DNA from: Dentipellis sp. KUC8613
Lineage: Eukaryota; Basidiomycota; Agaricomycetes; Russulales; Hericiaceae
Direction of reading: 5' to 3'
DNA: 64,000 nucleotides
Assembly: GCA_002286715.1 (NCBI GenBank)
Contig: NSJX01000048.1
Coordinates: forward strand, 135,406 to 199,405
This document shows positions 1-64,000 of this stretch, one piece after another (the stretch's first letter is position 1; each line of letters opens with the position of its first letter). Both the position numbers and the translations under genes were made by a program. The notes beneath the pieces were generated by a model. It was not told the origin of the DNA, searched no databases, and saw only the letters and a program-made list of their open reading frames with translations.

Positions 1-196
1 CGAGGCGGCCGCGCTGCATCTGTGGACGGGGAAGGACCTCGAGCGCGTGTGTCAGCAGAACAGCGCGATCCCGCCGGTGCTGGCGTCGATGCAGATTGGC
101 GCGCGTGCGAATGGCAATGGTGGCGGCGTGGGTGGCTCGTCGCCGCGCCTGCCGTCGCGTCCCCACACGGCGCAGTCGCAAACTGTGTTATCATAG
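1..196 (+). CDS. C-terminal end of an unidentified protein (truncated by window edge)
   Basis: An open frame starting at base 2 runs to a TAG at 194-196 and has no start inside the window, so this is the last exon of a gene lying to the left. The visible ~64 residues begin with a helical, charged stretch (LHLWTGKDLERVC) and end in a Gly/Ser-rich tail (GNGGGVGGSS). Composition and codon use match the neighbouring real genes. I do not recognise the family. Confidence 0.6.
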   Translation, partial: EAAALHLWTGKDLERVCQQNSAIPPVLASMQIGARANGNGGGVGGSSPRLPSRPHTAQSQTVLS

Positions 197-1162
197 TAAT
201 GGGTGACCCGCGGTCTTGGTCTGGTTTGTTTTGGGATCTCGTTCTAATGTGCGTGTTTTCTTATGTGTCGTCTTGGCTGGTGCTGACGGGGCGTTTAACG
301 CTGCAGCGCACGGACTTTTGCAATTCTCGCCATCTAGTACTAATAACCACCCCATCCCCCTGTGTCGCATGTTCGTGTTCATGTTATCCGCAATTTCTGC
401 TATCCCTATATCTACCATCTGTGTCGCCGATACTCTCTATTCACTAACGTCAACGTCAATCTATACTGTCTCTTCTCTAGCTAATTCCGGTTCCTTCCTG
501 GGCTCCCCACTGTCACATTCCCTCTTCCCCTTCCCCTTCCTCTCCCCCTCCCCTACCTCGCCTCATGCTCTACCCCTGCATACTACGCCTTCGCCGTACA
601 CTGTTCACTGTCACGATATCTCTATCTCATTCTGGCTGCCCAGCCGTGCTTGCTTGTCTGCTTGTCCATGTCATCTCCTACCTCCCGCATTCCGCATTAT
701 TATCGATATCGGTCGTCCTTGCTTTGATCCATGCAATGTATAAACGTTAGACGGTTCTGGACGTCTGACGCGCAAAGTGGGATATTATCATTTCGTCAGG
801 GCAAAAGACCGATTATCGCTTGCGCGATGTGGATGGATGATCTGGAGCCCGCATGGATCTCCGAGCAGGGTGCCCGCGGGCGTCGCGTCGTGCTGTGGCC
901 AGCGTCGGATTTTCTACGTCATCTGGCGAGCGTTCGGCACGAATATGAGGCTGTCTGCGCACGCCCAGGCCGGCAATAAGTACCCTCTCTCAGGACCAGC
1001 TGTGAGCTGCAGCACCCGCTCGACCGTTCTCATACACACCCGCCCGGTCGGACGCTTCCCGCGCGCAGTACCTAGTGACACCACACACCCCGCCAGTACT
1101 TGTTGCTCCGCCCGTCTCATGTGGCAGGCCGCCGCGCTTGACGTCGACACCCCCAGTTCCGA
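197..1162. other. intergenic, pyrimidine-rich
   Basis: No supportable gene. Bases about 450-680 are strikingly C/T-rich on the + strand. The stretch holds the 3' flank of the preceding gene and the promoter of the metal transporter. Open frames here have no conserved motif and lie in biased composition. Confidence 0.5.
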
Positions 1163-2795
1163 ATGATGTTGGGTCGCCGGGCGGCGACAGTCCTCGGGCC
1201 TGCCCCCTTTCCGTTTTCCTTTCTCGCGGCCGCTGATCGCGCAGGCCTCACTGGCACTTCGAGCTCTCGACACGTCACCCGAAGCAGAAGCATCATCAGC
1301 CGGCGGGTGGGATATCGCCGCTGTTGTGTTGCGCTCCCTGTGCAGAAGGCCACCACTACGGCTACGGCGTTGCAGCGCATTTCGACTTGGACGATGGCGG
1401 CGACGGGCGATCGGATGCATTCGGACGGCCTCGTTTCGCGGCGGGCGCACTCGACGGACTCGAAGGGGAAGGAGGCGGCGCACAAACATGGCGACCACGA
1501 CCACGACCACGGTGAAGAGCCGCACTCGCATGGGATCTTTGGACATACGCACTCGCACGATGAGAATGGGCATAGTCATGGCGGGCAGGTCATCGAGGCG
1601 CTGCAGAATCGAGGTGCGTCTTCGCGTTCGCTATGTGCTCGGCGTGTGGGAGTGCTAACGCGAGGACGGCTTTTTGCTGCTTCACCAGGGGATCCGGGTA
1701 GCCGAATCACGCTGATTGGGCTCGGCTCGAACGTCATCTTGACGAGCGCGAAGGGCGCGGCGGGGTACTTTATGAACTCTGCGGCTCTGCTCGCCGATGC
1801 AGGTCACTCATTGAGTGGTGAGTACTCCATGTTGCCTGCCAAACGGTTTCCATTCTCATTCCACCATCCAGACCTCCTCGGCGACTTCGTCGTCCTCTTC
1901 TCCTGGAGACTATCCCGCCGCCCGCCCAGCCCGCGCTACCCCTACGGCTTCGCAAAGTTCGAAACGCTCGGCACGACCGTCGTCGCGATCCTCCTCATCG
2001 GCGGCGCACTCGGCATCGGCGCACATTCCCTCTCGCTCCTCTTCGACGCGCTCGCCTCGACCGCCGCCTCTCTACCCCCGGGCGCGCTGCAGACCGCGAT
2101 CTCGAGCGTGACCTCCGCGGCGCACAGCGTGCCCGCGATCGGCACCGTCGTGGGGCACGAGCACGCGCACGCGCACGTGCTCGACCCGAACGCGGCGTGG
2201 TTCGCCGCCGCGAGCGTCGTGTGCAAGGAGTGGCTCTTCCGCATCACGAAGAAGGTCGCGGAGCAGGAGAGCAGCCCCGTGCTCTTCGCGAACGCGTACC
2301 ACCACCGCAGCGACGCGTACTCGAGCGTCGTCGCGCTCGCCGCGATCATGGGCAGCAGCTGGTTCCCGGCGCTGCCGCTCGACCCGATCGGAGGTGCGTG
2401 TATCCCTGTAGTAGGGACCACTGTCGCGATGTGCTGAGGACGCTGTTTGTGTTGTGTTGTCAGGCTTGCTTGTGTCGCTCGTCATCCTCCGCCAGGGCAT
2501 GTCGATCTTCGGTGGCGCGTTCGGCCAGCTGACGGACGCGAGCGCGTCGAAGACGACGCTCCACGCGCTGCACCACGCCCTCGACGAGCACGCCGCCGCG
2601 CTGCCCGACCTCCTCGCCGTGCACGACCTGCGCGCGCGGCGGACCGGCGCGGCGCTCTTCGTCGACCTCACCGTCGACGTGCCGAGGACGCTCAGCGTCG
2701 CGCAGACGCAAAAACTGGAACTCGCGATCCACGCCGTGCTGAAGGAGGCGAAGAAGGAGATCGCGGAGGTCACGGTGAGGTTTAGGCCCGCGTAG
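1163..2795 (+). CDS. mitochondrial cation diffusion facilitator, MMT1/MMT2-like
   Basis: Exons 1163-1613, 1689-1817, 1872-2393 and 2464-2795 join in phase to 477 aa. The N terminus is Arg-rich without acidic residues, as expected for a mitochondrial presequence. A His-rich metal-binding segment follows (HGDHDHDHGEE, HTHSHDENGHSHGG, residues about 110-140). The cation-efflux core then appears: a membrane helix, ADAGHSLSDLLGDFV with the family's metal-binding Asp/His, a second helix pair after YPYGFAKFE, and AYHHRSDAYSSVV. A soluble C-terminal ferredoxin-like domain ends the protein. Fungal MMT proteins export iron or related divalent metal across the inner mitochondrial membrane; the substrate here is inferred. 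The start is uncertain: Met at 1163, 1166 or 1394 are all in frame, and the first keeps the presequence. Confidence 0.85.
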
Positions 2796-3075
2796 ATGGA
2801 GATGGTTGTGAAGGTGGATTGGATGGAGGATCGGGATCGGGATCGGGATGGCGCTTCTTCGTGTATTGCATTCATTTTCTGGTGCTCTCCATGTTGTACA
2901 TTTATTATTGAATATCATATAGCCCGAGCGTTTTCAATGGTCAATGGTCAAGCTCGTCTTATCTGCCTTAGGTTGCGGTATAGGTATCCCAGGTAAGTAC
3001 ATGGTTGTATCTCTAATCCGGTGAGTATAGTCTGATCCTGTAAATGCCCTAGTGAAACGCCACTTCTGCTGTGTA

Positions 3076-3720
3076 CTAGTACAAACGCGCATGAATCCTC
3101 ACAAACGCCACCCTCTCCTCCAACCACCGACAACTGCTGCCCAGCTCGACAAACGGAATCCCCAACTCGCCCAGCATCCGCCTGAACTCGCCAAAACACG
3201 CCCACCCGTCCTCCAGGCTGCGCACGCCGTCGTCCACGAGCCACTCCGCGACGGGCGCGAGCAGCACGAACGTCGACGCGCGGTACGCGGGCAGCGCGGC
3301 CTGCAGCTCCGGCGCCGCGAGCAGCGTGCGGCTCCGCGAGCCGCCGTCGTGGTCTGCGGCGTCCGCGAGCGCGGCGTACACGACCGCGTCCACGGCAGAG
3401 CGGTCGCTCAGCACGATCCCGCGTGCATTCCCAATCCCTCCGCCCCCTTCCCCTTCCCCTTCCCTGACACCCCCACCGCCCGCGGCGACGACCGCACGCG
3501 CGCGCGCGTCCTCCGCGAGCTGCGCATGCATGATCGCGCGCTGCATCGCGAGCGTGCCGACGTCCGCGCGCGCGACCTCGGTGATGTGCTGTGCGCGCGG
3601 CAGCCCGAGGTGCGCCGCGAGCGCGCGGCAGAGCGTCGTCTTGCCGGTGCTGGAGGGCCCGACGATGTAGATCGCGCGGACGGGCTTGTCTGGTGGGGGT
3701 GCGGGTGCTGCGGACGACAT
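3076..3720 (-). CDS. small P-loop ATPase/kinase, NadR/AAA_28-like
   Basis: Single exon, 214 aa, starting at the ATG at 3718-3720. A Walker A motif, GPSSTGKTTLCRALA, lies near residue 20, after an Ala/Pro-rich leader. A later LSDRSAVDAVVYA segment resembles the Walker B / lid region of NadR-like and AAA_28 proteins. The middle holds a Gly/Glu-rich low-complexity insertion (GEGEGGGGIGN). It probably transfers phosphate from ATP to a small substrate, but the substrate is not evident. It is divergent from the RdRP-helicase gene, with only 273 bp between the two ATGs, so they may share a promoter. The upstream in-frame extension on this strand is antisense to the RdRP exon and was not used. Confidence 0.75.
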   Translation of the reverse strand: MSSAAPAPPPDKPVRAIYIVGPSSTGKTTLCRALAAHLGLPRAQHITEVARADVGTLAMQRAIMHAQLAEDARARAVVAAGGGGVREGEGEGGGGIGNARGIVLSDRSAVDAVVYAALADAADHDGGSRSRTLLAAPELQAALPAYRASTFVLLAPVAEWLVDDGVRSLEDGWACFGEFRRMLGELGIPFVELGSSCRWLEERVAFVRIHARLY

Positions 3721-3932
3721 GCCTGGTACGAGGAACTCGGACTCGAACTCGATGCTGATATGTAGCAGCCTTCTGGTGCGGAGCGCCCGTGTATTATGGA
3801 CACTCGTGTGCCTGCGTTTTATACTTACGGCTGCCCAGCGTCTTTCTACTATGACAGGTACTCTGCGCTCTGTGCTTCTGTTGCCAATCCTGGCCCCATC
3901 GATCTTCTGGGTTCGCGAACGTCTGGGGCGGT

Positions 3933-3938
3933 TATAAG
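3933..3938 (+). promoter_or_regulatory. TATA box of the RdRP-helicase gene
   Basis: TATAAG lies 56 bp before the ATG at 3994. It favours that start over the in-frame upstream ATG at 3796, which sits ahead of the TATA box. Confidence 0.5.
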
Positions 3939-3993
3939 AGGCGGGCGAGCTGCGGGCAGCAGGCAGCACGACCCTCCGCAGCTCCCTCTGACG

Positions 3994-6900
3994 ATGCCCT
4001 CCTACCTCCTGCGCGAAACCCCGACGCCAGAAGACACCTCGTGGGTGTTCACGAACATCCCCGCCGCATTCCTGGCCCCGCAGCGCACTACCGCCCATGC
4101 GAAGAGGCGCGGCAAGCTCGTCATCTTCACGCCCGAGAAGATCACGCTCGAGCTCGCGCAGCTGCCCGGGAACCGCATCGTGTACGCGGACGACGCGGAC
4201 GCGCTCGTGCTCGCGTCGTTCGAGCGGCTGCGCTTCCCCGACGCGAAGCCGTCCGTCGCGACGGAGTATATGGTACGGCTCTTCAGGGCGGGGTTGTTCT
4301 TGAATGGCGTGCAGTATCGGTTTTATGGGCATAGTAATAGTCAGCAGGTGAGTGAATGTCTTCGGTCTTCGGTCCTATATATTTTTCTTGATTCAGATGT
4401 TGTATTGGATGATATTAGCGCAGTCGAGGATGCTTCTTGCGGCAGGCAAATTCGGATGAGGAGCTCGACCGGCGCTTGTACGCCATGGGCGACCTCGAGA
4501 AAATAATGAACGTTGCAAAGCGTACGCTGCGTTTCTTGTTCATCGATCCCATGCAAGGCCTCTAACTGCCACGCATTGTAGGTGCGAAGCGCATAGGACT
4601 GCTATTCTCGGGCGCGGAAATCGACTATCAGCTGGATCCCAAATATGTTGGCGACATTGGTGACCTCACTGTTGGCGACGAAAATTTCTCAGATGGATGT
4701 GGGCTCATATCGAAGAGACTATGGTGAGCATATCGGTGCATTCTGGTCATTTTCCGAGCAGCAACTGAGAGATGTCTAGTGTGCAAGTCAGCCGGGCAAA
4801 ACGGATTATCTTTCAAGGAAAGCCGTATAGTCCTACTGTTTTTCAAATCAGGTGAGGAAGTCCAGTTTTCTACGAGATACTTTGGTTTTGACCTCATCTC
4901 CTCACAGGTACCGAGGGTATAAGGTATCGACATTCCTAAACCTCTTCCAAAATATTTTGGCTGAGGGACAACCCAGGGCGTAGTAATGCTACACCCACCT
5001 CTAGATGCCGAAAAGAAGCATCTAGTCGAGTTCAGGAAGAGCATGAAGAAATTCAACGCCACCGCAGACCACATCTTCTCCGTTGTAAACTACTCAACGC
5101 CATATTCCTACGGACGGCTTAACAACGACATCGTGGTCCTTCTCTCCAGTCTCGGAGTGACGAACGAAGCCCTCCTAAAAAAACAAGCCGAATATTTTTC
5201 TTGGGTCGAACAAGCCTCTCGGGATGTCATCAAAGGCTTCGAATTTCTCTCAAGTTTCGGGCGCTACCCCTCAGCAGAGCGTCTCCTCCTCATAGGCATA
5301 GATTCACCCGCAGTCCAAAAGGAAATCAAGAGCCTGCAGAAGACGGAGGTCGCGTCGTTCTACAAGGACGGCAATACGAAGAAAGAGCGCGTGCGGATGC
5401 TCGTGCACAAGTCGCGCCGCCTGTTTGGCGTCTGCGATCCGTTCCGTGTGCTCCAGGAGGGCCAAGTCCACGTACGGATTACGGTGTCGCGGAATGGGGC
5501 GTCGACTGTGAAGGGTTTAGATGTAATTGTAGTTCGGAATCCGTGTTTGCATCCAGGTCGGTGTGGGGTTCTTCTGGTGAATTCCAGGTATTGACACTTT
5601 GGCAGGCGATATCCTCAAGCTCCGAGCAGTTGATCACCCACAGCTGTCCCACTTGGTCGACTGCGTCGTATTCCCGTCGGTTGGCAAAAGGGCTGCTCCT
5701 TCTATGAGCTCGGGAGGGGATCTCGATGGTAAACACCATCTACCGCCATTCTGGGGATTGCATATAGCTGAGTTCTAATCCAGGCGACGAGTACTTCGTT
5801 TGCTGGGATCCAGAACTGGTTCCAAGCAAGGTCCTCGAGGTACAAGTTTTTGATCCCATGTACAAGCAAGCATCTTGACTAGCATTTTATAGTCATACGG
5901 GTATCCACCCAATAAAGAGCGGGTCAATACCCGAGTGACCAGAGAGGACCTTGCCCGACATTTTGCATCTTATAACAAGTAAGCAAACGAATCGAGTCGA
6001 ATGATAAAGCCATTCACTCTCTGCCATGCGTAGTTCCGGAATGGCCAGGTCCGCGGCTTTGCACAACAAGTGGGCCAGTAGTTCACCCGAAGGCGCGCTC
6101 AGTAAAGAATGTCAAGAGCTCAACGCTCTGTACTCACAAGCCGTCGACGGTGCGAGGATACAAATTCCCGACCGTCTCAAAACTCCACCGGCCCCAAAAG
6201 AAGACTTCGTCCTCAGCATCCTCTTCGCAGAAGCGCAGAAATTCAGCGAACGGTTCGTGCAGGGCTCAGACATTACCGAGGCCGCAGACATCTCGCGCGA
6301 CACAGCGGAAGAGCTCATTCTGCGGCTCCTTTCGGTCGCGGAGCCCGCGGTTTCTGAATATGCGCTCCTCAACAAGGCGCGTGCGATTGCGAGACAGCAT
6401 CAGATCGATTTCACGCCGTACCTGTCCCATATCAATTTCGGAGCGTTGCTGACGAGTGAGAAGTATGAACTCGGGGTTTCCATGAACCTCGCACCGGCTC
6501 AACAGGCCTATATGTGGAATAGCCTGCTAAGGTCTGATATTTTGACAGCGTCCGAGCTTGCGGATAGGAAGCTTGGTGGTCCCCTCCGCGTGCAGCGTTT
6601 GTATTCCTCGAAGACGCTCGGATTATATGCATTTTTCGAGTATCTGGAACGTGCTATGGATGAGTATACCAGGAAACTCATCATATTTAAGGTATGTGCC
6701 TCCTATTTCAGAAGGGCATGAATGAGGAACCTGACCCGACGTTGCAGCTCGATGATAGGTTCTCTGTAGTCGTGTTCATACGCGGAAAAATCCCCTGGAA
6801 CGAAGACGTCCCGGTTGACGGAGAAAACGTCGTTGTGGCATCATTCATGAAAGAATCTGCTTTAGCCATACCGACCTACAAGGCTTGCACCACCGGATTT

Positions 6901-9900
6901 CGTCTGCACTGCAGCGAGGGGAACCTTCAGCTGTTCAACCAGCAACGGGCGAACACATTCATTTTTTTGTCGCGGCCGCCTGCACTCTCGGGGTCAGAGA
7001 TCAAAGTCAGTATAGCGTTGCAGCAGATCTCCGCGAGGGTCCAAAGGGTATGTTGACCTTCCTACACTGGCCTCCATGAGGCTGATTCGAGATGCTGGTA
7101 GCAAATGGGCCGTGTCAACAGAACACCGGTGGTATCGGTGGAAATCCACGTCGTCTCCAATCGTGACCGCGTTGCTCACCAGCTTTTCGACCTTCGATTT
7201 GAGCAGTAAGTTTCATCCTTTTCTTCCTCTTCGCATTCTCACATGACCCAACCCAACCCATAGTATTGCAACAGAGGAATTCATGCGACGTTTCACACAC
7301 CAGTCAACAACATACCAGCCTAATACGCTCGAGGGGGCCGATCTCACAGAACTCCTTACGGAAGCCCAGAGGAGTATTTTTACGGAAATGCCGAATATAG
7401 CGAAAACTCAACTCAGTCAAGAGACCATGCAGTCACTCGATATCTGTGCCGACTTCGCATGGAAATACCATGCAGACGATCAACTATTTTGGATCTTCGA
7501 CGCAATGCTGGCCAGGCTGCCTCTCGACCGGAGCTATATCGCAAAATGGTTGCAACATGAACCCCTTCTAGTCTTCTCCGTGCTCAAACGATGCCCGCCC
7601 ATGGAATCCGGTTTTCTGCACGACGAAGTGGCATCCTTCGACAATTTGCTAACGATGCACATTGTTCGCTCCGCAAATGCGATTGGAATTGCTGCATTGG
7701 TTGCCTTCGAGAAAATACAAGGATCTCTGGCGACCATGCACATCTCCCACTACCTCGAGCTTCTGGAAATGGTCCCGCTATGCGTGCGATCGCCTCAGCT
7801 AGTACAAGAGATGCTTTTTGTCTTGAACGAGTGTCGAGCTTCGAGCAACAATCATCCCCCCAGCATGGTCTACGCGCACAAGCAGGCGCTCGGCGTAGCT
7901 TTCGATCGCGCAGAAGAAGCCGGCGAGGAGTGCCCCTGCGACGAACAAGGCCGGCCGAAGAAGCAGCGCACCGCGCCCGCACTGGTGCCCCTGCACGCAA
8001 TCGAAGGAAAGCCCTACGACGTCATCGCCGACATCCGCGTGGACAGCACGTCGTCCATCCGCCTGCACTCGCACGTCCGCCTCCGGGCAGCGTCGAAGCC
8101 GGAGAAAGGCCACCTGGAGCCCGCGGTGCTCGACGGCGTCGTCGGCGTGGCCAAGGCGGGCGAGGTCAGCATATCGCTGATGCACACGCCGCCGCCCGAG
8201 TTTGCGGAGATGCACTGGTATCTGTACAATGCAGGAAGCGTCGGTGCGTGTGGTGTTCTATCATACCTGATACCAGACCCCCATCTGTTAGCTTATGTTG
8301 GCATTGACAGCCACGTTCCGAGCCATGATGGATGCAATTCGACGGTTGGCAGCTGAAGGTGCGGAGTGCTGTAGGTTCCATCGTCTGATTACTGCGCCGA
8401 AGGATGAAGGATCTGGCGCTGGTGCCGAAGAGCGCCAGAACGACGAACCTACAGATGTCGACGACCACGAAGACGACGGGCTCGCTGACGAGCGCTCGAG
8501 GGGCGATGGAGACACAGACAATGATACAATCACCGGCCTGAATGCGAGCCAGATGCGTGCCGTCCAGTCGAGTGATGCATCGCGTCTCTCGCTCATCTGG
8601 GGACCCCCTGGTGAGTAGTTGCGATTGACTGCTGCAGCCGATATCGACCGAGATATTGATTTGATGCGAATGGCGTTGGCAGGGACCGGGAAGACCACGG
8701 TCGTCGTGCAGATACTCAAGCGCCTGGTGAAGAGGCTGTCAGAAGGGGCAAGCATTCTGATGACAGCATCGACCCACAACGGTGCGTGCGCTTCCGCACC
8801 TGTCCGAGAAGATGCCTTTCCTGAGCGAAGCCCCTGTGCGTGGCAGCCGTCGACAACGTCCTGGAGCGCTTCGTCAAGATCAATAGGGCTGAGAAGCTGG
8901 TGCCCGAGGAGCGCATCCTGCGCGTCGCGACCGACAGCTTCCGGGTGAACAAGGCACTCCATAGCTACACCGTCGAGAGCCGCGTCGGCGGGGAGATCCT
9001 GCGCGACTCGAAGCGTCGCGACAAGGCGGAGAAGCTCGTCAAGGCCGCCACAATTATCTTCACGACCTGCGCCGGTGCCGGATTGGGCATCCTGAGAGGC
9101 ATCGATTTCGACATTGCCCTAATTGACGAGGCGTCCCAGATCACGGAGCCTGTGGCGTTGATACCTCTTGTTAAGGGATGCAAGAAAGCTGTTCTTGTAG
9201 GTGATCAGTAGGTCCTTTTTTCTGATTTTTGAAGTACCGAATCCGGTTCTGACAACGGACGACAGTGTTCAGCTTCGGCCGATGGTTCGCCCGCTGGGGC
9301 ATGCGGTGCTGTATGATGTCTCGTTGTTCGAGCGTCTCTACACCGGCAGAGCACTTCCAGGAATCGAACGCACGATGCTCGATGTAAGCCCTAGAGTCTC
9401 TATCACGACAACCACAGAGATCTGCTCACCTCCCAACCCAACCCTGACAGGTCCAGTATCGCTTCCCCAAGGAGCTCGCCGCGTTCCCCTCGAAGGAGTT
9501 CTACGACGACAAGCTGCAGACGGGCGTCGAGAACGTCTACGAGGCGCTCGCCGGCCTGCTCAGATCCACGTTCCCATGGCCGCGGCAGCCGGGCACGGGC
9601 AGGGTGCAGCCCGCCGTCTTCGTGCCTTGTTCCTCGGAGGAGGACTACGGGGGGCGATCGAAGAGCAACGAGGGGCAAGCGCGGCTGGTCAAGCACATCG
9701 TGCAGCTGCTCAGCACAGACGGCGCGTCGGGCGCGCCGCTCGGCGACGCACCGAGCATCGCCGTGCTGTCGCCCTACACGAAGCAGACGCGGCTGCTGCA
9801 GCGCGTGCTGCCCGCAGCCGCGCCGGCGTACACGATCGACTCGTTCCAGGGCCGCGAGAGCGACGTCGTCGTGTTCTCGACGGTGCGCTGCAACGCGAGC

Positions 9901-10080
9901 GCCGACATCGGCTTCGTGGAGGACGCGCGCAGGCTGAACGTGGCGTGGACACGCGCGCGGCTCGCGCTGATCGTGGTCGGCGATCGCGCGACGATGGCGG
10001 GCACCCTGGGCATCTGGAAGCGCGCCATCGAGTCTTGCTCCGAGGTTGCGCTGACCGGCTGGGATAACGAGCCGAGCTGA
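3994..10080 (+). CDS. RNA-dependent RNA polymerase fused to an Upf1-like SF1 helicase
   Basis: Eighteen exons join in phase to 1693 aa: 3994-4347, 4419-4521, 4582-4723, 4780-4851, 4908-4923 (16 nt), 4977-5556, 5606-5728, 5784-5839, 5893-5978, 6034-6691, 6748-7047, 7102-7205, 7264-8243, 8311-8610, 8683-8781, 8847-9207, 9266-9383, 9451-10080. Residues about 20-557 are a cellular QDE-1/Rdp1-type RdRP: FLNGVQYRFYGHSNSQ, GDLEKIMNVAKRAKRIG, FQIRYRGYKGVV, and the catalytic loop DLDGDEY with Asp461, Asp463 and Asp465. Residues about 560-1230 match nothing I recognise. An acidic linker (about 1231-1264) leads into a complete SF1 helicase: LNASQMRAV, GPPGTGKTT (Lys1295), DEAS (1418-1421), GDHVQLRP, QYRFP, SFQGRESD and NVAWTRAR. 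The product would make dsRNA for silencing and unwind or translocate on the template. The start follows a TATA box. Compared with Rdp1 it lacks the few hundred residues before the RdRP core. Confidence 0.88.
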
Positions 10081-10862
10081 GTACTGATATTAAACTCTGA
10101 GCACTGAGCACTTGGCTGCGGTGCTGCAGAAGGCCTCGGACCTTTGGCCTCGGGGGCTCCCGCCCCGACTCCCGAGACGAGATGCTTACATGCTGCAGTG
10201 ATTGTGTGTTGCTAAGCTGTGTTTGGGGCTCTGAGACTTGTTTTGGAGGGGCTATCTGTTGCGTATGGCGCTGCTCGGATGGATTAGCAGACATGAGGAG
10301 AACATGAGGCTTCTGCACACCCACGAGCCGGCCGGAGTTTGAGCCTAGGCGCGAACGATGGTCAGCTTCAAACAATTGCATGACCGACTGTTGTCTATAT
10401 GGAACTCATTGAAAGCTCGGCAAGATCATCATTAAATGCATGGAGGGCTCACGGATTAAGTTGGATAAGAAAACAAAGGGCAATCGATTTATAGCCGCCA
10501 ATATGCCCCATTTCCCCAAGGGCTTCGAGATAGGCGCATGCATATCGCGCAGTCGTATGAATCGGAAGGACGTCGACCTGAATATAGAAGCGTGAATGAG
10601 ACGCGACAACTGATCACCAGACGCCAGCCGCCAGCTGCCAAACGCCGGCTGGCACCCAATGCCTGCCACCACCCACGAACAACATCGCACCGCATCTGGG
10701 CATGGCCTCATACCAGATCTGCATGCCACGCCGGCAGAATGCGGGGTACCCGGATGCACGAGCCCCCTATAACAAGGCACGGAGGACGGCAGCCGTGCGT
10801 GCACAACCCGCCTCCGCCCCGCTGCCTGCGTCTCTGCACCCCTGCACCCCCCGATCCGCACG
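10081..10862. other. intergenic
   Basis: Holds the 3' end of the RdRP-helicase gene and the promoter of the next gene, with a TATA-like CTATAAC at about 10767. No conserved frame was seen. Confidence 0.5.
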
Positions 10863-11900
10863 ATGTACGAGTACACGGTCCCAGCCCCCGCCGTCGCCTC
10901 TGCGTCCGTGCGCCGGCCCTTCGCCGACACCCAGCAGCACCATCCTAACCACGACCACGCACACAACCACACACACATACCCCGCCAGCGCGCGCGGAGC
11001 TACGCCCCGCCTCCACGGCCGCCCGTGAAGATCCCGCTCGAAGAGGCAGAGGACACAGAGGACCCGTGGGCGCAGATGGCGACGACGTACGCGTGGGTCG
11101 TCGAGCAGCAGCTCGACCAGCTCGCGAGCCAGACGGCGGAGACGCGGCGCTGGGTGCGCGAGCAGCAGGCCAACCTCGGCATCCTGCGCGACGCCAAGCG
11201 CACCCGTGCGCACGCAAACGCACAGGCGTACCCGCGCGTCGTGGTCGAGACGCGCCGCGAGCCGGCCCCGCCGCCGCCACTGTCCGCGCGCAGACGGGTG
11301 TACTCGACGCGCGCGGGGGGCGTGCCGTACGGCGACGCCGACCTGGACGCGGAGATCGCGCAGTTCGCCGCGCGCACGCGCGAGGCGCGCAAGCTCGCGC
11401 AGCGGCAGGAGGAGCGCAATCGGATGCTGCAGGAGGAGTTTGGGCGGATGGAGGCGCGGTGGAAGGAGCGGAGCGAGAGGACGCAGCGGCGGATTGCGGA
11501 GGAGCGCCGGCGCGCGGACGAGCAGCGCCAGCGGGCGCAGGTGTCGGAGCGCTGGATGGCGGAGCGGACGGCGGAGGCGTGGCTGGCGTATGAGGAGCGG
11601 TGGGCGGCGCTGGCGCAGAGCGAGGAGCTGTTGACGTTCAGGACGATCCCGTGGCCGCTGCTGGGGGTGCCGAGGGCCGTTGATGATATCACGGCGGATG
11701 CGGTGGCGAGATTCGTCCTTTCGCCGGTGCATTCGCAGGGCCTAGCACCGAAGGATAGGATCAGGAATGCGCTGCGGAGATGGCATCCAGACAGGTTTGG
11801 ACGGCTGATGGGGAGAGTGGCCACGAGGGACAAGGCCGTGGTCGAGGCGGGCGTTGGCGCTGTGGCGAGATGTCTGAACGAGTTGATGGAGAGACGGTGA
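10863..11900 (+). CDS. coiled-coil protein with C-terminal J-like WHPDRF motif
   Basis: Single exon, 345 aa. A His/Pro-rich N terminus (residues 1-60) is followed by about 200 residues of strongly charged, Glu/Arg/Gln-rich sequence with coiled-coil character (for example ERTQRRIAEERRRADEQRQ). The C terminus carries IRNALRRWHPDRF. That motif resembles the J-domain-like end of NFKBIL1-type proteins and of many uncharacterised basidiomycete proteins. It is too degenerate (no HPD loop in a full four-helix J domain) to claim Hsp70 stimulation. The function is unknown. A short extra exon after the GTACGT at 11920 is possible, but the TGA at 11898 closes the frame first. Confidence 0.7.
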   Translation: MYEYTVPAPAVASASVRRPFADTQQHHPNHDHAHNHTHIPRQRARSYAPPPRPPVKIPLEEAEDTEDPWAQMATTYAWVVEQQLDQLASQTAETRRWVREQQANLGILRDAKRTRAHANAQAYPRVVVETRREPAPPPPLSARRRVYSTRAGGVPYGDADLDAEIAQFAARTREARKLAQRQEERNRMLQEEFGRMEARWKERSERTQRRIAEERRRADEQRQRAQVSERWMAERTAEAWLAYEERWAALAQSEELLTFRTIPWPLLGVPRAVDDITADAVARFVLSPVHSQGLAPKDRIRNALRRWHPDRFGRLMGRVATRDKAVVEAGVGAVARCLNELMERR

Positions 11901-12434
11901 AGCTTATACTCCAGTTGAACGTACGTGCTTCCACTTGCCGTAGGAGACGCGCACGTATGCTGACTTTCTGCGGCCGACCTAAGCAGGATATCACGACGAA
12001 TTGAAGCTTGTCGCAGGCCGGTCCCGCAGAAAGGAAAGAAGTAGAGCAGTTAACTTAAACACAACGGAAACCTGTACATCATCCATGGCATTTCTCATCA
12101 CAATACGACTGTGCAGTCAATCTCTTTAAGTCAACGAACGACAAGCTGTAGCACTTACTTCTTACCAAGAGGGCCATTCTCTGTCAATCGTCAATATTTT
12201 GTCCAAAAGTTGGCCATCTCTTCAGTAACACAATGCGCTTGCCTTGTCATAACGGCCTAGAAAGTCGTAGCAAGTGGAAGAGAGGATAACAGCGTTGAGC
12301 CCGAGGCAAAGCCCGACCCGCGGCGGGAATTCCCGTGCCGCTGAGTCAGCGGCCGTGATGCAGCCGCGCTGACCACCACCAAAATTCTTGGTAATTCAAA
12401 GCGGTCCCTCCCCCTCTCCCCACAACCCACGACC
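11901..12434. other. intergenic
   Basis: AT-richer spacer with no conserved frame; presumably the terminator of the preceding gene and the promoter of Mia40. Confidence 0.45.
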
Positions 12435-13249
12435 ATGTTCAGAACAGCAGCAGCACGCCTCACCCTGCGCCGGAGCATCCACACCGCGCGCCCCCGCGTC
12501 GCCGTAGCCACGGCCACTGCGACTGCGAGCCGGCAGAAGTTCGCGGTGGTGCTCGCGGGCTCGGCCGCGGCGTCTGCGTACCTGCTCTGGCAGATGAACG
12601 CGAAGAGCCAGACCATCTCTGCGGACGCGAGCACGTCAGGTGCGTTTCTCTTCACACTCGCGCCTTGTTCGATAGCTGACATGCGCACGAGCAGCGTCCA
12701 AGACCACGAGCGACACGCCATCGCATACGTCACCGCCCTCGGAGGACCTCTCGCACCGCGTCGCAGAGACGATGGCCGAGGGCGAAGCCGAAATCGAGGA
12801 GGGCGAGGCGGGCGCAGGCGCGGGCGCGTCGCAGGGCGCGTACAACCCCGAGACGGGCGAGATCAACTGGGACTGCCCGTGCCTCGGCGGGATGGCGCAC
12901 GGGCCCTGCGGGCAGCAGTTCCGCGAGGCGTTCTCGTGCTTCGTGTACTCGGAGGACGAGCCGAAGGGCATCAACTGCGTCGACAAGTTCAAGGCGATGC
13001 AGGACTGCTTCAGGGAGCACCCCGATGTGTACGGCGAGGGTGCGTGCTTGCGCTTGCGCTCCTGGGTGCGCTGGGGCGGATTTGCTGACTGCGTGTCGTG
13101 TTGCAGAGATCATGCGGGACGACGAAGACGAAGAGGACGCGCCTGCGCTGGGCTCCCCGCGCGAAGACGCCGAGCCGGGCGTGCAGGCCGACCGCGCTGT
13201 CCAGGAGGGCGTCTCGCTCGAGGCGTCGACCGGCGTCCCTGGCTCATAG
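12435..13249 (+). CDS. MIA40: mitochondrial intermembrane space import oxidoreductase Mia40
   Basis: Exons 12435-12639, 12695-13039 and 13107-13249 give 230 aa. An Arg-rich mitochondrial presequence is followed by a hydrophobic anchor at about 37-52 ([17 protein letters not shown]), as in fungal membrane-anchored Mia40. The catalytic CPC is at residues 129-131. The twin CX9C motifs follow ([11 protein letters not shown] and [11 protein letters not shown]). The tail is acidic. Mia40 oxidises and traps small cysteine-rich proteins entering the intermembrane space and is reoxidised by Erv1. The intron phases keep the whole cysteine array in one exon. Confidence 0.95.
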
Positions 13250-13486
13250 CCCTGCCAACTTCCTGCCGCGCCACCGGACGATCTACGCACTTACTTATTG
13301 CATCGTCATTACCCCCACTCACTGGCATGTAAAATTACCCTATAATCACCTCTAGACACACCGTTATGCAGCCCCCGCACCCGAGTCGCCGTGACCAGTG
13401 GCCCGCTCGTCATTGTTGGATACAACTACAACTCTATCGTACACTGACCCAGTGCATTTACTACTGCCACAGACACAGCCTCGCCT

Positions 13487-15988
13487 TCACCCAAACAACG
13501 TCGGCGGCCTCATAAGCCGCTCATTCTCCCGACTCCCGACGACCCTGATCTTATGCCCCACGCCCGCGGGCACGACGCCCTCGCCGAGCTCGGCCGCGAG
13601 CGCGAGCTTCGCGTTGAAGCCCGTGCAGTGCATCGGGAGCACAAAGTCCGGCGCGGGGCGCAGCGTGCGCGCGAGGAAGTGCACCGTGGGCGCGATGCGC
13701 GGCGCGAGGTCCGCCGAGGCGAGGTGCAGGCCGCCGATGATCTGCGCGGAGACGGTGAGTGGCTCGTTTCGGGTGGTGGAGGGAGAGGGGGAGGGGGCGC
13801 ACCATGTGGATGTGCCGCTGGAAGGTCGCGACGGCGTGCCGGACGACGTTGACGATGCCCGCGTGCGAGCAGCTGCGAGAGGTAGGCGGCCGCGTCGATA
13901 CAGGTAAGCGAGATGGCGCGTGCGAAGTGAAATGGCACTCACGCGCTGAAGATGACGAGCCCCTTCCCGACCACGTCCACCGCGACGTACCGCTCGTCCA
14001 TGATGTGCTGCCCACGCGTCCCATCCCACGTTAGCTCTCACCCACATACCCAAACAAAACCAAAACGAAACACTCACCTCCTCCGGAACCCACCTCCCCT
14101 TCCCCTCCCCACCCTCGCCGCCTCCACCTTCCACGACCCACCGCACCGCCCCCGGCAGCCCGCCCTCCCAGCTAGTCACGCGCGGGATCTCGCCGCTCAC
14201 ATACACGCCGCCGCCCGCGACGACGTGCGGCTCCGCGTGCGCCTCGACGCGTGCGCCCGCGGCTGCGATCTGCGCGAACGTCGGGTCGGCCTTGAGCCGG
14301 CAGATGGGCGTTGTATAGGGGGGCGGGGCGATCCCGCGGGCGTGCGGGCGCGAGGGGTGCACGTCGACGATGCATGGCGATGGCTCCAGGTCGCGCGCGG
14401 TTTCTCCGTCACTGGGCGTTGTGGTAGCAGTGGCAGGAGGAGAAAGGGAAGCGGTGGAAGGAGTGGTAGAGGAGGGGGAGGTGGGTGTGAAGAGCGCCGA
14501 CGCGGCGCGCGCAGCCAGCAGCGCGAGCAGCCCCCCGGAGTGGTCGCTGTGCCAGTGCGAGAGCACGACGCGCTCGATCGCGCCGGGCGGCACCGCGAGC
14601 GCGCGCAGGTTGCGCGGGAGCGACTGCGAGTCGGGCCCCGTGTCGAAGAGCGTCGTGTGCGTGCGGGCGGTGGGGGTTGTTTGGGTTTGCTGTGCGCGGG
14701 GTTGGGTTGAGTGGATTTGGGGAGGGGAGGGGGCCAGGTGGAGGTGAGTGCGAAGGTAAAGCGGGGTCAGTGACAGGAAAGAGCAGAGGTACAGATATGG
14801 GTATGGGTAAGGAGGCGGGTACATGGAGATATGCGGACGCAGAGGCGCGATAAAGAGGATAAGGACAAGGACGCACGATGAGCGCGGAGAACCCGTGGGC
14901 ACCTGCGTCGAGGATGGGGTTAGCCGTCAGATTCGCAGCGCAGAACGGTGCATATGAACGCGGATCCCAGTTGCAAAGTTGTAATTGTGCAGGGTCGTGT
15001 GTCGAGCCCCGTCTAAGGACTCGGATGAAATGGGCGGACAGAGAGCGGGCAACGGGCAGCGGAAGACGGGAGACGGGGACGGAATGATTGCCGGAGCCGC
15101 AAACTACGAGCCGCTTCGGGCCAGCGCCACGTCTATGTATGTAGATTGCGCACCGAAGCTTATGCATATGCATATGCCGCAGGTGCCACGGGCGTGGCAC
15201 TGGCACTGGCACTGGCAGCCGGCACGGTGGAATCCGCGCCCGATGGGGAGGATTCGATGAACTCTATCTGTATCTGTGCACGGTCGAGGTCGCCAGTCAC
15301 CAGCCAACGGTGCACGGTCGACGGCCACCAGCGAACGGTCAATGGCGACGGCGACGGTGACGGTGACAGTGGCGTTCTTCTGATGGCCGGTGGATATCGA
15401 TGGGATACATAACCATACCCTTCCATGCCACCACGCCATGCCATGCCATACAAGCTCGACGCGATGCGATCCCGATGGACGAAGCGTGCCAGCATCCAGT
15501 ACCGATGCCGATGCCGATGCCGTGACAGAATTAATGACCCCGAGCGCACGCCCTCTCTCTCACCTCATCCGGCCACAATCACACCATAACATAGCAAAAA
15601 GAAAGCGGTAGAACGCAGAAACGCGGACGCACCACAGCAGTACCGCTCGAAATCCAACACGGGCACGCCCGTCTCGGGATCCAGCTCCGGCACGAGCTCG
15701 TGCAGGTGCGTGCGGAGCTCGTGCGCGAAGCCCGCGGGGAGCGGCGTGAACCTGTCGCGTCCGGCATGGATGGATGGCGTGAGTTGCACGGTAGGCGTTA
15801 CGTACGCGTGGGGTTGTAAGAGGGGAAGGAGAAGAGAGGAGGGAGAGGGAGCGGACGTACCACTCGATGGTGTTGTCGACGAGGAAGGTGACTGTGAGGT
15901 GCTCGACGGGTGTCAGCGTCGGGCGCGGCTCGTGTCCGTATTCGTGCGCGGGGGTGATGTTGGAAGGGGAAGGGGAAGTCGCAGCCAT
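13487..15988 (-). CDS. metallo-beta-lactamase fold hydrolase, DHPS-like
   Basis: Seven exons, read on the minus strand: 15861-15988, 15633-15751, 14877-14902 (26 nt), 14078-14689, 13943-14007, 13803-13872 and 13487-13741, giving 424 aa. The joins restore EWFTPLPAGFAHEL, FERYCCGAHGFSALI and TTLFDTGPDSQSL. The zinc motif HWHSDH is at residues 136-141, and further ligand regions are CSHAGIVNVV and LPMHCTGFNAK. This arrangement matches the beta-lactamase-fold family annotated after 7,8-dihydropterin-6-methyl-4-aminobenzene-5'-phosphate synthase; the true fungal substrate is unknown. Intron 2 (14903-15632) is 730 nt, far longer than any other in the window, and full of short tandem repeats. Confidence 0.82.
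14903..15632 (-). other. 730-nt intron of the metallo-beta-lactamase gene
   Basis: Required to join FERYCC to GAHGFSAL in phase (GTGCGT donor, CAG acceptor on the minus strand). It contains tandem hexamers: TGGCAC-type repeats at about 15194-15217, GACGGT-type at about 15340-15370 and CCGATG-type at about 15500-15520. Confidence 0.7.
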
Positions 15989-18097
15989 TGGAATTGCAAA
16001 GTCGATATGGGGTACGTGACAGCGTGAAGCTGCGGGGCTTGTTCGTGCTGCTCAGGCCGTCTGGAGAAAGCGAAACTCGCCGACTGCTGCAGGCGCAGGT
16101 GTCAGGTGATAGAGCACCGTGCACGTATTACTATGCAGGAGGCCCCTGGGGACTGCGCGTGCGCCGTGCGGTGTGGGAGGCGCTCGCGCTTGGCGGCCGA
16201 CACGGTCAATGCAAACAATTGCAGAACGTTGCATACGGGCGTGTTTTGGGGGATATAGAAAATACCTCGTGGTGCTCGCGAGGGTCGTGCTCAAGTGAGA
16301 AGCGGTGGGTGGCCACACGGGCACCCGAGTCGGTTGAAATAAAATGTGGCTTGCACGAGGCACGCGCGTTCTGTACAGTGTGCTCCGGCATCTGAGAGCT
16401 TTGAAGTAAAAAAAGTGTGTTATACATAAAAATACACACCTTTACGTCGCATCCAAATTTCGCGGTTCATCGCTGGCGCTGCTTCAAGCCACAGGCCCGA
16501 CGGTCGTGGTCGTGGTCGTTGTGCACGCTCGGAGACTCGCTGGTTTCCAGGTCCCGAAAGGTGAAATGATTCGTCGGAGCTGGAATGCAATTGCAATGCA
16601 CCCGCTGCAAGAATACATACATATCCTCGCTCGCTGGCGTTCACTCTCTTTTCTGCGCACTGGATCATCATCGATATCGTATCAGCTCCTCTCCTCTTCC
16701 CTGATTCAGCACCATGCATTTCTTGTGTTTTCTGCATAGAGAGGGGAATTCACGTGCGCGACACATGGGTGTCCTTAATTTTGATTTGCGAGCGAGGCAC
16801 GGCCAGGGGTCCCGGACTCGCAGCCCTGATGCGGAAGTTGCGCGCGGTGGGCGCCTACGCGCATGCCGTGAGTCGAGGCCGTGACTTCCGCAGGCGCCCG
16901 CGAGCACATGGGGTGACCTCACGGATTGGAAAACGCGCGAGCTCTCGTGCGAGTGAGGCAGCGGGATTTTTCGCAGTTACGAGAGACGAGAGAGATGGTG
17001 GCGGGCATGCGTGCGTGCGTGCATGGTGCGTCGCCTTGGCGCGGTGCGCATGCTGTTGCTGCTGCTGCTGCTGCGACCGATCGCCATGACAGGGCGGCGC
17101 AGGCGCGTTCAGAGCGGGGTCGCGGCGGGAGGTAAAGTGGTCGTCTTGGGATACAGTAACGTCGTCTGTGCTACCGCTGCTCTAGGGCGCCCGTTTACAT
17201 GGCGTAGTGCTAGTGTATCCTGGCTACCCGCGATGCGGCTGTGCGCGGTATCACCACTGGCTGATTGCGATTGGGCCCCCCGGTCAAGGACGCACCCCGC
17301 ACCACAGGTCAACTCTAACGGACTCGATATATGTCGGGCGAATGATCCGGTCGCGGTCTTCAATAGATTCGGAAACAGCATGTCCGCATCGGTGTGCGTT
17401 AGTGCATGTTGTGCCAGCCTATGGCTCGCTGGGGATGTTGGGATGTCATGTGCGATGGAGATGGATTAGAGGCCGATGGCACGCCGCGCGCAGACGCACG
17501 CTGAAGAAGGCAAGAGGAATGTTCGATGCAGCGCGGACGGACGGGGTGCGGGCCGAGGAGGAGGGCATGGAATGGTCGTCGAGAACGCTGAGGATGGCGA
17601 GGAGTCGGTTGAGCTGGTGATGCGGCGCCTGATGCATGATAGCATGACGTGACCCAGTTCGGCTGTCGGTCGAGTCGCCACGGCACTTCTGATGTTGTCC
17701 GTCATCTCCTTTGGCATGAAATTGTCGTTGCCTGACGCTGACATGCTGCTGGCTGCGTGCCGCATCGCCTGGCGGGATATTGCAGCACGCAGCACGCGCA
17801 GTCGGTAGCGCTGGGGAGACGGAGGGCAGGCGAGGTGTTGTGGGTGGTTGTGGACGAGAGGAGAGAAGAGAGGGATCTCGATTTGCGAGATGGAGGAGAG
17901 GGAGAGATGAGCCCGAGAGGCTGGTGCGATCAGAAGCGTTGCTGGAGTTTCGCCGTGCCGCCGTTTCTCAGCCTCAGCTTGCACTTGACCCGGCCCTCCC
18001 TTGTCTAAAGCTTCCTCTCCTTTCCTCCCGCCCCCATCTCACACCCCCTCCTCTGACGCCCCGTCCCTTTCCGCCTCTTGGCCCTGTCTCACCATCT
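15989..18097. other. 2.1-kb stretch without a supportable protein gene
   Basis: Long open frames are absent or biased. A short CTG/GCT microsatellite lies at about 17050-17075. A pyrimidine-rich zone just before 18097 looks like the leader of the FAM72 gene. A non-coding transcript cannot be excluded from sequence alone. Confidence 0.5.
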
Positions 18098-19527
18098 ATG
18101 CCTGCTGCCACCTCTGTTCTCCCCCCGCCCGACTACCCCGTCTACCCACACCGCGACCGCGACCCCCGCCGCCCCCTATCGACCGTCGCCCGCATCGTCC
18201 ACGTCCAGTCCCACCCGCCGGCACAAGACCCGTATGCCCACCAGACCATGGGGTCCGTCTACGAACATGCCTCGGCACAATACACCCACACCTACATGCC
18301 CGAGCGCGTCTTCCCGCCATCGAGCCTCAGCCTCACCTTCCCCTCCCAATTCCCCGCCGCCCCCGCACACTACTCGCACGCCTCGTCCTCCCGCTCCGGC
18401 ACCCCGCAGGACGGCTGGGCGTACCCCGCACACGCCCAGTGGCAGCCGCTGCCCGCGGGCCACTCGCCGGGCGTCGCGCACGTCAACGTCAGCGTGAACG
18501 TCACCGCCCCGCCGCCGCCGCCGCCCGTCGCGCACAAGGTCTGGCTGCTCGACTGCAAGAACTGCCGGACGTTTCTCACCAACCGCGGCATGAAGGTACG
18601 CTCGCCCCGCCGTCTGTTCTGATCGCGCGTTCCACACCCGGCTCCGGCCCGCTGACCCAGAGCCCCCGCGTCCGTTGCGCCCGCAGGCCGTGCTGCTCCT
18701 CCGCCCGAACGTCCCGCTCTACTCGACCGACGCGCTCCCCGTCAACTGCTCCGCGCACGCCGCGACGCCCGTCCCCGTGCTGCCCTCGCGCCGCCCGTCC
18801 GCGGAGCCCCCGCGCACATGCGAGTGTCTCACGCAGACGCTGTGCTGCCACGGCTGCGGGAACGGCGTCGGGTACATGATCGTCATCCCGGTGCGTACGC
18901 GCACGCACCCGCACCGCCAGCGCACGCTCACCTGACCCTCACCACCACGCATCCTCTTCCCCCCCGCAGTGCGCACGCTGCACGTCCTCGATCTCCGCAA
19001 CGAACCGCTCGACGAACGGCCACCGCTTCGTGTTCCACTCCTCCGAGATCGCAGCCTCCGAGCGGCACTACGTCCCCGGCGAGCCCGGCGTGCTCCCCGC
19101 GTACACGCAGCAGCCCGCACCCGCGCAGCAACCACCGCTGCCGCCGTCCGCGTTCTCGTCCGCCACGACGCTGCCCTCGCCCGCGCCCTCGCCCTCGTCC
19201 TCCGGCAGCTCGCTCCCGAGCTCGCCCATCTCCTTCCTCCCCGACTCGCGCTTCCGCACGCCGTCTGCAAGCCCCGGCCCCGCGCCCGACACGCCCGCGT
19301 CGATGCCGCCGCTCATGTCGCCCGACGCGATGCCGATGCCGTACCACTCGCCGTTCCCCGTCGCGCCCGCCCCGGCGCTCGCGGACGGCCACAAGCCGAG
19401 CGCGCACCCGCTCCGCACGGGCGACGTGCTCCATTGGCACCATATGGCGCGCAATGGCGAGATCCCGGGCGTGGCGGATGATCGGCGCGCGAGGGGGCGC
19501 AGGGCGGCGGTCGCGCTGGATCGGTAG
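18098..19527 (+). CDS. FAM72 family protein
   Basis: Exons 18098-18595, 18687-18890 and 18970-19527 join in phase 0 to 419 aa. The central part is clearly FAM72-like: WLLDCKNCRTFLTNRGMKAV, PLYSTDALP, CECLTQTLCCHGCGN, VGYMIVIPCARC and NGHRFVFHSSEI. The paired Cys residues are those expected to bind zinc. A Pro/Ser/Tyr-rich N-terminal region (about 150 aa) and a Pro/Ser-rich C-terminal tail (about 150 aa) are much longer than in animal FAM72. In mammals FAM72A binds the nuclear uracil-DNA glycosylase; whether that holds in fungi is unknown. The frame is open upstream to 17780, so the start is a choice; 18098 follows a pyrimidine-rich leader. Confidence 0.85.
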
Positions 19528-20569
19528 GGTGGCGGGCTTGGGTGTTTCGATTCGGTTTGGCTTTGTGTTTGGATACGGACTATGCAGCAGTATACCCCCC
19601 ATCTCCCACCGCACCCACGCACTACAGACGTTGCTCACAACCTTCTCTTCTTCCTTCCCTTCTTCCTACCCTCCCTATCGCCCTCACACACCTATCCTCT
19701 ACCCCGACCCGACCCCGACTCCGACCCCTGTGCGCCCGCCCGGTTGTTTTGTCCATCTGTCTATCTGTTTATCTGTTTATTCTCTTCTTTATATCCCTCC
19801 CTCTTCCCCTTCCTCTTCCTCTTCCTGTGTATCCTACTACTACTACGCACGACCCCCGCACGACGACATCCGCATCACGATGACCAGAACCAGAACTAGG
19901 ACCGTAACCATTATTCATTCTTATTCGTGTTTCTCAGTCTAGCTTGTCCGTTTCTGCAGCCCCAGCACCCGACGTCGTGTACCTACCTCTCCCGCCCGCC
20001 CCACGTCACGACGACACGGCACATCACGACACATCGCACATCACAGCGCGGGTTACCGGTTACGCGTTACGGGACTGGGCTCGGGCCAGGGCTCGCGTCG
20101 ACGGCAGGGCTTCCGATTTGTTGTATGTACATACGCGCGCGACGCGAGCACAATGTATCCATGTATAGGTTTATTCGGGCGAGCGAGCGAGCGAGCTGAG
20201 TGTGGACTAGGAACCTCCGTGTTCCGGAGTCCGATGCCGATGCGAAGACCGGGCGCGCGTGGGTTTTGTCAATGTCGTGTTCGGGATCGCGTGGAGGATA
20301 GGAAGGAGAAGGAGAAGGAGAAGGAAGTGCGGGATTCCGTTGGCTACATATTGCAATTGCTGATGCGTGTGCATACTAAGGCCTAAGGCGTTGGGAATGT
20401 GGATACTTACCCGGGGTCGCTGATTTATCGCAATGTGGAGGACCGGTGCCGACCTTGAGCAGTTTCGAATTCGTATCTAATCGGCGGCGCGCGGCGGCAG
20501 CCGGCGGTGGCCCAGACCCAGACCAAAGACAATGACAGAGACTTGTTTATTTGGTCCTGTTGCGCGCCA

Positions 20570-20575
20570 TATAAG
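20570..20575 (+). promoter_or_regulatory. TATA box of the polyubiquitin gene
   Basis: TATAAG about 120 bp ahead of the leader intron, followed by a pyrimidine-rich stretch at 20595-20650 typical of highly expressed fungal promoters. Confidence 0.5.
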
Positions 20576-20694
20576 CCCCGCAAGGCGCGCGGGGGCTCCT
20601 CTTCTCTAACCACCACCACCACTACCTCCTCTCCCACCGCCTTTATCACCCCTTTGTTTCGTACGAACCTACCCCTTAGCGTTTGATTATCCTC

Positions 20695-22060
<1,366 letters not shown>

Positions 22061-22391
22061 GCTGCGAGCTGGTCGTTGTCGCATGGTCATAGTCATGGTC
22101 TGGATGGATTGTAGGATGGTAGTTCGCGATTGTAACATCACATTATTACGAATTCATGAGCCTACGGGCATGGTTTTATGGTTTGTGTGAATGTGAGCGA
22201 CGTTGAGGTCGAGGGGGACGAATGAGTATCGAGCGTGACGAAGTGACGGGGCGCGTCAATACTGCGTGACCGAACGCGCCTGACGCGTCTCACCGACCTT
22301 GCCTCTCACTGCTCTCGTGTGTTGCTACCACCAACGACGACAAGAAGCAACAAAAAGCACACTTGGGCACTGAACCGCACATAATACCACC
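22061..22391. other. short intergenic
   Basis: Polyubiquitin 3' flank and DCC1 promoter; nothing else seen. Confidence 0.45.
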
Positions 22392-23943
22392 ATGCCGGAC
22401 TTCGACCTCCAATACCACACAGACGCCTCCGGCCACGGCGCCTACAGGCTCCTCGAGCTCCCGCCAGACCTGCTGCAGCTCATCGAGTCCTCCGTCGACA
22501 ACAACAGCCTCGAGTGCGTCCCTACCCCTCACGCCCTCCTCTCCTCTCTTTAGACAGAATACTGATGAGTGGGTGGTAGGTTCACGATCAAAGGCGCGCC
22601 CGAGGACGACGCGGTGCTCTGCACGGCCGACAGGACGTACGCCCTGCGCGCGGTCGTGCTCTCGAATTCGGTGCTGGTCGTCACGCCGCCCTCTTCGTCT
22701 CCCTCCCTACCCTCTTCCTCCTCAAATTTGGGTTCGGGTTCGGGTTCGGGTTCAAAGTCGGCTTCGTCGGATGCACACGCGGTGGTCATCCGCGAAAGCC
22801 TCGGCGAGATCCTCGAGCTGCAGCCGACGGTGCCGCGGCTGCAGCGCCTGCGCGGGCTGTTGCGCGGGATGGAGTGGGGCGAGGGCGCCGATGAAGACGA
22901 CGAGGGTGAAGATATGAAGATGAATGGAGGGAAAGGGGGAAATGGGGAGCGGCGGTGGTACTCGTACGAGCAGGCGCGCGCGGAGCTGCAGGCGAGCGAG
23001 CGCGAGCTGGCGTGTGCGCTCAGGGAGCGGCATATTTTGATCATCGACGGTGCGTCTGTCTCTCTTTGCCTGCCGGTCTTACTTATCGTGCGCTATGGAT
23101 GTGTGATGTATATCGTATGTTGACACGGGAAACGGTACAGGCAACCTGCGCCCGCTGACCCCGCACTACCTCCTCACGCTCCTCGAGCAGCTGCTCACTG
23201 TCCTCGTCGCGAGCGCGCAGCGGCACGACGGCGCGGGCGCGTCGGTGCCCGTGCTCGTGCGCGCGCTCGCGGCGGAGCACGGCGTGCGGCGCGCGGTGAG
23301 TGTGCAGGTGATGGGGTGGTTCGGGGCGCTCGTCGGCGCGGGCGGGGAGGGGCAGGAGGAGGGAGGGGAAGAGGAGAGGTGGGTCGTGGATGTGCCCCGC
23401 GTCGTGACGCAGGTCGGGCTGGGCGTGTTGAGGGGGTATAAGGTGCGTCGCGTCGTGCGTGTGGATGGGATGTAAGGTGGGACGGGTGCTCAGAGTTTAA
23501 ATTTGGTGGGGTGATACAGGACGAGGCGATTCCGGAGGACGCGTTTCTGGGCAAGTGGCGCGCTGCGGTGGGCGATACGTTCGCAGAGCACGTCTCGCTG
23601 TCCCTGCTCCTCGTAAGTCCCCCCACGCCCCTATCTTCCACCGGTACCCTGACCGTCCTACGTGTGTATGGGACGCGCGTCCCAGGGCAACTACCTCGCG
23701 TCAACCTCGCCCTTCACCGCCGCCCGCCAGCTGTCCTACTTCCCGCGCGCGGAGCTGCCGACGGACCCCGGCGCGCGCTTCGCGGATCTCTTCCTCACGC
23801 GGGCGCGCTGGCGCGCGGAGGACATCACGCCGTTCCTGGTGGACATCGTCGTCGATGCGAAGAGCAGGGATAAGCTGTTGCTCAAGTACGCGAGGGCGCA
23901 GACGGACAAGGAGGGGACGTGGTATACTGCGCGTGCACGGTGA
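22392..23943 (+). CDS. DCC1: sister chromatid cohesion protein Dcc1
   Basis: Exons 22392-22513, 22580-23049, 23141-23442, 23520-23612 and 23686-23943 give 414 aa. The protein starts with YRLLELPPDLLQLIES and FTIKGAPEDDAVLCT, the typical Dcc1 beginning. It continues with YALRAVVLSNSVLVV and a helical C terminus made of winged-helix units (PEDAFLGKWRAAVGD, LASTSPFTAARQLSYFP). Dcc1 acts with Ctf8 and Ctf18 in the alternative clamp loader that handles PCNA at replication forks and promotes cohesion. A Ser/Gly-rich and an acidic insertion (about 100-190) are the variable parts. Confidence 0.88.
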
Positions 23944-24176
23944 CCCGTGGCTGGTTGCTGCTTTTTGCCTCCACTGCGACTCATGGGATGGTCATTTTGG
24001 AAATGTACATATGCTATTTTGACAGGGGAGAAAGGTGTGGATGTGGGTGTGGGTGTAACAAGGTATGTGCAGAAGCGAGCGGAGCAGCAAGATCGACAAG
24101 CGTATGTGAACATCGTAGGAATCTGAACCAACAAGAGAAAAAGCAGAGGTAACCAACTCGACATGCAGGCCGCCGC

Positions 24177-25932
24177 TCACTCCGTCCTAGTCCGTTTCGC
24201 CTTCCCCGACCCGCGCGGCCGCCCCCGCCCGCGTCCCTTCGCACTCGCACTCGCACTCGCACTCCCCTCGTCCACATCCATCTCATCCTCGTCGTCCTTC
24301 GCGCCCTTCTTCCGCTTGCCCTTCTGCGCGGCCACGCGCACCATGAGCGCGTCGAGCGGCTCGCCGTCCTCGACGCGCGTGATGAGCTCCCAGCACGAGC
24401 GCCCGACGCGCGTGTTCAGCCGGATGTCCTTGTACTCGTCGCGCAGGGACTTGCGCAGCGCGTGGATGGCGCCCGCGCGCTCCTCGTCGGTGTAGTCCGT
24501 CCCGCGCATCACGTACAGCATCAGCCCTGCCAACGCAGGCAGCGTTCAGCATTCAGCACACGTATACTTACACAACACTCGACTGCTCAGGGGAACGCAC
24601 GCCACACTCACCGATGAACACGAACTCGACAGGCGCGACCTTCGCCTTGACGTCCTTGAACGCCGCATTCAGCCTGCGCTCGGACGCGATATGCCACATC
24701 GTCTGCAGCACGCCCTCGACGTCGACGACGAACGCCTCGGGCGGCACGGCGTCGCTCATGAGCCAGCGCTCGAGCTTCTGCGCGGTCGGCAGCGTCTGCT
24801 CCGGCAGGCTGTCGCAGCAGTACGCGATGAACGCCAGGTTCTGGAAGTTGCGCCCGCGCTTCGTGTCGAACTCGAACTTCTCCGGCAGCCCGTCGTCTGC
24901 GGCGATGAATTTGGTCTCGAGCTGGCAGATCCAGTGCGCGCGCGGGGAGGCGATGGCCTGGAGTTTTTCTGGGCGGCGTGTTAGTGCAAGTGGGGTGGAC
25001 ATGAGGGGCGCTGCGCACCGGCGGACGTGAGACTCATGCCGAGCTGCACGCGCTGGAAGACGTCGCGCTCGGCCGCTGGCGTGAGTCCTCGGTACTCAAC
25101 TGTATCATGTCAGAATACAGACACTTGGAGAGGTAGACTGCTCGCGACGCACTGCATGTGATCTGCTTGTCGAAGAAGAGCTTCTTCCCCGCGGGCGGGA
25201 TCTCCATCTTCGCGCCCCGCGCGGCGGCCGACACTGTGAAGTACCAGAGCTTCTTCGTGTCCGGGTCCTTGTCTGTACATACTCACTTCAGTTCCAGCGA
25301 CACGAGGCGGGGACCGAGCAGCGCGCGATGACGTACATGGGATCTGGGCAGCAGCAGCAGCAGGCAGCGGAGTCGAGTCAGCAATGCTGCGGAGATGAAG
25401 AGACAGATACAGAGAGGCGGAGAGACGCACCTGGCCGTCGATGAACTTCTGTATGCTCGTCAGCCGCTGCTTGCCGTCGACGCAGATGCGCACCTCCTCG
25501 CCGTCGTCCCCGGTCACGACGGCGAAGATGACGGGCGGCACGTAGAAATTGTGGTATATCGAGTCGATGATCTCGACCTGTTTGTTCACGGGCCATACGA
25601 CGTCTGGACGCGTCGCGGGTGAGTATGGCGCGTCGGCGGTGCGGGGAAGGGGACGTGCCTCGCTGGTATGGGGGACAGAGGTCGATGACGCTCTCGTGTA
25701 TCTGGCCTATAAGCGTCGAGAGAGCAGAAAGACGCGTGATTGTCGATGATTAGCAGGGGTGGGGACGAAGAAAGAGGTGAAACGCACTGTGCAGCTCCTC
25801 CGTGGTAAATGAACGCGCCTGCGGCTGCCCGAGCGAGCGCCGTATTTTGAACACCGTCGCGTCTAGCATGTCCTCCTCCTCGTCCAAGAGATCATCATCA
25901 AGCTCGTCGCGGTCGTCTTCCTTGTCGGACAT
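24177..25932 (-). CDS. DUF262 (GmrSD/ParB-like) domain protein
   Basis: Eight exons on the minus strand: 25788-25932, 25659-25706, 25431-25603, 25337-25343 (7 nt), 25153-25272, 25019-25099, 24612-24968 and 24177-24526, giving 426 aa. Conserved joins are IDLCPPYQRDVVWP, VDGKQRLTSIQKF (DGKQR at 107-111), DGQIPYKDPDTKKLW and RVQLGMSLTSAEKLQA. The DGxQR motif is the nucleotide-binding signature of DUF262, best known from GmrSD-type anti-phage restriction enzymes, but common as single-copy genes in fungi. No DUF1524 HNH nuclease domain is present. The C terminus is instead Lys/Arg/Gly-rich (about 380-426), perhaps DNA-binding. Intron 2 needs a GC donor, and exon 4 is a 7-nt microexon. Function unknown. 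Confidence 0.85.
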
Positions 25933-26513
25933 GGTGTGTTGGGTGCTGCGGGCGCGGCGAAGTGGTGCTCGGTACGCGGTGTCTTCGAGTCAGTGGTGAG
26001 TCGTCTGCACCTGTTTTGTCGGGAAACTTGTGGGCTACCACGAGGGCCTCAGGAGGGCTTTTGAGTGCTCGATGAGCTGGAGAGGGTGGTGGTACAACTG
26101 CAGGAGACCTGTGGCACAGATGGAGCAGTGAGACTACAATAGACAGGCATCAGTTGAGTGAAGTGCTGTAGACCTGAGCCAAACAAGTGCAAACTTTAGT
26201 TTCTTGAAGTGAAAGTAACAAAGTCCTGCCCAAAAATTGCCTGTAGCAGTAGACCGCTTCTTTTGATAAGAGAGGAACAGGGTTGCAGGGAGGTGATGAG
26301 TATCAGTCCGAAGTTTGAGAAAATTAGATCCATATCTGTGAAGTCACCGTTGTGTGCCTCGTGCAGACCTCATGGTATAGACACATTCATTTGAATAAAT
26401 CAACTAGGACCTTTGCCATATGCAGGAAATGAAAGAGAATCCCGACCACGTCTATGTGCACCACCAATACCACTACAGTGAGAGCTACAATACAGCAAAT
26501 TTGACGTCCCATT
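25933..26513. other. intergenic
   Basis: Promoter of the DUF262 gene and 3' flank of the TCP11 gene, both on the minus strand. AT-richer at 26150-26480. No gene seen. Confidence 0.45.
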
Positions 26514-28410
26514 TCATTCCTTACTCTTCTCCGCACTACCCACAACATCGCTCCACCCCTCCTCGACCCACCTAACGACCCTCTTCAGCCTCCCCAGCAC
26601 CTCACCCGCGCCCTCCACCAACACCCCCTCCTCGAACCCCTTCACAACCACCGCCTCCCTCTCCTCCGCCACCTCCGCGTCCGCCCTCCCATCCAGCTCC
26701 AACTTCGGCCTCTTCCCCGGCCGCCCGAGCCCCGCCTGCATCACCTCCGGCACCCCGCGCCGCACCTCCCCGCGCGGCATGCGCACGAGGCGCCCCGCGA
26801 GCGCGACCAGCAGCCGGCGCTGCAGCAGCGCAAACGCGGGGTCCGACAGGCGCAGCGTGCGCTCGACCGCCGCGCGCAGGCGCGCCTCGTCCTCCGCGGG
26901 CGCGAGGCGCGCGAGCTCGTCTGCCAGGTTCGCGAGCTTCGTGCCGTCGTCCGCGCCTCCCTCCGAACTCGCCTCCGAACCCGCCGCTGACCCGGAGTCG
27001 TCGTCGTCGTCGATGGACGACAGCAGCAGCGCCCAGATGCGCGCCATGAACGTGCGGCGCGCGGTCGACGCGGGCGACGCGGGGATGAGCGCGCGCAGCG
27101 CGGCACCGATGACGAGCGCCTGGAGGAGGTTCTGTATGTAGAGCAGCGCGGGCGCGCAGAAGAAGAGCGGGGGCGGGAGCGCGTTCGGCTCGACGGGCGC
27201 AGGCGTGCCGTCTGCGCCGGGCACGGGCACGGGCTTCGTCGGGAGCGGGCAGTGCACGGGCGTGGGCGCGCCGAGGGCCTGCATGAGGCGCGCGGGCCAG
27301 CGGTGCGCGGGTGGGTCGGACGCGGACACCGAGGCGGAGAAGGGGGGCGCGAGCTCGGTCAGCCAGTGGGCCCATTCGGCGGCGTGCTGTCCGTCTTTCC
27401 AGAGATCGAGGACGATGCTGCGTTCGCGCGCGAGGGCCTGTGCGCGGATGGACGTGCGGAGCTGCTCCTCGCCCATGCTGCCGAGGACGAAGTGCGAGAG
27501 GTCGTCCTTCATGGTCTCCGCGAGCGCGAGGACGCCGCGGATGGTGTCGAGCACGGCCTGTGCGAGGCGGGAGGGCGGCGCCTCGTCGAGTTCGCGCGCG
27601 AGCGCGGTGATGTACGGGTCGCGGGCGGGCGCGCAGCGCTCTTTGAGCGCCTGCAGGAGCTCTTGGAGGTGGAGGGTTGCGGAGCGGAGAGGCGCTGAGG
27701 TCGGGGAGAGGGGGTCGGTGAGGGTTTCGAGGAGGACATGCTGGGGTGGGAGGAGAGGCTTGAGGGCGACGTGGAGGTCGCTGTAGAGGAGCTTCAGCCG
27801 ACGCAATTGGACGGAGGGTTCGTTAGAAGAGAGCGCTTCCAACGCCTGAGGGTGGCGATTAGCTTCCAGGTGCACAATGTGCGTAATAAATTACCTCATC
27901 CCAGAAAGCTCTGTGCAGGACCTCCTCGACCTTCTCCTGCAGCCCGGGAATGGCACCTTCCTTATGTTCACGCACATGGGGCTGAGTCATCATTGAGAGC
28001 AGGGACTTCCCGGGAGGCAGGACCTTCGACGGATCCGTCGCGAGGAGATGGAGGAAATAGGTCTCATTGAGGAGATCCACGAGCTCTATAGGGAGAAGGG
28101 TCGCTGGAGGCAGTGAGCGTAACAAGGGGTTCGGTGGTGTCGCACGGGGCAGCCGGACGACTGACATATCTCGCGATGTCCGGCGAGACGATAGTGATTG
28201 GCGCAGGCCCTCGAGGAGCTTAGTGTTCTCCTCGGAAATCTCCCACAAGCCTGCGTTCTCAAGTGATAGGAAATCTTTGTGAAGGGTATCCCATGATGCC
28301 TTGTTCTCGCTGGAGAGGTGCGAGAGGGTATCCTTAAGGAGCTCGTTTGCAGGGTTATCGGCCTGCAATCTCGTCAGTCTCGCAATGATTGTGCCCTTGA
28401 CATCTTCCAT
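26514..28410 (-). CDS. TCP11/Sok1 family protein
   Basis: Exons 27895-28410 and 26514-27845 join in phase 0 to 615 aa. The order of motifs fits the T-complex 11 family: YSDLHVALKPLLPP, then LQELLQALKERCAPARD and AVLDTIRGVLALAETMKDDL. Yeast Sok1, of this family, suppresses loss of protein kinase A; mammalian TCP11 acts in sperm cAMP signalling. The C-terminal half is Ala/Arg-rich with an acidic patch (SSIDDDDDSGS). It is divergent from the NIPA transporter gene, with 476 bp between the ATGs. Confidence 0.82.
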
Positions 28411-28587
28411 TCTACAGTCACCACAAGTAATTAGAGGTCACGGAGAGAAATAACGAGAAATCGACTTACCTTCGGACCTGCACGAGGGCAGGATGGAAGA
28501 AAGGACACAGAACGAGTACACAAGGGCAGCGTGATCTTAGATTCGTGGTACACGGCTGACTCAGCGACAATGACTGTCCGCCGGTCC

Positions 28588-28632
28588 TTCGGCAGCGGCT
28601 GATTACCGCATACGGTAATCTGCCGACGAAGC
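28588..28632. repeat. extended dyad symmetry in the TCP11/NIPA shared promoter
   Basis: A perfect inverted repeat GATTACCG-CAT(A)-CGGTAATC at 28601-28620 is flanked by a second, imperfect pair (CTTCGGCAG on the left, CTGCCGACGAAG on the right). Possibly a binding site for a dimeric regulator; no factor is proposed. Confidence 0.5.
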
Positions 28633-28763
28633 CGACGTGACCCGCGTCGAGTAACCGCAGTCAATACTTGGCCCCAGCCTCATCAGCGACCGTCCCACCT
28701 TCTCTCCTCCGAGACAACCACGACCCACTCGCCCTCATGAGCCTCTAGCACACCGCAAATTCA

Positions 28764-28769
28764 TATATA
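28764..28769 (+). promoter_or_regulatory. TATA box of the NIPA gene
   Basis: TATATA about 118 bp upstream of the ATG at 28887, on the NIPA side of the shared promoter. Confidence 0.4.
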
Positions 28770-28886
28770 GAGCATTCTCTCGTTATTTTTCGCAACATCT
28801 ACACACACTATAGAATACGCAGCAAGGTCACGCACGCACGCACGCGGGTCTCATCGTACTGAGGTCATCGCACCCTCTTAATTTCC

Positions 28887-30893
28887 ATGGACACGTTGTT
28901 TGCTCGCCAGGTTTCGAACGAGACGCTGCCCGAGATGCTCCCCGACCCAATCCCGGACCAGGTCCCAGCGCACCATGCCAATGCGGTCGTCGCGTTCATC
29001 ATTGGTCTCGCGATAGTTCTGCTTGCTTCCGTGTTGAACGCAGCTGGACTGAACCTCACGAAGCTTGATCACGTATGTTGCGCTTATGTCTCTCAATGTA
29101 TAGATATCTCACCTGGAGGCGATGTGTAGGTCCGAACGAGCGCAATTCCGAAAAATCTACGACGAAAGGATTGGTTACGCCCGCTATGGCTCCTCGGTAT
29201 GCTGCTATACATGTACATTTTGACCCGTGCATGCGTACCGTTCATAGCGTCTAATCATGCGTTCGCAGTCTTTCACAACTTATTGGGTCTACACTTGCTC
29301 TAGAGTACATGCGAGCCGGTATGCGATCGCGTGACAGTCCCATCACAACCACTGCTGACTTGCCACAGAATACGTCGCGCCCCTCGGCTCAACGTCCCTC
29401 ATATTTAACTTCCTCTTCGCCCGGTTCCTCGTCGGCACCCCGGTGACAAGCACAGACATCTACGTGCGTCCCCGCCCATTCTCCCACCCAGGTCTCAGCC
29501 CGCCGCCTCGCACTAACGCCCACACTCTACCCTCCCCCCACAGGGCACAATCATCGTCATCTCAGGCGTCATCGGCATCGTCGCCTTCGGCTCCATCAAC
29601 ACGGGGCTCTCCTCCGAGACGGACGCCGCGCACCTCGCGTACCTCTGGGGCCGCGGCGGCTGGCTCGGCTTCTTCATCGTGATGTCGCTCGCGCTCGTCC
29701 TGCTCTACATCTTCACGTCGCAGCTCGAGCTCGTGCTCAACGCGCGCGCGGACCTCTCTGCGGAGCCGTTTGCAGGTATGACCGCGCGCCTGCCGCGCGC
29801 GCCCAAGGGCGGCCTGCTTGTGCGCGCGAAGGAAAGGTGGGAGTGGGTCATGGTGTGGATTGCGGAGAAGCTCGAGGCGTGGACGGCGGGGAAGGACGAT
29901 AAGGTCGTTGCGTGGACGCTCGGCATCGGGTGGGCGTGCTGTGGCGGGGGCATGGCGGGCGAGTGTCTCGTCTTTGCGAAGGCGGGGTAAGTCCGCGCCT
30001 CGCGAGATCGTGCGGCGGGCCGTGGTGCTGACTGAGAATCGAATAGCGTCCAGCTCATCTCCGGATCGCTGTCGCACGAGAACCCCGGAAACCAGCTCGG
30101 CCATCCTGCGCCGATCGTGACGTTCATCTTCTTGGCCGTCCTGGCGGTCATGCAGATCGTGTGCTTGAACCGCGGGCTCAAAGTGTACGATTCGACGCTT
30201 GTCGTACCAGTCTTTTACGGCGTGTACACCGCTACTGGGTAAGCTTTTGGTTCCATTCGCCTGTGGGGGTTTACTGATCGCTTTGTTTGCCGACAGATGG
30301 TTGAACTCTCTCGTAAGTCGCAATCACGCTGACACCCCCACCTTCTGGACTCACGCTGAATTTCCGTGCAGATTTTCAACGACTCGGTCGACGCCTTCGC
30401 CTCCTGGACGCTCTTCCTCATCTTCTGCTCCATCATGATCCTCATCTCCGGCGTCGTCCTCCTCACACACAAAAAGCCCGAAAGCACCAAGCCGAGCGAG
30501 CGCGGCATCCAGCTGGCCGCCGTGCCCGCGCACCCCGCGCACAAGCACGACGACAAGAGCACGAGCGCCGACGCTGCCGAGGCCGGGCGCGCGAGTGCAG
30601 ACGGGGACAGGGAGGTGGTGTGGGACGTGGGCGACGCGAGCGACGACGACGACGAGGGCGCGGAGGGCGCGCATACGCCCCGCCCGAAGCAGAGCCATGC
30701 GGGCGAGGAGGGCGTGCATCTGATGTCGGACCTCGCGCACGAGGAGGACGGTGCGCACCCCCATTCGCATTCGCATACGGACCCCGAGCGCCCGGGCGTG
30801 CGGAGTCGCAGCCACTCGAAGTCGTCGTATGCGGGCTCGGACGAGGCGGGGGAGGAGTTTGGGCTGTTTAAGTCCGGCGCGGGGGCGAGTTGA
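28887..30893 (+). CDS. NIPA-type magnesium transporter (DUF803)
   Basis: Eight exons (28887-29072, 29130-29212, 29269-29318, 29369-29463, 29544-29986, 30047-30238, 30297-30312, 30372-30893) give 528 aa. Conserved joins include WLLGMLLYILSQLIGSTLALEY, EYVAPLGSTSLIFNF and LISGSLSHENPGNQ, with YTATGWLNSLIFND built across the 16-nt exon 30297-30312. About nine hydrophobic helices fill residues 30-370, as in NIPA/DUF803 proteins, which belong to the drug/metabolite transporter fold. The cytosolic tail is acidic and His-rich (HEEDGAHPHSHSHTD). Animal NIPA1/2 mediate Mg2+ uptake; transport by this protein is inferred. Confidence 0.9.
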
Positions 30894-31798
30894 GGTGAGG
30901 GTGATGTAGAGGTAGAGGTGGCCGTGGAGGAGGTCCGATGATACCCGGGGGCGTAATGCAGACGCGCGAAGTCCAAGTATTTTGTTTTGCTTATATTTAG
31001 TATAATTCAGCTGTTTATTATAGGTCCCTTGCTGTGGGTTGGGTTGGGCTCTGGCTGGTACGTTCATTTGATTTTGGCCTTCCCTCGCCATGGACGAACT
31101 ACGACGGTTGCCAATTCTGGTGCTGAGTCAGCACATGCCCATAGTACTGGCAAATGTTGCCATGGTATGGCGGCGGTGCTGACAGGCATTGAATGGGGTA
31201 TTCGTATGCATGCCATGGTGGTAGCAGTGCGGGGCATGTGACGAAGAATGAATAGCCCCGCTTGCCCGCAGCTGTCTGACACGTAGCACGGACAGAATCA
31301 ATGGTCCGAGGCTAGGACGACCGGGCGTACATGAAACGACGGCGCGGATCGATTGCAGAGGGGCCTGCTGACCGTGACCGTGCTCCGAGCAGAGAGTCTG
31401 AGAGCAGAGCCGGATCAAGGGGGCTGAGCTGCGTGGATCATTGTCGCAGGTATACAATTGCAATACACCGGTCGGAGGTGCAGCTTTGATTGATTCTGAA
31501 TTCGAATCGGCACACGTGCGCAGGGGTGGGACGCGGGGAGCAGCTCGAGCCTGACTGGACGGGTCGTGGGTCGTGGGCTGGGAACAGGTTCGGATGTGGT
31601 ATGTAATTTTGCACGAGTCGGGAGGAGGAGTGCGTTCTAGCTTGGGCGTACGGCCGTCTGAGGCCTAAGGACGCGTGGGAAAGGCGGTCTGGACTAGCGC
31701 TGGACGGAAAAAGAAACAGCGACACACAGACGCCCGGCTCGTTATATCCGCGCTCTCCCTCCTCCATCGACGTGTCCCATCCATTCTATTCCCCCGAC
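30894..31798. other. intergenic
   Basis: 0.9 kb between two same-strand genes. AT-rich just after the NIPA stop, then unremarkable. No conserved frame. Confidence 0.45.
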
Positions 31799-33776
31799 AT
31801 GTCCTCGTCCTCTCCAGCGCACATCTCCCGCAAGCCTGCTGGCCAGGCCCCCGAGCCCGCAGACCTCCCCGCCGCGCTCGGCGTCGAGGTCATGTTTAAG
31901 CAGATCATGGAGGCCGTCCAGAAGTCGGTGAGTGTGCCTCCCGCTGCCTCTGCGCTGCGCCGCTCCGAGCTCATAGTCTTCGCGGTGCAGCATTCCGAGA
32001 TTGCAGAGCTGCGCATGGAGTGCACTGAGCTCAGGCAGGCGAACGCAAACCTCGAGCGCCAGGTCAGGGATGGCTTCCAGGTATGTTTCCGTTCGGACCG
32101 TCCGCTGTCATTCCTTTGTGGCACTTTCTCCCTCGGACCAGTCCTTGAAGGCTGGAAGGCAGCTTGGATGCTCATACGGCGGCGCCGTGGGCCGCCGGAC
32201 GCGCCACGTACAAGCGTGTCGGGTGTGTAGACTATTCCGGCCTTGGCGAGCCGCTAACGTCTAGAGCTCTAACCGCCGCACTGCGCGCGCTGTCCAGTAT
32301 ACTTGGAGCTGGTGCGCTCTCTCCACATGCCGGCACGCGTCGCCACGAGGTCCGAGGAGATGCCCTCCGCGACATGCAATTATACCTACCCCGGACGTCC
32401 GCTAACCACTTCCGTGCCTCCCTCCTAGAACCACAATCGCGGCACGCCCGGGTTCATGACCCCCGCCGCGCCGAGCTCGCCGCAGCTGCGCGCGAACAAG
32501 TCGCCCTTCCTCTCGCCAAGCTCCATCCCCGCGCTCGCGGTGCCCGCCGCGGCGTACGCGCCGTCCCCGCTTGGCGACAACGGGCAGACGTCGTACTTCG
32601 GCCCCATCCGCGAGATCCCCGGGTTCTACGTCGTGATCCCCGCCGGTGGCGCGGGCACGCGCCTGTGGCCGCTCTCGCGCGAGAACCACCCCAAGTTCCT
32701 GCTCGACGTGACGCTGCAGGGGCGCTCGCTCATCCAGGCGACGTGGGACCGCCTGCTGCCGCTCACAGGCCCGAGCCGCACGACGGTCGTCGCGGGCCCC
32801 GCGCACGTGAAGAGCATCACCGAGCAGCTGCCAGACCTGCTCCTGCACAACATCTTCACGGAGCCGGGGCCGAAGGACTCGATGGCGGCGATCGGGCTCG
32901 CGGCGGCGGTGCTCGCGCGGCGCGACGCGGGCGCGATCATCGGCTCGTTCGCGGCGGACCACATGATCTCGGGCGACGACGCGTTCCTCAGCGCGGTGTC
33001 CGAGGCCGTGCAGGTCGCGCAGAAGGACTACCTCGTCACGATCGGCATCGCGCCGTCGCACCCGTCGACGGGCTTCGGGTACGTGCGCCTCGGCGAGCGC
33101 CTCGACATCGCGGAGGCGCCGAACGCGCGCCTCGTGTCGAGCTTCAAGGAGAAGCCCGACGCGCGCACCGCCGCGGCGTACATCGCGACGGGCTCGTACC
33201 GCTGGAACGCGGGCATGTTCGTCACCAAGGCGACGTTCCTCATGCGCCTCCTGCGCGAGTACAAGCCCGCGCTGGCGGAGGGCCTCGACAAGATCGCCGC
33301 CGTGTGGGACGACGAGGCGCTGCGCGGCCGCGCGCTCGCGGAGGTGTGGCCCGGGCTCGAGAAGATCGCGATCGACAATGCGGTCGCGGAGCCCGCCGCG
33401 ATGGAGGGCAAGGTCGCGGTCGTGCCTGCGACGTTTGGCTGGGACGACGTCGGCGACTTCTCGTCGCTCGCGGACTTGCTCCCGGCGGAGGCGAACCAGC
33501 CGCGCGTGCTGGGCGACTCGGGACTCGGTGCGTGGTGTGTTTTGCGTGTGGCGAGTGTTATGCTAACATGTGTGGTGGGGTGCAGTGCTGACGGAGCAGG
33601 TCGCGGGCGGCATCGTCGTGCCAGGCTCGGGCCGCCTCGTGGCGTGCTTGGGCGTCGACGACCTGGTGATTGTGGACATGCCCGACACGCTGCTCGTCAC
33701 GACGCGCGCGCGCTCGCAGGAGGTCAAGCGGCTCGTGAAGAAGGCGAAGGACCAGGGCTGGAAGACGCTGCTCTGA
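31799..33776 (+). CDS. ManC-like mannose-1-phosphate guanylyltransferase with N-terminal coiled coil
   Basis: Exons 31799-31927, 31991-32080, 32429-33527 and 33586-33776 join to 502 aa. Residues 44-73 are a short coiled coil (EIAELRMECTELRQAN). The catalytic domain starts near residue 140: FYVVIPAGGAGTRLWPLS is the nucleotidyltransferase glycine loop. FTEPGPKDSMAAIGLAA, FAADHMI, STGFGYVRLG, EKPD and FGWDDVGDF follow. This resembles bacterial ManC-type enzymes more than the usual fungal Psa1. The product would be GDP-mannose from GTP and mannose-1-phosphate. The 348-nt intron 32081-32428 is long and may hide a small exon; if the first two exons are a separate transcript, the enzyme could start at Met 32456. 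Confidence 0.78.
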
Positions 33777-34529
33777 AGGACGAAAATCTGATTCTGAATC
33801 TGATCTGGAACGCAACGGACAGAAGATGGTGCGGGTGGTGGGCCGGGCTGTGGAACGTGGAACGTGGAACGGATTATTTATTTATTGGCGCGACGCCTGA
33901 TTGTGATCCGTACGTATGTACCGCGTGTGGTCGTTCGTCTCTCCTCTCCTCTCTCCTCTTTCCTCTCTCGCCTCGTCTCGTCTCTCTCGACTCTACCTAC
34001 AGCTAAGCTACATACATACAACGCATTCTAATGGACACGTACTGCTCCGCGTATACGTATACGATATACGGTATATATATGTACAGACCTCGATATCGGT
34101 ACCGGTGCCGTGCCGCGTCGATGTTGACAGTGACAATTATTCCTCTGGGCTCTTGGATATCGCACTCGTAGTATACGTAGGTACCGCGCCGCTCCTGGGA
34201 TTTATTGGACCATTTTATTTTCTGTTGCCTTGAGCTTCCGCGAAGAAATGCCGGTCGGCATGAGCAGTACCTATCAGACCACCATGGAACGCCCAGCGCG
34301 CATGTCGCGCGCTGTCTCCTCATGCCACAGCACGCGCACCCACATGATATAGCAGCCCTCCGCGCGCACGCCCGTCGCAACTGCAAGACGCGGCGCACAC
34401 GGCGGATTGCGCGAGCACCATGGCCACTCAGCTGCATATGGACGCGCGGGAACACGGCGCGCACCACGTGATGCCTGGGGTACCCCACACGGAAACCGGC
34501 TTTCCCTCGAGCTTAAGACTGCGCCCACC
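33777..34529. other. intergenic
   Basis: 0.75 kb. CT-rich tract at about 33930-33990 and TATA/GTATAC-rich sequence at 34045-34180. No gene seen. Confidence 0.45.
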
Positions 34530-35767
34530 ATGACTGCCCTCGCCCTCCTCCGCACGCGCTTGCCCACCCTCTCACCCATCTACACCCACACTCTACGCCT
34601 GCGCGCCATGTCGACCGCGCCGAGCACGACCGCGAAGCAGTACGAGTACATCCTCACGTCGCGCCCGGACACGGGCGTCGGCCTGATCACGCTCAACCGG
34701 CCCAACGCGCTCAACGCGCTCTCGTCGCCGCTGTTCCTCGAGCTGAACGCGGCGCTCGCCGAGTTCGATGCGGACGACGAGGTCGGCGCGATCGTGCTCA
34801 CCGGGTCTGAGAGGGCGTTTGCGGGTGCGTGCTTGGTTTCTTGGTTTCTGGCGGGGCAGTGGTGCGGATTGGGGTGGTCGCTGACGGTGTGTAATCTTGA
34901 ATAGCCGGTGCGGATATTAAGGAGATGAAAGACAAGAAATGTAAGTCCCATCCTCTTTCATTCTCTCTCGTTTCGTCTCGTCTGGCATGGAGGGCGGGGG
35001 CGGGGGAACGCGTAGCACCCGGCTCATCCTGGTGCCGGACTCAGACGCGGACATGCACATGAGAAGCACCACTGACGCGACCTCCCTCCCTCAGACCCCG
35101 AAGTCTTCCAGAACCGGTTCCTCGAGAACTGGACGGCAGTCACCAACCTGCGCAAGCCCGTCATCTCCGCCGTCAGCGGCTACGCCGTACGTCCTTCCCC
35201 CTCCCCCTCTCCCCCTGTCATAATCACGTGACACCCCCTCATAGCTCGGCGGCGGGTGCGAGCTCGCGCTGTCGACGGACATCATCCTCGCGTCGCCCAC
35301 GGCGGTCTTCGGGCAGCCCGAGATCACGATCGGGACGATCCCGGGCGGGGGCGGCTCGCAGCGGCTCGCGCGGGCGATCGGCAAGTCGCGCACGATGGAG
35401 CTCGTGCTGACCGGGCGCACGTTCAGCGCGGCCGAGGCGGAGCGCTGGGGCGTCGTGTCGCGCGTCGTGGGCGAGGGCGAGGGCGTCGTGCTGCGCGAGG
35501 CGGTCGAGCTCGCGAAGAACATCGCGAGCAAGAGCCGCGTTGCGGTGCAGCTTGCCAAGGAGGCGGTGAATGCGGCGTTTGAGCAGAATTTGAATGAGGG
35601 GCTGAGGACGGAGAGGAGGCTGTTCCATGCGACGTTTGCGACGAATGATCAGAAGGAGGGTGAGTGTTTTTTTGGTTTGTCGTGAGGTGGAGGACAGGAT
35701 GCTAACAGGGCGAACAGGTATGAGCGCGTTTGCGGAGAAGAGGAAGCCTACGTGGTCGCACTCGTAA
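34530..35767 (+). CDS. mitochondrial enoyl-CoA hydratase (crotonase family)
   Basis: Exons 34530-34824, 34905-34940, 35095-35186, 35245-35659 and 35718-35767 give 295 aa. The N terminus ([23 protein letters not shown]) is a mitochondrial presequence. Crotonase motifs follow: [22 protein letters not shown] (CoA/oxyanion region), [13 protein letters not shown] and [16 protein letters not shown], which carry the two catalytic glutamates. The enzyme hydrates 2-enoyl-CoA in beta-oxidation and branched-chain amino-acid breakdown. Length and motif spacing are those of ECHS1-type enzymes. Confidence 0.93.
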
Positions 35768-36156
35768 AGTTTGGGCGGGGAACGTTGAGAAACGGTACTG
35801 ACCGTAAACCCAAGCACCTTTGTACAAGTAACACAAGTACTAACCATGAAATTTGGTGAGATCGTGGAATTTAGGATTTTTGCTGAGTTCGGAGGTGTGA
35901 ACGAACGAGTGAATCGCGCCACGGCCACGGTCAAGCACCGAGAGCACGGGACTGCATGCATTCCTGCAGGTCGCGGAGGGCTTCTTGCTGCCCGCCCGCT
36001 GGGTCCGCCCAAAAGTAGTAACCAAACTCCCTTCTCGGTACACACCTTGCCTGCTGCTGAATTCCAGCAGGGATCCATGATACACTATATGAATAACAAA
36101 ACATCCGTGACCCAAATCTAGCCTTGCCCTTGCTGTCTATGGCTCCTCTACGGGCT
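35768..36156. other. intergenic between convergent genes
   Basis: AT-rich spacer between enoyl-CoA hydratase (+) and nicotinamide riboside kinase (-). No gene seen. Confidence 0.45.
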
Positions 36157-37696
36157 CTACGCCTTGCCACCGGACTCCTCCGCCACGACCCGATCGAGCA
36201 CGCCCTTGAGCTCCTCGCAACAGCGCTCGATGACCGCGTCCATCGGCAGCTCCAGCGGTTCGATGAGCACCAGGCCCGGCAGCGTCGGCGCACCGTGCAC
36301 GACATCGTGGTTCTACACGTCGCGATAAATAAGGGCTGGAGAAGGAAACGGAGGGGGGGGCAAGGGACACACCTCGAAAATCCCCTCGTGCGCCGCGACG
36401 TATGCGGGCCAGACGAGCTGCTCGAAGTACCCCGGCGGGTCGCGCCAGAAGCCGCCCTCTGCGTTGTGTTGTTCTCCACGGTGGGCGTGCGGCAGAGCGG
36501 GTGGGACACGTGGGAGGGGAATCATAGAGGGGGGAATCGCGTCGGCGGGTGTACAACACAGACGAGCGGGGTAGCGTACCTGCGGTATAGTACCCCGAGC
36601 GCTCGACCCGGCGCGCCTCGAGCGTCGCGCGCGGCACGCGCAGGAAGAACTTGGCGTCGAGCGTCTCGACGACCTCCTACAACACCCCATAGCGCACATT
36701 CACACCCGCCTCGTAACACAGACGACAGACAGCACGCACCGGGTCCCAGTAGAGCAAAAACCCATCCACCAGCCCCCACACGACGTGCACCCCCTCCGCC
36801 CCGGCTTCGAGCCTCTCCTGCACCCCGCGAAACTGCGCCGCCCAGCGCCCCGCGAGCCCCTCGCCGACGGGCACGGGCCGCTGTGCGTTCAGGTGGTCGT
36901 GCGAGTGGTGGTCCGGGGGCAGCGTGGCGGCGCGCTTCGCGGTGCGCAGGAACGCGCGCAGGCGCGGCCAGGCGAGCGCGGTGGGTGCGCTGTCCCAGTC
37001 TTGCACGTGCAGCGTGGGGTGCAGGGGGAGGGTCGATTCGGGCTGATGGGATTCGCGTCAGGGTGTGTGCGGAGGGAGAGGGGATGTGGGTGTGGGTGTG
37101 CGGGGGGGAAGAGGGGCGTACCGGGGCAAAGTCCTGCGTAATTGATGTATTAGTTAGCACGGGGCGAAGGAGGGGGGGGACGGAGACGGCACGCACGTCC
37201 TGGTGGATGATGAAGCTGTTCGGCAGGATCGCGCGCAGGTGCTTCGCGAGCGTCGTCTTGCCCGAGCACGTCGCGCCGCTGTGTTGCACGTGCCGTGTTC
37301 AGCATATGTGCGGATTATGAGGGATCAGGCGGGTGAAAGGATGGGGGAGAACACAGGGACGGTGGAGACGCAGGAACGGGGAAAGAGAGAAGCGGGGGGA
37401 CGCAAAGACGCGGGGGGAAGGAGACGAATCAACGCGGTGGGGGTATGGGAGTACGCAATTACGAGGGGATATACAAGCACGGGGGAGAACGCAAAGGCGC
37501 AGAGACGCAAGGAAGCGGGAATCTGAACACCAGGAGAAGCAAGCACGCACCCAATTCCAACAAGCACAACGCGCGTCCTCACACGCGCCGCAGCATCGTC
37601 CGCCGCGGGGATACTGCCATCGGCGTTGAGCACGGGGAGCGGGCTCGGGGAGGGCGTGTGCGCCGGTGGAGGTACGGGTGCGGGTGGGGTGGACAT
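36157..37696 (-). CDS. NRK1: nicotinamide riboside kinase
   Basis: Seven exons on the minus strand: 37551-37696, 37197-37278, 37122-37133 (12 nt), 36740-37042, 36580-36676, 36373-36458 and 36157-36312, giving 293 aa. The Walker A GGATCSGKTTLAKHL spans exons 1-2. SFIIHQDDFAPPE is built across the 12-nt exon. Further family features are HVQDWDSAPTALAWPRL, DGFLLYWDPEVVETLDAKFFLRVPR (lid region), SGYYTAEGGFWRDPPGYFEQLVWP and a short C-terminal helix. The enzyme phosphorylates nicotinamide riboside to NMN in NAD salvage. The N-terminal 45 residues are Pro-rich and variable. Confidence 0.92.
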
Positions 37697-37761
37697 TGTC
37701 GCGAGGGAGCCCTTCTGCGTGTTCAAGGAGATCTGCTCGTGCACGCGAGCCTGTGTGGGTG

Positions 37762-37768
37762 CTTATAT
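37762..37768 (-). promoter_or_regulatory. TATA box of the nicotinamide riboside kinase gene
   Basis: ATATAAG on the minus strand, about 66-72 bp before the ATG at 37694-37696. Confidence 0.45.
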
Positions 37769-38064
37769 GTACCTCTCGCGATCCGAATCGCCTGTGAACT
37801 AGTAAGGATACATGTGCATGTGCGCAGAGATTAGTGGTTAGCGCTTCAAGTTGGCTGACTCGACGGATTGCGAATGGTACATTACCTACCTACCGGTGGG
37901 ATGACTAGTACTGGGGAGAGTTTGACGAGGTGGGTCAGTGGTAATCAGTGGAGGAATCGGCGATGAGCTCGAAGCAGTCGTTAGAGTCGGGCGAGAGGCT
38001 GATAAGATAACACTCCGGGCCGCGCACCCGGCCGCAACCCAGCGACTCAACTCGCCCTCCCAAC

Positions 38065-39029
38065 CACTGGGGAAACTCTAAAATATCAGACAGCGATTAT
38101 GGTGCGAATATGGCCTTCATCCGCTACATAACCGCCGTCTTTCCGCTGCGCAAGTTATCGGCACAAGAACCGCGCCCTTTCCGCCCTTTCAGGCCGGATT
38201 TGGACAAATCTACCGAAAGAGGACGTCAACTCCGTGACGTCATCCGTCCTTGCTCCGTATCACTTATAGCGACGCGACTTGGTCGACATTCCTCTTGCCC
38301 CCCTTCTCTCCTCCCTCCACCTCCCCAGTGTCTCCTACACCCCAGACGACGCCCTTCCCTTCGCTCTTCCAACAACACTGCGCGACGAAAGATGCGGTGA
38401 GTTACTGAAACCTAACTTCGGCGTCCGACGCGTTGACGCGCTTTCGATTTCTACTTCGGGCACTCCAGATGAGAAGACGCGACATCGTATGTCTCGTTCT
38501 CTTGCTCTCTGCTCCAGTGATACCGACTACCTCCCTTCTGATTATAGGTTTCCTGCCCGCACGACCTCCTTTGCATTGGCTCATCAAGGCTCTGACCATC
38601 AACGACAAGCCAGAAAGGTGAGCGGCATATACACGGTGCTCCCGCTAGCGCTTACACGTACTCATCACACTTGCAGGGGTGTTGTCGGTGGAAATACATG
38701 GGGATTTGGTGGCTCAGAAAGATGTTTGAAAGGGTATGAGGTTTGCATGTTTGATAAAGTATCAGTGTTTGTACATAGGTCGAAAGGATAGCGTAGAATA
38801 CAGTTTGTTTGGGGGGACTACACATCAGGCGACGCGATCTGGTACAGGGTATCGACCGGGCCGCAGGAACCCAATTCGGACATAAACGCAGCGGAAATGG
38901 AGCGGAATAAGGAGCTTTCCGCCGAATAACCGCCAACAGCAGATTTGGCGGTTATGTGGCGGACAGATGGCGGAATTGGTCTCTTTCCGCAACATAAACG
39001 CTGTCTGATATTTTTGACTTTCCCCAGTG
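38065..39029. mobile_element. non-autonomous CACTA-like DNA transposon, 965 bp
   Basis: The left end 38065 onward (CACTGGGGAAAC...) and the reverse complement of the right end at 39029 match at about 38 of 42 positions, giving terminal inverted repeats that start CACTG. The element is flanked by identical AAC triplets at 38062-38064 and 39030-39032, the 3-bp target duplication expected for CACTA elements. Subterminal copies of ATAACCGCC and a hairpin around 38924-38954 fit the subterminal repeats of that superfamily. There is no transposase frame, so movement would need a helper. Confidence 0.75.
38469..38791 (+). CDS. small spliced ORF inside the CACTA-like element (doubtful)
   Basis: Exons 38469-38617 and 38677-38791 would encode 87 aa with one hydrophobic helix (VCLVLLLSAPVIPTTSLLIIGF). 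A pyrimidine-rich leader-like tract precedes it at 38280-38370, and several plausible splice sites lie between 38396 and 38548, so other exon choices are possible. I recognise no family. It may be a captured gene fragment or chance. Confidence 0.25.
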
Positions 39030-39330
39030 AACACACCTGAGACTCTTCCGTCGCATTGATTATACCATCCTGCTCCCTACATACCCGCACCCACAAACAA
39101 ACGAGCTCGAGAAGGGATTAAATATATATATTACAACATCCACCAGATTCCAACGCCAGATATCGATGGTATGCAAAAAAAAGAGGTTAACCGAGAAACA
39201 ATGCGTGATCGTGATAGTAGCAATAGCAAGCCGATTGGAGTAGCTATAGTATGAATATGCGACAGCGCCCCCTCCCCCCTCTCCCCTCCTCCCCTGCTAC
39301 CTCACCTCATAGCGCACCTCAGCCTACTCC
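39030..39330. other. short intergenic
   Basis: Between the transposon end and the fumarate reductase stop; AT-rich, nothing else seen. Confidence 0.4.
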
Positions 39331-41301
39331 TTACTTCTTCACAGTCCCAATCACCGCGTCCGGCGCATACCGCGGGATGACCTTGGGGTCGTGCAGCATA
39401 TTGAACTCCTCCGTCGCGTCGCGCCCCGCGTAGAGCAGGATCGCCTTCTCGCCGCCGGGGTGGTCCGGCAGGAACGAGGTGACGTCGAGCACCTGCCCGT
39501 CCACGATCACCCACACGTCGTCCTTCTTGTTGTGCTTCGCGACCTCCTCGAGCGTGTACGCGTTCGCGCCGCCCGCCTTGGCTGCCGGTGCAGGTGCAGA
39601 TGCGGCGGGTGCGGATGAAGACGACGCAGCGGGTGCGGGTGCGGGCGCCTCGAGGTGCCCCGCGACGGCGCCGAGGCGGCTCGCGGCCTGCTCTGCAATC
39701 TTGCCGGAGCGCTGCAGGAGGTACGCGGCGGCGCTGTCGCCCGACACGCGCCCAAAGACGACGCAGCCGAGCAGCGAGCTGCCGCCGAGCCGGTTCGCGC
39801 CGTGCACGCCGCCCGCGACCTCGCCCGCGGCGAAGAGGCCCGGGATCGGCTTGCCCTCGGTCGAGATCACGCGCGACTCGTCGTCGATCTGCACGCCGCC
39901 CATCGTGTAGTGCAGCACGGGCGTCATGATCGCGACGTTGAACACGTCGTCGTACTTCCACTCGCCGTTGAAGAACTGGGAGGCGAGTGAGTGGGGTACG
40001 AGATGCGCGTGCGTGGGGGGCGACATACCTTCTTGCCAAAGGGGTCCTTCTTGGTGCGGACGGCGACGTTGTAGTCCTCGAATGTCTTCTTGAGGACCTC
40101 GGGCTTGAGGCCCATCTCCTTTGCGAGCGCATCGCCGTTGGGGAAGTGCTTCATAAGGCCACGGCCAGTGTAGTGCTTGACGTGCCACTCGATCTCCTTC
40201 GAGGCAGCGCCGTTGAGAACAAGGCGGATGGGGTACTGCGGGCACGTCAGAAAACGACCGTTCAAATCAGGAGAAGCGACATACCTTGCCGTTCTCCCAC
40301 ATCTTGCCGGTGACATAGTCACGGTGCTGGAGCTCATCGACGAAACGCTTGCCCTCGTTATCGAGCAAGAGACCGCCGACACCGCGGAGCGCCTCAGCAG
40401 CAAGGAACTTGACCTTCGCCTCGGGGTCCTTGGGGTCAACAAGACCCGTCGGGTGCACCTGGACCTTCTCGAGGTCGATGGCGCTGCCGCCGATGGAGAG
40501 CGCGAGCTTCTGGCCGTCGCCCGTGCAGTGGTCGCCGTTGGTGGTGGGGAGGTTGTAGTACTCGGGGCGGTACTTCTTGAGGAGCGAGTCCGCGGAGAAG
40601 TCGGCGGCGTAGCCGCCCGTGGCGAGGATGACGGGGCCGGTTGCGGACTCGGTCTTGCCCTTGTGCTCATACTCGACGCCGGTGACGGCACCAGACGCGT
40701 CCTTGACGAGCTTGACGACACGTGCCTTTTTGATGATCTTGACGCGCTCGGGGTTCGAGACGGCGAGATCTTCGAGACGCTCCATCTGGGCGTAGGTCAT
40801 GACCTGGAGTTGCTGTGTGAGCAGGTGCGCAGGTAGAACCGTAGAAAGACACTCACCATTCCGGGGAACTGGGCATCACCACGGTGCGTGCGGGGCTGCG
40901 AGTGGCCGCCGAGGCGGGCGACCTTGGACAGGTCGAGCTGGAACTTGTCCTGCAGCCAGTTCACGGCATCGCCGGAGCGGCCGGTGAGCACGCGGATGAG
41001 GTCGTCGCGGGCGAGCTCGCGGGCGGACTTCTTGGTGTCCTCGAAGAAGATCTTGGCCGAGTCGTGGATGCCAAGCTCCTGCTGCGCCTGGGTCCCCGCA
41101 CCGTTAATACCAGACGTCGCCTTGGTCGAGTTTCCGCCCATGAAGCTGTAGCGCGGGCGGGTTGAGTTTAGGATCACACGGAGGGGTATACGAGACATAC
41201 CCCTGTTTGTCCAGGAGCAGGACGTTCGCGCCGCGCTCGAGGAGCGTGTGCGCGGCCGAGAGGCCAGCGAGACCACCACCGACGACGATAACTTGGGCCA
41301 T
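39331..41301 (-). CDS. soluble fumarate reductase with C-terminal cytochrome b5 domain
   Basis: Five exons on the minus strand: 41201-41301, 40857-41145, 40285-40803, 40029-40235 and 39331-39975, giving 586 aa. The FAD fold opens with [17 protein letters not shown]. The flavocytochrome-c core follows: [68 protein letters not shown] and [24 protein letters not shown]. An Ala/Pro linker leads to a cytochrome b5 domain with the haem motif [17 protein letters not shown]. Yeast Osm1/Frd1 reduce fumarate with FADH2 or FMNH2 to reoxidise cofactors, for example in anaerobic protein folding. The added b5 domain could supply electrons in cis. No presequence is seen. Confidence 0.92.
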
Positions 41302-41900
41302 TTGTGTGTGTGAGAGGTGGTGGGAGGAGGAGAGACGGATGATGAGAGTCGTCGGGGAGGCTGGGGCGGTCTGGCGTCTTATAGGGACTGCCAATCACGA
41401 GACTCTAGTTTCATCCGTCCCATGTGATTATCGCCGCTCTACGTCCCCGGCCCGCCTGCCGCTCTCCTCAATTGTTGCTGCTGCTGCCGCCCGTGCCCAT
41501 GCAAGCTCCTGTTCGCCGCGGATGCTGACATGGATCACAGTCTGGATCATACCCTTGCCATCACTACAAATTCCTCTACAAATTCTACAAATAAACCCGC
41601 GTGGATAGGGGGACGCTTCTCGTATCGTTTTCACGGGCGTGTGTGTCTCTGCCTCTACGTTTACCGCTGCCGTACCTCCTAGCACATGACAATATCCGAC
41701 CCCCACTCGAAGCTGGCCCCGAAACGTTGGCTTGCGTCGACCTCTTTCATGAGCAAGCGCCGGCGCACCCACTTCGGGCATCGGGAGCGGCGGTAGCCTG
41801 AGCTTGCGGGGATAAATGGCTCTCGGTGCGCACGCGCACGCCTCGGCGACCCGTCCTCTCCTCCCAGTACCACATTCTCCACATCCCATCCATCCTTCGC
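41302..41900. other. intergenic
   Basis: Fumarate reductase promoter region and 3' flank of the Hsk3-like gene. A short GCT/GCC microsatellite lies at about 41475-41495. No gene seen. Confidence 0.45.
41378..41384 (-). promoter_or_regulatory. TATA box of the fumarate reductase gene
   Basis: CTATAAG on the minus strand, about 80 bp upstream of the ATG at 41299-41301. Confidence 0.45.
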
Positions 41901-42210
41901 CTACGCCTTTTCCTTTTCCGCCCCGCCCTCGGCGTCAGCATTCGGCACCAGCTCCGTCGCGACCGTCATGAACCTGCCACCGCTCAGCATCCCCACACAG
42001 ACCAAAGTCGCGTAGAGACACTCACTGTGCCGCGTGCGCACCCGCCAGGATGCGCATCGAATCGAGATCGACCTGCAGCTGCTCGAACAGGTCCGCCGTC
42101 TGCCCGACCGCGCGCGAGAGGCGCGTCAGGCTGCTCGCGAGCTGCGCGTAATGCCGCTCCTTCGCCTGCGTCGCGCTCGTGCTCGACTGCGATTGCGCGT
42201 GTGTGTTCAT
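41901..42210 (-). CDS. HSK3: DASH/Dam1 complex subunit Hsk3-like
   Basis: Exons 42026-42210 and 41901-41973 give 85 aa. The core is a single amphipathic helix (RHYAQLASSLTRLSRAVGQTADLFEQL) followed by MRILAGAHAAQFM, which matches the short conserved end of Hsk3 (an xxIRxLGxxHxxxFM-type pattern). Hsk3 is one of ten subunits of the ring that couples kinetochores to microtubules. The protein is small, so the call rests on that motif and the length (about 70-90 aa in the family). Confidence 0.65.
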
Positions 42211-42491
42211 CGTGAATGGTGAGCTAGTATGATTGGGTGGCGCAGCTGAGTGCGAGAGCGAGAAGAAAGGCGGAGCGCTGGGGTTCGAGTTGCGATTGAC
42301 CGCGGTCGCGAGTTGCCTTTCGGATGTTTCCGAAGAACGGGTCGACGTCTGAGAGAAGAATGCTGGTCGCATTTGCGTGCAGGTTCAGTCTTGCAGCATG
42401 ATGTGCTGTGCTCACACATATAAACATGCGCAGGTTTGTGATGCGACGACGTGCTTGACATACCTTGCCCAAAAAAGATTCAACAAGACTA

Positions 42492-42584
42492 TTCGGCTAC
42501 GGGGAATCGAACCCCGAGCTATCGCGCGCTCGAGTTGATGGTTGATATGAGAGGCGATAATGTTAGCCATTACACCATAACCGA
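42492..42584 (-). tRNA. tRNA-Glu (anticodon CTC) with a 21-nt intron
   Basis: On the minus strand a 7-bp acceptor stem (TCGGTTA / TAGCCGA) and discriminator A enclose a four-pair D stem (GTGT/ACAT). The anticodon stem is ATCGC/GCGAT with loop CTCTCA, so positions 34-36 read CTC. The T arm is CGGGG-TTCGATT-CCCCG. A 21-nt intron sits after position 37, the standard nuclear tRNA site. Mature length is 72 nt. Confidence 0.9.
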
Positions 42585-42916
42585 ATGATTCATGTAGTCC
42601 ACTGTAAGTACTTCTCCCTTATATTACTCCTCCAATCCTCCAAACTCCCGGCCGCTTGAAGTACTCCAGCACAACCAGACTGAATTCGAATAAACCACCC
42701 ACCCCATGAACTTGCCATCACACCAACACCCGCGCAGGAGCTCGCTCGCGCCCACGTGTGCCCAAGCAGAGGGGGCATGACATCACTCCGCACGACGTCA
42801 CCACCCGCACCCGCGCGCCTCATAAAGGCCCCTCCCCCTCACCTGCCACCTGTGCTTCCACAAATAAATCCCACCATCAATACCACCAGCCCCTCACACC
42901 TACCACACCTACCACG
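42585..42916. other. intergenic
   Basis: Between the tRNA and the next gene. A CATAAAGG TATA-like site at about 42823 and a C-rich leader precede the ATG at 42917. Confidence 0.4.
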
Positions 42917-43752
42917 ATGTACCGCGCCCCCATCACCGCGACCATGCGCGCCCGCGCCCGTGCCGTCCCGCTCACCGCGCAGCGGCACCAGTCGCAGATC
43001 CCGGACCCCACCAAACCGACGACGGACTCGACCGAGCCCAAGTCGGCCCCCGTCGCGTCCATCGCCGCCGCGCTCGCCGCCGCCGGCGGGATCTGGTACT
43101 ACTATACCCAATATGCCCCTTCTCCATCTTCGACCCCGCCTGACCTGCAGCATGCTGAGAAGAAGGCCCAGGAGGGCGAGAAGAAGCTGCAGGCGGCCGG
43201 GAAGGATGTGCAGGCGGCCGGGAGGGATGCGCAGGCGGCCGGGAAGGACGCGAGCGAGGCGGGCAAGCGCCGCGCGGAGGAGGCGCTTGAGGGCGTGCGC
43301 GGGCGCTACGAGCAGGTGCGCGACGAGGGCCGCGAGAAGGTCGAGCTGGCGCGCCGCCGCGTCGAGGAGGAACGCGAGTGGGCCAAGGCCAAGGCGGGCG
43401 AGGTCGTGGGTGAGGCTGGTGCGTGATTCCTTTCCCCACCTGCGCGCCCTTGCTTGTCGCTTTTGCTCATCGCCATGTGTGTGCAGAGAAGAAGCTGGAG
43501 ACGGCGAAGAAGACGTCGTGGGGCTGGTTCGGGTGGGGCCGGCAGAAGGCGGGCGCGAAGGTCCAGGAGCTGACGCGGAGGGTGGACGAGACGGAGGAGG
43601 CGTTCGCGCGCCGCGTGGAGGAGGTAAAGAGGCGCGAGGCGGAGGACGACGAGGCGGCGGATCTGATCAATGGCGCGGGCCAGCCGGAGGAGGTGTTTGC
43701 GAAGAAGGCGGCGGAGAGGGTGGCTAAAATATCGGCTTCGTCTTCGAGATGA
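42917..43752 (+). CDS. predicted mitochondrial single-pass protein with LEA-like repeats
   Basis: Exons 42917-43418 and 43487-43752 give 255 aa. The N terminus is Arg-rich (TATMRARARAVPLTAQRH), suggesting mitochondrial targeting. A hydrophobic segment follows at about 45-60 (ASIAAALAAAGGIWYYY). The rest is highly charged helix with imperfect 7-residue repeats of the type AAGKDVQ/AAGRDAQ/AAGKDAS, like LEA or apolipoprotein-type helices. Many fungal proteins of this build are annotated as calcofluor-white hypersensitive or stress-related, but no catalytic motif is present. Function unknown. Confidence 0.7.
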
Positions 43753-43999
43753 TGGTGAGGGAATGGACGTCTGGGATTGATCAAAGAAAGCAATCAATAT
43801 GTGTTCGCAATGTTTGTACGAAGACTATCTACATACCTGTAATTCTAGCATTGTTTTCTATCATAGTCAGAATGGTCACCAAATTCCATCTGCTCGAAGT
43901 CCACGTACCACTACATTCGACCTACCTATCCCATCTCATGATGACGCCGAATACCTTCATGCACTCACGCAGAATGCAACGCTGAGAGCCCAGAGATCT

Positions 44000-45641
44000 T
44001 CATTTCTCGCAGCCCGGGCAGCAATGCACGACATCGTGCACAAACACATCACAGTCCGTACAAAAGTCATTCTTGCACTCCGGACAGCGATACCTCCCCA
44101 GCGGGCTCATCCCGTCCGCAGCAGCCGCCACACCCACACCCGCCGCAGCCTGCGGCTTGAACGAGAGCTGGCACGCATGGCACGCGCGCGCAGGGTTTGG
44201 CGCATCTCCCAGCGTCAGCCTATCCATGACCCATCAACATGCGCACGCAAGATAATCACGAACGAGTACGCACACAGCAACATACGGCTTCACCGGGAAC
44301 AAATGGTGATAGCTCCGTGCCAGATGCGGCGAGCTCACGATCATGAGCCCGCACACGTCGCAGTCCGTCGGCACGTCGCACACCTTCGCGCCGCAGCGCG
44401 GGCACAGGAAGCCCGCGCTGCGCAGCTCCGCGTGGCACGCGCACAGGCTCGGCGGCGACGTGTCCGGCAGGCGCGTCGGGAAGCCCATGAGCATCAGGTC
44501 CGCGGCCGCTGCGCCCCGCGCGGCGCGCTGTGCGGGCGGCGGGATCAGCTCGAAGAGCAGGTCTTTGAAATGCCCTTCGTTCATGGCGACGCCGAATTGG
44601 CCTACGTGTATACGTGTACGTGTGAGTGGGTGATGGGGAGAGGGAGGGAAGTGGAAGCGTACCACCGGTCTTGTCGCAGAGCTCGCGGCAGATTTTCATC
44701 TCGGCGGCGAGCGCGACGATGGAGATGCGGATGCGGTCTTTGACGCACGCCTGGAGCGTGTCGTCGATGTTCCCCGGGTCCACCGTCGTCAGCGAGCCGA
44801 AGATGATCAGGATCTCGCGCGAGGAGTGTGTGGGCAGATGGCTGCGACGCGAAGTTATCAGCAGCGAAAGAGTATTGAATGACAAGGCGCGCACGCACCT
44901 CATGCTGCTGCGTGCCATTTCGATGGCATTTTGGAGACTCGGCTCGCCGACTGGCTCCAGTTTATGTCGCTCCGAGAGAGCCTTGAGCACATCCTGCGGG
45001 TTACCTGTCCAAATCCCAATCCTGCAATTCAGCCTCAGCCTGCGTGGGCCACAAAGCGCACACTACGCACCAGACATCTCGCCGATGCGCTCCCCGATCC
45101 CGCCGCGCATGCCGACGACGCCGATCTGCCCGAGCGGGTTCTGGTCGAACCACTCGACGACGAACTCGCGCGCGTACTCGAGCGCGAGGTCGAAGCGCGT
45201 CGGCCGCATGTCGCGGTCGTACATCGACGCGGAGAGGTCGAGAAGCAGGATCAGGTGCCGGATGATCGTGCGCCGGATCGCCGCAGCGGGCGCGAGCAGC
45301 CTTAAAACGCGCTTGCTTGTCAGACAGTTAAGAGAAGAGGGGAGGGAGACGTACCGCCGCCGCCGCCCGCGCGCCATGAGCTCCTGCACGGCACCTGTGA
45401 GGCTGCCGCCTTCGTCCTCTTGTACGGTGTCCCATGAGCGCGTATACGACGCCTCCCAGGCATATGGTTGCTGTATCTCGTGGTGAGACCGTCACTGAAG
45501 CGGCTGGGCAGGTCGTGCACGCACCTCCTTCGCCTTGCCCTTGCCTTTCTGCGAGTCGATGGCCTTGCCTTTTCCCTTGTTGCGCCGGTCGGGGTGCTCG
45601 TCGTCGTAGATGGAGACGTCGGAGTCGTATTCTGGGTCCAT
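44000..45641 (-). CDS. SSL1: TFIIH subunit Ssl1/p44
   Basis: Seven exons on the minus strand: 45525-45641, 45355-45452, 45071-45315, 44899-45004, 44663-44841, 44286-44601 and 44000-44219, giving 426 aa. It has an acidic/Lys-rich start, then [18 protein letters not shown] von Willebrand A domain follows ([37 protein letters not shown]). The zinc-binding C terminus holds [43 protein letters not shown] and [20 protein letters not shown]. Ssl1 is a core TFIIH subunit that stimulates the Rad3/XPD helicase in nucleotide excision repair and transcription. Intron 2 is only 39 nt. Confidence 0.95.
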
Positions 45642-46020
45642 TTTGTGTCTCAAGTGGTATTTTGAGGTGTGAGTAGGTATACGCCGGCGACTTTTTGTGC
45701 TTAGACGCGTCCGAGGTCGAGGTGGTGGACGCGCGGAAAGTGTATGGGCGGGACCACCGGACCGCGGAGAGCACTATAGGGCGCTGAGTCAGTAACGACG
45801 TCTGCGCTCAGACCTCTCTTCAACAAGCCCTCCAAGCCTCAAGCGAGTTCGAAGAGCAAAAATCAACGCTATACATTCCATGCCACAAGAACAAATGCTA
45901 GTAGTTACAATATGTGGTAGGGTATCCTATATACAGTCCAGTCATTACTGTTGTACTATACAAGACACATATAACCGACGGCATACATCATAGTGAAAGC
46001 TCATATAACCCAGTAAATAC
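45642..46020. other. intergenic
   Basis: Ssl1 promoter (a CTATAG-type element at about 45772) and 3' flank of the F-box gene. No gene seen. Confidence 0.4.
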
Positions 46021-48252
46021 TCATAGATCCTGACCCTGCGTCGCTGCGTCGGGCCAGCGCTTCGCCATCCGCCGAATCGCGCGCCGCTCCTGGCCGCCCT
46101 CAGCGCCAACCCGGTTCCGCACAGAAACCGTCCTGAGCCCCGCCAGGCGGCCCTGTGCGACATGCGCCTGCAGTGCTTCCTCCAGCACGGCGAGCGATGT
46201 ACACCCATCAAGTGTCAGCTCCTCGAGCGTATCCATACGCTGTAGCCGCTCCGCAAGCAGCCAGCGCAGCTTGCCCAGGTCAACCCCGCGCAGCTCGAGC
46301 GTGCGCGCGCCACCGGCATACGCACACAACATCGACGTGAGAATGCGCTCCTCGAACTCCTCGTCGTTCGCAATGGCGCGCTGCACGCACATGTCGAGCT
46401 TCTGCGCGGCATCGTTGCTCCCAAGCAACTTGCACAGCACAGCCCCATCCGCGTCCGCATCCGCGCCCACGCTGACCTCCACAGCGCTCAGCACCAGCCC
46501 ACACGCCAGCACGCACCCGAGGCTCGCCATGTCGTCTGCGGGGCCCGCCTCGCACCACACGTGCAGCGCGAGGTCCGGCTTGTGGAACGCGAGCTGCGAC
46601 ACGAGCGCGTTGGCGGGGCTCCCAATCGCGTGCACGCGCCGCAGGCACGGGTACCGCCCGCTGATTGCGCCCGAGGGCATGTCGAAGGCGATGTGGTGGA
46701 CGTGCAGCTCCTCGAGCGCGGGAAAGCGGCATAGGAAGGTGAGGAAAAGGTCGCTCGAGACGGGCGGCGCGCTGTCGTCGGTGGAGGCGTCGGCAGAGTA
46801 GGTGAGCTTGTGCAGGGCGGGCAGCGGCGCGGGGAGGTAGGCAAAGGTGAAGTTGTGCAGCTGGAGCGTGCCAAGGGTGTCCTGCCCGCGGAGCACGTCT
46901 ACGGGCACTGCGAGCGCGCATTGGTGTTTGAGTAACAGCTCGAGTGTCGTGAGCTGTGGAACTGCGCCGGGGTCCGTGCCCCACGAGCGCCACATGTCGC
47001 AGAACGCGCGCATATCCGGCTCTGCGAGCTCGAGTGTTAAGGCGCGCAGCCGTGATAGGTATGGACGCAGACTCGCAAAGTATGAGTCCACGGATCGCGT
47101 CAAGGGTGACCTGAGCGTGGCGTCTGCGGCATGTGTACGTGCGAGGAATGCAGAGGACGCATGGGTTGAGCGGAACGGGATCACGGTCCAGAGACTGCAT
47201 TCGCGCAGGGCGGCGGCGCGCCAGGAGCGACAGACATGGGACGCGCCGACGACGTACGTCCAACCCTCCTTGGCGGGGCCAAGGACAAAGATGCGGACGA
47301 GCACAAGCTCGGGAAGGTTGTTCCAAGGATGACCAATAGTAATAGTAGTGGTGTCGAAATCATGAGTGTCGGCGGGGGAGAGTTGGTCTGTGCCTGCGTC
47401 ACTGATACGCGAAGACCCGGCATCGGAGTATGAGAATGACGAAGCGGCGGAGGAGATGACGCCTGACAGCTCGCTGAGGCTGCGATTAGTCGAGCCCTGC
47501 GAAGATAGCATAGATGTAGCAGTATTCAAGAAGCGCTCGCCGATGTTCTGGGGAAAGCGGAATTGGGAAGCGAGAGATGCAGTCAGGTCGAAATCTTCGG
47601 CAGAAGAATTTGATTCTAGGTTGTATCCTCGAAGAACAGGGGAGGCGGGCGCGGTGGGCACGAGGACGATTTCACTCGTGGAAAGCGACTGCTGTTCATC
47701 CGGGGTGCCTGTCGGGTCCGTCGGAAAGTGAAATTCGGACGTGAGGGAAGCAGCAAGGTCGAGTGTTGGAGTGTGGCGTTCACGAAGGACGGGGGAGGAG
47801 GGCGCGGTATTAGGAGTATCACTGTTGGCTTCAGCAGGAGCGTGTACTGCGCTCCAACCTTCTTGCTCAGATAAAGGACGACGGCCATCGGCGGACAAGG
47901 ACACCCTCAAGGTGCTGCCATCCGTGATAACAATATGCGGGGTCCCGGTGATATTGCCCTCAGGCATATTCACCTGCGGGGCGGCCCATGGGTTTCCAGT
48001 GAGTGCCTGCAATTCCTGTGGATAGAGCACGGATAGTGGTGCAGATGCAGATGTATCTTTCGCCTCCGCATGTTTGGACTCTTCGAAAGATTCGTCCTGA
48101 GACGCGGAGGGACTTGTCCAGCGTATGTCGGCTTGGAGATCGTTGGGCGGCGGCCAGCGTATGCCCGGGGAGAGGACTATGGGCGAGCGAGACTCTGTGG
48201 CGTATCCATCAGACGGCGACTGAAGTACAAATGAACTCGGACTACATACCAT
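46021..48252 (-). CDS. F-box protein with leucine-rich-like C terminus
   Basis: Single exon, 743 aa. Residues about 1-310 are Ser/Thr/Pro-rich and probably disordered. An F-box follows (WNNLPELVLVRIFVLG ... ASHVCRSWRAAALRECSLWTVI). The C-terminal 380 residues hold irregular Leu-rich stretches (LRALTLELAEPDM, LEELHVHHIAFDMPSG, LEELTLDGCTSLAVLEEAL), as in many basidiomycete F-box proteins. It would act as a substrate adaptor of an SCF ubiquitin ligase via Skp1; the target is unknown. The start codon overlaps the end of a small upstream ORF. Confidence 0.85.
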   Translation of the reverse strand: MVCSPSSFVLQSPSDGYATESRSPIVLSPGIRWPPPNDLQADIRWTSPSASQDESFEESKHAEAKDTSASAPLSVLYPQELQALTGNPWAAPQVNMPEGNITGTPHIVITDGSTLRVSLSADGRRPLSEQEGWSAVHAPAEANSDTPNTAPSSPVLRERHTPTLDLAASLTSEFHFPTDPTGTPDEQQSLSTSEIVLVPTAPASPVLRGYNLESNSSAEDFDLTASLASQFRFPQNIGERFLNTATSMLSSQGSTNRSLSELSGVISSAASSFSYSDAGSSRISDAGTDQLSPADTHDFDTTTITIGHPWNNLPELVLVRIFVLGPAKEGWTYVVGASHVCRSWRAAALRECSLWTVIPFRSTHASSAFLARTHAADATLRSPLTRSVDSYFASLRPYLSRLRALTLELAEPDMRAFCDMWRSWGTDPGAVPQLTTLELLLKHQCALAVPVDVLRGQDTLGTLQLHNFTFAYLPAPLPALHKLTYSADASTDDSAPPVSSDLFLTFLCRFPALEELHVHHIAFDMPSGAISGRYPCLRRVHAIGSPANALVSQLAFHKPDLALHVWCEAGPADDMASLGCVLACGLVLSAVEVSVGADADADGAVLCKLLGSNDAAQKLDMCVQRAIANDEEFEERILTSMLCAYAGGARTLELRGVDLGKLRWLLAERLQRMDTLEELTLDGCTSLAVLEEALQAHVAQGRLAGLRTVSVRNRVGAEGGQERRAIRRMAKRWPDAATQGQDL

Positions 48253-48497
48253 CGTTTATGTCGCCCTTGAACAGATGCCTGACTCTGTATACACATCAGC
48301 AGCCGCATACAGCATGATACACTGACTACGCACCTGCGCTTTGCCAAAGCCTTCCTAGTCTCGCTCACGTACTCGCTCGCAAAGAACAGGCACGCAACTG
48401 CCCCCGCGGTCCCAACGACGATGGCGACGAGCGCCGTCAGGTGTCCGTGCAAGACGCCGACTGAGAAGAGGAGTCTCAGTGCCGACTCCGGGGACAT
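48242..48497 (-). CDS. small membrane-protein ORF overlapping the F-box start (possible uORF)
   Basis: Exons 48334-48497 and 48284-48242 (minus strand) would encode 68 aa with one hydrophobic helix (HLTALVAIVVGTAGAVACLFFASEY). The canonical intron 48285-48333 joins in phase. Its TAG at 48242-48244 lies a few bases past the F-box ATG (48250-48252), in another frame. It could be a real small gene, or an upstream ORF on the same mRNA that would limit F-box translation. No homologue recognised. Confidence 0.4.
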
Positions 48498-48632
48498 GAG
48501 ACTCGGACAATATGGAGAATGGGGATGGGGTCCTGCGAGTAAGACAAGGGCATTGCGCGCCCCCGGCTTATTGTCTATGAACAAGTCTCCCTTTGTCCGG
48601 CCCGTTGCAACGTTTCTGATTCATCGTTGAAC

Positions 48633-49182
48633 ATGCGGCGTTGCTTAGTCGCGGCACTTGCCGCGGCTCGTTCCTACTCACCTGCCATATCCGATCGCGA
48701 TGCGCAGTGGAAGAGGCTCCAGACACGCTCGCAAAGGGCCAAAAAGAGACGGAAGCGACGCGTTCTTAAACGGTGCGTATTTGTTGATTTTCGGTAAAAA
48801 GAAAGGGGATCGACAAGCCTGTCACAGATCAGATGGACGCGGTACAGCGACCCCATCCAAATCTTCGCATGAAGGCGACAAATATCAGCCTCTTCAACCA
48901 GCAGTTTCACCTCTAGAACGACAAGACACCATCACCGAGACCTCACCGCCCACCACCAAGTGCAGCAGGCCCACCATCAGTTTCAGTGCTAATTTCGGGC
49001 GTGGGATCAGCCTCACTGTTCGCACCCGCGACACATCAGCCTATGGCGAAGCCTCAAGTTTCTCTCTAGTGCCACTACTGGCCCCGGCCGACGTCAGCAC
49101 CGGGCACAGTGAGAAGCACTACTCCCTGTCCTGCACGCTCACAGCCGCGCCGGCGCCTCGCTTGGTGATCAGTCTATCGTGA
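48633..49182 (+). CDS. hypothetical basic protein
   Basis: Exons 48633-48772 and 48828-49182 join in phase to 164 aa across a canonical 55-nt intron (GTGCGT, CACAG). The first exon is small-hydrophobic then strongly basic (RAKKRRKRRVLKR). The second is Ser/Thr-rich with no recognised domain. It is divergent from the F-box gene. Existence is uncertain. Confidence 0.4.
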
Positions 49183-49381
49183 CGGCCGCACCATGGTGCG
49201 ACAGCCTCGGCCAGTCAAAAGCTGAGCATCAGACTCGGACACGCCAGACGCAGCGAGCCCCTGGCTGCGCCCATCACCCAACAAATGCAACACACCCGGC
49301 ATTGCAAGATGGGCCGGGGGGCATGTGCATAAAGCGCGCGTGCTAGCTCCCGCATCGCCCAACGCCGACCCGCCCGCCAGC

Positions 49382-50424
49382 ATGGCACACCCACAACAAC
49401 TCACGCCCACGTACCCATATACGCACGCACGCACGGGCAACACACCCGTCTTCCCCTGGACGGAGCCGATCTTCCTCAGATTCACCACGCCCGATCCCGC
49501 AGAGACGACGCTCGTCCCCGCACGCCCGCCTTCTGGGTCGCTTTTCTTCAACACAAGCAATTGCGGTACTGGGGATTCCGTTTCGGGCTCCAGGCCTGAG
49601 AGCGTGATGCCGCCGCAGTCGGCAGTGCCCTCCAGGCTGGGGAGCACTGCGCACGTGGAGCGGGCGCCTGGCGCGGACTCGCTGTATACGATATCCACGC
49701 GGCGCGAGCGCCGTGGACGCGTGCCGTTTCTCAGAAAGGAACACTGCAGCACGATTGTAAGCCGAACGGAGGGAAAGAAGGCCGTCGCCACTATTAGCTG
49801 GGATAGTCAAAGCAGTAGGGGCAATGCTGTCACTTCGGATGCACACGAAGGCACGGAAGTGCGACTCGGTTCGGAGGAGAGACCGGGCTGGAGGCTAAGG
49901 AGAAGGAGGAGACCAGAAAGGTGAGTATTCATGCACGTCCTAGTAGATTGGCAGAACCTTCTTACAATTGTACACTGCTCGATCGTGTCGTTGGATTATG
50001 TAGGCTTGCAAATATCCAAGACAGCCAGGGGAAGCGATATACGTGGAGAAGGAAGGACATAGACGAACAGGGCGGGACATGGAGGTACACTTTGACAGTG
50101 AGCATGCTCCGCTGCACTCTTCCATACCAATGCATGCCTGACGGGCGCATGGTGGCCACGCGTCAGTCGGATGCCGAGAATGTAGAGCGAGCCGAAGACA
50201 AAGCGAACAAGACACGCGAGGAAAATATTGCAAACCTCACATTCGACGCAGACGACGAACCGGGTGACACGCGTCGCCGAGAGACGCACCATCTGGATCG
50301 CAGTGTCTTGGAGATCCGGCTGAGGGAGCACGCGGACGCGAGGATACAGGAGATGCAGGATCTGTGCGTAACGTCGATTATCCTTATTCTGTTGACCGAT
50401 AGGGACCGAATTCGAAAAAGATGA
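49382..50424 (+). CDS. DUF6593 domain protein
   Basis: Exons 49382-49920 and 50004-50424 join in phase to 319 aa. The pattern fits basidiomycete DUF6593 proteins. LYTISTRRERRGRVPFL leads to an ATISWD-type strand. Across the intron comes IQDSQGKRYTWRRK, which matches the family's D-x-G-K-x-Y-x-W core. HHLDRSVLEIRLREH and DLCVTSIILILL close the domain near the C terminus. A Pro/Ala-rich N terminus of about 100 residues and an acidic insertion (about 230-265) are additions. The function of the family is unknown. Confidence 0.65.
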
Positions 50425-50736
50425 AAGCATGTTTGAAAGCAGTTCTGAGCGAGTACCTGGTGTCCGATATTGAGCGGTTCGAAGGTACATTTTCCAGGGT
50501 AAGTGATATAGAAGAAGAACGAACAAGACCAACAGTGCAGTTCAGCTACCACGGTCAAGCACTCCAAAGTCAAACGCTCCACGCGAGGTCTAACCGACAA
50601 CTTATCAACCACACCTCAACTCCATTCGATCAGCAACATAAGATAAGTCTATCCAAAGAGCAAATGCGAACTATGCAAGCGCAAAATAAATATGAAAGCA
50701 TACCACGTCAGAATGCACGACGCCGCACGCCGCTTC
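50425..50736. other. intergenic between convergent genes
   Basis: AT-rich spacer between the DUF6593 gene and the dipeptidase stop. No gene seen. Confidence 0.4.
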
Positions 50737-52640
50737 CTACAGCTCGGAATGGACGGGCAGATCCGTCCGCTTGTCATAGAGGTCGTACACCGGCTGGGCG
50801 CCCTCGAGTGCCATCACACGCGCGGTCTGCTCGGCCCCCGCCAGGATACGAAGGAAGTTCGCCCCTGTGAATCCAGCGAGCTCGAGCCTGGTCCAGCCGC
50901 GCTTGTAAAGCTCGGCCACCTGGAAAGATGTCTCAATGAATATTGATGTGTAGACGGATTGTGTCTGAGAGTATCATACCAGGGCAGGGTATTTGGAGAC
51001 GTCTTCGAGGCCTTTGGGCGTGGACACGATGCCATCGTAGTCACTTCCGATGCCGACACTAGGTACGAGGTGAGATAGGTGAACCCTCACAACAAGGCTC
51101 CTTGAACGCCAAGCAACGTACTGTTTCTTGCCAGCGATCTTAGCGATGCGCTCGACATGATCCGCGACAGCCTTGACGTTGGCTTTCCCCTCCTTAGCCA
51201 CGAATTCAGGCGCGAAGTTGACCTACAGCGAACAAATTTAGCCCAGAGAAATCCGGTGCGGAGGGACGAGAGGTACCATGACGACAGCATCCCGCTGGCC
51301 TTCGCCAAACCCGATCTTCTCAAGCACGCGATCCGGCACGTTACGCGCAACGTCGTGCACCTCGCGGGAGGAAGAGTGAGACCAGATGACGGGCGCGCGA
51401 GAGATGTTCAACGCTTGCAGTGCCGTGTCGTCTGAAGTGTGGGAGAGGTCGACCAGCATGCCGAGACGGTTCATCTCGTATACAAGTTTGTGACCAAGAG
51501 GGCTGGTAGTCGACTGTTTAGCCCCTGTTACTCCTAACCGCAGATGAAGTCAAGCTACCTCAATCCTCCATGGAGAGGCTTCTTGGGCGTGAGGAATCCA
51601 CCGGAGTCAGCGAACGCATTGTGGCACATGTGGGTGAGCGTCAAGTAGCGGACACCCAAGCTATAGTACTGGCGCAAGGCGCCGATAGAATTTCCAAGTT
51701 GGTGGGCACTGTGATAGCTGTGAGATACAATTGCATCGAGTGGGAAAGAAAGCGTGCCCTTCAGCTCCAAGCAAGCTTGCTACTTTGCCTTCAGAGATGC
51801 TCTTCTTGACATCCTCGGAGGTCAAGCTCAGCGAGAAGGTCTGTACGCGTCTTAGCTTTCGAGAAAAAGTTTGAAGAGAGTGAGAGTACGGACGTCCGGG
51901 TATTTATTGATCAATTGGTGTGCAATGTCGATCTGCTCCAGGGTATCGCTATAAATCAAAAGTCAGTCTAAGGTGCAGCAAGTTTTGTGACAATGTTAAA
52001 TACATACCGAACGGCCCAGGTAGGCGGGACAAACTCTTCGTTTTGCTGTTTGTCACTGTCGGCAGGGCAAGGGATATATACTGACCTACACCAACTACAT
52101 CACTCTCGGTTCAATGATGGAGAAATTAATCGGCTTACCAGAAGAAACCTCCGACTTTCCCTTCTCGGAGTCGGGGGATGTCGAGATGTCCAACTGTGGG
52201 TTGGTCGAGGTCCACAGCGGAGCCGTTGTTGGCGAACCGGAGGCGCACGAGCCAAGGCAAGTCTGCATGATGACGCGTTTTGTCAGACTCCCACCACCGT
52301 GAAACGCAAGGCCATCCAAACCAATATGTCCATCCTGAATTCATCGCGTCAACATAACCCACACGTCAACAAATTGACGCGAACATACAATAACAGGAGC
52401 AGTGTCCAAGATCTTCAGCGCCGCCTCGTACGGGTTCTTCGGCAGCCCATCGACGGGCCAGGGCCAGCCATTATCCGACCGGTCTGCATGCCTTCCATGC
52501 TGTATGCCCTCGACAACGAACAAGACGAGAGCTAGCATCAAGATAAACACGACGAAGAGCGCGCCATGCACGACGCGCCTGGCGGTGCTGGTGCGGTGTC
52601 CATTGGCCGGGAGAAGAGGGGTATTCTCAGTGCCATTCAT
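50737..52640 (-). CDS. membrane dipeptidase (peptidase family M19)
   Basis: Eleven exons on the minus strand: 52389-52640, 52322-52334 (13 nt), 52139-52262, 52008-52085, 51894-51948, 51758-51840, 51559-51708, 51277-51502, 51122-51222, 50980-51058 and 50737-50919, giving 447 aa. A signal-anchor lies at about 27-44 ([18 protein letters not shown]). The zinc site is complete: DGHID (85-89), [28 protein letters not shown] and GIGSDYDG. The family hydrolyses dipeptides, including D-amino-acid ones, at the cell surface or vacuole. The DGHID motif is encoded mainly by a 13-nt microexon, and intron 6 (51709-51757) has a GC donor. Confidence 0.93.
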
Positions 52641-53506
52641 GGTGGTCAGTGTTCATGAGACAAGGCGCGTAGGCTGTTTAAGTAGCAGCAAGTGGTTGTA
52701 CCGGAAGCAATATTCTGCTGCGTGCGAATGAGCCTGACTCATGATGAGGTCTATGAACGCGACCTGTTTGGCTGTGTTAGGATCACAAGCCGTCGCCTTC
52801 GTTCCTGGCTTTCTTCCTCCCTCCAAGTCCTCGCGTCGAACGAATATACCCTCCGACGTTGACTTGGACCACTCGTTTTCCTCGTGGTACCACTACACCA
52901 TTCTTTCAGCTTCAAGACAAGCCGTTTCCATGTACAGAAACGATACACGCTCCTTGTCAACTCCGGGTACCGTGCGAACATGAAACGCCGCCTGAGGAAT
53001 GTAGCCGTTCTTCGGTGATGTTTATTTTTCCTGCTATATGAATCCCTTCCCTGAATGATAGAATCCCGAAATAAGCATGTCAGCACACCCTCAATGACAC
53101 ATGCCTGGTCTCACGACGGGGATGTAAACGTCCTCCCCATGGCTGAGCACGCCATGTCGCGAGATAGTGAACTTGAACGTGTTTTAGTGAGTGTCGGTGA
53201 CTCGTTTCCTACAACGAGACACTGCAGGGCACGATGTTGTGGAGATTGCCAATTGAGATTCACGATAGCAGATGGCGCTGGGCTTCGATTGAAGGTGCCG
53301 AATCGAAGCCATGTCAACGTTATCTAGTATGGTGAATCATGCTCGTTTCCGACTGACCGATGCCTAGTTTGAAGACGTGCAAGCATCTAATCGGGCCTGA
53401 AGCAACCGGCGGCGATCCAATGCTTCATGCATCGCGTGCAACTATATATTCTCTGTCTCCCTTCCCTTGCTGGTCTCAACCTCGTTCATATCTGCACCCC
53501 GGCGCA
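52641..53506. other. intergenic, shared promoter of divergent genes
   Basis: 0.87 kb between the dipeptidase and MBOAT genes. A TATATAT element at 53443-53449 serves the MBOAT gene. No other gene seen. Confidence 0.45.
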
Positions 53507-54959
53507 ATGGGTGCCTCCGATATCTTGCTAGCGACTCCCCTCGCCAGCTTTCTAGGACACAATGCGAGCGCTGCGTAAGTCAAACGTATACTGTGAGACA
53601 TACCGCACTTCTAATCATGTCGCTTCAGAGATTATATCGACGTACATCCACGCTCATGGCCTCTTTCATGGCTGCCATCGACCGCCGACCGCGTACCATT
53701 CTCATCATACCATTTCTATACCGAGATCGTTCCGGTTCTTCTGGGATTTTTCGCCCTCACTGTGCTAGTCCAATTACCGAACACACGAACACTGCGTCTA
53801 GGCATCATGTCCGTAGTCCTCACACTAGCATATCACGTCTCAACGACATGTGACATTGCCGTCAACCTCGGCGGAGGCAGGATGTCGTACACAAACTTCG
53901 GCTTCTGCGTGAGTTCGCCGCTGGTTCAAATAGGATCGGGACTGGAATTGACAATATTCTGGACAGGCCGGCATGATCTGCCTCGGTATGAGGGTCGTCG
54001 ACTTCGGCGTCGCCTCGAAGCCGTATGTCCGCATTGAGTACTCCTCCCGCCACCCCAAGTCCTTGCAAAACCCAATCGCGGATCCCTGGGGTCTAATCAT
54101 CGATGCCTTCGACCTATGCTTCAACGAGCGCGGTGTCGGCTGGAACTGGGGCAAGAGCACCTACCTGCCCCCACACGCCCAGACCTCCTCGCTCCAATTC
54201 GCCGCGACATCATTCATCACCGCCCTGCAGATGTTCACCCTCGCCGACTTCATCGTCTTCGCGCAGCAGAGCTTCATCCTGCAGCCCTCCACGCGCCCCA
54301 GCATCGCGCCCTACGGCAGCATCATCGACCCCACGCTCGCCCCGCCCGCGCGCTACGGCAAGGCCGCGCTCATGACTTTCCTCTACACGCTGCAGCTCTC
54401 GTGCAACTTCCAGGCGGGCTACAGCGTCGGCGCCGCGCTCGGCACAACCGTCTTCGGGCAGCAGCCCGCGCAGTGGCCGCCGCTCTTCGACGAGCCGTGG
54501 CTCACGCAGAGCATCTCCGAGTTCTGGGCCCGCCGCTGGCAGCAGGTGTTCAAGCGCTCGTTCGTCGTGTGCGGCGCGAAGCCCATCGGGGCGCGCTTCG
54601 GGCGCGCGGCGGGCACGCTTGGCGCGTTCCTCGTCTCGGGGCTCATGCATGATCTCGGCATGTGGGGCCTCGGGCAGGGCGCGGAGCCGATGTATATGAC
54701 GCTCGGGTTTGTGATGATGGGCGTGGGCTGTCTCGTCGAGGCGGCGTGGGAGAAGTATACGCAGAGGAAGGTGGGCGGGTTCTTGGGCTGGGTGTGGTCG
54801 ATGGCGTGGCTTTTGACGGCGGCGATTCCGATTACGGATGCGCTTGCGAGGAGGGGGTTCTTTGAGAGTGCGATGAATCCGGGAGATTTTAGGCCGGCTG
54901 TTTTGTGGATTGATGTTGTGAAGAGGTGGCAGTCTCTGCACCCTGACGTGACGAACTAG
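53507..54959 (+). CDS. MBOAT/wax-synthase-like acyltransferase
   Basis: Exons 53507-53574, 53629-53908 and 53967-54959 give 446 aa. Around eight hydrophobic helices are visible (IVPVLLGFFALTVLVQL, ALMTFLYTLQLSCNFQAGY). The wax-synthase signature sits in the second half: PPLFDEPWLTQSISEFWARRWQQVFKRSF, then FLVSGLMHDLGMWGL carrying the MBOAT histidine. Basidiomycetes carry many such genes, often near terpenoid clusters, where members acetylate sesquiterpenes or triterpenes. No biosynthetic cluster is evident here, so the acyl acceptor is unknown. Confidence 0.88.
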
Positions 54960-55090
54960 CAATAACTAGGTCACTGATACTTGATCATCTTACATACAGG
55001 ATTCCGAGTCTTATGAGAGTTCTACGCCATGTCTGTAACCTAGAGCAATATCCCAAAGAAGAACAGGAAGTGTACTACCGGTCGCGGAGC

Positions 55091-56746
55091 TTACTCGAAG
55101 ATGGTGTCCAACCATTTCGCGAGACGGAAGCCTTGCTTCGCAATCTGCTCTTCAATCTACATGTTGTAAGATCCCGGATCAGTTCCAACCAACAGTGAGC
55201 GGTCGTGTAGAGGGAGACGCACGATTGGAATAGCTGCAGTGTAATACGCCGAATCGCATAGATCCTCACCCGTCGTGTACGAAAACACGTCAGACTACGC
55301 GCCAAACATGATTGTTAGATGACACTATAAACGAGGAGACATAACTCAATGCTCACGCAGTCAAAGCTGTTCGACTCCTTCGCCCAGACGAGCGGGCACG
55401 ACGTAGACGAAAGGGCAGAAGACTTGATGCAGCTGACCCACCCGTCGGACAGCGACTCGTACGAACCGGACTATCGAAGTACACGATCAGTTAGGGAAGC
55501 CTGTTAGAGCGTACGCTTAGTCGCGCTCACCTTGATTTCTTTCGTGAGCGCGGCAGCCCAAACTTGGGGATCGCCGTTGAAGTTTGCGTCTAAGTTCTTC
55601 TCAAGCATGCCGGTATCTGTGATGACTCGTAAGGTCGAGTATATGGACTGCAGCAAACGATCGTCACTCACCCCAGGCCTATCAAGTCGAGCTCAGATTA
55701 TATATTTTCTGTGAGAAGTAACTCGACGTACCGCGTGAAGGTTCGTCGACTTGCCGTCGCATTTGGCAGATATGTCATTACCACCGACTTCGAATGCCTT
55801 CGTGACGTCTTAGTATGGTGCGGAAAAGCCAAGCTGCGATCCTACCTCAACGTGCAGCGGCTGACCGATGTCACCCACGAACTGCAGGCGCAGATCAGGA
55901 GAAGGGGTATCGATATCAGCCATGAACGTACGTGAGCTATATCGGTTGTGAGCATCACTCCAAGGACAAACCATGGCGTAATACTCACTGATGAATTTCA
56001 ATGCTTCCTGGCGCTGTTGAGCATTGAGGCTCCTACAGGGCGTAGTTACATGAGCCAGCCAACAGACATAATCACCTTGAGAAACTCACGTCTCCTGCAC
56101 ACGCGCAGTGTAATTCTGAATCGCAGTCACTAACCCCCACACATCAGCAGATGCACATCCCAAGGGCGTGGAAGTGACGCACGAATGCACCCCTCATCGC
56201 CGCAATCGCGCGCCTGGTTGACCGAGCACGAATCCGGGGGCGAATCTGGAATCCACGGGTGCAGTTGCGTGAGATGCAGGACCCGAGAACGCGAGGACGC
56301 ATGTGCGTACCTTCTGCGTCGATAAAGTGGAACGGTGCGGAGAATTTGTAGGCTGCTTCCGAGCGCACGCTGTCGGCCCACTGCTCTGGATATGAGAGAT
56401 ACGAAGGGGGGAGGAAAGGGAGAGGGGGCTGACGGTTGCGGCTGGGCCGAGGGAGAAATTGTACGTTGAGCCTAGAGACGACTGAACGAACGAGAGCGTC
56501 TTGGAGCCTATGAACTTTCATTTTCATTCAGAAGAATGTTGAGATGCGAATTAATCGAGGGGTATCACCTCCATGGCGATATAGCTGCATAGTCGTCAGC
56601 GAATCAGGCGTCCGGCGAGAAGATTGTAAACTACAGTATTGATTTACGCACCCTATTGTTTCGTGGCCCAAGTTACCCCACGCAGAAGCATATTTTGGAA
56701 GCGCAAGAGACGCAAGGACACATGCTAGCTGAAGACCGGACTTCAT
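55091..56746 (-). CDS. secreted S1/P1 zinc nuclease
   Basis: Fifteen exons on the minus strand: 56652-56746, 56569-56584, 56434-56514, 56311-56380, 56183-56245, 56090-56129, 55989-56032, 55932-55936 (5 nt), 55846-55881, 55732-55797, 55672-55678 (7 nt), 55531-55616, 55357-55470, 55223-55294 and 55091-55156, giving 286 aa. A signal peptide ends before Trp23. With a constant offset of 22 from Penicillium P1 numbering, all nine zinc ligands are present: Trp23, His28, Asp67, His82, His138, Asp142, His148, His171 and Asp175. The enzyme cuts single-stranded DNA and RNA outside the cell. The first ATG is 56744-56746. The 5-nt exon supplies His138 and the 7-nt exon leads into Asp175. Confidence 0.95.
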
Positions 56747-56787
56747 CTTCGGCACTACCAGCTCTCAACGCACCTCAGCGGCGGCCA

Positions 56788-56794
56788 TTATATA
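56788..56794 (-). promoter_or_regulatory. TATA box of the S1/P1 nuclease gene
   Basis: TATATAA on the minus strand, about 45 bp upstream of the ATG. Confidence 0.5.
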
Positions 56795-57397
56795 CGGCCC
56801 TCTGGTATCAATACGCAAGCCATATGGCAGTGGGACTTCGTTGACAGAATGCAGACTTCCCAAGCACGTTCTCGCGATAAAGAGATTGGGTCCATGTGGA
56901 AAGGCTGTATGGCGCTGCGCCGGCGACACTGTTATTCGCGCGGTGGGATCACGTGCGTGCGGGGCTGGGATCTCGAGACACGAGCTCAGCTGTGTGCGAT
57001 AAAATTAGCGTCTGTGAGATGTCGGGAGCATGAGGTCGCTGTCTGCGGAAGCGTGGTGATAGATGGGGGCCGCCGACGAGATAGTGGGAGTATTATTCTG
57101 TCCAACAAGGAGCATGGAGATCTGGCAGTTATCATTAATGGGCGGGAGGATTCTATTAAACATCAGAGTCTGTTATAAGGGTAGTAAGAGAGGTGAATTG
57201 AAGGAAAATTGTATGAGTTGTGTATGAGAGCCCGAGATGGTTACTTTGCTCTAGCAAAGAGATGTGCGTCAGCGAATTGTCGCATTGACTTCGGCCGCCC
57301 GCAGCCAAAGCAAAGTCGAACGTGCAAAGCCGCTACAGTTGCCGCAAGTAGCTCACCAGTTTCACAAAGCGTCAACACTCTCGACAAGCGCTCTTCA
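56795..57397. other. intergenic
   Basis: Upstream flank of the nuclease gene and 3' flank of the DMAC1-like gene. No gene seen. Confidence 0.4.
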
Positions 57398-57398
57398 T

Positions 57399-57701
57399 CT
57401 ATAGAAGCCACCCGGGCAGCCGGTCGTAGGTCAAAATCGGTGGCATAAGCGTAGCAAAGCACACGCACCACATTCTCCAACGCGCAACGCTTCCCACTAA
57501 GAACGCAACGCCAACTCCCGCCATAATTCGTTTCCCAATCAGCGACCCAGGCTGATGCGCTCGGGACATGTTCAGTGCGTAGAGTCCGACGACGCCCAGG
57601 GTGCCCGTTCCGATGATGCGGCACGCCGCGCAGTCTTGGTATTTCCGCTCCGCCTGAGCGTCCGCGGTCTGTGCGGAAAGCAGTTGATCTGTCGAGTTCA
57701 T
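57399..57701 (-). CDS. DMAC1/Dmo2-like small membrane protein (DUF4536)
   Basis: An unspliced reading gives 100 aa. The core DCAACRIIGTGTLGVVGLYAL plus a second hydrophobic segment (IMAGVGVAFLVGSVARW) matches the two-helix DUF4536 family with a CxxC just before helix 1. Mammalian DMAC1 helps assemble respiratory complex I. A canonical intron (57399-57468, GTGCGT donor, TAG acceptor) begins right after the second helix. Splicing it would create a TGA across the junction and end the protein 25 residues earlier, which fits the usual family length better. Confidence 0.7.
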   Translation of the reverse strand: MNSTDQLLSAQTADAQAERKYQDCAACRIIGTGTLGVVGLYALNMSRAHQPGSLIGKRIMAGVGVAFLVGSVARWRMWCVCFATLMPPILTYDRLPGWLL

Positions 57702-58612
57702 ATCTGAGAGTTCGTGGAGAGTATCTTTGGGTAGGAGGTCATTCGAGGTAGATGGAGGAGGAGGACATCCGCAGCGGACTGGCCCCGACTCGGACGCGTC
57801 TGGTCGGCAGATCAATTTGACAATTCTCGTTGTATGTAATGCCACGTGCGTAATCAGATCTCTGATCAATGCCAAGGTCATAGTCAAATTCACCGTCAAA
57901 TTCGGAACCAAATTAAAAGCGCAAAACACGTGGGAGTACACAGTGAGGGGACTCACTGCAGTCTCCTCATCGTATGCGTCGATGAGCAGGGGGTGCGAGC
58001 TACACAAGATACACTCGGTAAGAGGATATTTAGGGAATACAAGGTCGAGCAATTTGAGGGGAGGGGGGACCGCGCTTTGCGGCTGTGTCTCGTCCGTCCA
58101 CAATTGAGCACTATTGTTTTCCATAACGGGGCGGACCCGAAAGCGCACCCTCGAACTGCTCTCAGAAAAGCGTCCGGATACCAGAGATTCTGTAGGAAAG
58201 TAGCCGCACTATGGTATGTTGCGATGAGGACGACGGAGGACGGCCCTCCGAGGGTGCTTTTTCTGCATCCCAGAGAGTCAAAGTCACTAGCACGAGGTGT
58301 TGAACCAAGGGGAAAGCCGAAGGACGGCCGGTGCTTCGACCATGTCCATATCTCACCTGCCATATTGGGACAATAATTGCACTGAGCCGGCGGTGCCGGT
58401 CTGAAGTTTCGAGCCCCGTATAAACAATCCGCTCCGCTCGAGGGCCACGCTTACCTATTGACTCCCACCACACCCCTCTTGCTTCCTGCCCCCATCTGCC
58501 CCGCGCGTGAATCCCCTCCCCCGCTCAGCAGACCACATAGTCCGCACCTACCCACATTTCCCTATCCCATTTCCCCATTCCCCGTATCCACAACCCACCC
58601 AAGATCCCAGAA
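57702..58612. other. intergenic, promoter of divergent genes
   Basis: 0.9 kb. A GTATAAAC TATA-like site at about 58420 and a C-rich leader precede the BTB gene. No other gene seen. Confidence 0.4.
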
Positions 58613-60036
58613 ATGCCTAGCCCGGCCACAATCGCCAATGCCTCCAGCGGCCGAAAGCGCGCCCGCGACGACGCCGACGACGAGCCCCAGCAGGCCATCG
58701 TCTCCCCTGGTAGCGAACGTGGCTTGAACGCAGGTGAGTACCACTGCACTCGACGGCGACGGCGTACGCTGACCTAGTGCCAGCGCCCCAGCCTCCCCGC
58801 CAGCAAAAGCGCCCCCGAACGAACGCGGCGACGCAGACCTCCCCCCCTCGCGCTACCGCCGCCGCCTTCGCCATGCGCGCCCCCACCGCGGCCGATCGAC
58901 TCCCGATCAAAGACTGCCAGCGCCGCGAGGAGTTCTGGTTCGACGACGGCGACGTCGTCGTCCGCGCCGAGGACCAGCTCTTCAAGCTCAACAAGGGCAA
59001 GATGAGCGTCGCCTGCAACTTCTTCCGGTCCATGTTCGAGGACGGCCACATTGGTGTCGGAAGCAGCGGCCCGGACGGCCAAAACGACGACGACCATTAT
59101 GAAGGGATGCCACTCATCCATGGCGCCCACACCTCCCTTCGCGAGTGGGAGCTGCTCATCTATGTCATCTATAAAATGTGAGTCCCCCTCTGCGGCATTG
59201 TCCTCAACGACGAGCACTGACGATCTTGCGTCCACAGTAAGGAAAACCTCTTGGTCGTGTCCTGGGACGATATCCGCACCATGCTCGAGCTGAGCCGCAA
59301 GTACGAGAGCCTGCCCATGCGCGAGCTCGCCATCCGCAATATGAGCTTCCTGTACCCGACGACGCTCCCGGACTTCATGATGTCCACCTTCCTGCGCAAG
59401 AAGTACATCGACGGCGCGCTGCCCAACTCGGTGCACTTCCAGGCGTACAACCTCGCGATCGAGTTCGACCTCTACCAGTTCCTCCCCGCCATCAGCTACC
59501 GGCTTACGCAGTACGAATTCGGAAACATCATCAGCGGCGTCCGCGAGACGCCCGACGCCGAGCCGATCCGCCTGCCAGCTGGCGTCCCCGCCTCGATCCT
59601 GGAGGCCCGCGAGGGCCTGCGCGAGCTGCGCTCGCAGCTGCTCTTCAAATTCATGCAGGAGCCCTGGCGCAGCGAGAAGCCGTGCGGTCCAAGCGGGAAC
59701 AAGTGCCAGTACAAGCGCCCGCCCGCAGGGCCGTCGTGCGAGCAGGTGATCGCCCGCCTGCGCTGCGACTGGCACCGCGACGGGCACATCCTGCGCAACA
59801 CCCTGCACCCGCTGAAGACGCTCACCCCGAGCTCGCACACCATGCTGCGCGACTTGCTGTGCGCGCCATGCAGGTTCGCGATGAAAGAGGAGATGTCGAG
59901 GGGCCAGGCGAAGATGTGGGTCGGCATGCCGGAGATGTTCGACTTGGGTACCTGGTTCGACATCGAGAGGAAGGTCAGGGCGAAGCGCGTGGAGCTTGCG
60001 CAGTTGTGGTCGCCTGACGGGGAGATGCTGTCGTAA
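58613..60036 (+). CDS. BTB/POZ domain protein
   Basis: Exons 58613-58733, 58778-59177 and 59238-60036 give 439 aa. A basic, nuclear-signal-like N terminus (GRKRARDD, RQQKRPRT) precedes a BTB domain: EFWFDDGDVVVRAEDQLFKLNKGKM, ACNFFRSMFEDG and LREWELLIYVIYKI. The C terminal part is an alpha-helical domain (LLVVSWDDIRTMLELSRKYESLPMREL). This N-BTB-helical layout is the large basidiomycete-specific BTB family. Members are candidates for Cullin-3 substrate adaptors or transcription co-factors; nothing more specific is supported. Confidence 0.85.
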
Positions 60037-60420
60037 ATGGATACCTGACGTGGATTTTTGATTTTTTTTTTCCTCTGGCATTGGTATGGTATGGCTGTTA
60101 CTGCATTGTTTTTTTTTTTTACTCTCTCGATTCGGACACTGCCTGTTACTCAACATGGAACTCGGAAACCTGTGATATACCTGTCTTTGTTTAGCTGTTT
60201 TTATAATCTACTATATTCCTTCGAAGCTACCCACCTTCGTCTGAGTCGTCATCCGCTGGCAGACCCAGGCGGCATGTCGTGTTGTGTCGCGGGCTGCTGG
60301 TTGATGGGCCTGCGGGTGTTCTCGTCACATGCGATAGACACTATGCTGATGCGTATGCGTTGGATCAGGAGAACGGCAGCAGACGATTGGACAATGAGTA
60401 CGAGCATCCGACGCAGGTGA
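60037..60420. other. intergenic
   Basis: 3' flank of the BTB gene with two poly-T runs (60064-60071, 60110-60120), ending at the TGA target duplication of the foldback element. Confidence 0.45.
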
Positions 60421-60595
60421 CCCTCAGTAAAAACGGTTAGTCAACAAATTTGATGAAATGGACTTTCGATTGCCATTTTGTGGACTTTTACCCTCCTCAG
60501 CGACTAGTGACTGACTACGAAATTGACTAAATTTGATTGTCGAATTCATTTCCGGGGGGCTGTGTTGATGAACTATTCGGGATTGCCGAGGCGGC

Positions 60596-60720
60596 AAAGC
60601 AGCGCTTAGAAAAAAAGGCGTGAAGAGCGAGAATCGAACACAGAGCCTCTGAAGTGTAGCGCACTGAGCAAGGGAGCAAGAGCCACTAGGCCATACTGCT
60701 GATACTAATTTATAAGCAAA
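60596..60720 (-). ncRNA. tRNA-derived Pol III unit, left arm
   Basis: Minus-strand A and B boxes with a downstream T run. The T arm does not pair fully, so this is a tRNA relic or SINE-like promoter and not a working tRNA. Confidence 0.45.
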
Positions 60721-60974
60721 CCTGTATATTCAGTGTAAGTACGCACTTACGACCAAATTTCTCGAAGTCGAGTATTAGCTTTGCGCCGAAGGAACGACGT
60801 TGCGCTACGATACAGAAGAATTCAAGCGTGAGAGAGATATATATTCTATGAATCCATATTTTCGACATCTCTTGGAGTTCGAAAAGACTACGGTACCTTC
60901 AGCACTATGGGATACTTGACTCAGGAAAATTCGGTCACGAAGTGCGTACTTACACTACATATACAAGTTTGTTT

Positions 60975-61080
60975 GTGAAGTAGTATCAGCAATATGGCCT
61001 AGTGGCTCTTGCTCCCTTACTCAGTGTTCTACACTTCGGAGGCTCTGTGTTCGATTCTCGCTCTTCACGCCTTTTTTTCT
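60975..61080 (+). ncRNA. tRNA-derived Pol III unit, right arm
   Basis: Mirror copy of the left-arm unit on the plus strand, ending in T7. Transcription of either unit would run outward from the palindrome. Confidence 0.45.
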
Positions 61081-61267
61081 AAGCGCTGCTTTGCCGCCTT
61101 GGCAATCCCGAATAGTTCATCAACACAGCCCCTCGGAAATGAATTCGACAATCAAATTTAGTCAATTTCGTAGTCAGTCACTAGTCGCTGAGGAGGGTAA
61201 AAGTCCACAAAATGGCAATCGAAAGTCCATTTCATCAAATTTGTTGACTAACCGTTTTTACTGAGGG

Positions 61268-62014
61268 TGACCGCGCGACGCCGCACATCAGTAAAACAGT
61301 CTTGTGCTCGCGAGCTCTTGCAAGTAGTTCAAGGGCTCAAGAGGCCCCTAAGACGTGGCCAATTTGATAGATCTTGGCCATTTTCACGACCCTCGCAAGA
61401 GCTCTCAAATTGTGCTTTCTGTTTTGGGCATAGCACGTCGGGGCTCGCGTGCTTGTCTCAAAGTCCTTGAGCGCTCTTGAGAGCCCTCGAAAGAGCTCAG
61501 ATCGCACACTCTGTCATGCTTTTGAGGGCTTTCAAGGTACCTTGTCTTCCACTTTCGATGCCAATGGGTGCAAAATTTCAGTGCACAGATAACTGTATTA
61601 ATAAATTTCGTATAAACGAGTGTGTATCTGTAATGAGCGACGACGGTGTTCTGAAACGGAATGCAAAATCATATGCCCGATGATCCGGATACTCATGACA
61701 GACCCTGGACCAGGACAAGGACATTAAATGCAACAAAGGGCCATTAAACGAGCGTAGAAGAGAATGTACTAGCCCGAAGAGAATGTCCAACATCGAGCGG
61801 CGGGTAGTAAGCGTATAGCGACATGAATCTCATTAGATTGTTGAAACTTGAGCGTAGGGATCAGGTATCTGTAGAGGACGAGACATGGAGTGCGATGGCG
61901 GGCCAGGTGCCATGCTCGATAGACTGGCTGATGAAGCTGAATGAAGTAGTAAATTGAAGTGAGCGAGCGATTGCGAACATGATACGAGGGCGCGAGGATC
62001 TACCGTGATGGGAA
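61268..62014. other. intergenic
   Basis: AT-richer, with several AAGAGCTCT/AGAGCCCTC-like short repeats at 61310-61500. No conserved frame. Confidence 0.4.
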
Positions 62015-63920
62015 CTACGAGAGGTTGACGCCGATCGAGTCGTTGTCTGAGTCGTCATCAGAAGAATTCCAGCCGAGCCTATGAAAAGATATATTGAGAA
62101 TAGTGAAATCATCACTGCATGAACCATGAACGTACCCAGAGCCTCCACCCCAAGATCGACACAGCTCAGCGAAGGCGTGGCCATGGACGGGATCTGCAGC
62201 GACCTCTTCGGCAGACTTCTTGATTTCCTTATAGACGTGCAAGTACCTAGCAGTAGTGAATTCCCTAAGAGCGTACTTTCCGTGCTTCCACTCGTCGATA
62301 TTGTTCCGGAGCTACAGGAGTGCCAGTAAGTTAATTGTCTGCAGAGCGGTTGCTTTCAAGAAACATGCGAACCACAGCGCCAAAGAGAGCGATGGTCGTA
62401 ATCGGTATCTCTTCGAAGTCAGCAGGGAATCTATTGCCGAGCCGTCTGTTATCTTTGAACAGATACGATGTTATGAAGTGTTCCAGACACGGGCTAGCAA
62501 AATTCACAAGTTCACCCTGCCGAGTTTCATCCAGGTTAGCACCCCGCAGTATTCAAGTAGTTGTATACACACCCGTGTGTCCACTGCATGCAAGAATGCA
62601 CTGTGCGATCGTAAAGTCTTGACGGCAGCCTTGATCTTCGTCTTGTACTCTGCTCTCGGCACATTGTCGATCGCGGGCCGGATGAGCATGTTCTCAGCGA
62701 TCGTGGCTCCTGCACGCTTGATGTCCCCACGGAAAGTTGACTGGTCCTCGTAGACCTTCGAGCCATTAGACTGAGCAACACCAAACTGCAGGCAAAACGT
62801 ACCTTCTTCACGTATATCTCAGGAATCTCCTCACCTGCAAAAACCCAGGGTCAGTGATATATATTGGGTGGAATCGCAAACTTACGTGGTTCGAATTGGA
62901 TCGGGGGTATCTTACCACACGCCGATAACTCCATACATGCTTCGTAGATGCACTCGACGACCTCTTGTGTGAATTTCTTAGTGGAGGGGAAAGCGTCTTG
63001 AGTGAGTAGGTAGATATGGGCTCGAGCCTTGGCGAGGCGCAGAACGGCTCTCCATTTTGCATCGTAATTATCGAGTTTGTGGCTATCAGCGTCAGACTCT
63101 GATGATCCTTTGTGACGCTTCGACGATTGCTTACGCGAAGAGCGCTTCCTGCGCTTTCGGGGAGGGGGGGCAGCATGGTCATCAAAATCACTGAGGATTG
63201 GTGTCGAAGCTGAATGAGAGTGGTGCCTTGCCCCAGAAACCTTTCGTGTCTGAGCGGGTGTTCGTGTTCGTATCATATCACGAATGTCGGGAGTCTTGGG
63301 CATGCGATTGACTTGCCAATGGCGCTGCAATACATTGGTTGATGGTGTTGCAACCTACAGATAGAACCGATAAGGAACAAAGGAAACAAAAATAAGCACA
63401 TTCACATACTCTGACACGATCGTTTGCACTTTCGAGGGCAGAAGCGGTAGGGATTGAAGGCGCCGCAGTGCTTGCAGGTTCTGTTGCCACGGCAATGCGA
63501 GAGTTTCTTCCTGCTGACTCGGAGAAGGAGGGGATGCGATGCGCTTCTTGGGTAGGAAGTGCTGCATTGCCGTCATCTTGATCTGAATCTGTGAGATCCG
63601 ACGAGTGAGGGGTATCTAGAGTATTGTAGAGGCTGTTATATGATAATTATTAGTTCAGAGGGTAGAAGCGTACCACTAGGGCTATCCGCATTGCTTTCGC
63701 GGCCTGCAGGTTCAGCGTATCTGACGCTGCTCCGCTCGGACTCTTGTAGTGTACGGTTGATATCTGGATATTATGCAAGTTATGTTTATGGCTAAAGTAA
63801 AGATATAAGAAGCAAACCTCTATTAGACCGATGTGACAGCATGAATGGCTCATGGCCCGACAGCAATGCCTGCGCTGCATCGGTTCCTTGCCATGCAGGA
63901 CGCGGGTGTAACGCCTCCAT
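62015..63920 (-). CDS. DUF6532 domain protein
   Basis: Nine exons on the minus strand: 63818-63920, 63674-63763, 63410-63615, 62886-63354, 62803-62834, 62573-62755, 62373-62516, 62136-62311 and 62015-62078, giving 488 aa. The N-terminal 200 residues are Ser/Asp-rich and then basic (PRKRRKRSSRKQSSKRHKG), suggesting a nuclear protein. The DUF6532 part follows: ARAHIYLLTQDAFPSTKKFTQ, IPEIYVKKVYEDQSTFRGDIK and ITTIALFGAVLRNNIDEWKHGKY, then FTTARYLHVYKEI. An acidic tail ends it. The family is expanded in Agaricomycetes and has no known function. The donor GTTCGC at 62372 is weak but is the only one that keeps the motif and phase. Confidence 0.78.
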
Positions 63921-64000
63921 ATTATATAATCACCTTCCCTATTCGTACGACGCGTCTTGCTTGTTTCGGGCTCCGGTTTAATACCGGAGCCAGCCACCTA
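63921..64000. other. upstream flank of the DUF6532 gene
   Basis: TATATAAT on the minus strand lies just before the ATG; the window ends here. Confidence 0.3.

Follow-up and report, generated by a model that had tools for sequence, protein, structure and literature searches.

The closest described relatives of the protein reported here are fusions of an RNA-dependent RNA polymerase (RdRP) with a helicase in Fusarium, which were already in print in 2015 and 2024 (PMC4515635, PMC11237814, PMC11130915; these and the other papers are cited for particular passages). In FgRdRp5 (FGSG_09076) of F. graminearum, the RdRP is followed by a DEXDc domain at residues 1277-1478 and an AAA domain (PF13087) at residues 1475-1677, and the protein forms a separate branch of the RdRP tree (PMC11237814). 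Deletion of Fgrdrp5 lowered ascospore discharge to 47.6% of wild type and left fewer antisense exonic sRNAs, and FgRdRp5 was placed in a Dicer-dependent pathway; ribosome-biogenesis genes were enriched among the genes changed in the mutant, and the authors raise the possibility that it takes part in rRNA processing (PMC11237814). ATPase domains have been noted in FFUJ_03638 of F. fujikuroi (PMC11130915).

An RdRP and AAA_12 also share one animal protein, Branchiostoma BL02069, known here by its description (PMC6396948). Dictyostelium RrpA/B/C and the RDRs of oomycetes, Hydra and Nematostella likewise fuse a helicase to an RNAi RdRP, but theirs is of the DEAD/Dicer kind (in the oomycete RDR, a DEAD-box helicase at the amino end) rather than a C-terminal, Upf1-like SF1 helicase (PMC3661229, PMC4791657). 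Cooperation of an RdRP with an SF1 helicase is described for S. pombe Rdp1/Hrr1, Neurospora SAD-1/SAD-3 and C. elegans EGO-1/ZNFX-1 (PMC9276528, PMC5384783, PMC7763443). The partners in these pairs are separate proteins, whereas in the Dentipellis gene described below the helicase is fused to the RdRP and is not of the ZNFX1 type. Structures of coronavirus nsp12/nsp13, in which a Upf1-like helicase fold is paired with an RdRP, offer an analogy only; these proteins are viral, are separate subunits and involve an unrelated polymerase family.

Results

The coding region was rebuilt at positions 3994..10080 of the window, the 64,000-nucleotide stretch of DNA that was analysed (all features given below lie on its + strand). 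Joining 18 exons gave 5082 nt with GT-AG borders at every intron, a single terminal stop and 1693 amino acids, which is exactly the uninterrupted frame that the initial annotation had described. We infer the splicing from the frame, the splice signals and conservation. The top database match, P0001 (1668 amino acids; Dentipellis sp. KUC8613, Russulales, Hericiaceae), is the same gene and differs from the rebuilt model in intron 16. Its earlier donor, at window position 9134, drops 25 conserved helicase residues between the end of motif II and motif III (window 9134-9265). Because nearly all relatives keep these residues, the intron 16 of the initial annotation is the better model.

The N-terminal half carries the eukaryotic RdRP domain PF05183 (residues 88-558; exons 1-10; 4255..6175; Pfam E 2.8e-105). 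Its score of 353.6 bits against a cut-off of 23.8, together with the catalytic motif DLDGD (residues 461-465, interrupted by intron 7; 5719..5788), identifies it as a eukaryotic RNAi RdRP. The three catalytic aspartates are nearly invariant (D461 in 148/148, D463 in 149/149 and D465 in 149/150 of the rows with a letter there) in an alignment of the 153 of 179 relatives with a length of at least 1400. The C-terminal part of the RdRP half (residues 559-860; 6176..7191) ends in a segment modelled as beta-rich in a relative. It is followed by a bridge whose 12 predicted helices form an alpha-solenoid (residues 898-1087; 7361..7930), for which no specific PDB family match was found. In the helicase, a predicted 1B beta-barrel region lies at residues about 1095-1190 (7952..8239), as judged from VIA alignments to Ighmbp2 and Upf1, which start about 40 residues ahead of it, and from an AF2 model of a relative, P0126, that is without the stretch around motif V. 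The RecA1 region (AAA_11, about residues 1267-1452, E 2.6e-44; 8535..9287) holds motifs Q, I, Ia, II and III, with Walker A (motif I) at 8601-8699 and motif II at 9122-9139. Motifs IV, V and VI lie in RecA2 (AAA_12, residues 1461-1663, E 3.1e-44; 9312..9987). The protein thus has the motifs Q, I, Ia and II-VI and the 1B barrel of a Upf1-like SF1 helicase.

These results bear out the main claim of the initial annotation, that a single gene encodes an RdRP joined to a Upf1-like SF1 helicase; the active sites of both are intact, and relatives keep the two parts together. The distance of about 800 residues that it gave between the DLDGDEY core and the helicase motifs is 828 when counted from the start of DLDGDEY (residue 461) to that of the Walker A sequence GPPGTGKTT (residue 1289). 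The exon said to join the halves without a stop, the 980-nt exon 13 (7264..8243), contains seven and two stops in the other frames but none in the coding frame, and none of 5000 first-order Markov imitations of it was stop-free in frame.

Whether other Agaricomycetes share the fusion had been left as a question, and they do: PF05183 is present in every one of the best 120 of 219 relatives in a first search, and 104 of these carry a helicase domain as well. The relatives listed are, by our assignment, Agaricomycetes (Russulales, Agaricales, Boletales, Polyporales, Hymenochaetales, Auriculariales, Cantharellales and Sebacinales, most of these orders being presumed). A second search, of which the best 120 of 425 were examined, found PF05183 in 114; the six rows without it start inside the RdRP half, and the matches listed include Fusarium, Trichoderma, Podospora, Aspergillus, Alternaria, Glarea, Gyalolechia and Kalaharituber. 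No clear stand-alone member of the fused helicase subfamily occurred among the checked rows of the matches listed. The view that the fusion is unusual is therefore not supported, as it appears among the matches listed across Agaricomycetes and many filamentous Ascomycota and has been reported in Fusarium. The Dentipellis protein has the architecture of FgRdRp5, with PF05183 followed in one chain by AAA_11 and AAA_12 near residues 1270-1680, at nearly the same positions as the DEXDc and AAA domains of the latter. A Fusarium fusion, P0269, falls in the clade sister to the Agaricomycete fusions and is 35% identical over the full-length alignment. The Fusarium proteins differ in being ascomycete, and function is reported only for the F. 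graminearum gene. The Dentipellis gene is a member of a conserved, already described fungal design, not a novelty of its genome. In the open-licence literature, as far as its accessible passages go, we found no report of a mushroom fusion gene or of its transfer, and the helicase passages of PMC7763443, PMC6572790, PMC4182546, PMC6145500 and PMC4290597 make no mention of a fusion.

Among the 179 relatives, 28 end before residue 1600, and 13 of these 28 C-truncated models (12 labelled by script, with P0109 added by eye) diverge from the family immediately after GPPG, at intron 14. This intron (8611..8682) lies within the Walker A codons (GPPG|TGKTT), and its retention would end the frame at GPPGE-stop. 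If departures were spread evenly over five introns, an arbitrary assumption, 13 of 27 (P0103, which ends earlier, being omitted) would have a probability of about 0.001; six of the 13 are from Mycena, and the models are not independent. We consider a propagated annotation error likelier than a real, regulated polymerase-only isoform for these truncations and read all 28 early-ending relatives as wrong models, some of which could be real short isoforms.

Truncated entries also bear on the idea that gene prediction has wrongly joined two neighbouring genes, which would account for the pairs P0102/P0135 of Serpula and P0120/P0147 of Psilocybe, in each of which the RdRP and the helicase are separate entries on contigs of equal listed length. 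However, the RdRP parts of these pairs stop inside Walker A, such that the split leaves no complete helicase. The bridge exon is stop-free beyond chance, 104 of the best 120 of 219 relatives have both domains in one annotated protein, and both halves give the Omphalotaceae the same odd position (see below). A false joining is thus extremely improbable.

When compared with solved structures, the fused helicase scored 161 bits with Upf1, 132 with SMUBP-2 and 98.9 with ZNFX1, which ranked 19th of 31, whereas a separate helicase encoded on contig C81, used as a positive control, matched ZNFX1 first (135 bits) and gave 62.6 bits with Upf1. On sequence grounds, the fused helicase is Upf1/IGHMBP2-like and not of the ZNFX1/Hrr1 type, Hrr1 and SAD-3 being judged here through ZNFX1. 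Several more specific assignments were rejected. UPF1 itself does not fit, the 161 bits comparing with 678 for a gene on contig C128, and the UPF1 N-terminal zinc domain is absent among the 22 Pfam families matched by the fused protein. The IGHMBP2 family (TIGR00376), run on P0001 and hence without the 25 helicase residues, scored 175.3 bits, below the curated cut-off of 348.9. The ZNFX1 type fails on the ranking given above. A Dicer-type DEAD helicase-RdRP fusion was also rejected; for each of the 21 non-RdRP families, the best stretch falls in residues 1265-1663, C-terminal to the RdRP.

Hrr1 has been called the S. pombe orthologue of ZNFX-1, and both are reported to act with RdRPs (PMC9276528), which would favour descent of the fusion from a covalently joined Rdp1-Hrr1 (SAD-1-SAD-3) pair. 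That homology is very unlikely, given that the best solved match is Upf1, with ZNFX1 far down the ranking (a comparison with ZNFX1, not with Hrr1 itself), and that a distinct ZNFX1-type gene sits on C81. The parallel that the initial annotation drew with these pairs thus stands as regards a Upf1-like helicase but is not supported as homology. Because the fused helicase scores as Upf1-like and Hrr1 has been described as the ZNFX-1 orthologue, the fusion, as read from sequence and with Hrr1 judged via ZNFX1, resembles the Rdp1-Hrr1 pair in kind and not by descent of the helicase.

The RdRP-helicase gene lies on contig C115, and six further RdRP loci were detected, on C106, C122, C128 (two), C113 and C89, the last being partial and at a contig end. 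No AAA_12 match lies beside any of these six in profile matches on the contigs, which give lower bounds. The suggestion that stand-alone RdRPs may be missing from this genome is not supported, given these loci; the ZNFX1-type helicase on C81 is likewise a separate gene. Seven RdRP genes are ordinary for the group, since the Agaricomycotina mean is 6.93 (PMC4290597). The genome also has Piwi and Dicer-dimer matches and thus possesses RNAi machinery. The two C128 RdRP loci, L031 (46.9-49.1 kb, +) and L032 (53.6-55.9 kb, -), are sister loci without a helicase domain that form an inverted pair, facing each other about 4.5 kb apart; UPF1 itself lies on the same contig, about 190 kb from them. On C81, at about 233-238 kb (L039), the ZNFX1-type helicase gene is followed by a frame in which cysteine-rich and P-loop stretches occur. 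Two pairs of adjacent, similar SF1 helicase genes occur on C142 (L043) and C108 (L044); one tested member has Upf1 as its best solved match (82 bits), and these helicases look MOV10/SDE3-like. Four AAA_12 matches within about 10 kb of C80 (L040 and L041, about 1325-1336 kb) mark an array of related SF1 helicase frames.

To place the polymerase half, we used an RdRP-core tree of 33 rows, a chosen subset that includes five of the six other RdRP loci and leaves out the partial C89 locus. The Ascomycota fusions (97/99) and the Agaricomycete fusions (91/97) are sisters (80/93), so that the Dentipellis fusion groups, with moderate support, with the Ascomycota fusions and apart from the other RdRPs of its own genome. 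Three of the Dentipellis paralogues fall with plant RDR2 and two on the QDE-1 side; the C113 paralogue is a long branch of odd composition, and QDE-1 fills 37% of the columns. A single fusion event before the Ascomycota-Basidiomycota split is the simplest reading of these sequences, with the moderate strength of the 80/93 branch.

A 54-row tree of the fusions, again a chosen subset and with a long-branch warning for Serendipita and Auricularia, largely gave the expected order-level pattern except for the Omphalotaceae. Lentinula, Collybiopsis, Rhodocollybia and Gymnopus (Omphalotaceae, Agaricales, to which we take Collybiopsis and Gymnopus to belong) fell inside Russulales, adjoining Vararia (P0012). 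Ten Omphalotaceae rows (P0004, P0008-P0011, P0020, P0056, P0067, P0091 and P0103) are among the best 120 of 219 relatives; all were placed in trees, and none of the ten is of the Agaricales type. In a careful 28-row tree, nine Omphalotaceae rows joined Vararia at 100/100, and in 25-row trees of the separate halves this join had an SH-aLRT of 99 in the RdRP half and in the helicase half alike. Forcing the Omphalotaceae together with other Agaricales was rejected in both halves (p-AU 2.7e-7 for the RdRP half and 3.1e-5 for the helicase half), as was forcing Russulales into one clade in the 28-row tree (3.9e-4), the groups for these AU tests having been named after the 54-row tree had been viewed. 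Russulales are thinly sampled, with seven rows, the 28-row and 25-row trees are chosen subsets, and the half trees are imperfect as species trees, with Boletales among Agaricales in the RdRP half.

The nesting of the Omphalotaceae in both halves suggests that the gene was transferred horizontally in its entirety. Contamination is spoken against by the origin of the rows from four genera, some on contigs of 0.3-2 Mb. Hidden paralogy with losses, in place of transfer, keeps a residual probability. On balance we lean towards the fusion as a transferable RNA-silencing module that moves as one unit: it would have been made before the Ascomycota-Basidiomycota split and later passed from a donor lineage in Russulales to an ancestor of the Omphalotaceae, apparently replacing the native Agaricales copy.

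Discussion

The alignment and models place an RNAi-type RdRP, a bridging alpha-solenoid and a complete Upf1/IGHMBP2-like SF1 helicase with a 1B barrel in one frame that is kept in Agaricomycetes and Ascomycota. Taken as a whole, the gene is very probably the Dentipellis representative of the FgRdRp5 type, a single-chain RdRP-helicase with a putative role in making dsRNA. It would make dsRNA from selected single-stranded transcripts, which Dicer would then cut into small RNAs. A role in siRNA production is supported by the published deletion of the Fusarium orthologue, which lowers small RNAs; the ribosome-biogenesis signal in the same mutant counts against it, as rRNA processing would be a different function (PMC11237814). 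Two further points weigh against the explanation as a whole, namely that support for the branch joining all fusion RdRPs is no higher than 80/93 and that some of the 28 of 179 early-ending relatives could be genuine short isoforms.

Motors of the Upf1 type travel along RNA from 5' to 3', and an RdRP moves along its template in the 3' to 5' direction. The two motors would therefore be unable to advance together on one strand. The initial annotation had the helicase work ahead of the polymerase, making dsRNA synthesis processive on structured RNA. Both active sites are intact and kept in one chain, and the confidently predicted solenoid could set the distance between them, which suits that reading; with opposite polarities, however, the motors would run towards each other on one strand, and we regard it as unlikely. 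For the same reason we tentatively favour an order in which the helicase would strip proteins and structure from the template and bring the polymerase attached to it to the 3' end, from which copying would begin, instead of working in front of a polymerase in motion. Alternatively, the helicase may act on the product, either following the new strand, 5' to 3' in the sense of synthesis, or opening the duplex, and so recycle templates or make short RNAs. This too is improbable, as the Fusarium orthologue has been placed in a Dicer-dependent pathway, which needs duplex (PMC11237814).

Should the transfer prove real, two mushroom orders have exchanged a silencing enzyme, which fits a defence gene more than housekeeping machinery. 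The fusion shows that many fungi can link dsRNA synthesis covalently to a Upf1-like motor, so that a single gene and two point mutants suffice to test what helicases do in RNAi amplification.
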